A DNA stretch of 38,637 bases, from contig SKJZ01000217.1 in NCBI GenBank assembly GCA_007121755.1, positions 1 to 38,637 of the forward strand, written 5' to 3'. The notes below the pieces were generated by a model, which was not told the DNA's origin, searched no databases, and was given only the letters and a program-made list of their open reading frames with translations. Source of the DNA: Halorhodospira sp. (GTDB lineage: Bacteria > Pseudomonadota > Gammaproteobacteria > Nitrococcales > Halorhodospiraceae). Made by a program: the position numbers and the translations under genes. Below, in pieces: positions 1 through 38,637 of this stretch (its first letter is position 1; the number at the start of each line of letters is the position of its first letter).

Positions 1-351
1 GAACCGCTGGTAACCGGGATCGTCGTGCATGTAACCGATGGTGTAGATATGCACCATCAGCGAAACGAAGGTGACGGTGGTCATCATGACCGCCGTCAAC
101 CGGTCGACCAGGAAGCCGATCTCGAAGGAGAAGTCGCCAATTACAGCCCAGGTATAAACCGTGGCGTCGAAGCGCTCCAGGCCGCCCCAGGCCAAGCCGT
201 AGAGAACCCATGCGGACAACACGCACGACGCCGCCACACCGAGAATCGTCACCGAGTGGGCCCCGGCGCGTCCGATCCACGGGCCGCCCAGGCCGGCGAC
301 GATCGCGGCCAACAGCGGTAGTAGGACAATGGCGAGCAGGATCGTCTCCAT
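1..351 (-). CDS. nuoL: NADH-quinone oxidoreductase subunit L, N-terminal part (runs off the window)
   Basis: Minus-strand translation METILLAIVLLPLLAAIVAGLGGPWIGRAGAHSV...DRLTAVMMTTVTFVSLMVHIYTIGYMHDDPGYQRF is NuoL-like; it lies directly downstream of nuoK. Confidence 0.9.
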   Translation of the reverse strand, partial: METILLAIVLLPLLAAIVAGLGGPWIGRAGAHSVTILGVAASCVLSAWVLYGLAWGGLERFDATVYTWAVIGDFSFEIGFLVDRLTAVMMTTVTFVSLMVHIYTIGYMHDDPGYQRF

Positions 352-354
352 CAC

Positions 355-660
355 TTATCCCCTCATGGCGTCCAGGGCGGCGACATTGATGTCTCCGCGG
401 GAGCGGAAGAGCACCACGACGATAGCCAGGCCGATGGCCGCCTCCGCCGCCGCGACGGTGAGTATGAAGAAGACGAAGACCTGACCGGCAATGTCTCCCA
501 TATAGGTGGAAAAACCAATCAAATTGATGTTCACCGCCAGCAGGATCAGCTCGACGCACATCAATAACAGGATCACGTTCTTCCGGTTCAGGAAGATACC
601 CGCCACCCCCAGGGAGAAGAGCAGCGCCGCGAGAATCAGATAGTGAGAAAGCTCAATCAT
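355..660 (-). CDS. nuoK: NADH-quinone oxidoreductase subunit K
   Basis: [47 protein letters not shown] is typical NuoK; start could be 669 instead. Confidence 0.93.
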
Positions 661-711
661 CGTGCCCATCCCGAACGCTGGCCGGCGGTCGCCTCCGCCG
701 TCGATACCGGA

Positions 712-1338
712 TCAACCTTCCTCATGACCGACCCCTCCTCTGTCCGGACGGCGTTCCGTTTCCATTTTCAGCACCCGCAACCGGTCGTCCTTATGGACGT
801 TCAGCTGCTCGGGAATATCCTGGTGTTTCATATTCGTCCGGCGCCGCAGTGTCAGCGTAATGGCGGCAATAATGGCGACCAGAAGGATCACCGCGGCAAT
901 CTCGAACGGATAGACGTAGACCGTGTAAAGCACTCCTCCGATCGCGCGGATATTGTTGACGTCCGCCGCGGGCTCGGGGATCAAGCCGCCCACCAGGGCG
1001 ACTTCGTCCGAAAGGATGACCACGCCCAGTTGCAGCGCCATCAGCACCGCCACCACCAGCCCCACCGGCAGGTAGCGCGCGAACCCCTCGCGCACCGGGG
1101 CGACAGTGATATCGAGCATCATGACGACAAAGAGGAACAGAACCATCACGGCGCCGACATAGACCACCACCAGGGCGATGCCGAGGAACTCCGCTCCGGC
1201 CAGCACCCAAAGCACCGCCGCGTTGAAAAACGCCAACACCAGAAAGAGCGCGGCCTGCACCGGATTGCGCACGGTGATGACCATGGTGGCGGCAAAGAGC
1301 AAGATTGCCGCGAATAAGTAGAAAACCGCCTGCTCCAT
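712..1338 (-). CDS. nuoJ: NADH-quinone oxidoreductase subunit J
   Basis: 208 aa, NuoJ-like membrane protein in nuo order. Confidence 0.92.
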   Translation of the reverse strand: MEQAVFYLFAAILLFAATMVITVRNPVQAALFLVLAFFNAAVLWVLAGAEFLGIALVVVYVGAVMVLFLFVVMMLDITVAPVREGFARYLPVGLVVAVLMALQLGVVILSDEVALVGGLIPEPAADVNNIRAIGGVLYTVYVYPFEIAAVILLVAIIAAITLTLRRRTNMKHQDIPEQLNVHKDDRLRVLKMETERRPDRGGVGHEEG

Positions 1339-1368
1339 ATCATCCGACCTCTGGGTCAGTCTCTCCGC

Positions 1369-1857
1369 CTACCGGTATGGCGCATCGGCGGCCCGGTCGG
1401 CCGCGATCTGCGCCTCGTACTGATCTCCGATCTCGAGCAGCCGCTCTTTCCCGATGACCCGCTGTTCCCGGCTCTCCATGAGGTGCCAATCGATCCGGGT
1501 CTCGACGATGGAGTCCACCGGGCACGACTCCTCGCAGAAGCCGCAATAGATGCACTTGAAAAGATCGATCTCATAGCGGGTGGTCCGCCGCGTGCCGTCC
1601 GCCCGCTGGTGGGAGTCGATGGTGATGGCAAGCGCCGGGCAGACCGCCTCGCACAGCTTGCAGGCGATGCAGCGCTCCTCCCCGTTGGGATAGCGGCGCA
1701 GCGCATGCAGGCCGCGGAAACGGGGCGATTTCGGCGCCACCTCCTCCGGAAACTCCAACGTGACGCTGCGCTTGAACAGGTGCCTGCCGGTAACCCGCAA
1801 GCCCTGCAGCAGCTCCACCAGGAGGAAGCTCCGGACGTATTCGCGCAGCGGCCTCAT
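1369..1857 (-). CDS. nuoI: NADH-quinone oxidoreductase subunit I (2x4Fe-4S ferredoxin-type)
   Basis: [16 protein letters not shown] and [19 protein letters not shown] motifs. Confidence 0.96.
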
Positions 1858-1870
1858 GACCGAACCTCCA

Positions 1871-2893
1871 TCAGAACCACGGCCCCACCCCCGCGTAGAT
1901 CAACACTGTCAGAACCACCAGCCAGACCACCGTCACCGGGATCAGAACCTTCCAGCCCAGACGCATGATCTGGTCGTAGCGGTAGCGAGGAAAGGTGGCG
2001 CGGAACCACAAATAGCAGAACGCGAAGAACCCTGCCTTGAGCAGCAGCCAGACGATCCCCGGCACCCAATCGAGCGCCGGCCCGAGGACCGGCACTCCGT
2101 GGAACGGCGAGTACCACCCGCCGAGAAACATGACGGCCGCAATGACGCAAATCAAGATCATGTTGGCGTACTCGGCGAGGAAGAAGACCGCGAAGGCCAT
2201 CCCCGAGTACTCCACGTGGAAGCCAGCCACGATCTCCGATTCGCCCTCGGCGACGTCGAACGGCGCCCGGTTGGTCTCCGCCACGCCGGAGACCCAGTAA
2301 ACCAGAAAGAGCGGCAGCAGCGGCAGCCAGAACCAGTTCCAGAACGGCCCCGCCTGCGCCTCGACGATGCCGCTCAGATTCATCGTACCGGCTGCCATCA
2401 ACACCCCGACCAGCGCGAAACCCATCGCGATCTCGTAGGAGACCACCTGGGCGCTTGCCCGCAGAGTGCCCAGCAGCGCGTACTTCGAGTTGGAGGCCCA
2501 ACCGGCGACGATGATGCCGTAGACCCCCAGGGAGGTCATCGCCAGGATATAGAGCAGCCCGGCGTTGATATCGGCCACGACCCAGCCGTCGGCGAACGGG
2601 ATCACGGCCCAAACGGCTACCGCCGGGCCGATGGAGAGCGCCGGCGCCAACAGGAAAAGCACGCGGTTGGCGTGGGTGGGGACCGAAATCTCCTTGAACA
2701 GCAGCTTCAATGCGTCGGCGAACGGCTGCAGCAGCCCTTTGTACCCAACCCGATTCGGCCCGCGGCGGTCCTGCATATGGCCGATAACCCGCCGCTCCAT
2801 ATAGGTGAAGTACGCCACCGCCAAAAAGAGCGGAATGAGTACGGCCCAGATCTTGGCGAAGATCCAAAAAAGCGTTTCGAACGTCTCGAACAT
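1871..2893 (-). CDS. nuoH: NADH-quinone oxidoreductase subunit H
   Basis: [38 protein letters not shown] is typical NuoH. Confidence 0.96.
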
Positions 2894-2920
2894 GCCCGTT
2901 CTTGTCCTTGTGGCTGCGGA

Positions 2921-5308
2921 CTAGACCGCGGTTACGGTCAAACGCCCAAAGGGCGGCCCCAGATCGACCCGCTCACGCAACGCGGCCGGCACCCAAATCG
3001 TATCCGCGGGGATGGCTTCGTCGATCCGCAACGGCAATTCCACCGCCCCGCCTTCGGCCTCAAGACGAACCATTCCGCCATCAGTCGCCCCGATACGCCC
3101 CGCGGTCTCCGCCGCGGCCACCGCCTCAGCCTGTCCAGCTATGGCCGCATGTTGCAGCGGTTGGGAACGGCGGACCAGCGGATCACCGGAGTAGATCGGA
3201 ACCGCTCCCGCCAATTCGGTACCCCCGGACGCCGAACCGGCGGATGCGGCGCCCTTGTGGAAGGGGTAGCGAGACCCCGGCGCCACCCCTTCGCAGGCGG
3301 CGGCAACAATACGGTAAACCTCTTCGGCGTTATCGAGTTCGAAGCCCTCAAGCTCGAGCACCGTACCCAACGCCCGCAAGATCTTCCAGCCGGGACGCGC
3401 CTCACCCAACGGCGAGGTCACGCCGCGGAAACTCTGCCACCGCCCCTCGCTATTAACAAAGGTGCCCGCCGTCTCGCCGAAGCCGCCCATCGGCAACAGC
3501 ACATCGGCGCTCTCCTTCAAAGCGTCCCCGGCGTAGACAGTAATCGCGACGACGCTGTCCGCGTTTGACAACGCCTGCCGGGCCGCCGCCGGATTCCATA
3601 GATCGGCTTCCGGCTCAACATTAAGCAGGAGATATCCCCGCAAGCCTCGCTCGACCATCTCGCGCGCGGAGAGACCGGAGAGCGGCGCCTCGGCGCCGCC
3701 GGCCAGGCGGTGCGGTACGGCCCCGGCCAACCAGCCGCCGGCGGTATTGGCGGCCTCGGCGAGCACGCCGAACGGGCCGCCCGCCAGCTCGGCCACCAAG
3801 GTGCCGAGGGCACGCAGCGTCGCAGCCTCGGGGTGGCCGGCAGCCATGTTGCCGGCCAGCACGGCGGGCCGCTCGGCCACCTTCAGTCGCTCGGCGATGC
3901 GCTGCGCCGTCTCGCTCTTCGCCGCCAACGCTTCCACGCCGTCCGGCAGATCGGCGCCCTTGCCCTTCCCGCCCTTGGCCAGCGCGCAGGCCACAGCAGC
4001 CAACTCCGCCACCATGCGCCCCGGCGCGACGGCGTGCTCCAACACGGGCTCGAAATTCCACTCGAAGCGGCGCGGGTTGAGCGTCATCACCGCAGCGCCG
4101 CTATTGGTCGCTTGGCGCAGGCGGTGGTTGATCATCGGTTGTTCGTGGCGGGTATACGCCCCGACCAGCAGCACGGCGTCCTTATCCGCCAGCTCTTCGA
4201 TTCTCTGTCCCATATATGGGAATGGCGGCGCCTCCGCCTGATCGGAGGTGTCCCCCTCGCGCAGCCGGTGGTCGACATTACCGGAACCGAGGCCGCGCAC
4301 GAGTTGGCCAGCCAGGTAGAGCTCCTCCAGGGTCGCCGTGGGCGCCAAAAGCGCCCCGAGCGCCTCCGGACCGAAATGGGACGCGACCCCCCGCAGGGAC
4401 TCCGCCGCCCGCCGGAGGGCGATCTCCCAAGGGACCTCGCGCCACTGCCCGCCCTCTTTGATCATCGGGCGCTCCAGCCGGTCCTCGCTGTACAGGCCCT
4501 CGATGCCGTACCGGTCCCTGTCGGCCAGCCAAGTCTGGTTGATCGCCTCGTTCTCGCGCGGCACCACCCGCATGATCCGGTCGCGCAGAGTGTGCAGCTC
4601 CATATTGGAGCCGACGCCGTCGTGGGGGCTGACGGCGGGGAAACTGAGCATCTCCCAGGAGCGGGCGCGGAACCGGAACGGCTTATTGGTCAGCGCGCCC
4701 ACCGGGCAGAGGTCGATGACGTTGCCGGACAACTCGGAGCGTATGCCTTCGCCGACGTAGGTCTTAATCTCCGTCCGCTCGCCCCGGAACATGCCGCCGA
4801 GTTCTTTCTTCCCGGCGACGGTATCGAGGAAACGGACGCACCGCGTGCAGTGGATGCACCGGGTCATTTCGGTGGCGACCAGCGGCCCGAGGTCTTCGTC
4901 CTCGACCGACCGCTTGCCCTCGGTAAACCGGGAGACGCCGCGGCCGAAGCCGAGAGCCAAATCCTGCAGTTCACACTCGCCGCCCTGATCGCAGATCGGG
5001 CAATCGAGCGGATGGTTGATCAGCAGAAACTCCATAACCCCCCGCTGGGCCGCGATGGCCCGCTGAGAGTCGGTGGTGATCTTCATTCCATCGGCGACGG
5101 CCGTGGCGCAGGCCGGCATCGGCTTCGGCGCCTTCTCCACGTCCACCAGACACATCCGGCAATTGGCCGCGATGGGCAGGTGCTTGTGGTAACAGAAACG
5201 GGGAATATGGATCCCGGCCCGATCGGTGGCCGCGATAACCATCTCGCCCTTGACCGCCTCCACAGCACGGCCGTCCACCTCGATGGTGACAGTCTCTTGC
5301 TCGCTCAT
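2921..5308 (-). CDS. nuoG: NADH-quinone oxidoreductase subunit G
   Basis: [60 protein letters not shown]-terminal FeS and molybdopterin-like regions. Start inside the longer ORF, overlapping the nuoF stop (ATGA). Confidence 0.95.
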
Positions 5309-6585
5309 GCCGCGGCCTCCACCGGGGAGCGGCCGTGCTCCACGTAGTACTCGAACTCGTGCCGGAAGTGTTTCAGGAAGCTCTGAACAGGCCACGCGGC
5401 CGCCTCGCCAAAGGCGCAGATAGTGTGGCCGGCGATCTGGCCGGCGGCGCTCTCCAGCAACTCGAGATCCTCCGGCCGGCCGTCGCCGTTGCTGATGCGC
5501 GTCAGTACACGGTGCATCCAGCCGGTCCCCTCGCGGCAAGGCGTGCATTGGCCGCACGACTCGGCGTAGTAGAAGCGGGAGATTCGGGTGATGGCCTTGA
5601 CCATATCGGTGGTTTCGTCCATTACGATCACTCCGCCGGAACCGAGCGCTGAACCGGCCTCCGCGAGGCTGTCGTAGTCCATGGTCAGCCCCAACATGGT
5701 CTCGCCCGGTACCACCGGCATGGACGAGCCACCGGGAATCACCGCCTTGAGCTTCCGTCCTCCACGGACCCCGCCGGCCATCTCCAGAAGATCCTTGAAC
5801 GGCGTGCCCATTGGAATCTCAAAGTTACCCGGACTCTCGACGTGGCCCGAGACGCAGAAGATCTTCTCGCCGCCGTTGTTCGGCTTGCCGAGATCGAGAA
5901 ACCACTCCCAACCGTTACGCAGCACCGCCGGCACCGAAGCCAGCGTCTCGGTATTGTTGATGGTCGTCGGGCGGCCGTAGAGGCCGAACTGCGCCGGAAA
6001 CGGCGGTTTGTAGCGAGGCTGCCCCTTCTTGCCCTCCAGGGACTCCATCAGCGCCGACTCCTCGCCGCAGATATAAGCGCCGGCGCCGATATGGTTATGC
6101 ATCTCGAAGTCGACGCCCGAGTCGAGAATGTTGCGTCCGATGTATCCGGCTTTGCGCGCCTCCGCCAAGGCGTGTTCCATGCGTTCGAACGGCTCATGGT
6201 GGAATTCGCCACGCATATAGTTGTAACCGACCGACACCCCCATGGCGTAACCGGCGATGGCCATGCCCTCGATGAGCGCGTGGGGGTTGTAACGCAGGAT
6301 ATCGCGATCCTTACAGGTGCCCGGCTCCGATTCATCCGAATTGCAGATAAGATACTTCTGCATATCGGTGCCCTTCGGCATGAACCCCCATTTGATGCCC
6401 GGCGGGAAACCGGCTCCGCCCCGGCCCCGGAGGGCGCTCTTCTTGACGGCCTCGATCACCTCTTCGCGCGGGGTACCCTCCCGCAGGATGCGCTCCCACG
6501 CCTGATAACCGCCCACCTTGCGGTACGTCTCCAGGCTCCAGGGCTCGTCGTGGCCGAGGGTGGTGAAGCAGACCTGGTTGACCAT
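5305..6585 (-). CDS. nuoF: NADH-quinone oxidoreductase subunit F (NADH/FMN binding)
   Basis: [48 protein letters not shown] motifs. Confidence 0.96.
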
Positions 6586-6599
6586 GCTCCCTCCGGGCT

Positions 6600-7112
6600 T
6601 TACTGGAGCGCGTCGAGGATCTCGTCGATCCTCTCGCGCGTCAGATTCGTGTGGTAGTGGCCGTCGACGATCATCATCGGCGCCCCGGTGCAGGCGGCCA
6701 GGCACTCCTCCTCGCGGACCAGCGTGACGCGGCCGTCCCCGGTGGTCTCGCCCAGGCCCACGCCGAGCTTCTCTTCGGCGTAGCGCACCAGATCCTCGGC
6801 GCCGTTGAGCCAACAGCAGATATTGGTGCAGATGTTGACCTTGTGGCGGCCGACTGGATGATCGAGATCGAACATCGAGTAGAAGGTCGCCACCTCGAAG
6901 GCCGTGGCGCGGGCCATGCCGATATAGTCCGCAACCGCCTCCACATGCCGCCGCTCCAGGTAGCCGCCATTGGCGTCCTGGACAGCGTGCAGCGCCGGGA
7001 TCACCGTCGACTGGCGCCCCTCCGGGGTGTCCGGAAACTTCGCCAACCAGTGGTCGATCCGCGAGCGCAGTTCGGCGGTGAGCACTTGATCGGCAGAGGT
7101 CGTAGCGGTCAC
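6600..7112 (-). CDS. nuoE: NADH-quinone oxidoreductase subunit E
   Basis: Thioredoxin-like 2Fe-2S subunit with [15 protein letters not shown] and [17 protein letters not shown] start overlapping the nuoD stop. Confidence 0.93.
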
Positions 7113-8362
7113 CGATCCACCTCCCCAAATACCACGTCGAGGGAGCCGATGAGGGTCACCACATCGGCCAGCATATGGCCGCGGATCATCTCGTCCATGG
7201 CCGACAAATGGATGTAGCACGGCGGCCGGATCTTCAGCCGGTAAGGTTTGTTGGCCCCGTCGGAGACGATATACGCCCCGAACTCGCCCTTGGGCGCCTC
7301 CACCGCGGCGTAAACCTCGCCGGGCGGCGTGCAGTACCCCTCGGTAAAGAGCTTGAAGTGGTGGATGAGGGACTCCATATCGTCCTTCATCTCCTCGCGG
7401 GAAGGCGGCGACACCTTGGGGTCGTCGAGCCGGACCGGCCCCGGGTTGGCACGCAGCCAATCGACGCATTGGTTAATGATTCGCGTCGACTGCCGCAACT
7501 CTTCCATGCGCACCAGGTAGCGGTCGTAGCAATCGCCATTGGTTCCCACGGGCACGTCGAAATCGAGGCGGTCGTAGACCTCGTAGGGCTGCTTCTTGCG
7601 CAAGTCCCAGGCCACGCCGGAGCCCCGCAACATCGGGCCGGTGAAGCCCAGGGCTTTGGCCCGTTCGGGGCCTACCACGCAGACATCGACCAGCCGCTGC
7701 TTCCAGATCCGGTTCTCGGTAAGCAACGTCTCGTAGTCGTCGATGCAGGCCGGGAAGCGGTGGCAGAAGTCGTCGAGAAAGTCGAGTACCGACCCTTCAC
7801 GGGCGCGGTTCATCTCGCGCAGTTCTTTCTCGCCGCGGTATGGGGTGGGCTCGTACTTCGGCATCCGCTCCGGCAAGTCGCGGTAGACGCCGCCCGGCCG
7901 GTAGTAGGCCGCATGCATGCGGGCGCCGGAGACCGCCTCGTAGACGTCGATCAGATCCTCGCGCTCGCGGAAGGTATAGAGGAACGCCGTCATCGCGCCG
8001 ACGTCGAGCCCGTGAGTGCCGAGCCACAGGAGGTGGTTCAGGATGCGGGTGACCTCGTCCATCATCACCCGGATGTACTGCGCCCGGAGCGGCGGCTCAA
8101 TGCCGAGCAGCTTCTCGATGGCGAGGACGTAGCCGTGCTCGTTGCACATCATCGCCATGTAGTCGAGGCGGTCCATGTAACCGATCGACTGGTTGTACGG
8201 TTTCGACTCGGCCAGCTTCTCCGTCCCTCGGTGGAGCAGGCCCACATGGGGATCGGCGCGGGTAATGGTCTCCCCTTCCATCTCCAGGATTAGCCGGAGC
8301 ACGCCGTGGGCGGCCGGATGCTGGGGACCGAAGTTGAGGGTGTAGCTTTGGAACTCAGCCAT
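7109..8362 (-). CDS. nuoD: NADH-quinone oxidoreductase subunit D
   Basis: [31 protein letters not shown]...; typical 49 kDa subunit. Confidence 0.96.
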
Positions 8363-9089
8363 CGGCGCGCTCCTCCGTGCTGCCGGGCCGGCCCTTGTAC
8401 CGGTTGTCGTCGCGAATGACACGCGGCACCAGCACCCGGGGCTCGATCTCCACCGGCCCGTAGATCACCCGGCCCTTCTCTACGTCGTAGCGCGGCTCAA
8501 CATTACCGATGAGCGGAAAGTCCTTGCGGAACGGGTGGCCGACAAAGCCGTAATCAGTGAGTATGCGCCGCAGATCGGGGTGCCCGTCGAAGACGATGCC
8601 GTAGAGATCGAACGCCTCCCGCTCAGGCCAGTTGGCCGCGGGCCAGATCCCGGTGACCGAGTCGATGACCGGCAGATCGTCGTCCTCGGCGAAGCAGGTC
8701 ACCCGCAACCGGTGGTTGTGCTCCACCGAGAGCAAGAGGTAGACGGCGGCGAAACGCCGGCCGGTCTTCTCGGTGATCTCCTGAACCCCGTAGATGCCGG
8801 TCAGCCCCAGCCGCGGCGTGGACGGGTCTCCGACGCCACGACTGAATCCGGTATCGGTGGCGCGTTCGGTAATCCACTCGTCCTGCCCGTAAGCCGCGTA
8901 GTCGACGCCGATCACGTCCATGAGCTGATCGAAGCGGAACGGCTCCGCGTCGCGCAACTCCGTCATCACCGCCGCCAGATCCCGGGGCCGCGCCTCCACG
9001 CCCACCTCGCCGTAGGCGACGTCCGCGTGTTGCAATCTGTCCCCAAAGTGCGCTTGCAGCGCCTCTTTGAGCGTTTCCGGCTCAGCCAT
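8355..9089 (-). CDS. nuoC: NADH-quinone oxidoreductase subunit C
   Basis: 30 kDa-type subunit: [45 protein letters not shown]. Confidence 0.95.
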
Positions 9090-9098
9090 CCGGCCCCC

Positions 9099-9575
9099 CT
9101 AGCGTGCGATGGTATTGGTGCGGCGAATCTTGTTCTGCAACTGCAGAATGCCGTAGAACAGCGCTTCCGGCGTCGGCGGACAACCCGGAACGTATATATC
9201 CACCGGCACGATCCGATCACAACCGCGGGTCACCGAGTAGGAGTAGTGGTAGTACCCGCCACCGTTGGCGCACGACCCCATGGAGATCACCCACTTCGGT
9301 TCCGGCATCTGGTCGTAGACCTTACGTAGGGCCGGAGCCATCTTGTTACACAGCGTCCCGGCGACGATCAGCACATCGGATTGCCGCGGACTGGGCCGGA
9401 AGATCATCCCGATACGGTCGAGATCGTAGCGCGCGGCGGCGGCGTGCATCATTTCCACCGCGCAGCAGGCCAAACCGAAGGTTACCGGCCACATCGACCC
9501 GGTGCGCGCCCAGTTGATCAGCTTATCGGCGGACGTGGTGACATAGCCGCGCTCAAGCAGCCCTTCTACTCCCAT
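9099..9575 (-). CDS. nuoB: NADH-quinone oxidoreductase subunit B
   Basis: [52 protein letters not shown]. Confidence 0.96.
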
Positions 9576-9922
9576 TCCAGCGCCCCTTTCTTCCACTCGT
9601 AAAGGAAGCCGACCAGTAGCAGCCCGACAAACAATCCCATGGCCAGGATCCCGAACAGCCCGATATCGTCCAAAACCACCGCCCACGGAAAGAGGAAGGC
9701 GATCTCCAGGTCGAAAATGATGAAGAGGATGGCCACCAGGTAGTAGCGCACGTCGAACTTCATGCGCGAGTCCTCGAAGGCTTCGAACCCGCACTCATAC
9801 GGCGACTGCTTTTCAGCACCGGGACGACGGGGACCGAGGACGAATCCGGCGAGCAGGGGCACTACACCGAAGACGAGACCGACCAGAATGAAAAGAAGGA
9901 CCGGAAGGTAGTTTTCGAGCAT
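9566..9922 (-). CDS. nuoA: NADH-quinone oxidoreductase subunit A
   Basis: [40 protein letters not shown]. Confidence 0.95.
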
Positions 9923-9993
9923 CGCCCCGCTCCGTTTGGCCAGCGCCGCGGCGCCACCGAAGGGTGGCGACCATACCGCAACGAACGGCGGGG

Positions 9994-10022
9994 AGTTTAC
10001 GAAGGGGGTGCCGCCCTGTCAA
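9994..10022 (-). promoter_or_regulatory. Candidate sigma70 promoter of the nuo operon
   Basis: Minus strand TTGACA (10022-10017), 17-nt spacer, TAAACT (9999-9994), upstream of nuoA. Confidence 0.6.
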
Positions 10023-10032
10023 CTGCGGGCGG

Positions 10033-10067
10033 GCATTATAACCAAGCTTATCAATCAGTTATAATGC
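10033..10067. promoter_or_regulatory. Inverted repeat GCATTATAAC-N15-GTTATAATGC upstream of the nuo promoter
   Basis: Perfect 10-bp arms (10033-10042 / 10058-10067), each containing TATAAT, just upstream of the candidate -35. Confidence 0.5.
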
Positions 10068-10080
10068 ATAAATCATGACA

Positions 10081-10099
10081 AGGGGGAGGGTCTCCCCCT
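10081..10099 (-). terminator. Hairpin downstream of tRNA-Leu, candidate weak terminator
   Basis: AGGGGGAG-GGT-CTCCCCCT, 8-bp perfect stem, 11 nt past the tRNA 3' end; no clean U-tract. Confidence 0.4.
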
Positions 10100-10110
10100 G
10101 GAGTATTCAA

Positions 10111-10195
10111 TGGTGCCGATGGCCGGACTCGAACCGGCACGGCTTTCGCCACCGCCCCCTCAAGACGGCGTGTCTACCAGTTCCACCACATCGGC
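10111..10195 (-). tRNA. tRNA-Leu (anticodon GAG), CCA encoded
   Basis: Minus strand GCCGATGTGGTGGAACTGGTAGACACGCCGTCTTGAGGGGGCGGTGGCGAAAGCCGTGCCGGTTCGAGTCCGGCCATCGGCACCA; acceptor, long variable arm and GGTTCGAGTCC T-arm; sits after secG as in other gammaproteobacteria. Confidence 0.95.
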
Positions 10196-10348
10196 GTAAC
10201 GGTCGCCGCCCCCGACAGACCCAAGTCGATCGCCGACGGCGGCAGAGTACTTTACCAGCCGGACACCCCTCCGGCAACGCGTAGTCCACAACCTGTTGTC
10301 CACATCCGCGAACACTCTCTCGGTGGAGAGGACACGCGCCGGGCCGCG

Positions 10349-10756
10349 TCACTCCGCGGGCGGCGGAGGGGCGACCGGTCCATCGGCCGGCGGCGCGTCC
10401 GGATCTTCCGGCGCCGCCGGGGCATCGTCGGGTACAGCCGGGGCGTCGTCGGGAACCTCAACCGCAGGCGCGGCGGGGATCTCCTCCTCCGGATCTTCCG
10501 CAACCACCGTAGTGGGCTCGCCGACACCGCGGGCGGCGATCACCGCCAACGACAAGCTGGTCGCGAAAAACGCGGTCCCCAGCAACGTAATGATTTTGGT
10601 AAGAAAAGAGGCCGATCCGCGGGAACCGAAGACGGTGCTCGACGCCCCGCTGCCGAAGGCGGGCCCCATGTCGGCCCCCTTGCCCTGATTCAGCAGCACC
10701 AGCACCACGAGAGCCATGGCGATCAAGATATGGACGACGAGAATCGCTTGGAACAT
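10349..10756 (-). CDS. secG: Preprotein translocase subunit SecG
   Basis: MFQAILVVHILIAMALVVLVLLNQGKGADMGPAFGSGASSTVFGSRGSASFLTK plus an acidic Pro/Ala-rich tail. Confidence 0.93.
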   Translation of the reverse strand: MFQAILVVHILIAMALVVLVLLNQGKGADMGPAFGSGASSTVFGSRGSASFLTKIITLLGTAFFATSLSLAVIAARGVGEPTTVVAEDPEEEIPAAPAVEVPDDAPAVPDDAPAAPEDPDAPPADGPVAPPPPAE

Positions 10757-10765
10757 CGGTCTTTA

Positions 10766-11518
10766 TCAGCCTCCAGGCCGCGCGCACGCATGGATGGCGA
10801 GGAACGCCTCGGGATCGAGAGACGCCCCGCCGATAAGTCCGCCGTCGACATCCGGACAGGACAAAAGGGTTTCCGCATTGTCGGGCTTCATGCTACCGCC
10901 GTACAGAATCGGCAGGCTGTCGGCAACGCCCGCATCCCGGTCGGCCACCCGTTTGCGGATGAAGGCGTGAACCGCCTGCGCTTGCTCCGGCGTGGCGTTC
11001 CGACCAGTACCGATGGCCCAGACCGGCTCGTAGGCGATCACCGCCTCACGGAAGGCATCGGCCCCGCAAGCATCGAAGACCGCGTCCAACTGCTCGGCCA
11101 CCACTGTCTCCGTGCGGTCGGCGTCCCGTTCTTCCAGGGTCTCGCCGACGCAGAGGACCGGGATCAATCCGGCCCCCTTGGCCGCCGCGAACTTGGCCGC
11201 CACCCGGCTGTTGCTATCGCCGAAGAGCGCGCGGCGCTCGGAGTGGCCGACCAGCACATAGCGGCAGCCCGCTTCCACCAGCATGGCGGTGGAGACCTCG
11301 CCGGTATAGGCGCCGGATGCGTATTCGCTGACGTCCTGCGCCCCCAGGGCGACCCCCGCCGGGGCTTGTTCCGCCATAGCGGGCAGCAGCGGGAACGGCG
11401 GGCAGACCAGCAAGTCGACGCCGTCGACGCCGGCACCGCTACACCGCTCGGCGATCCGGCGGACGAGATCCCGATCACCGTTCATCTTCCAATTTCCGGC
11501 AATAATCATCCGGCGCAT
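10766..11518 (-). CDS. tpiA: Triosephosphate isomerase
   Basis: MRRMIIAGNWKMNGD, VGHSERR, AYEPVWAIGTG, ILYGGSMKPDNA. Confidence 0.97.
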   Translation of the reverse strand: MRRMIIAGNWKMNGDRDLVRRIAERCSGAGVDGVDLLVCPPFPLLPAMAEQAPAGVALGAQDVSEYASGAYTGEVSTAMLVEAGCRYVLVGHSERRALFGDSNSRVAAKFAAAKGAGLIPVLCVGETLEERDADRTETVVAEQLDAVFDACGADAFREAVIAYEPVWAIGTGRNATPEQAQAVHAFIRKRVADRDAGVADSLPILYGGSMKPDNAETLLSCPDVDGGLIGGASLDPEAFLAIHACARPGG

Positions 11519-11557
11519 GGTTTCCCTATGCCTCTTGACTCTTTGGAAAGGTCGGGA

Positions 11558-11586
11558 AGCGTACCGGTCGGCGGAACGGAAATCAA
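11558..11586 (-). promoter_or_regulatory. Candidate sigma70 promoter for tpiA-secG
   Basis: Minus strand TTGATT (11586-11581), 17-nt spacer, TACGCT (11563-11558), upstream of tpiA. Confidence 0.4.
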
Positions 11587-11653
11587 ACCTCCCTCATACC
11601 GACCACATGGGATCGCCCCCGCTCCCGGCCGGTTCATCGAGCCCGGCGGACGT

Positions 11654-13009
11654 TCAGTCGATCGTGTCCGACCCGGCCCGGGAGACCGCTTCGGCCAGCG
11701 CCTCCACCGTCCGCGCGACCAAGGCTTCGTCGTAGCCCTCAACCATCACCCGCAAGACCGGCTCGGTACCGGACGGGCGCAACAGTATCCGGCCGTCGGC
11801 GCCCAATTCCGACTCGGCCAGGCGCACGGCGTCACAGACACTGGGGCTCTCCAGCGGGTTGCCCCCCGGCGGCAGCGGCACATTCACCATCCGCTGAGGG
11901 TAGCGCTCCATGGGGGCCGCCAGTTCGGAGAGCGTTCGTTCGCGGGAGACCATCACCTCCAAGACCTGCAACGCCGAAATGATGCCGTCGCCGGTCGTGG
12001 TGCGATCGAGGCAGATGATATGTCCCGACGACTCTCCCCCGATCACCCCTTCCACGGCGCGCAGCCGCTCCAGGACATACCGGTCGCCCACCTTGGCCCG
12101 CTCCAGCGCCACATCGAGCCGCGCCAGGGCGTGCTCCAGCCCCAGGTTGCTCATTAGCGTGCCGACCACCGATCCGCGCAACTCCCCCCGCTGCGCCCGC
12201 TCCGCGGCGATCACATAGAGCAAGGCGTCGCCGTCCACCACTCGCCCGCTCTCGTCCACCATCACCACGCGGTCGCCGTCACCGTCGAAGGCGATACCGA
12301 GATCCGCTCCCTGCCGAACAACCTCACGGCTCAGCGCCTGTGGATCCTGGGAGCCGCACGCCACGTTGATATTCAGGCCGTCCGGCTCATTGCCGATCGC
12401 TGTCACCCGCGCGCCCATCTCGCGGAAGACCGAAGGCGCGACGTGGTAGGTGGCACCGTGCGCGCAATCCACCACGATATGCAGCCCGTGCAGCGTCACA
12501 TCACGGCCGACGGAACCCTTGCAGAATTCGATATAGCGCCCCGGCGCATCGGCCACCCGCTGGGCGCGGCCAAGCGCCTCGCACGCCACCACCTGCGGCG
12601 GGCGCTCCAGCAGTTCCTCCATCGCCGTCTCGGCCTCGTCGTCGAGCTTCATGCCGTCCGGACAGAAAAACTTGATGCCGTTATCGTAGTGAGGGTTGTG
12701 GGAGGCGCTGATCACCACCCCCGCTCCAGCGCGCAGCGTGCGGGTCAGGTAAGCGATGGCGGGGGTCGGCATCGGCCCCAACAGCCAACAATGGACACCG
12801 GCGGCGGAGAAACCGGCCTCCAGCGCCGACTCGAACATATAGCCGGACAGCCGGGTATCCTTGCCGATCACGACACTATCCCCGCCTTTGTCGCGAATGG
12901 TTTGCCCCGCCGCCCAACCCAGGCGGAGCATGAAGTCGGGCGTTATCGGCGCACTCCCCACCCGTCCACGAATCCCGTCCGTACCAAAGTAACGACGCGC
13001 TCCCGCCAC
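11654..13009 (-). CDS. glmM: Phosphoglucosamine mutase
   Basis: [48 protein letters not shown] start at 13009 preceded by GGAGG. The track ORF extends too far upstream. Confidence 0.95.
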
Positions 13010-13036
13010 GATCGATCCTCCAAAGATCCTCTGACC

Positions 13037-13267
13037 GGACCGTGCGGATTCGGGCTGATCGGGAGGGGGTAGGGGTCCGGTTACGGGGGCGTCCGACGGC
13101 ATGGATGCCGTCGGTGACCGGTTTGCGGGGAGCAAACCGGGTCGCGCAAAGCGCGCCCAACGGGTGCGGACCAGGGATGGTCCGCAACAGCGTACAGGGA
13201 CGTATTCACAGCGTCCCCCGTAACCGGACCCCTACCCCCTCCCGATCAGCCCGAATCCGCACGGTCC
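13037..13267 (-). repeat. Foldback element copy 1: 53-bp perfect inverted-repeat arms around a conserved core with extra internal hairpins
   Basis: Arms 13037-13089 and 13215-13267 are exact reverse complements. Internal hairpins CGACGGCAT/ATGCCGTCG, CCGGTTTGC/GCAAACCGG, CGCGC/GCGCG, GCGGACCA/TGGTCCGC; core shared with 26532-26677. Strand given as the sense of the upstream gene folP. Confidence 0.9.
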
Positions 13268-13278
13268 ATCGAAGCCAA

Positions 13279-14124
13279 CTATTCAATCCCATCCGGCCGC
13301 CGGGCCGCCTGGGCCACGCGCACCGCGTCCGCCGTGGCCGCCACATCGTGGGTCCGCACCAGCCGCGCGCCCTGAAAGACCGCCAACGCCGCCGCCGCCG
13401 CGCCGCCGACCAGACGTTGGTCAAGCGGTCGTTCAAGCAGATTGCCGATCATCGACTTGCGCGACATGCCGACCAATACCGGCACGCCAAGCTCCACGAG
13501 GGCGTCCAGCCGCCCCAAGAGCTCGTAATTGTTGCGCAAGCTCTTGCCGAAGCCGAAGCCGGGATCGACCACCAAACGGTCTTGCGGAATCCCCGCCCCG
13601 GCTGCCGCCTCGATGCGTCCCGCCAAAAAGTCCCGCACCTCGCCCACCACGTCGCCGTAGCGGGGCGCGTCTTGCATGGTTCGGGGTTCACCTTGCATGT
13701 GCATCAGACAGACCGGGACGCCGGCATCGGCGGCGGCCTCCAACGCCCCGGGCGCGTTCAGGGCCCGAATATCATTGATCATTCCCGCGCCGACCGCCAC
13801 CGCCGCGCGCATCACGCCGGGCTTGCAGGTATCCACCGAGATCGGTACCGGCAAGGCCTCGGCCAACGCCTCGACCACCGGCAGAATGCGCCTCAACTCC
13901 TCCTTCTCATCCACCGGCGCGGCGCCGGGACGGCTCGATTCGCCACCCACGTCCACCATGGCGGCGCCCTCTTCGACCATCCGGCGGGCCTGCGCCACAG
14001 CGCTGGCCGCGCCTGTGACCGTCCCGCCGTCGGAGAAGGAGTCCGGGGTGATGTTGACCACACCAACGACCGCCGGACGCGAGAGATCCAGCCACTGGCC
14101 GCCGCAATCAAGCCCGTCAGCCAT
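13279..14124 (-). CDS. folP: Dihydropteroate synthase
   Basis: VVGVVNITPDSFSDGG, GGESSRPGAAPV, DPGFGFGKSLRNNYELL. Confidence 0.96.
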   Translation of the reverse strand: MADGLDCGGQWLDLSRPAVVGVVNITPDSFSDGGTVTGAASAVAQARRMVEEGAAMVDVGGESSRPGAAPVDEKEELRRILPVVEALAEALPVPISVDTCKPGVMRAAVAVGAGMINDIRALNAPGALEAAADAGVPVCLMHMQGEPRTMQDAPRYGDVVGEVRDFLAGRIEAAAGAGIPQDRLVVDPGFGFGKSLRNNYELLGRLDALVELGVPVLVGMSRKSMIGNLLERPLDQRLVGGAAAAALAVFQGARLVRTHDVAATADAVRVAQAARRPDGIE

Positions 14125-16076
14125 CAGTGTTCGCTGACTGGCCCGCCGATCGGCCCTCCGCTCTCGCCGTCCCTTTTGGGATCCTCGCGGGCTCCATCAG
14201 AGACGTCCGAAGGCGTCTCCTCTTCATCTCCACCGGTGCGATCGTCCCAACCCTTGGGCGGTTTCGGCTCACGGCCAGCCATGATGTCGTCCATCTGCTC
14301 CCGGTCGATGGTCTCGTACTTCATCAGCGCTTCGGCCATGATGTGGAGCGTATCGAGGTTCTCCCGCAGAATCCGCTCGGCCGCGCTGTAATTGGTGTCG
14401 ATGATGGCCCGCAACTCCTCGTCGATGGCGTGCTGGGTCTCATCGGAGACATCCTTGTGCTGGGTCACCGAGTGGCCGAGGAAGACCTCGCCCTGCTCGT
14501 CGCCGTAGGAGAGCGGTCCGAGGCGGGCGGACAATCCCCACTTGGTGACCATGTTGCGCGCGATTTCGGTGGCGCGCTGGATATCGTTCTGGGCGCCGGT
14601 GGTCACGCGATCGGAACCGAAGACCAACTCTTCGGCGATCCGGCCGCCGAAGAGACTCGCGATCATGCTGTCGAGCCGCTGCTTGGTGTAGCTGTACCGG
14701 TCCTCCTCCGGCAGGAACATGGTCACGCCGAGCGCGCGCCCGCGGGGGATGATGGTCACTTTGTGTACCGGATCGTGATCCGGCGACTTCAAGCCGACGA
14801 TGGCGTGCCCCGCCTCGTGGTAGGCGGTGAGCTTCTTCTCATCCTCCTTCATGACCATCGATTTGCGCTCGGCGCCCATCATGATCTTGTCCTTGGCCCG
14901 CTCGAAGTCCTCCTGATCAACCACCTCCTTGTTGTTACGGGCCGCGAACAGCGCCGCCTCGTTACACAGGTTGGCCAGATCGGCGCCGGAGAAGCCGGGC
15001 GTGCCGCGAGCAATGATCTCGGGCTTGATATCGTCGGCCAGCGGCAGCTTCTTCATATGGACTTTCAAGATCTGCTCGCGGCCCCGCACATCGGGCAGCG
15101 GCACCACCACCTGCCGATCGAAACGGCCCGGCCGCAGCAGCGCCGGATCGAGCACATCGGGGCGGTTAGTAGCGGCGATGACGATAATCCCCTCATTGCC
15201 CTCGAAGCCGTCCATCTCGACCAGCATCTGGTTAAGGGTCTGCTCCCGCTCGTCGTGCCCGCCGCCGAGGCCGGCGCCGCGCTGACGGCCGACGGCGTCC
15301 AACTCGTCGATAAAGATGATGCAGGGCGCCTGCTTCTTCGCCTGCTGGAACATGTCCCGCACGCGGGAAGCGCCGACACCGACGAACATCTCGACGAAGT
15401 CGGACCCCGAGATCGAGAAGAACGGTACCCGCGCCTCGCCGGCGATGGCCTTGGCCAGCAACGTCTTGCCGGTACCCGGCGGGCCGACCATGAGGACGCC
15501 GCGCGGAATGGTGCCGCCGAGGCGCTGGAACTTGGACGGATCGCGCAGGAAGTCGACCAACTCGCTGACCTCGTCCTTGGCCTCGTCGCAACCGGCCACG
15601 TCGTTAAACCGGATCTTGCTCTGCTCCTCGGTCATGAGCTTCGCCTTGCTCTTCCCGAAGGACATCGCTCCGCGCCCGCCTCCGCCGCCTTGCATCTGGC
15701 GCATGAAGTAGATCCAGACCGCGATCAGGAGCAGGAACGGCGTCCAGGAGACGAGGATCTGGAGCAGCATCCCGGTGCCCTCGGGCTCCCGGGCGTCGAT
15801 CGTCACCCCGTGGTCGAGGAGCGTGCCGATCAGCGCGCGGTTGTCCGTCTCCGGATTGAAGGTCTGGTACTCCTGACCGTCCACATGGTGGAAAGTGATC
15901 TCGTCGCCCTTGATCAGCACCTCGCGTACATCGCCGCGCTCCACCTGATGGAGGAACTCGGAGTACGCAACCTCCTGGGTCGGCGCAACGGTCCGATCCT
16001 GGAAGTTACTGAAGACCGACATCAATACCACGGCGATGATGACCCAAAGGATCAGATTCTTCGCCATGTCACTCAT
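14124..16076 (-). CDS. ftsH: ATP-dependent zinc metalloprotease FtsH
   Basis: [21 protein letters not shown]+ SRH, HEAGH zinc motif. Confidence 0.97.
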
Positions 16077-16122
16077 GGCATTTACCTCACGCTGACCAAA
16101 ACGGCGCTATAGCGGCACCTTA

Positions 16123-16743
16123 CTATACCGGTTGCCCCCTAGCCAGAAGATAGACCTCTCGACTCCCGGAACGCGATGCATCCGGTTTCTGGATGGTGAC
16201 TCGTGAAAACGACTCAGCGAGCCGGTGGCGAAAGGCGTCGAAACCCTCGCCCTGAAACACTTTGACCAAAAATGCGCCGTCCGCCTCTAATACCTGACCG
16301 GCGAAGTCGGCTGCAAGTTCCGCCAAACCGATGGCGGCCGGGATGTCGACCGAGGGGTGCCCCGTTATATTGGGCGCCATATCGGAGAGAACCACATCGA
16401 CCGGCGCCCCCGCTAACGCCTCCCGCACCATCTCCAACCCGGCATCGGTGGCGAAATCGCACTGCACGCAGCGCACCCCGTCCAGGGGCTCGATTTCCAG
16501 CCGGTCCACGGCCACTACCCGCGCCCCGCGCCTCACCGCGTATTGCGACCACCCGCCCGGCGCCGCCCCGAGATCGACTGCCGTCACGCCCGGGCGAAAG
16601 ATGCCGGCGCGGCGGTCCACCGCCTCCAACTTGAGCGCGGCCCGGGACCGCCACCCCTCGGCCCGCGCCCGCTGGACATAGGGGTCTTTCTCGTGCCGGG
16701 CGCGCCGGGCCAACGATCCGCATCCACGACGCTTAGCCGCCAC
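16123..16743 (-). CDS. rlmE: 23S rRNA (uridine-2'-O) methyltransferase RlmE/FtsJ
   Basis: DPYVQRARAEGWRSRAALKLEAVDRR...VDLGAAPGGWSQYA...VLSDMAPNITG; next to ftsH. Confidence 0.95.
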   Translation of the reverse strand: MAAKRRGCGSLARRARHEKDPYVQRARAEGWRSRAALKLEAVDRRAGIFRPGVTAVDLGAAPGGWSQYAVRRGARVVAVDRLEIEPLDGVRCVQCDFATDAGLEMVREALAGAPVDVVLSDMAPNITGHPSVDIPAAIGLAELAADFAGQVLEADGAFLVKVFQGEGFDAFRHRLAESFSRVTIQKPDASRSGSREVYLLARGQPV

Positions 16744-17005
16744 TATCCTCTCCCCGGGCCGCCAAAACCCGTGCCGATACCCGGTGAGCGCGCCAAACGA
16801 TCCAGCCGGCGCCGGCCACCGAAGAACCGAAGACCAGCAGGAGTTCCAACCACGGCGGACCGTCCCAGCCGACGGTGAAGAGCAAGACCGTCAACAGCAG
16901 AAGCAGCACGACCGCCAACTCCACCTTCACCTCCCGCAGCGGCCCACCGCTTGCCCGCACCACGCCGCGGCGTGCTAGGGTGTCGCGTTCGTCGCTAACC
17001 GCCAC
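16733..17005 (-). CDS. Small hypothetical membrane protein (90 aa, two predicted TM segments)
   Basis: GTG start with GGAGG upstream; VELAVVLLLLLTVLLFTVGW and LELLLVFGSSVAGAGWIVW; overlaps the rlmE start by 11 bp. Confidence 0.6.
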   Translation of the reverse strand: MAVSDERDTLARRGVVRASGGPLREVKVELAVVLLLLLTVLLFTVGWDGPPWLELLLVFGSSVAGAGWIVWRAHRVSARVLAARGEDSGG

Positions 17006-17016
17006 CGGCCACCTCC

Positions 17017-17295
17017 ATGGAACCTAATCAAGAGCAACTCAAGAACCTGAAACGGCGCGGACACAGCCTCAAACCCGTGGTCCGCGCCGGCGCGGCGGGA
17101 CTCTCCGACGGCGTTATCGCGGAGGTCGAACGCGCTTTATACGATCATGAATTGATCAAAGTCAAACTCGCCGATACCGATAGGGATGAGTATAGGGCCA
17201 TGCTGGAGCGGCTGCTCAGTGCCACCGGCGCCACGGTGGTGCAATCCATCGGGCGCGTCGCTCTCCTCTACCGCCCTAATCCGGACAAACGATAA
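17017..17295 (+). CDS. yhbY: Ribosome assembly RNA-binding protein YhbY (CRM domain)
   Basis: LKNLKRRGHSLKPVVRAGAAGLSDGVIAEVERALYDHELIKVKL; divergent from rlmE side. Confidence 0.93.
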   Translation: MEPNQEQLKNLKRRGHSLKPVVRAGAAGLSDGVIAEVERALYDHELIKVKLADTDRDEYRAMLERLLSATGATVVQSIGRVALLYRPNPDKR

Positions 17296-17314
17296 GGTGC
17301 CGCGCGCCCGCGCG

Positions 17315-17764
17315 TTAGGAGTCTCGCGGCTGCACGCCGCCCGCCACCAACACCGCGGCGATCACACTATTCAAAAAGTAGAGGCTCTCGGCTAAACGGT
17401 ACATGGGGTAAAAAGCCGTATCACCGGGGCTGTCCGCGCCGTCTACCGGGGGGATGAATTCCGCCATCGGCGGACGGACGCCGAACTCGCCGACGACGGT
17501 CAGGACCACCATGGCCACCACCAGCCACAGGCGCCAATGGGCGGCCAGCGGCCGGATCTTGTGGCGCCACTGCGCCGCGATCAGCACCGCCCCGCAACCC
17601 AACCCGATCCACGCCACCGAGGCGAACATCGCCTCCGCAATGCGTCCCGCGGCGGCGATGTCATCGAGACGGGTAAACAGCAGCGGCGCCGCAACGTAGC
17701 CGACGACCCACAACGCACCGACCCACAAGGTCAGCACCAGACGCTCCACCGCAGCGATCAGCAT
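17315..17764 (-). CDS. DUF4149-like integral membrane protein
   Basis: 149 aa, multiple TM segments, directly downstream of greA. Confidence 0.7.
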   Translation of the reverse strand: MLIAAVERLVLTLWVGALWVVGYVAAPLLFTRLDDIAAAGRIAEAMFASVAWIGLGCGAVLIAAQWRHKIRPLAAHWRLWLVVAMVVLTVVGEFGVRPPMAEFIPPVDGADSPGDTAFYPMYRLAESLYFLNSVIAAVLVAGGVQPRDS

Positions 17765-17770
17765 GCGGCG

Positions 17771-18247
17771 TCACTCATACCTCACCTCGACGATCTCGTA
17801 GTAGCGCTCGCCACTGGGCGCTTGAACCACCACCTCATCGCCCTCTTCCTTGCCGATCAAGGCGCGGGCGATCGGCGAGTTGACCGACACCATGTTCTGT
17901 TTGATATCGGCCTCATCCTCGCCGACGATCTGGTAGGTCACCTCTTCTTCGGAATCGGCATCGAGCAGAGCCACCGTCGCCCCGAAAATAACGCGGCCGC
18001 CGGCCTGTACCGTGGCCGGATCGATCACTTGGGCGTTGGCCAGCTTGCCTTCGATCTCCTGGATGCGCCCCTCGACGAACCCTTGCTGCTCACGCGCCGC
18101 ATGGTACTCGGCGTTCTCCTTCAGATCGCCGTGCTCGCGCGCTTCGGCAATCGCCTGAATGATCCGCGGGCGCTCCTCGGTCTTCAAACGGCTGAGTTCC
18201 GCTTGCAGCATCTCCGCGCCACGACGGGTCAACGGGACCTTGCTCAT
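17771..18247 (-). CDS. greA: Transcription elongation factor GreA
   Basis: [62 protein letters not shown]. Confidence 0.97.
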
Positions 18248-21200
18248 GGCCTAGCCTCCCTGTGAAGCGTCTGTAGAGGACGCGCCTCCCAAGCCTCGAG
18301 GTGGTCCATAGCCAGGCACGTAGCCTCGGCGCCGGCAATGGTCGTTGTATAACAGACTTTGTGTTGCAGGGCCTCGCGGCGAATAGAGTAAGAATCGGCG
18401 ATGGCCTGCCGCCCTTCGGTGGTATTCACGATCAGCGAAACCTCGTCGTTCTTAATGGCGTCCACGATATGCGGCCGTCCCTCCACCACCTTGTTGATGG
18501 GCCGCACCTCCAATCCGGCGCTCTCCAACACCGCCGCAGTGCCCCGCGTCGCGATCAGCGAAAAACCCCGCCGGACAAGATCCCGGGCCACCTCGACCGC
18601 CGCCGCCTTGTCCGCATCGCGCACGCTGATGAAGGCGCAACCGCCGCGGGGCAAGACCACCCCCGCCCCCAACTGCGCCTTCGCATACGCCTCTCCGAAG
18701 GTAACCCCGATCCCCATCACTTCGCCAGTCGATTTCATCTCCGGCCCGAGGATGGGATCGACGTTGGGGAACTTGATGAACGGGAAGACCGCTTCCTTGA
18801 CCGAGTAAAAGTGCGGCACCACTTCACGATGCACCCCCTGATCCGCCAAGCCGCGCCCGACCATGCAGCGGGCCGCCACCTTGGCCAGCGCCACTCCGGT
18901 AGCCTTGGACACGAACGGCACCGTGCGGGAGGCCCGCGGGTTGACCTCCAGCAGAAAGATCCGCTCTTCCCCGCTGCCAATACTCTGAATGGCGAACTGG
19001 ACGTTCATCAAGCCGACCACGTTCAACGCCCGGGCCAACTGCCCAGTCTGTTCACGAATGCGGTCCCGGATATCCGGCCCCAGGGTGTAAGGGGGCAGCG
19101 AACAGGCGGAGTCGCCGGAGTGGACGCCGGCCTGTTCGATATGCTGCATGATACCGCCGATCACCACCTGATCGCCGTCACAGACGGCGTCGACGTCGAC
19201 CTCCACGGCGTCGTCGAGAAAACGGTCGAGGAGCACGGGCGACTCGTGGGAGACCTTGACCGCCTCCTGCATGTACTGCAGCAACTCTTCCTTGGCGTAG
19301 ACGATCTCCATCGCCCGGCCGCCCAAGACGTAGGAGGGGCGCACCACCAGTGGGTAGCCGATCTCGGCGGCCAACTCCAGCGCTTCGTCCACGGTGCGGG
19401 CGGTGCGGTTGGGCGGCTGAATCAAGCCGATCTTCTCGATCAGCTCCTGGAACCGCTCCCGGTCCTCCGCCAAGTCGATGGAGTCGGGCGTGGTACCGAT
19501 GATCGGCGCTCCCGCCGCCTCCAGGTCGCGGGCCAGCTTGAGCGGGGTCTGCCCGCCGTACTGGACCACCAGCCCCGCGGGGCGCTCGGTCTCGACAATC
19601 TCCAGAACATCTTCCAGGGTCAGCGGCTCGAAATAGAGCCGGTCGGAGGTGTCGTAGTCGGTGGAGACCGTCTCCGGGTTGCAGTTGACCATCAAGGTCT
19701 CGAAACCGTCCTCACGCAACGCCAGGGCGGCATGCACGCAGCAGTAGTCAAACTCGATCCCCTGACCGATGCGGTTGGGGCCGCCACCGAGGACCATGAT
19801 CTTGCGCCGGTCGGTCGGCTCCGACTCGCACTCCTCCTCATAGGTGGAGTACATGTAGGCCGTGGCCGACGGGAATTCCGCGGCACAGGAGTCGACCCGC
19901 TTGAAGACCGGCCGCACGCCCCATGCGCGGCGCCGTTCCCGCACTTCGGCCTCAGCCACCCCCCACAGCCGCGCCAGGCGGGCATCGGAGAATCCCCGCC
20001 GTTTATAGGCGCGCAGCGCCGACGCATCGGCGCCGTCGAAGCCGTGAGCGCGGGCCTCCGCCTCCACCGCGGTCAACTCCTCGATCTGCGCCAGGAACCA
20101 GGGATCAATCGCGGTCATCTCCCAGACCGCCTCCAAGCCGAACCCCGCCCGGAAGGCGTCAGCCACATAGAGCACCCGGTCCGGCGTCGGATGCCGCAGT
20201 GAGTTCCGCACCACGTCGTTGATATCGTCCCGCGTCAACTCCAACCGCTCGTCAAGGCCGGTCAAATCCTGCTCCAGACCGCGCAGCGCCTTTTGGAACG
20301 ACTCCTGGAAGGTACGGCCGATGGCCATTACTTCACCCACCGATTTCATCTGGGTCGTCAGATACGGATCGGCCTTGGGAAACTTCTCGAACGTGAAACG
20401 CGGCACCTTGGTAACGACGTAGTCGATGGTCGGCTCGAACGACGCCGGCGTCGCCCCGCCGGTGATCTCGTTACTGAGTTCATCCAGGGTGTAGCCGACG
20501 GCGAGCTTGGCGGCCACCTTGGCGATAGGGAAGCCGGTGGCCTTCGACGCCAACGCGGAAGAACGGGAGACTCGGGGGTTCATCTCGATGACCACCATCC
20601 GCCCGTTCTCCGGGTTGATGGCGAACTGCACGTTGGAGCCACCCGTCTCCACCCCGATCTCGCGAAGCACCGCCAGCGATGCATCGCGCATCAACTGGTA
20701 CTCCTTGTCGGTCAGGGTTTGCACGGGGGCCACGGTAATCGAGTCGCCGGTATGGACCCCCATTGGATCGAGGTTCTCAATGGAACAGACGATAATGCAA
20801 TTGTCGTTGCGGTCCCGCACTACCTCCATCTCGAACTCTTTCCAGCCGAGGGCCGACTCCTCCAGCAACACCTCGTTGGTATAAGAGAGGTCAAGGCCGC
20901 GCTCGACTATCTCGAGGAACTCTTCCCGGTTGTACGCAATACCGCCACCCGATCCGCCCAGGGTGAACGACGGCCGGATGATTACCGGAAAGCCGATGCG
21001 CGCTTGGGCGGCAACGGCCTCATCCATGGAGTTGGCGATCTCCGAGCGCGGCGTCTCGAGTCCGATGCGGGCCATCGCCTCGCGGAACGACTGCCGATCC
21101 TCGGCCTTGTCGATCGCCTCGGGGTTGGCGCCGATCATCTCCACGCCGCAGCGCTCCAGCACTCCATGCTTGACCAAGTCGAGAGCGCAATTGAGCGCCG

Positions 21201-21480
21201 TCTGACCGCCCATGGTGGGCAGCACCGCGTCCGGGCGCTCGCGCTCGATGATCCGGGCCACCGTCTGCCACTCGATCGGCTCGATATAGACGGCGTCGGC
21301 GGTCTCGGGATCGGTCATGATGGTGGCGGGGTTGGAGTTGACCAACACCACCCGGTAGCCCTCTTCGCGCAAGGCCTTGCATGCCTGAGCGCCCGAGTAG
21401 TCGAATTCGCACGCCTGACCGATCACGATCGGGCCGGCGCCAATAATCAGGATAGAGTGCAGATCGTCGCGCTTGGGCAT
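18244..21480 (-). CDS. carB: Carbamoyl-phosphate synthase large subunit
   Basis: 1078 aa, duplicated ATP-grasp domains; [26 protein letters not shown]. Confidence 0.98.
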
Positions 21481-21484
21481 GGGG

Positions 21485-22621
21485 TCAGCTTTTCGCCATC
21501 ATCTCAATGAACCGATCGAATAAGGGGAGCACGTCGTGCGGCCCCGGACTCGCCTCCGGGTGCCCCTGAAAGCCGAATGCCGGCTTGTCCACGCACTCGA
21601 TTCCTTGCAACGAGCCGTCAAAAAGGGAGCGGTGGGTCGCCCGCACACTGCTCGGAAGGCTCGCCTCGTCCACGGCGAACCCGTGGTTCTGACTGGTAAT
21701 CAGTACCCGCCCGGTTGCAAGCTCCTGTACCGGGTGGTTGGCGCCGTGGTGGCCGAACTTCATCTTCACTGTCCGCGCGCCCGCCCCCAGACCCAACAAC
21801 TGGTGCCCGAGGCAGATGCCGAACAGCGGCACACCGCTGCTCAGCAGCTCCTCTACCGCCGCCACGGCGTAGGCCATGGGCTCCGGGTCGCCCGGACCGT
21901 TGGACAGGAAGACCCCGTCGGGCCGTGCGGCGAGCACCTCGCTGGCCGGCGTTCGGGCCGGCACCACGGTCACCTCGCACCCGCGGTCGACCAGAAGCCG
22001 CAGGATGTTTTCCTTGATCCCGAAATCGTAGGCGACCACCCGGAAACGGCCGGAACCAGACGGTGCCGGCTCGGCGTCGGCGGTCCCCAGGTCGAGGTGC
22101 CAACTCCCGCGCCGCCACGACTGCTGCGCGGTGACGCCCGCCTCGCCGGCCAAATCCTGGCCGGCCATGCCGCTGTAGCTCCGCGCCGCCTCGAGCGCGC
22201 GCGCCTCATCCACATCGCCGGCCATCAGACAGCCGCCGAGAGCGCCGTGCTCACGCAACCGCCGCGTCAACTTACGGGTATCAATGCCGGCAATCGCCAC
22301 GACTCCCTGGCTCTGCAGCCAAGCGCCCAACCCGGACTCGGCGCGCCAACTGCTGGCCCGCGGCGGTACATCACGCACTACCAAGCCGGCCAAACGCGCG
22401 GAAGCGGACTCCCGATCAATGGTATTGACGCCGGTATTGCCGATATGGGGATAGGTCAGCGTCACGATCTGACCGGCGTACGAGGGGTCGGTGGCGATCT
22501 CCTGATAGCCGGTCATCGCGGTATTGAAGACCACCTCGCCGGTAACGGCGCCCGCTGCGCCGACGGCCTCCCCCCGAAATACCGTGCCATCCGCGAGGGC
22601 TAGCAGCGCTGGCCGAATCAA
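21485..22621 (-). CDS. carA: Carbamoyl-phosphate synthase small subunit
   Basis: [21 protein letters not shown] (TTG start after GAGGAGGG), [12 protein letters not shown] glutaminase motif. Confidence 0.95.
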
Positions 22622-22800
22622 GGAACCCTCCTCACTCTCTGGGAACGGCGCCACCGATCCGCCGGGGCGAAACGGGCTGCGCGCGGTGCGCCCGAACCGG
22701 CCGGGCAATAAACAGCCCGTGCCGAACAAAACGGTAGCCCCGGCGCAAAAAAGGGAGGGACAAGCCCTCCCGCCATTAAGTGGCCCATGCGCCGGAACAC
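22618..22800 (-). CDS. Possible carA leader ORF (up to 60 aa; start uncertain)
   Basis: Reads through the leader terminator and ends TGA overlapping the carA TTG start (TTGA). No strong RBS seen. Confidence 0.3.
22747..22771 (-). terminator. Intrinsic terminator in the carA leader (candidate attenuator)
   Basis: Minus-strand RNA GGGAGGG-CUUGU-CCCUCCC-UUUUUU; no minus-strand gene upstream, so it falls in the carA 5' leader. Confidence 0.75.
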
Positions 22801-22829
22801 TCAGCCTATACTAAATCCAGGCGCTGGCT

Positions 22830-22859
22830 ATTCTACCCGGCACGGCGCATAGCTGTCAC
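22830..22859 (-). promoter_or_regulatory. Candidate carA promoter
   Basis: Minus strand GTGACA (22859-22854), 18-nt spacer, TAGAAT (22835-22830). Confidence 0.4.
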
Positions 22860-22961
22860 GATATCGTCGGCCTGGAGGCCAGGGTGGTAAGCTCTGCGCC
22901 CACGGCTACGATCGATGGCCGCGGCACGCTTCGCCCCCCCGTACTCACTCCCGGAGGTGAT

Positions 22962-23897
22962 TTGACGGCTCTCGCTACCAAACAACTCACAAAGACGTAC
23001 GCCGGCGGCAAGGTCGCCCTACACGGGATCGATCTGACAGTGGACGCTGGCGCCTTCTTCGGGCTTCTGGGGCCAAACGGAGCCGGCAAATCGACCCTGA
23101 TCGGCATCGTCTCCACCCTGGTGACAAAAACCGCCGGTAAAGTGCGCGTGTTCGGCCACGATCTCGATCTCGATCCCTGGGCCGCGAAATCGCAGATCGG
23201 ATTGGTCCCGCAAGAGTTCAACTTCAATACGTTTGAGACCGTCGCCCAGATCGTTCTCAACCAAGCGGGGTATTACGGCATCCCACGCCGGGTCGCCCGC
23301 CAGCGCGCCGAGCGCTATTTGAAGAACCTGGGCCTATGGGAGCGGCGCGACTCCGTCTCCCGGACCCTCTCCGGCGGCATGAAGCGCCGGCTGATGATCG
23401 CCCGCGCGCTGATCCATGAGCCGCGGCTGCTTATCCTCGATGAACCGACCGCCGGGGTGGATATCGAATTACGGCGGTCGATGTGGGATTTTCTACGCCA
23501 CATCAACGACCAAGGCACCACTATCATCCTTACCACCCACTATCTGGAAGAGGCGGAAAGCCTGTGCCGCGATATCGCGATCATCGATGACGGACGCATC
23601 ATTGAGAACACCGATATAAAGACCCTTTTGCGCCGGCTCTCCACGCACGCATTCCTACTGGATGTAACCGATATTCCGAAAGAGTTGCCGGAACTGCCCG
23701 CATTTTCGCTGCATCAAGTGGACGAGACCACCCTCGAAGTGGAGGTTCCCCGGGAACGAGCCCTGACCGAGGTGTTCGCGGCATTGGCCGAACACGGGAT
23801 CACTGTCAGCAGCATGCGCAACAAGTCCAACCGCCTGGAAGAACTGTTCGTGCGGCTGCTGAAATGGCACGGCGAGCATAAGGAGACGGCCGAGTGA
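22962..23897 (+). CDS. ABC transporter ATP-binding protein (ABC-2 type)
   Basis: Walker A GPNGAGKST, signature LSGGMKRR, Walker B LLILDEPTAGVD; TTG start after GGAGGTG. Confidence 0.93.
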   Translation: MTALATKQLTKTYAGGKVALHGIDLTVDAGAFFGLLGPNGAGKSTLIGIVSTLVTKTAGKVRVFGHDLDLDPWAAKSQIGLVPQEFNFNTFETVAQIVLNQAGYYGIPRRVARQRAERYLKNLGLWERRDSVSRTLSGGMKRRLMIARALIHEPRLLILDEPTAGVDIELRRSMWDFLRHINDQGTTIILTTHYLEEAESLCRDIAIIDDGRIIENTDIKTLLRRLSTHAFLLDVTDIPKELPELPAFSLHQVDETTLEVEVPRERALTEVFAALAEHGITVSSMRNKSNRLEELFVRLLKWHGEHKETAE

Positions 23898-24682
23898 TCA
23901 CTCCATCCGAGCGCCTGCGTACGGCCGCTGTCTCACTGGCGACCCTAGTCCGCAAAGAGACGCACCGGTATTTAAGGATTTGGATGCAAACCCTGCTGCC
24001 GCCGGCGATCACCATGACGCTCTATTTCGTGATCTTCGGCGGCTTGATCGGCCCGCGCATCGGCCCCATGGAGGGGTATAGCTATATGGAGTTTATCGCG
24101 CCCGGCATCATCATGCTGGCCGTCATCACCAACTCGTACGGCAATGTAGTCTCATCCTTTTTCGGCGCTAAGTTCCAACGCCACATTGAGGAGCTTTTGG
24201 TCTCCCCCACACCGAACATTGTCATTCTTCTCGGCTACGTGGCGGGAGGCGTCGGCCGCGGGCTGCTCACCGGCGCCATCGTCACGGGCGTGGCGCTGTT
24301 TTTCACGCGCCTGCCGGTGGAGCACCCCGTGATCACGATCTCGGTAGTCGTGCTGACGGCGACGCTCTTCTCAATCGGCGGCTTCATCAACGCCATCTAT
24401 GCAAAGAAGTTTGACGACATCGCCATCATCCCGACCTTCATCCTCACGCCCCTGACGTACCTGGGCGGGGTGTTCTACTCCCTTTCCCTGCTTCCGGAGT
24501 TCTGGCAGACCGTCTCGCTTGCCAATCCGATCCTCTACATGGTCAACGCCTTCCGCTACGGCGTGCTGGGAACAGCCGATATCCATATCGCAGTGGCCTA
24601 CGCCATGATGCTCGGCTTCATTGTCCTGTTCGGGATGTTCGCGCTCTACTTATTGAACCGGGGCACCGGCCTGCGCGCTTGA
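23894..24682 (+). CDS. ABC-2 type transporter permease
   Basis: 262 aa polytopic; overlaps the ATPase stop; LTPLTYLGGVFYSLSLLPEFWQTVSLANPILYMVNAFRYG. Confidence 0.92.
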   Translation: MITPSERLRTAAVSLATLVRKETHRYLRIWMQTLLPPAITMTLYFVIFGGLIGPRIGPMEGYSYMEFIAPGIIMLAVITNSYGNVVSSFFGAKFQRHIEELLVSPTPNIVILLGYVAGGVGRGLLTGAIVTGVALFFTRLPVEHPVITISVVVLTATLFSIGGFINAIYAKKFDDIAIIPTFILTPLTYLGGVFYSLSLLPEFWQTVSLANPILYMVNAFRYGVLGTADIHIAVAYAMMLGFIVLFGMFALYLLNRGTGLRA

Positions 24683-24692
24683 GGGTTCGACA

Positions 24693-26018
24693 ATGGATAT
24701 CCACGACAGCCCGCTACTGACCGATCTCTATCAACTCACCATGGTGGACAGCTACCTGCAGCGCGGCATGGTGGGCCCCGCGTCGTTTGAGCTTTTCTCC
24801 CGCAAGCTGCCGCCGGGGAGGAGCTTTTATATCGCGGCCGGCATTGAAGAGACCGCGGCGTGGTTGGAAAACTTGGCGTTCGGCGAGGACGAGTTGGAGT
24901 GGGTCCGCAGCTGCGGCCACTTTCGTCCGGACTTCGCCGACGAACTCGCGACCATGCGGTTCACCGGCCACTTCGACGCGGTCCCCGAGGGAACGGTGCT
25001 CTTCCCCAATGAACCGATCCTGCGCGTCACCGCGCCCTTGCCCGTGGCCCAACTGGTCGAGAGCCGGCTGATGAACCTCGTCCACATCCATACGCTGCTG
25101 ACCTCCAAGGCGGCACGCTGCGTGCTGGCCGCCGGCGGCCGGCGCTTGGTCGACTTCGGCATGCGCCGCGCCCACGGCGCCGAAGCGGCGCTCGCCGCCG
25201 CGCGGGCCACTTGGATCGCTGGATTCGACGGCACCGCCACCTGCCTGGCCGGCGCGCTCTACGGTATTCCCACAGTCGGCACCATGGCCCACTCCTATAT
25301 CCTCGCCTTCGAGAGGGAGATCGACGCCTTCCGCGCCTTCGCCGATGCCCATCCTGACAACGTCATCCTGCTGATCGATACCTACGACACGATGGCGGCA
25401 GCCCACAAGGTGGTGCAGCTGACCCGTGAAGGAATCCCGGTGAAAGGGGTGCGCCTAGACAGCGGCGACCTCGCCGATGAAGCGCGCAAGGTTCGGAGCA
25501 TCTTCGACGAGGGTGGCCAGCAACAGATCCAAATCCTTGCCAGTGGCAACCTCGATGAACACGAAATCACCAGGCTGATCGCGGCCGGAGCGCCAATCGA
25601 CGGCTTCGGGACCGGAACGCTGGTTGACACCGCAGCCGACCAGCCCCACCTGGACATGGCCTATAAGCTACAGGAGTACAACGGCCAACCCCGGCGTAAG
25701 CGCTCGACCGGAAAAATGCACTGGCCGGCGCGCAAACAGATCTTCAGGGTTTTCAATGAAGAGACTTGCGCGGGAGACACTGTCGGCCTCGCCGATGAAA
25801 CCTTGTCGGGCAGCCCCCTGCTGGAGAGGGTTCTGGAAAACGGCAAGCGTCTTGGTCCGGCAACCGGCATTCAACAGATCCGGGAAAGAATCCGCGACAA
25901 CTTGCGGCAGCTGCCGCCCGCGTGCCTTCGCCTAGACGCGTCACCGGAGGCCTATCCGGTGACGATCTCGTCCGCTCTGGAGGAGGCCGCCCGCAAGGCC
26001 GACAGCTACCAAGTCTAG
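24693..26018 (+). CDS. pncB: Nicotinate phosphoribosyltransferase
   Basis: LLTDLYQLTMVDSYLQRGM, VDFGMRRAHG, GVRLDSGDL, FGTGTLVDT. Confidence 0.92.
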   Translation: MDIHDSPLLTDLYQLTMVDSYLQRGMVGPASFELFSRKLPPGRSFYIAAGIEETAAWLENLAFGEDELEWVRSCGHFRPDFADELATMRFTGHFDAVPEGTVLFPNEPILRVTAPLPVAQLVESRLMNLVHIHTLLTSKAARCVLAAGGRRLVDFGMRRAHGAEAALAAARATWIAGFDGTATCLAGALYGIPTVGTMAHSYILAFEREIDAFRAFADAHPDNVILLIDTYDTMAAAHKVVQLTREGIPVKGVRLDSGDLADEARKVRSIFDEGGQQQIQILASGNLDEHEITRLIAAGAPIDGFGTGTLVDTAADQPHLDMAYKLQEYNGQPRRKRSTGKMHWPARKQIFRVFNEETCAGDTVGLADETLSGSPLLERVLENGKRLGPATGIQQIRERIRDNLRQLPPACLRLDASPEAYPVTISSALEEAARKADSYQV

Positions 26019-26041
26019 GCGCGGCACGGCCCCTCCGTGCA

Positions 26042-26362
26042 TCAATTAATGCGGAGTTCTTCCAAATCCCGGCCGCTGGCCTCCCACTCCTTAACCCAAC
26101 TCGGTTTCCGTCCGCGGCCGGACCACCCTTGGTTGGCATCGCTGGGATGACGATACTTCATCGGCACCTTGCCACGCGCGGCGCCCTTGGCGCCGCCCGC
26201 GCTACCGACCAATTCAGTCAGGCTGAAGCCGTACTTTTCGGCCACGGCCTTCAATTCCCGCTGCGCCTCTTTGGCCTCATCGCGGCGCCGCCGTTTAATC
26301 TCCTTGTCAATCTGCCCTTTCAGTTCATCAAGCTCTTTTACAGAATACTTTGAAAGATCCAT
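26042..26362 (-). CDS. H-NS family histone-like DNA-binding protein
   Basis: C-terminal KYRHPSDANQGWSGRGRKPSWVKEWEASG; coiled-coil N-terminus. Confidence 0.92.
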   Translation of the reverse strand: MDLSKYSVKELDELKGQIDKEIKRRRRDEAKEAQRELKAVAEKYGFSLTELVGSAGGAKGAARGKVPMKYRHPSDANQGWSGRGRKPSWVKEWEASGRDLEELRIN

Positions 26363-26441
26363 AACATCCCCCTCTGTCCAGCCTCTGCCATACGACCCGG
26401 CACATCATCAATTAGCGCACCACCGTCGAACCCATGGCTGA

Positions 26442-26471
26442 ATTATGCAGAAGCAGATGGGTAATCCGCAA
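26442..26471 (-). promoter_or_regulatory. Candidate promoter of the H-NS-like gene
   Basis: Minus strand TTGCGG (26471-26466), 18-nt spacer, CATAAT (26447-26442), with an A/T-tract upstream. Confidence 0.4.
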
Positions 26472-26531
26472 GCGTTTAACAAAAAAAACCGATCGACAAC
26501 CGATATTGCCGACATTCCCTTTGCGGACCTT

Positions 26532-26677
26532 TTACTAGCGTTACGGAAAGTATTGCCGGAGGGAGATCTCTACGGGGGCGTCGGCGGCATGGATGCTGCC
26601 GTTGAGCGTACAGGGATGTATTTACAGCGTCCCCCGTAGAGATCTCCCTCCGGCAATACTTTCCGTAACGCTAGTAA
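26532..26677 (-). repeat. Foldback element copy 2: 47-bp perfect inverted-repeat arms around the conserved core
   Basis: Arms 26532-26578 and 26631-26677 are exact reverse complements; core GGGGGCGTCGGCGGCATGGATGCTGCCGTTGAGCGTACAGGGATGTATTTACAGCGTCCCCC. Strand given as the sense of the upstream gene pdxH. Confidence 0.92.
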
Positions 26678-26684
26678 TCACGCT

Positions 26685-27302
26685 TTATGGGTTCAATAGG
26701 GTGTGCGTCCACCCCGCGGGGGCGAACTCATAACGCTCCCGATCGTGGAGACGGCCGTCGCCAGCCTTCCATAGCTCCACACTATAAGGAATAATCCGAT
26801 AGCCGGACCAGTGGGCCGGCCGGGGGACTTCGTTGGGAAACGCCGCCTCAACCTCCGCCACGCGGGAGTCGAGTTGTTCACGCACCGCCAGGGGCTCCGA
26901 TTGGCGCGACGCCCAGCCACCGATCTGACTGAGTCGAGGACGTGACGCCCAGTAGCGGTCCGCTTCCCCGTCGCTCACCGGCGCCACGACGCCGCGAATC
27001 TCCACCTGCTCGCCCAACGGCTGCCAGAAAAAGCAGAGGGCCGCCCGCGGATTCTCCGCAAGCTGCCGCGCCTTCCGGCTCTGCCGATTGGTATAAAAAA
27101 CGGCGCCGCTCTCATCCAAACCTTTCAATAAAACAGTACGCGCCGATGGCCAACCGTCCGCTCCGGTGGTCGCCAACACCGCCGCCGCCGGCTCGATCAG
27201 ATCGGTCTTCCCCGCCCGCTCCAAGGCGTCCCACACGCGTTCCACGGCCTCGCGATAGACCCCGTCGGTAGGGGGAGTTGCCGCGTACTGATTACTCTCC
27301 AT
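26685..27302 (-). CDS. pdxH: Pyridoxamine 5'-phosphate oxidase
   Basis: [72 protein letters not shown]. Confidence 0.95.
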
Positions 27303-28704
27303 CCGGTTCCACCTTCAACGTCAATCCCTCCTTATCCACAATGCGTAGCCGCTGCCCCTTCTTCACGGGCGTCTCGCTGACCGCGTTCCAACGCTCACCC
27401 GCATACCTGACGGCACCGTGCCCGGAAAAGTCCTCATCGGCGACAGTCGCGGCGCCGATCAACTCATCACCACCCCCGAGTTTCGGACGGCGCCACGCCT
27501 TGAGCGCCATCGTCGCAATTCCGGTAAAGATCAGCAAGCTGGACAGCGTAAAGCCGGCGATCACGTAGGCTGAAATCTGAAAACCCGGCACATCGGTATC
27601 CATGAGCATAATGGAGCCGAGGACAAAGGCGATCACCCCTCCTATTCCGAGAATACCGAAGCTGGGCATAAACGCCTCCGCCACCATGAAGCCGATGCCG
27701 AGCAGGATCAGCGCGACACCGGCGTAGCTGATCGGCAGGGCCTGGAAGGCGTACAACGCCAGCAGGAGACTGATTCCGCCCAACACGCCGGGCACCAGGG
27801 AGCCGGGATTCATCAATTCGAAGATGATCCCGTAGATGCCGAGAAGCATTAGAATATAAGCGACATTGGGGTTGGTCAGAACGGCCAGCAGTTGATTGCG
27901 CCAGTCGGGCTCCATCCTCTCGACCAGCACCCCGGCGGTCTCCAGGGTCATCTCGCCCACTTCCAGCTTAACCGTGCGGCCGTCGGCCTGGCGGAGAAGG
28001 TCATCGACGCTCTCCGCCAGCAGATCGATGACATTGAGCTCCAACGCCTCGCTGGCCGGGATACTCACTGCCTCGCGCACCGCCTGCTCGGCCCACTCGA
28101 CGTTACGCCCGCGCAACTCCGCCAACCCTTTGATATACGAAACGGCGTCCTCCAAGACCTTGCGCTCCATCGCATCGGCGGGACGGCGCTCCTCCGGAGG
28201 CTCATCTTCATCCTCGTCCTCATCGGCCACCTCGTCGTCCTCCTCCCGCGCACCGGGAAACGGCCGGCCGTTCTCCTCCTCACCACCGGGAAAGATGCCG
28301 CCGCCGCCTCCGATCTGAACGGGCGTGGCAGCCCCCAGCGTAGTCGCCGGCGCCATCGCGGCGACATGGGAGGCGTAGAGGATATAGGTGCCGGCGCTCG
28401 CGGCCCGGGCGCCGCTGGGCGCAACATAGGTGGCCACCGGCACACGGGACGCCAGTATGGCGCCGATGATATCGCGCATGGCGGTATCGAGACCGCCGGG
28501 GGTATCGATGCGCAGGATGACCAGAGAGGCGTCAATATCGTCCGCCCTGCGCAACCCCCTGGTCACGTAGTCGGTCGTCGCCGGCCCGATGGCCCCTTTG
28601 ACGTCGAGCATCAGGGCGGCGGGCTCGTCCTCCTCACCCATAGCGGCCGGAATCACGAACAGGAGACAGAGCAACGAGAGTGCAAGCAGCCGTTGCGGGA
28701 TCAT
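27292..28704 (-). CDS. NfeD-family membrane-bound ClpP-class serine protease
   Basis: [41 protein letters not shown]; multiple TM and C-terminal NfeD OB-fold; acidic linker. Confidence 0.92.
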
Positions 28705-28783
28705 GCGGATACTCCGAAGATAAAGACCCGACTGGATAGTGTGGACCGTCCGGGGATCTCGCACCAGAGTACCGCCGACACAG

Positions 28784-28818
28784 AAAGGCCTGCAGCCCGG
28801 CCCCGGTCGGGCCAGGCC
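28784..28818 (-). terminator. Candidate terminator downstream of adk
   Basis: Minus strand GGCCT-(nested GC stem)-AGGCC-TTTCT between adk and the NfeD gene. Confidence 0.4.
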
Positions 28819-28874
28819 GGCTGCGGAGCGGGCGCGGAGATAGAGTCACCGCACCCGCTTCCTGCCAGGCAACT

Positions 28875-29720
<846 letters not shown>

Positions 29721-29759
29721 TCAATCCAGTTTCATTGGGGGGACCATAAGCTTGGCCGA

Positions 29760-30554
29760 ATGCCCCCCGAGCGGACGACAGCGCATTACCTGATAAACCT
29801 CCGCCTAATCCGTATATTAGCCTCTTTTACGTTATTGTTTCTGTCGAGTGCGCTCTACGCCAACAGCCACTGCGACGCGCCGCCTCAAGCCGGCGTGAAC
29901 TGGGTTGGCTGCGATCGGACCGGGGCTGACCTCCAAGGGCGGGATCTGGAGCACTCCACGCTCACACAGACAGTGCTGGATGGCGCCGACCTCTCCGGCG
30001 CCATGTTGCGCAGGGCCGATCTCGGAAGTTCCAGCTCCATCGAGACGCTATTTATTGATGCGAACCTAAGCGGCGCCCGGCTGGTCTCCGCGGATCTGCG
30101 CCGGGCGAACTTTACCGGCGCGGATCTCCGCGGTGCCCGCATGGAACGCAGCGAAGCCGCCGAAGCCGTTTTTCGGCATACGAATGCCGAAGGGCTCAGC
30201 GCCGGGTCGGCGCTCTTCAACGGCGCAGACTTCAGCGGCGGCGCCAATCTCACCAACGCGCTGTTGCGGAGGGCGGAGTTGCGCGGCGTGGACGCGGTAG
30301 GCGCCACCCTCCGCGGAGCGGAGCTGCGGGGAGCCAATCTGGAGGGAGCAGATTTGACGCAGGCGGACTTGAGCCGCGCCGACCTGCGAGACGCCTACTT
30401 AGTGGACGCCGTCCTCCGTGACACCGACCTTCAACGGGCGGATCTACGCGGGGCCGACATCACCGGCGTGGACTTCGAAGGCGCCCGGTTGGGCAACGCG
30501 ATATGGGTGGACCGCCGGCGCTGCCGCCCCGGCTCTATCGGCCGCTGCGAGTAA
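29760..30554 (+). CDS. Pentapeptide-repeat protein with N-terminal hydrophobic signal-like segment
   Basis: A(D/N)LxxA repeats (GADLSGAMLRRADL, NLEGADLTQADLSRADLRDAYL); signal-like LIRILASFTLLFLSSALYA; start could be 29676. Confidence 0.88.
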   Translation: MPPERTTAHYLINLRLIRILASFTLLFLSSALYANSHCDAPPQAGVNWVGCDRTGADLQGRDLEHSTLTQTVLDGADLSGAMLRRADLGSSSSIETLFIDANLSGARLVSADLRRANFTGADLRGARMERSEAAEAVFRHTNAEGLSAGSALFNGADFSGGANLTNALLRRAELRGVDAVGATLRGAELRGANLEGADLTQADLSRADLRDAYLVDAVLRDTDLQRADLRGADITGVDFEGARLGNAIWVDRRRCRPGSIGRCE

Positions 30555-31317
30555 CGAAGTCGAACCGGCGGGTATTCCGCGCCCGCCCCTCGGCATCGTA
30601 TTGCCGCTCGACGAAGACGGCCCGACCGCTCCCGGAGAGCGCGAAGACGGTCGAACTGCGCGTCCCGTACTCGGGGCCAACGATGAACATCGGAGCCAGG
30701 AACCGCTCTCTCGCTATGCCGACACCGGTATCCGGCAGCTCCGCATCATCAGGCTGGCGGCGGTCGTAGAGCATCTCCAGCAAGGCGTCCGGATCGGGAG
30801 CGCCGCCGGCGCCTCTGCGCCCGATGATCTCCGCCATCGCGGCCTTCGCCCACTCCGTCTTGGGCCACGGGGCATTGAGGGGGCCGTTGCTGATAGCGTG
30901 TATACCGGGGTCCAACGCCGCCACCGCCGTCTCTCCCCGATTGGAGCAGCACAACAGGCTGTCGCGATCGCCGTAGAGGAGAGTAAAACCGGGGAACTTC
31001 TCTCTCTCAGTCTCCAGCCATGCGTGAAATGCCTCGGTACCGGCGGCGGCAAGCCACGCCAACGGCAATGAACCCCGGCTGGCCCCTTCAACTGGCTGCG
31101 GTGAGGAGTCACGGAAATTCGTCACCGCGGCAAAGCGGCCGTCCTCCCCGGCCCCGAACCAAGTACCCCCGGCACGGCGATCGCGCCCGGCAAGCACCCC
31201 CTGTTCCGGCCACCAGTGGGCGGGATCCGTATCCCGGCGGTGAAACTCATCACGGTTCGCCGCCACGACCAGCGGCCAACCACGGGATTCACGATAGGCG
31301 ACAACGATTAGGCACAC
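30535..31317 (-). CDS. NRDE (TANGO2-like) family protein
   Basis: MCLIVVAYRESRGWPLVVAANRDEFHRRDT...AGGTWFGAGEDGRFAAVTNFRD. Confidence 0.92.
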   Translation of the reverse strand: MCLIVVAYRESRGWPLVVAANRDEFHRRDTDPAHWWPEQGVLAGRDRRAGGTWFGAGEDGRFAAVTNFRDSSPQPVEGASRGSLPLAWLAAAGTEAFHAWLETEREKFPGFTLLYGDRDSLLCCSNRGETAVAALDPGIHAISNGPLNAPWPKTEWAKAAMAEIIGRRGAGGAPDPDALLEMLYDRRQPDDAELPDTGVGIARERFLAPMFIVGPEYGTRSSTVFALSGSGRAVFVERQYDAEGRARNTRRFDFVTRSGR

Positions 31318-31332
31318 CGCGCCCTCATCGGG

Positions 31333-32475
31333 TCAACGCGTTGAAAACGCGAACAGCCTGCCCCGGGCATCCAGCACGTAGAGACGGCCGTCCTCGCCCC
31401 TTAACGGTGGCTTATGGATCGGCACGCCGGACAGGCGGGTCCGGTCGACAAAAGCCCCATCCCGCACCCGCAGCCAATTCAGATATCCGGAGCCGTCGGC
31501 CACCACCACGTATTCATCGTGAACCACCGGGGCAGTTAGTACCAGCCCTTCCAGCGCATCCTGGCGCCATGCAGTAGCCCCGTTCTCACGGTCGAGCGAC
31601 CAGACAAGACCGTCGTCGTCAACCACGAAGACCGCGTCGCCGGCGGTGGCCAATCCTCGATGGCTTGCGATCTCCCGGCGCCACACCTCGGCTCCGTCGA
31701 CCATGCGATAGGCAGCCACAGCGCCCTGATAAGCCACCGCCAGCGCGAGCCCCCGGTCGATCAGGGGGTCCGCGACGATATCGGCCATCCGCTCCAGATC
31801 ACTGACCCCGCGCCGCTCCTGGACCTCGCGCTCCCAGTTCGCCTCCCCATCTTGGACGCTCAACGCTACCAGACGACCGCTCTCCAGCCCCACCACGACG
31901 CTGCCACCGGCCACGGCCGGCGCGCTATTGCCGTGCAGCGTAAGGGGCGGAAGGGTGCGCTCGAAGATCCACAGGCGCCCGCCCGTCTCGGCGTTCAGTC
32001 CGAAGATGCGGCCGTCGGCGCTCCGGGCCACCACCACGCCACGCGTATAGCGTGGCGGCGCCAATACCTCGCTGGAGAGCGTCTCGCGCCAAAGCTCATC
32101 GCCGCTTTCCGGGTCGAGGGCGTAGACGCGCCCCTTGCGGTCGCCGAGCAACAGTAGGCCGCCCTCCACCACCGGACCGGCGGATAGCGGCCGCTCCATC
32201 CGCCGATGCCAGACTGTCGTACCGCTCCGGGCGTCCAGGGCACGCACCCACCCCCGGCTGTCCGCTACGTAGATGCGTCCGCCACCGTAGGACGGCGCCA
32301 AGCCGAAACCGGCCGCTCCTTGGCTGCCGGCGGGCCAGCGGCTCCACTCATGGGCGACCGAAACGCCTGCAAACTCCGCCTCCGGCTTAGGATCGGGGGG
32401 CGGCGTGGGAGAACCGGCGCAACCGTGGAGCATCAACACGGCGGTAATGAGCGGCAGAGACCACCAGTGTCGCAC
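31333..32475 (-). CDS. bamB: Outer membrane protein assembly factor BamB
   Basis: Lipoprotein signal LMLHGCAG, PQQ-like beta-propeller repeats; next to the yfgM-like gene and hisS. Confidence 0.94.
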   Translation of the reverse strand: MRHWWSLPLITAVLMLHGCAGSPTPPPDPKPEAEFAGVSVAHEWSRWPAGSQGAAGFGLAPSYGGGRIYVADSRGWVRALDARSGTTVWHRRMERPLSAGPVVEGGLLLLGDRKGRVYALDPESGDELWRETLSSEVLAPPRYTRGVVVARSADGRIFGLNAETGGRLWIFERTLPPLTLHGNSAPAVAGGSVVVGLESGRLVALSVQDGEANWEREVQERRGVSDLERMADIVADPLIDRGLALAVAYQGAVAAYRMVDGAEVWRREIASHRGLATAGDAVFVVDDDGLVWSLDRENGATAWRQDALEGLVLTAPVVHDEYVVVADGSGYLNWLRVRDGAFVDRTRLSGVPIHKPPLRGEDGRLYVLDARGRLFAFSTR

Positions 32476-32479
32476 CCGG

Positions 32480-33112
32480 CTACGCTCCCTCGTCCAAGTT
32501 CCCGAGTTTCAGTTCGATAAACCGCCGGGCCTGCGAACTCAAACGGTCGGCTTGTAAGGCCTCCCGATACGCCTCCACGGCGGCGCTCGACCGCCCCATG
32601 TTGTACAGCAAATCGCCGCGCAGGTCGGCGTAAGCGCCGGCAAAGCCCGGAGAGACCGGCACCGAGACCAGCGCCAAGGCCTCATCTTCACGCCCGGCGG
32701 CGGCAAGCGCGCGAGCCTGCCGCAATCGGGCCAGCTCGACCAGTGCGGTGTCGCCGCTATTCTCAACCACCCACCCCAGGGCTTCCGCGGCCGCGATATG
32801 TTCTCCGTGTTCCATCTGGCGCGCCGCAAGCCGCAGCGCGGCCATGGCCGCGTAACCGCTGCCGGAATGTTCGTCCATCACTTGCCGGGCGGTGCGCGCC
32901 ACCTCATGGAGATCGGTCCCGCTCCGTTCGGCTTGCAGGAACTGCCCATAAGCCACCGTGGCATCCCGGGCCTGGCCCTCCTGCCACTGGCCGTAACCCC
33001 ACCAACCGGACAGACCGGCCACGGCCAATCCAACGCCGAACACGATAGCGCGGCCGTTGTTCCGCCACCAGTCGCGCAGCGCCTGGATCTGCTCTTCATC
33101 TGTTTGGTCCAT
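32480..33112 (-). CDS. YfgM-like tetratricopeptide/ancillary SecYEG translocon protein
   Basis: MDQTDEEQIQALRDWWRNNGRAIVFGVGLAVAGLSGWWGYGQWQ; between hisS and bamB. Confidence 0.9.
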   Translation of the reverse strand: MDQTDEEQIQALRDWWRNNGRAIVFGVGLAVAGLSGWWGYGQWQEGQARDATVAYGQFLQAERSGTDLHEVARTARQVMDEHSGSGYAAMAALRLAARQMEHGEHIAAAEALGWVVENSGDTALVELARLRQARALAAAGREDEALALVSVPVSPGFAGAYADLRGDLLYNMGRSSAAVEAYREALQADRLSSQARRFIELKLGNLDEGA

Positions 33113-33155
33113 GGATGCTCCTTTTGAACCTCTCAATCAAGATGTTCTTGCCGGA

Positions 33156-34445
33156 TCAGTCGGCGCGCCGGGTCTCCACCAACAGCGCCGCCAAAACCTC
33201 CGGCAGATCGTCCCGGGCCACCGCCCGCTGCCCGCCTTCGCCGCGCAGGCTCTTGACAGCTACCCGGCCCGCCGCAACCTCTTCTTCGCCAAGAATCAAT
33301 GCGACAGCCGCGCCGCTGCGATCGGCCCGTTTCAACTGGCCCTTGAAGCCCGCGCTGCCGGGATGAACCTCCAGCCGCAACCCCGGCAGCCGGTCGCGTA
33401 ACGCTTCCGCGAGCCGCAACGCCTCGCCGGGATCGGCGCCGACCACCATATAGGCGTGGGGCGCGCCGTCGAACTCCCCGCTGCCGGCCCGTTCCGCCAG
33501 CAACGCCACCAAGCGCTCCAGGCCCAAAGCGAACCCGATGGCTGGTGTCGGACGCCCGCCCAACTGCCCCACCAACCCGTCAAACCGCCCGCCGGCACAG
33601 ACTGTCCCTTGCGCGCCCAGGCGGTCGGTGATCCACTCGAAGACGGTCCGGGTATAGTAGTCAAGGCCGCGAACCAGCGCCGGATTCACGGTGTATTCGA
33701 TGCCGAGACGATCCAGCAGGTTCCGCACCGTAGCGAAGTGGGCGGCCGACTCCTCGTCCAGCGCATCGAGCAACCGAGGCGCGCCCTCCATGACCGCTTG
33801 CACGCCCGCATCCTTGCTGTCGAAGATACGCAACGGATTCGTCTCCAGACGGCGCCGGCTGTCGTCGTCCAGAGAGTCGATATGCTCCCGAAGGTAGGCC
33901 ACCAAGCGCTCGCGATGGACGGCGCGCGCCTCGGGCGTACCCAACGAATTGATCTCCAAACGCACGTCGTCCGCCAACCCCAACCGCCCCAACATGCGCG
34001 CGGTCATGGCAATCATCTCGACATCCAGTTCCGGCGCAGCAACGCCGAACGCCTCGGCGCCGACCTGGTGGAACTGCCGCAACCGGCCCCGCTGGGGACG
34101 CTCGTGACGGAACATGGGCCCCATGTACCATAGCCTCGGCTCGCCCCGGTTCAGAAAGCCGTGCTCCACGCCGGCACGCACGCAGCCCGCCGTTCCCTCG
34201 GGGCGCAACGTGAGGCTATCCCCGTTGCGATCCTCGAAGGTGTACATCTCCTTTTCGACGATATCGGTCACCTCGCCGATGGAGCGTTTGAACAACTCGG
34301 TGCGCTCCACTACCGGGAGGCGTATCTCCCGGTAGGCGTACGACTCCAAGGTGTCCCGGATCACGGTCTCGGCCCGTTGCCACAACGGGCTCTCGGCGGG
34401 CAACACATCGGAGAACCCACGGACGCTCTGAATACCCTTACCCAA
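33156..34445 (-). CDS. hisS: Histidyl-tRNA synthetase
   Basis: [55 protein letters not shown]-type motif 2, [16 protein letters not shown]. Confidence 0.97.
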
Positions 34446-34449
34446 ACCT

Positions 34450-35439
34450 CTACTCCGTGTCGGACACGCTGAACCGCGCTACACGGTTGCGAGTATGCGG
34501 CCTCAGGTTCACCGCTTCTCCGGCGAAATCGACCTCGACGTAACGGACATCGCCAATCACCAATTGGTAACTTTCGGCGTGGTTGAATTCGATGGTTTCG
34601 GGCCCGACCACCAATTCCCGGACCAACCTCTCCGCACCGGCTTCTACCTCGATCCACGCCTCGCCGCCGTCATCCACTCGAATCACCAGCGGACTGTACT
34701 CCCGGACCGGCGCAGAACTGAATGTCCGCGGGGCATCGTTCGGCGGCGGTATAGTCGGCGCCGCCACCGACTGCTGCGCTGAAGTGTCCGGGACCGCCTC
34801 CAATCGCGGTATTGGCTCCGCATTGGCAGCGGACGCGGGGGATTCCGATTCCTCCGGCCCCGCATCGACAGCGGACGCGGGGGATTCCTCCCGCTCCACA
34901 TCACCCGGGCTCTCCTGCTCCCGCGTTTCGGATCGCTCGACCACGATAGGAGGCGCCTCTTCCACCGCCGGGGCCGGTTCGACCGCCTCCGGCACCCCGC
35001 TCTCCCCGGCGCCCTGGAACCAAGCCAATCCGGCCGCCATCAGCGCAACCGCAATCCCGCCACCGACCACCCACGCCCCAGTGTTGCGTTGGGGCTTGGC
35101 TGGATCGGGCAGCGGTTGATAAATATGGATTTTTTGGGCCTGATCCGGCTCCAGGGCCTCGTAGTCGGCTACTACCTCGTCCGCATCGATATCGAGCAGC
35201 CGCGCGTATGAGCGCAAATACCCCCGCACAAACGTAGCCGGCGGCAATCGTTCAAAGTCGTCGGCCTCCAACGCTTCGACGCTCGCCGCAGGCAAATTGA
35301 GATGGGTCGCTACCGCTCGCGTAGAGAGCCCTTGGGCCTCTCTGGCCGCCCGCAGCCGCTCGCCCGGAGACACGTTGGAAAAACTCTGCTCCGCCGCCGT
35401 CCCATTGGCTTCGCTCCACCCCTGGTCGGTCTCGTTCAT
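34450..35439 (-). CDS. rodZ: Cytoskeleton protein RodZ-like
   Basis: N-terminal HTH ([33 protein letters not shown]), single TM, C-terminal DUF4115-like region. Confidence 0.92.
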
Positions 35440-36215
35440 CGTGTTCCTCGCTCACCCTTCAGCCGCTCAGCATAACGCGAATCCGGGTAGTGCTCATGCA
35501 ATTGTCGGCGGTACGCATCGGCCCGCCCCTCCATCCCCGCAGCGCGGTTGGCGTGTACCGCCCAGTAAAGCCCCCGCGGAGATAGCATCCCAGCCACCTC
35601 GGCATACCGCTCCAGCGCCTCCACCGCCTCGGACGCCTCCCCCTGCAATTGCAGGATCTCCCCCCGGCTGCGCCACGCCGCCGGAAAATCGGGAGCGGCC
35701 TTCAGGGCGGCGTCCGTGTATCGGTGCGCCGCTTCGATATCCCCGTGATCCAAGGCGCAAATCGCGGCGTTGGTCAGCGGCACCTCCGGACGCGCATAGG
35801 CGGGGGCGGATGCCGCCGCTTCCAAATGCTCCAGCGCCTCCGTAACGTCCCCATGCCGGCACAATACCCGGCCCAAGTTGTTTCGCAACGCGCCACTTTC
35901 CGGAGCCGCGGCGACCGCCCGCCGATGGTGGTCCAGGGCGGCTTCCGGTGCCCCTTCCATTTCCAGCACCAGGCCGAGTCCGGCCAGCGCCCGCGGATGT
36001 TCGGGTTGCAGCTCCAACGCCCGCTCCAGACGCTCCGTGGCAGGCCCGAACTGCCCTTCGCGCAGCAGGTGAAGCCCCACCCCGGCGTGGCTGTCGGCGG
36101 CTTCGCGATGGTCCCGCACCTCCGGCGCCGAAGCGCATCCCGCCACCAGCAGCGCCACCAACCACAGCGCGCGCCTCACCCGGCCGCGATTCCCCCTCTG
36201 TCCCGTTCGCCGCAT
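35436..36215 (-). CDS. pilW: Type IV pilus biogenesis TPR lipoprotein PilW/PilF
   Basis: Lipoprotein signal ALWLVALLVAGCASAP, TPR repeats; between rlmN and rodZ. Confidence 0.9.
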   Translation of the reverse strand: MRRTGQRGNRGRVRRALWLVALLVAGCASAPEVRDHREAADSHAGVGLHLLREGQFGPATERLERALELQPEHPRALAGLGLVLEMEGAPEAALDHHRRAVAAAPESGALRNNLGRVLCRHGDVTEALEHLEAAASAPAYARPEVPLTNAAICALDHGDIEAAHRYTDAALKAAPDFPAAWRSRGEILQLQGEASEAVEALERYAEVAGMLSPRGLYWAVHANRAAGMEGRADAYRRQLHEHYPDSRYAERLKGERGTR

Positions 36216-37327
36216 CGTCCCTTGCCCCCCTCTCCTTGGAGACGCCCAACCAACTGACCGCACGCGCCGCCGATATCGCCGCCACGGCTGGAGCGAACGG
36301 TCGTGGTCAAGCCACGCTCCGCCAGGATATCCGCGAAGCGGCGGATACGCGACTCCGGCGAACATCGGAAGGCGGCGCCCGGAAACGGATTGAAGGGGAT
36401 GAGATTGACCTTTGACGGGATATTCCGCAACAGCTTGGCTAACCGCCGGGCCTGCTCGTCCGCATCGTTGACGCCGTCGAGCATGACATACTCCCAAGTA
36501 ATCCGGCGGGGATGCTTATCCCGGATATAGGCGTCGCAAGCCGGCAGCAGCCGCTCCAGCGGGTACTTGCGGTTGAGGGGTATCAACCGGTCCCGCAGTG
36601 CATTGTCGGGGGCGTGCAGCGAAACCGCGAGGCTCACGTCGGTGAGACCCCGCAACCGCTCCAGCGCCGGCGCCACACCGGAGGTGGAGATGGTCACCCG
36701 ACGTTTGGACAGGCCGAAGGCGTCGTCGTCGGTGAAGATACGCGACGCCGCCACCACGGCATTGAGATTGAGCAGCGGCTCGCCCATCCCCATAAAGACA
36801 ATATTGGTCACAGCCCCCTCGGGGAGCCGCTGAACCGCGGTGTGGAGCTGTCCGGCAATCTCGGCCGTACTCAGATTGCGGACGACACGGGCGGCCGCGG
36901 CCGTGGTGGCGGCGGCGGTGGCGCAGAAGGTACACCCCATGGCGCACCCGGCCTGGGACGAGACGCAGAGCGTCCCCCGCTTGGCCTCAGGGATGAAAAC
37001 GGTCTCGACGGCATTGCCGTCGGCAAGCCGCAGCAACCACTTGGTGGTCCCGTCGGCGGAGACCTCCTCCGCCTCCACCCGCGGCAGATCGACCCGGCAC
37101 AACTCCGAGAGCCGCACGCGCAGCGGCTTGGCCAGGTCGGTCATCGCTTGGAAGTCGTGGATCCGCCGCTGGTGGACCCACTTCAGTAATTGCCGTGCGC
37201 GAAAGCGTTTCTCGCCGATAGACTCGAGCAAGGAGACCATCCCCGCCCGGTCCAGGCCGATCAGATCAACCGCGGAACCGGACAGGCGGTCAAAGGGATT
37301 ACGTCCTTCAGCGCGCACAGATCTCAT
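36176..37327 (-). CDS. rlmN: Dual-specificity 23S rRNA/tRNA adenine C2 methyltransferase RlmN
   Basis: [13 protein letters not shown] radical-SAM motif, [35 protein letters not shown]; unusual Ala/Thr-rich run after the cysteines. Start uncertain. Confidence 0.93.
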
Positions 37328-37733
37328 CGGCGGAGAAGAAGTAGTCGATCTCGGTCCGCGCGGTATCAGGACCATCGGAGCCGTGGACCGCATTGGCGTC
37401 GATGCTCTCCGCATAGTCGTGGCGCAGGGTGCCGGCGGCGGCCTCCTTGGGGTTGGTGGCGCCCATGATTTCGCGGTTCTTACGGATGGCGTCCTCGCCT
37501 TCAAGCGCCTGGACGAAGACCGGCCCGGAAGTCATGAACTGGACGAGGTCGTTGAAGAACGGTCTTTCGCGGTGGACGGCGTAGAACCCCTCGGCCTGTT
37601 CGCGGCTGAGATGCACCATCTTGGCGGCGACAATCCGCAGACCGGCGCGCTCGAAACGCGTGTAGATTTCACCGATGACGTTTTTCGCCACCGCGTCGGG
37701 TTTAATGATGGAGAGGGTGCGCTCCACGGCCAT
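37308..37733 (-). CDS. ndk: Nucleoside diphosphate kinase
   Basis: [48 protein letters not shown]. Confidence 0.97.
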
Positions 37734-37797
37734 GGCGTAACTCCTGATCCGTTTTCTAAGTGAATGGGCGTGCGCCGCATGGCGGCGAGGGAGCGGC

Positions 37798-37826
37798 AGT
37801 CTAACCAGCCGCAGCGGCGACGGCAA
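37798..37826 (-). promoter_or_regulatory. Candidate ndk promoter
   Basis: Minus strand TTGCCG (37826-37821), 17-nt spacer, TAGACT (37803-37798). Confidence 0.4.
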
Positions 37827-37893
37827 CGCAACGCCACCGAAACCACGTACTGCATTTACCCGTTATTACGAGCGCAACAGCGACTTCGCGTCT

Positions 37894-38214
37894 CTAAACG
37901 GTGAAACTCTCGCCACAGCCGCACAGATCGCGGACGTTGGGGTTGCGGAAGTCGTAACGCCGGTTGATCCCGTCGCGGACGTAATCCACCTCCATTCCCT
38001 CCAGGAAGGGCAGATGGCGCCGCGCCACGACAACCTGCACGCCGTGCTGATCGAAGACCGCATCGTCCTCTTCCACGGCCTCGGCGTACTCGACGGTGTA
38101 GCCGAAACCGGAGCAGCCGGACGGCTTGACTCCCAGCCGCAGACCCACGGCCTGATTATTCTCAATATGGGAGCGGACGTGTTCCGCCACGTTCTCGGTA
38201 ATCGTGATCGACAT
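37894..38214 (-). CDS. iscA: A-type iron-sulfur cluster carrier (IscA-like)
   Basis: LGVKPSGCSGFGYTVEYA ... DLCGCGESFTV; three conserved cysteines. Confidence 0.92.
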   Translation of the reverse strand: MSITITENVAEHVRSHIENNQAVGLRLGVKPSGCSGFGYTVEYAEAVEEDDAVFDQHGVQVVVARRHLPFLEGMEVDYVRDGINRRYDFRNPNVRDLCGCGESFTV

Positions 38215-38301
38215 CGGCACAGACCTCTTGCTCGCGTTGGGGGCGGATACTCCCCAGTGAGTCTAGCCCCGCCCCACGACCCACGAAAAGAACCCGCGGG
38301 G

Positions 38302-38637
38302 TCAGGAATCGTTTTCCGGCTTTCGCTTCGGATCGCCGTTGTCCACGGCGGCGTCCGGCACATCGATATCGGGTATCTCCGTCTCCCCGATATCTCCGCC
38401 CAACACCCGGACCGCGGTGCAAAGCTCCTCGATACGCCGGTCCGTGGTGTGGATATGATCGAGAATGGCGTTGACCGCCTGGGCCACCGGGTCGGGCATA
38501 TCGGTGGTGCCGTAGGCGTCGAAGCCGATCCGCCGCGCCACCTGCGCCCGCCGGTCAGTGTCCGGCGCCCGCCGCCCCACTTGGCGCGCCGGTATGCCCA
38601 CCATGGTGGCGCCCGCCGGCACATCTTTCAGGACGAC
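38302..38637 (-). CDS. cysE: Serine O-acetyltransferase, C-terminal part (runs off the window)
   Basis: VVLKDVPAGATMVGIPARQV hexapeptide end typical of CysE, then a C-terminal tail. Confidence 0.85.
   Translation of the reverse strand, partial: VVLKDVPAGATMVGIPARQVGRRAPDTDRRAQVARRIGFDAYGTTDMPDPVAQAVNAILDHIHTTDRRIEELCTAVRVLGGDIGETEIPDIDVPDAAVDNGDPKRKPENDS

Follow-up and report, generated by a model that had tools for sequence, protein, structure and literature searches.

A mobile palindromic repeat of the Gammaproteobacteria, related to YPAL and with predicted CsrA-type hairpin loops, in a Halorhodospira genome

YPAL, also named RU-2, is a palindromic sequence of Yersinia (De Gregorio 2006; Delihas 2007), for which a review describes recent mobility, a possible effect on the stability of upstream transcripts, target duplications that span 3-26 bp and insertion within or close to dyad symmetry (PMC2229807). 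The Y. pestis RU-2/YPAL sequence printed by Delihas 2007 contains the same core (...CCAAGGATGGcgcggctcgaGCCTACATGGATGTATTTACGGCG...) as the repeat analysed here (PMC2759123). The RNA motif TwoAYGGAY has been predicted by Gardner and Eldai to bind CsrA, a homodimer that generally meets its motifs in pairs (PMC4333381). The CsrA/RsmA consensus, RUACARGGAUGU, is found in hairpin loops, and RIP-seq in P. putida with the proteins RsmA, RsmE and RsmI recovered an intergenic region that forms a long palindrome, together with regions adjacent to ISPpu8 (PMC7937890).

The window considered here is the whole analysed stretch of 38,637 nt, contig C17 of a Halorhodospira draft genome (G000; 2.21 Mb, 279 contigs, 82% complete), with a congener (G001) as the comparison genome from the same genus. 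The preliminary description had reported a core common to two copies of a palindrome, each with perfectly self-complementary arms, those of copy 1 being exact 53-nt reverse complements; all of this was confirmed, the core motif occurring twice in the window against 0.00 expected (none in 100 shuffles). Coordinates of both copies refer to the plus strand. The left arm of copy 1 (13037-13089; 53 nt), with an inner GGGGG conserved in the family and a copy-specific outer part, is 100% complementary to the right arm (13215-13267), its exact reverse complement. Between the arms lie hairpin P2 (13093-13114; CCGACGGC-AUGGAU-GCCGUCGG), whose CsrA-type loop, with GGA at 13103, is predicted from the fold and the CANGGANG profile of the family, and hairpin P3 (13190-13213; GCGUAC-AGGGAC-GUAUUCACAGCG; GGA at 13198). 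The core of copy 1 is composite and carries, in addition, a hairpin at 13118-13140 (CCGGTTTGC-GGGGA-GCAAACCGG, GGA in the loop), predicted from the fold and from the same insert at the G001 locus L268, a small hairpin without GGA at approximately 13142-13156 (CGCGCAAAGCGCG; fold) and a further CsrA-type hairpin at 13165-13186 (TGCGGACC-AGGGAT-GGTCCGCA, GGA at 13175; fold and positions). This multi-hairpin insert (13118-13189) stands under different arms in the congener element L268 (G001:C111), and composite cores therefore exist apart from any one arm sequence.

Copy 1 interrupts an operon on the minus strand, between the upstream gene folP (13279-14124; Pterin_bind, PF00809, E 2.3e-81) and the downstream gene glmM (11654-13009; phosphoglucosamine mutase family, PF02878/79/80/PF00408). 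Since copy 1 is antisense to folP-glmM, its GGA loops are absent from the operon transcript. Copy 2 consists of a perfect 47-nt left arm of the subfamily B type (26532-26578; TTACTAGCGTTACGG...), P2 with the loop AUGGAU (26582-26601; fold), P3 (26606-26629; GCGUACAGGGAUGUAUUUACAGCG; motif and fold) and the perfect 47-nt partner arm (26631-26677). The congener site corresponding to copy 2 (L257) holds a different long palindromic repeat, CATTGCGAGCGAAGCGAAGCAATCTCC..., which is also present in the source genome (left flank of L172). Folding energies, as single strand or RNA, are -200.3 kcal/mol for copy 1 and -115.9 kcal/mol for copy 2, with z scores of -17.9 and -17.5, respectively, against dinucleotide shuffles. 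At gathering scores Rfam identified only a single tRNA in the whole window, and no promoter was predicted on the repeat. Metazoa_SRP and Mcr7, which appeared in permissive Rfam searches, lie far under their gathering scores and were set aside as long-hairpin artefacts.

The distribution of the repeat was examined by pattern searches and with a covariance model, R1, built from an alignment of 49 diverse copies. The core pattern matched 31 times in the source genome and was present in 20 of 60 relatives, while an exact-pattern scan of named genomes returned at least 119 loci, in Halomonas, Marinobacter, Microbulbifer, Pectobacterium and others. R1 matched about 88 times in the source genome versus 10 times in the congener. 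Matches were obtained in 89 of the 387 Gammaproteobacteria sampled, representing 81 of 289 genera (counts per genome in this survey are lower bounds, to be read as 'at least'), and in 53 of 249 Pseudomonadaceae, where they reach 33 per genome. A dispersed family with a conserved core, as originally proposed, is borne out by these numbers, further copies being abundant both here and elsewhere. A first plasmid search for the repeat gave no match and a phage search a single weak partial match; R1 identified one full element on a plasmid of the alphaproteobacterium Ancylobacter. On this conjugative plasmid (pDCA, L321) the element lies beside a transposase of the ISAs1 family and a gene for haloalkane dehalogenase.

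The preliminary description could name no described family. The repeat is, on sequence and model matches, kin to YPAL/RU-2, that is, to Ysr224 on the opposite strand, and it resembles TwoAYGGAY. L322, a YPAL copy from a plasmid of Y. similis, was matched by R1 (E 3.9e-15) and by Rfam RF02770, Ysr224 (4.4e-33, minus strand). Copy 1 itself scores 25.9 bits with Ysr224 (E 7.9e-4), below the gathering score of 70 bits, and so is kin rather than a member by that cut-off. R1 also gave weaker hits in Pseudomonadaceae with large genomes, and of five such loci tested three overlap Rfam TwoAYGGAY at gathering. TwoAYGGAY is grouped with RsmW in Rfam clan CL00106, and the RsmW match on copy 1 is weak (E 0.048). 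Literature searches retrieved no paper for the core strings and no description of TwoAYGGAY as mobile. The repeat family to which the palindrome belongs is mobile, extends across the Gammaproteobacteria and is related to YPAL.

Variants of the element were also seen. Some Halomonas and Marinobacter copies (L053, L087, L130, L131, L159, L160) carry, in place of the first hairpin, a longer insert with several GGA hairpins, which suggests a modular gain of sites. The first hairpin region is extended, with an apparently inverted GGA loop (CCATCCATGG), in L121, L127, L294 and L304. In one Pseudomonadaceae genus (L299, L300, L301, L306, L311, L312) elements often occur in BIME-like pairs, oppositely oriented and separated by about 170-230 bp.

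Mobility was assessed by taking 15 local copies, joining their flanks (5.2 kb) and searching for these in the congener. For eight copies (L005, L180, L008, L012, L176, L177, L238, L242) both flanks are contiguous there and the element is absent; seven of these sites are clean empty sites and the eighth (L242, tilS) holds a short palindrome. The empty sites identify the repeat as a mobile, MITE-like insertion, and polymorphic insertion, lack of coding capacity, inverted-repeat ends and high copy number are all found in it. One insertion parts putative maf and rng genes (named by sequence inspection) that overlap in the congener. At L242 (G000:C206) the insertion is in frame, without a stop, inside a tilS-like gene, and the congener has at this site a 24-nt palindrome, GAGATCTCGAATGTTCGAGATCTC, alone, which represents a copy that collapsed or a target with dyad symmetry. 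A target duplication may be present at L180 (TGAC(G)CGCCA) and at L008 (TGA), the other sites showing no clear one. An insertion sequence was suspected of carrying the copies of G124 and G412, which are near-identical; at both loci inspected, ordinary open reading frames lie alongside and no transposase is obvious by eye.

The core forms a three-way junction of P1 (the arms), P2, a short linker and P3, the last with a conserved UUCAC bulge. In alignment A1 (49 diverse copies) 329 double-change cells were observed in this structure against 101 when shuffled. Alignment A2 (79 R1 hits, at 61 loci outside the source genome) gave 757 against 211, with 98% of cells paired, though A2 was fitted to R1, which already contains GGA, and leans towards the model. 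In both alignments the stems vary with compensating changes and the loops are near-constant; in Pseudomonadaceae, P3 stems switch between UAC/GUA, CCC/GGG, UCC/GGA and CAC/GUG around a constant loop. Both loops read C-A-N-GGA-N-G. In the 79 A2 sequences neither hairpin shows any variation in the C, the GGA or the closing G, the loop A is present in 73 of 79 at P2 and 79 of 79 at P3, and both N positions are variable. When P2 was picked by stem length alone, GGA lay in the loop or at most two bases away in 175 of 180 cases. The GGA of P2 is separated from that of P3 by 23-24 nt.

Paired GGA hairpin loops are the mark of CsrA/RsmA-type RNAs, and in sequence the repeat has them: both loops agree with CANGGANG and are 23-24 nt apart. 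The RsmE consensus is said to be CANGGANG, from work by Schubert in 2007. P3 of copy 2 contains GUACAGGGAUGU, and P3 of copy 1 agrees with RUACARGGAUGU save for C in place of U after GGA. Binding of CsrA is the best reading of the loops, as a predicted and not a demonstrated function. A csrA gene is present in the source genome. Across the 387 genomes it was detected in 81 of the 89 that have the repeat and in 251 of the 298 that lack it (p = 0.12, not significant), and of the eight element-bearing genomes in which csrA was undetected, three (G131, G181, G262) are at least 95% complete; CsrA binding for these reasons stays a best reading only. The P. putida palindrome pulled down by RsmA, RsmE and RsmI may be a copy of the present repeat. 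A literature search for CsrA together with YPAL retrieved no paper, and the portions of the YPAL text consulted make no mention of CsrA.

If the arms were constrained as DNA alone, G-U and A-C mismatches should be equally common on a given strand. Outside the source genome, arm mismatches on the GGA strand comprise 104 G-U versus 27 A-C (p = 7e-12); within it they number 21 and 27, without bias. In view of this G-U excess, selection on the RNA of the GGA strand seems to have acted on older copies outside the source genome, and strand-biased C-to-T mutation could account for part of the excess. A stem kept at the RNA level, one of the possibilities raised at the outset, finds support in the bias elsewhere, and templated correction at the DNA level finds it in symmetric changes, among them an indel shared by both arms. 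Of the copies that lie between co-directional genes, 43 have the GGA strand as sense and 22 as antisense, a modest bias (p = 0.0125) based on simple ORF calls, and of 119 placements, 27 are in gaps between convergent genes and 27 in gaps between divergent genes.

These observations bear on two alternatives. A purely selfish hairpin MITE, with the core and its GGA loops kept for a transposase that reads folded DNA and with no RNA role, would accommodate the burst of copies in one genome of the genus (88 vs 10), the empty sites, the antisense and divergent placements, the non-significant association with csrA and the absence of G-U bias in the source genome. It is nevertheless unlikely, as the 104:27 excess of G-U over A-C on the GGA strand in other genomes, the same CANGGANG tolerance in both loops and the recovery of TwoAYGGAY by R1 all stand against it. 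The probability is lower again that the repeat is a 3'-UTR stabiliser or exonuclease block, in which a long P1 shields the upstream mRNA and the GGA loops are incidental: the stem sequence is free while the loops are nearly invariant, and 27 of the 119 placements are in divergent-gene gaps, against which may be set the very stable folds, some sense-strand bias and the reported effect of YPAL on the stability of upstream transcripts (PMC2229807).

The arms are at least 15 nt long in 148 of 163 copies with enough flank, the other 15 falling short, and their median score is 46 versus 14 for arms paired across different copies; in the source genome they mostly end 45-57 nt from the core. The preliminary description had held that arms are unrelated between copies and that their pairing is kept regardless of their sequence. 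The first statement is true for the two copies of the window and does not extend to the genome as a whole, where subfamilies have alignable arms, those of subfamilies B and C being common to unrelated sites; no single arm sequence is common to all copies. Arms of subfamily B are of the TTACTAACC..CAATACC type, with ends TTACTA../..TAGTAA and CAATAC, and copy 2 is a diverged member. The second statement is upheld by this subfamily, in which mismatch between the two arms of a copy averages 2.3% as against 16.6% for the same arm between copies. When partner arms were compared with those of other copies (n=48), the partner was the closest in 40 cases, tied in 5 and worse in 3. L272 has the same 5-nt insertion in both arms. 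In the congener, two contig ends each hold part of the copy 1 ortholog, whose flanks are 81-84% identical and whose arms differ at 3 of 32 visible positions; all three are changed in both arms and none asymmetrically. Concerted evolution of the arms within a copy is shown by these sequence comparisons. For the source genome, templated correction is favoured over stepwise compensation by the symmetric indels and the lack of G-U bias, and correction is probably the means there, an inference that draws on draft assemblies; an assembly artefact is an unlikely cause of perfect arms in interior copies whose flanks adjoin in the congener.

The arms also decide on the earlier suggestion of a template-switch inverted duplication of the host flank around an inserted core, by which they would be host sequence. 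Many arms do look unique past about 28 nt from the core, and in some copies (e.g. L006) one arm overlaps an apparent gene end. However, arm sequences are likewise absent from the empty sites of the congener (e.g. L246, L247, L248), so that the arms are part of what was inserted and not a duplication of the host flank, and subfamilies B and C share arms at unrelated sites; the explanation is largely refuted and has very little probability left. Mobilisation of a REP-type element by a RAYT (TnpA_REP), also suggested earlier, is the least probable of all, since the sole Y1_Tnp (RAYT-like) gene found in the source genome (E 1.3e-6) is flanked not by the core but by its own GTAG-tagged REPs, GTAGGTTGGGCCGACGAAGGAGGCCCAACA, a separate family unrelated to it. 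At this gene (L166, G000:C277) several such REPs were seen on both sides, at 1234-1423 and 1985-2118.

The reading we favour, and consider probable, is that of a MITE-like mobile repeat, kin to YPAL/RU-2, with paired CsrA-type hairpins and concertedly evolving arms. The repeat would be a non-autonomous element with a length of about 160-190 bp, which composite copies such as copy 1 exceed. Where the GGA strand is transcribed, its two loops may bind a CsrA/RsmA dimer, the P1 stem serving to insulate and protect the two-hairpin module. A single copy could then give the transcript that carries it a site for CsrA, and a large number of copies could jointly form a distributed CsrA sink. In young copies, the arms would be kept alike by templated correction as the palindrome folds back in replication (quasipalindrome correction), to which selection on the RNA stem may be added in older copies. 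More tentatively, and with the balance somewhat against it, YPAL, TwoAYGGAY and the present repeat might constitute one mobile superfamily with a paired CsrA-docking RNA cargo, which by its spread would plug transcripts into the Csr network or build a genome-wide CsrA sink and whose stems would be kept perfect by palindrome-templated correction, whatever their sequence. Such a relationship, if true, would bring a MITE of Yersinia together with an sRNA family and an RNA motif, both of them orphans, in one mobile module, able to set CsrA sites beside genes across the Gammaproteobacteria. The repeat also offers a natural, replicated system in which the concerted evolution of palindrome arms can be measured. 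As far as could be found, what is new is the breadth of the family, its twin CsrA-type core loops, the connection with TwoAYGGAY and the evidence that the arms evolve concertedly.

Comparison with known systems places the repeat among several of them. Like ERIC, NEMIS, other bacterial MITEs and REP/BIME, it is small, palindromic, mostly intergenic, non-autonomous and of high copy number; its core, loops and arm behaviour differ from those of ERIC, NEMIS and REP/BIME, and it has no RAYT link here. With the sponge RNAs CsrB, RsmX, RsmY, RsmZ and RsmW it has several GGA-loop hairpins in common, but these are single dedicated sRNA genes, whereas the present element is a dispersed repeat with no predicted promoter of its own. 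It resembles TwoAYGGAY (RF01731, clan CL00106) in a long stem enclosing two CA-N-GGA-N hairpins and differs from it in the second hairpin and the junction, the window copies scoring below the RF01731 gathering score. With YPAL/RU-2 it has in common the core sequence, the two-hairpin architecture, a similar size (168 bp for YPAL), an intergenic location and the occurrence of empty and filled sites, which are reported for YPAL. The internal inverted repeats given for YPAL in the review have only 7 contiguous pairs in its table (PMC2229807), whereas the arms of the present repeat, often perfect, extend up to about 57 bp and vary among copies.

Follow-up and report, generated by a model that had tools for sequence, protein, structure and literature searches.

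The foldback element next to pdxH

The window, by which we mean the entire 38,637-nt stretch of Halorhodospira DNA analysed here, contains only two long perfect inverted repeats, copy 1 and copy 2; all others recovered by an inverted-repeat search reach 71–86% over 20–31 nt. Copy 2 lies between pdxH and a gene for an H-NS-type protein, and its arms are 100% complementary over 47 nt, with 52 nt between them. Because, copy 1 apart, no inverted repeat of the window exceeds 86% over 31 nt, a chance origin of copy 2 is excluded. The features of the locus, together with copy 1, are as follows:

26042–26362, minus strand: H-NS-type gene, 5' end facing the element (Pfam PF00816)
26532–26677, plus strand (the conserved, RNA-like strand): whole foldback element, copy 2 (inverted-repeat search; covariance-model match at 26565–26644)
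26532–26578, plus strand: left arm (47 nt), fully complementary to the right arm (inverted-repeat search; comparison with the copy on contig C245)
26579–26630, plus strand: conserved 52-nt core, a three-way junction with two hairpins (alignment A2, pair counts)
26588–26595, plus strand: loop of hairpin 1, CATGGATG, i.e. C(ANGGAN)G, a CsrA/RsmE-type hexaloop (counts in A2 columns 29–37)
26608–26619, plus strand: hairpin 2, GTACAGGGATGT, GGA-to-GGA spacing 23 nt (A2; comparison with the SELEX consensus)
26631–26677, plus strand: right arm, 47 nt (inverted-repeat search)
26685–27302, minus strand: pdxH, with PNPOx domains; its stop codon lies 7 nt away from the element (Pfam PF01243/PF10590)
13037–13267, plus strand: copy 1, same family, 53-nt arms and 125-nt core (inverted-repeat search; model matches at 13094–13113 and 13162–13217)

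A first-pass annotation had described exact 47-nt arms around a core of about 52 nt with a sharp boundary, and the search bears this out, the bases directly outside the arms being unpaired. The same annotation took copy 2 for the compact, probably minimal version of the element; its 52-nt core is indeed the standard core class-wide, and copy 1 is the same core with inserts. The claim that differences between the small hairpins of the two copies keep pairing is also right: GGCGGCAT/ATGCTGCC retains all pairs, one of them G.U; that of copy 1 pairs perfectly. The family covariance model matches copy 2 on the plus strand with 95.1 bits (E 1e-16). The 80-nt centre of copy 2 folds 6.5 SD better than shuffled sequences, with a folding energy of -45.7 kcal/mol for the plus strand versus -38.3 kcal/mol for the minus strand.

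In copy 1, two extra GGA-loop hairpins sit between core hairpins 1 and 2, and loops of the C-G-closed hexaloop type CANGGANG are found at 13100–13107, 13172–13179 and 13195–13202. Related inserts occur in two further copies of the host genome. The hairpin insert of copy 1 (ACCGGTTTGCGGGGAGCAAACCGGGTCGCGC...) is related to inserts in a foldback with a different core (L305) and in L345 and L346, which suggests that one hairpin module can be nested in another. Four such different-core foldbacks were observed in the host genome (L303:9018-9282, L304:3679-3919, L305:2447-2641 and L306:3561-3698, on contigs C69, C150, C82 and C14). Their outer arms are close relatives of the copy 2 arms (TTACTAAC.TTACGGAAAGTATTGCCGG); their core, GCCGGGC...GCCCGGC, spans 52, 101 or 153 nt with nested hairpins and is unlike that of copy 2. 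Arms and cores look interchangeable.

The position of copy 2, 7 nt after the pdxH stop codon, the mostly intergenic location of the family and the very stable long hairpin would suit a bidirectional terminator or a 3'-end mRNA stabiliser like the REP/BIME or ERIC-type hairpins. However, no U-tract follows the arms, the one terminator-like site (26492–26513) lies outside the element, and copy 2 has neither a promoter nor a terminator of its own. Copies elsewhere are mainly intergenic, and their orientation and arrangement relative to neighbouring genes are near random, as judged with a simple codon-usage gene caller that could miss small biases. A terminator or stabiliser would also leave the invariant CANGGANG loops and the strand bias described below unexplained, and we regard this function as improbable. 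The link to the pdxH 3' end that the first-pass annotation implied is weak as well. The GGA strand of copy 2 is antisense to pdxH, as it is to the H-NS-type gene, so a role of copy 2 within the pdxH mRNA itself is improbable. Moreover, the region downstream of pdxH in a genome of the same genus (G001) aligns on both sides (78% identity) without the element, and copies therefore come and go. At the orthologous site, this genome carries a CGTCATTGCGAG-type palindrome (L356, about 660–760), which we take to be of the CGTC type; the site downstream of pdxH seems to attract repeats.

Conserved structure and private arms

The structure of the family was assessed in alignment A2, which comprises 70 copies from more than 50 genomes. 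In A2, which was fitted to the covariance model R1 and hence favours the structure, the pairs of the outer stem, hairpins 1 and 2 and the junction are formed in 96.1% of cells, and pairing falls to 34–42% when the 3' partners are slid by 1–3 columns. Double-sided changes are present in 26 of the 30 pairs, with a covariation score of 0.81 versus about 0.1. An independent MAFFT alignment (A1) yields double changes in 19 of 27 pairs. The high fraction of formed pairs, its collapse upon sliding and the number of double changes show that the structure is real. Structural conservation, at which the two copies of the window had hinted, is thereby supported; lack of covariation had been named as an observation that would refute it, and the pairs do covary. 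The core also contains conserved junction bases (AGC ... GCGT).

Mismatches in the arms point to the strand under selection. Counted on the plus strand, G.U exceeds A.C by 19:0 in G038, a single-contig genome of the same order, by 87:15 in a mixed set, by 13:4 in G006, a second such genome, and by 39:17 in A2; the host genome is the exception, with no G.U bias (8:12). The excess of G.U on the plus strand indicates that this strand is selected as a single strand, either as RNA or as ssDNA.

The arms themselves are mostly private to each copy. Host arms are 97.6% identical within a copy versus 40.5% between copies. The description of the copy 2 arms as unrelated does not hold throughout, as its closest relative, located on contig C245, shares 85% identity with copy 2 along the full element and thus also in the arms. 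The arms of these two copies differ by eight substitutions and one indel, all of which are mirrored so that both copies are perfectly paired, and their cores differ at 4 of 52 positions. Among moderately similar copies, 59–77% of the differing arm positions are mirrored. Compensatory selection accounts for the arm substitutions; the mirrored indel and the missing G.U bias in the host fit arm-to-arm copying better. The arms may thus be kept complementary, at least in part, by template switching at the hairpin during replication, one arm being copied from the other. Mirrored substitutions and a mirrored indel in private, perfect arms would then constitute a natural record of such copying in hairpins.

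Arm length is typical of the lineage, at about 24 nt in Chromatiaceae, 29 in G038, 45 in G006 and 43–56 in the host. An origin of the arms as an inverted target duplication was rejected on the grounds of this lineage-typical length, of the target duplications in G006, which lie outside the arms, and of the arms shared with the C245 copy. An arm length of exactly 55, found in four copies, was considered as an assembly k-mer effect; the others range from 42 to 57, and the same design occurs in single-contig genomes.

Distribution and mobility of the family

A BLAST search with copy 2 identified about 30 further core copies in its own 2.2-Mb MAG. Model R1, built from 24 copies, matches 81 times in this MAG (about 80 copies). 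For two single-contig genomes of the same order, G006, which belongs to the same family as the host, and G038, it gives at least 86 matches each. Within the order, 29 of 54 genomes have R1 matches; for Gammaproteobacteria as a whole, 37 of 232 sampled genomes do, with a patchy distribution and often at high copy number. The existence of a foldback family, proposed from two copies, is thus confirmed within the host and across the class. Named genera in which an exact core pattern occurs are Allochromatium, Thiocapsa, Thiorhodococcus, Halochromatium, Ectothiorhodospira, Stenotrophomonas, Arenimonas, Aliidiomarina and Methylocucumis, among others; no element was found in the E. coli genomes searched.

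The perfect arms of copy 2, and the fact that several copies sit at MAG contig ends, could point to an assembly artefact or to a one-off inverted duplication at this locus. The same structure at dozens of loci, its many copies in two single-contig genomes and the class-wide covariation leave this explanation with a negligible probability, and the artefact that the first-pass annotation had kept in view does not apply to the family. Many host contigs (C273, C215, C212, C99, C228, C144 and others) end inside or just outside a copy, and for this reason the element probably breaks short-read assemblies.

The host core retrieved nothing useful from databases of plasmids and phages. A shorter core variant matches one passenger segment on Enterobacteriaceae plasmids. 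Part of the core, from this element or a related one, lies near IS26 on conjugative plasmids of Citrobacter and Klebsiella from sewage (L341, L342), where it adjoins a gene for an iron-containing alcohol dehydrogenase. Two IMG/VR viral contigs (L375, L376) match the model at 30 and 59 bits, so that the element also rides on phages or prophages.

Evidence for transposition comes from the complete genome G006, in which 5-nt direct repeats are located at the expected ends of 21 of 40 copies, compared with a mean of 3.3 and a maximum of 12 in 500 shuffles. One copy of this genome (L253) is nested in the hairpin-2 region of another and is flanked by the duplication TGGAG. In neither the host genome (2 of 18 copies; null 0.65, null maximum 5) nor G038 (3 of 27; null 3.8) do target duplications reach significance. 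The element is short and non-coding, has inverted repeats and reaches a high copy number, as is characteristic of MITEs, and behaves like a miniature, non-autonomous transposon. Its copies may have spread by means of a transposase supplied in trans. A DDE_Tnp_1 partner was sought at seven PF01609 loci of G006, none of whose transposases carries the ends of the element.

The element could instead be REP-like DNA. Its hairpins would then be recognised as ssDNA by a Y1/RAYT-type transposase, the loops would be transposase contacts, and RNA would play no role. Recognition as ssDNA would go with the same strand bias, and head-to-head pairs of copies 80–230 nt apart recall REP dimers (PMC3733652). 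However, mobilisation by RAYT/Y1 was rejected as the presence of Y1 does not correlate with copy number: 45 copies occur in G042 without any Y1 gene, and G034 has six Y1 genes and no copies. The RAYT of the host resides among unrelated repeats, without a closely flanking copy of the element, and there is no conserved GTAG tag in A2, the GTAG in the copy 2 arm not being common to other copies. The target duplications of 5 bp in G006 also speak against this reading, as they are not expected of Y1 transposition. On balance, we consider it rather unlikely.

The RAYT-like Y1 transposase of the host (176 aa; L298:5055-5585, G000:C277) lies among GTTGGGCC-type palindromes that are unrelated to the element. 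Divergent, head-to-head pairs of copies about 80–230 nt apart were observed in unrelated genera (L279, L280, L284, L288, L289 and L292 in G038; L069, L130, L317 and L332); the opposite pair arrangements are rarer.

GGA hexaloops, CsrA and known systems

Both small hairpins of the core are C-G-closed hexaloops CANGGANG, in which the two N positions are free and the remaining positions nearly invariant. For C A N G G A N G, the counts in A2 are 70, 65, N, 69, 69, 70, N and 70 of 70 in hairpin 1 and 69, 69, N, 69, 70, 69, N and 70 of 70 in hairpin 2; 60 of the 70 copies have the exact motif in both loops. Each N position takes all four bases, hence there is no GNRA requirement. The distance from GGA to GGA is 22–25 nt, and 23 nt in 51 of 70 copies.

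The high-affinity site of CsrA/RsmE is a hexaloop ANGGAX on a stem, and all four RsmZ stem-loops in the same study are closed by C-G (PMC4005645). The corresponding pair in the element is C 70/70 and G 70/70 in hairpin 1 and C 69/70 and G 70/70 in hairpin 2, with GGA at 69–70/70. Hairpin 2 of copy 2, GTACAGGGATGT, fits the CsrA SELEX consensus RUACARGGAUGU letter for letter, and the GGA spacing falls within the 10–63 nt that one CsrA dimer can bridge (PMC7652899). Most SELEX hairpins had short stems, and CsrA may bind less readily to very stable structures (PMC7652899). CsrA is encoded in 50 of the 54 genomes of the order, including the host, whose canonical CsrA (G000:C81:7026-7181) closely matches the solved CsrA proteins 1y00 and 2bti and is nearly identical to E. 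coli-type CsrA over the first 55 residues. Two genomes with copies, G033 and G046, lack a CsrA match in the order-wide search, possibly due to gaps. The agreement of the paired loops with the published high-affinity CsrA/RsmA site strongly suggests that they bind CsrA.

Mobility with 5-bp duplications in a relative, class-wide distribution and twin CsrA-type GGA loops extend the first-pass annotation. The reading that we favour, and hold to be probably correct, is that of a class-wide, non-autonomous mobile hairpin whose plus strand is selected, most likely as RNA, and carries twin GGA hexaloops that would accommodate one CsrA dimer, with CsrA suggested as the ligand by loop sequence and spacing. 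The long outer stem and the three-way junction would present the two hexaloop hairpins at the distance suited to a single dimer, and transcribed copies would bind CsrA and act as scattered decoys or as CsrA sites attached to mRNAs. Since orientation is near random, many copies, copy 2 included, would display the GGA loops only on antisense or read-through RNA. A more far-reaching version, which we advance tentatively and with some doubt, is a selfish or domesticated mobile RNA element that has carried twin high-affinity CsrA sites to dozens of loci in each genome throughout Gammaproteobacteria, forms a distributed CsrA decoy or a CsrA-dependent regulatory layer and has its arms re-copied from one another at the DNA level, which would keep every stem private and yet perfect.

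Binding of CsrA to the loops would mean that, apart from the CsrB/RsmZ genes, tens of CsrA sites have gone unrecognised in many Gammaproteobacteria. Current views of the pool of free CsrA and of its regulon would then change, and a global regulator would be linked to a mobile element. RNAs pulled down with RsmA, RsmE and RsmI of P. putida include intergenic sequences flanking ISPpu8 and a "long palindromic region", which were left unexplained (PMC7937890); the element may explain them. No description of such an element was found in the literature on CsrA with MITEs or palindromic repeats, and a literature text search for the core sequence returned only an unrelated paper.

Within Rfam, no family reaches its threshold with the host copies or 20 further loci; matches to miRNAs (mir-337, MIR8670 and others) fall below gathering and were dismissed as chance hits of long perfect stems. 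The nearest relative is Ysr224 (RF02770, Yersinia sRNA 224), which is reported to rank among the most prevalent bacterial sRNA families (PMC9029176). Its reverse complement shares the core, with two CANGGANG hairpins and the junction GAGCC + GGCGTC; the local score between its reverse-complement consensus and the core is 84, with a shuffled maximum of 37, and the Rfam match has an E value of 5e-5. The gathering score of 70 bits is not attained by the best host copy (37.1) or by any of 20 other loci. The Ysr224 model represents the opposite strand, and the family is classed as an sRNA rather than a mobile hairpin bearing twin CsrA sites.

This annotated sRNA with the same core, together with the several GGA hairpins in one RNA that are especially evident in copy 1, might suggest that the copies are independent decoy sRNA genes of the CsrB/RsmZ type instead of a mobile element. 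About 80 copies in one genome, the nesting and 5-bp target duplications, the absence of a dedicated promoter and terminator at copy 2 and of any Rfam match to CsrB or RsmX/Y/Z make this very unlikely. The mobile hairpin does resemble CsrB/CsrC and RsmX/Y/Z in its GGA hexaloops (ANGGAX), in the C-G-closed stems, in the presence of several per molecule and in the dimer spacing (PMC4005645, PMC7652899); these systems, however, are few dedicated sRNA genes, whereas the element is dispersed, 100–250 nt long, present in many copies and provided with long arms.

TwoAYGGAY RNAs of gamma-Proteobacteria and Clostridiales have, by name, two AYGGAY-loop hairpins (Weinberg et al., 2010; PMC2864571). In contrast, the second loop position of the element is N, most often G, and with an E cut-off of 1 the TwoAYGGAY covariance model matched none of 13 loci.

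GTAG and CGTC REPs (Di Nocera et al., 2013; PMC3733652) are likewise dispersed, mainly intergenic palindromes that occur in head-to-head pairs. They are single hairpins of 20–40 bp with a tag and, for GTAG, a RAYT, whereas the element comprises three stems and GGA loops without a RAYT link. A CGTC REP is defined by its CGTC tag and an 8–9 bp stem starting with A-T pairs, at 20–40 bp in total (PMC3733652); hairpin 1 of the element departs from this definition, as it starts with C-G/G-C and is part of a three-way junction. MITEs such as NEMIS/Correia, ERIC, RUP and Nezha share with the element the short, non-coding sequence, long inverted repeats, target duplications, intergenic location and high copy number. 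Unlike in MITEs, selection in the element acts on an internal RNA-like structure that is strand-specific and has fixed loops, and the arms vary from copy to copy but match each other within any one copy.
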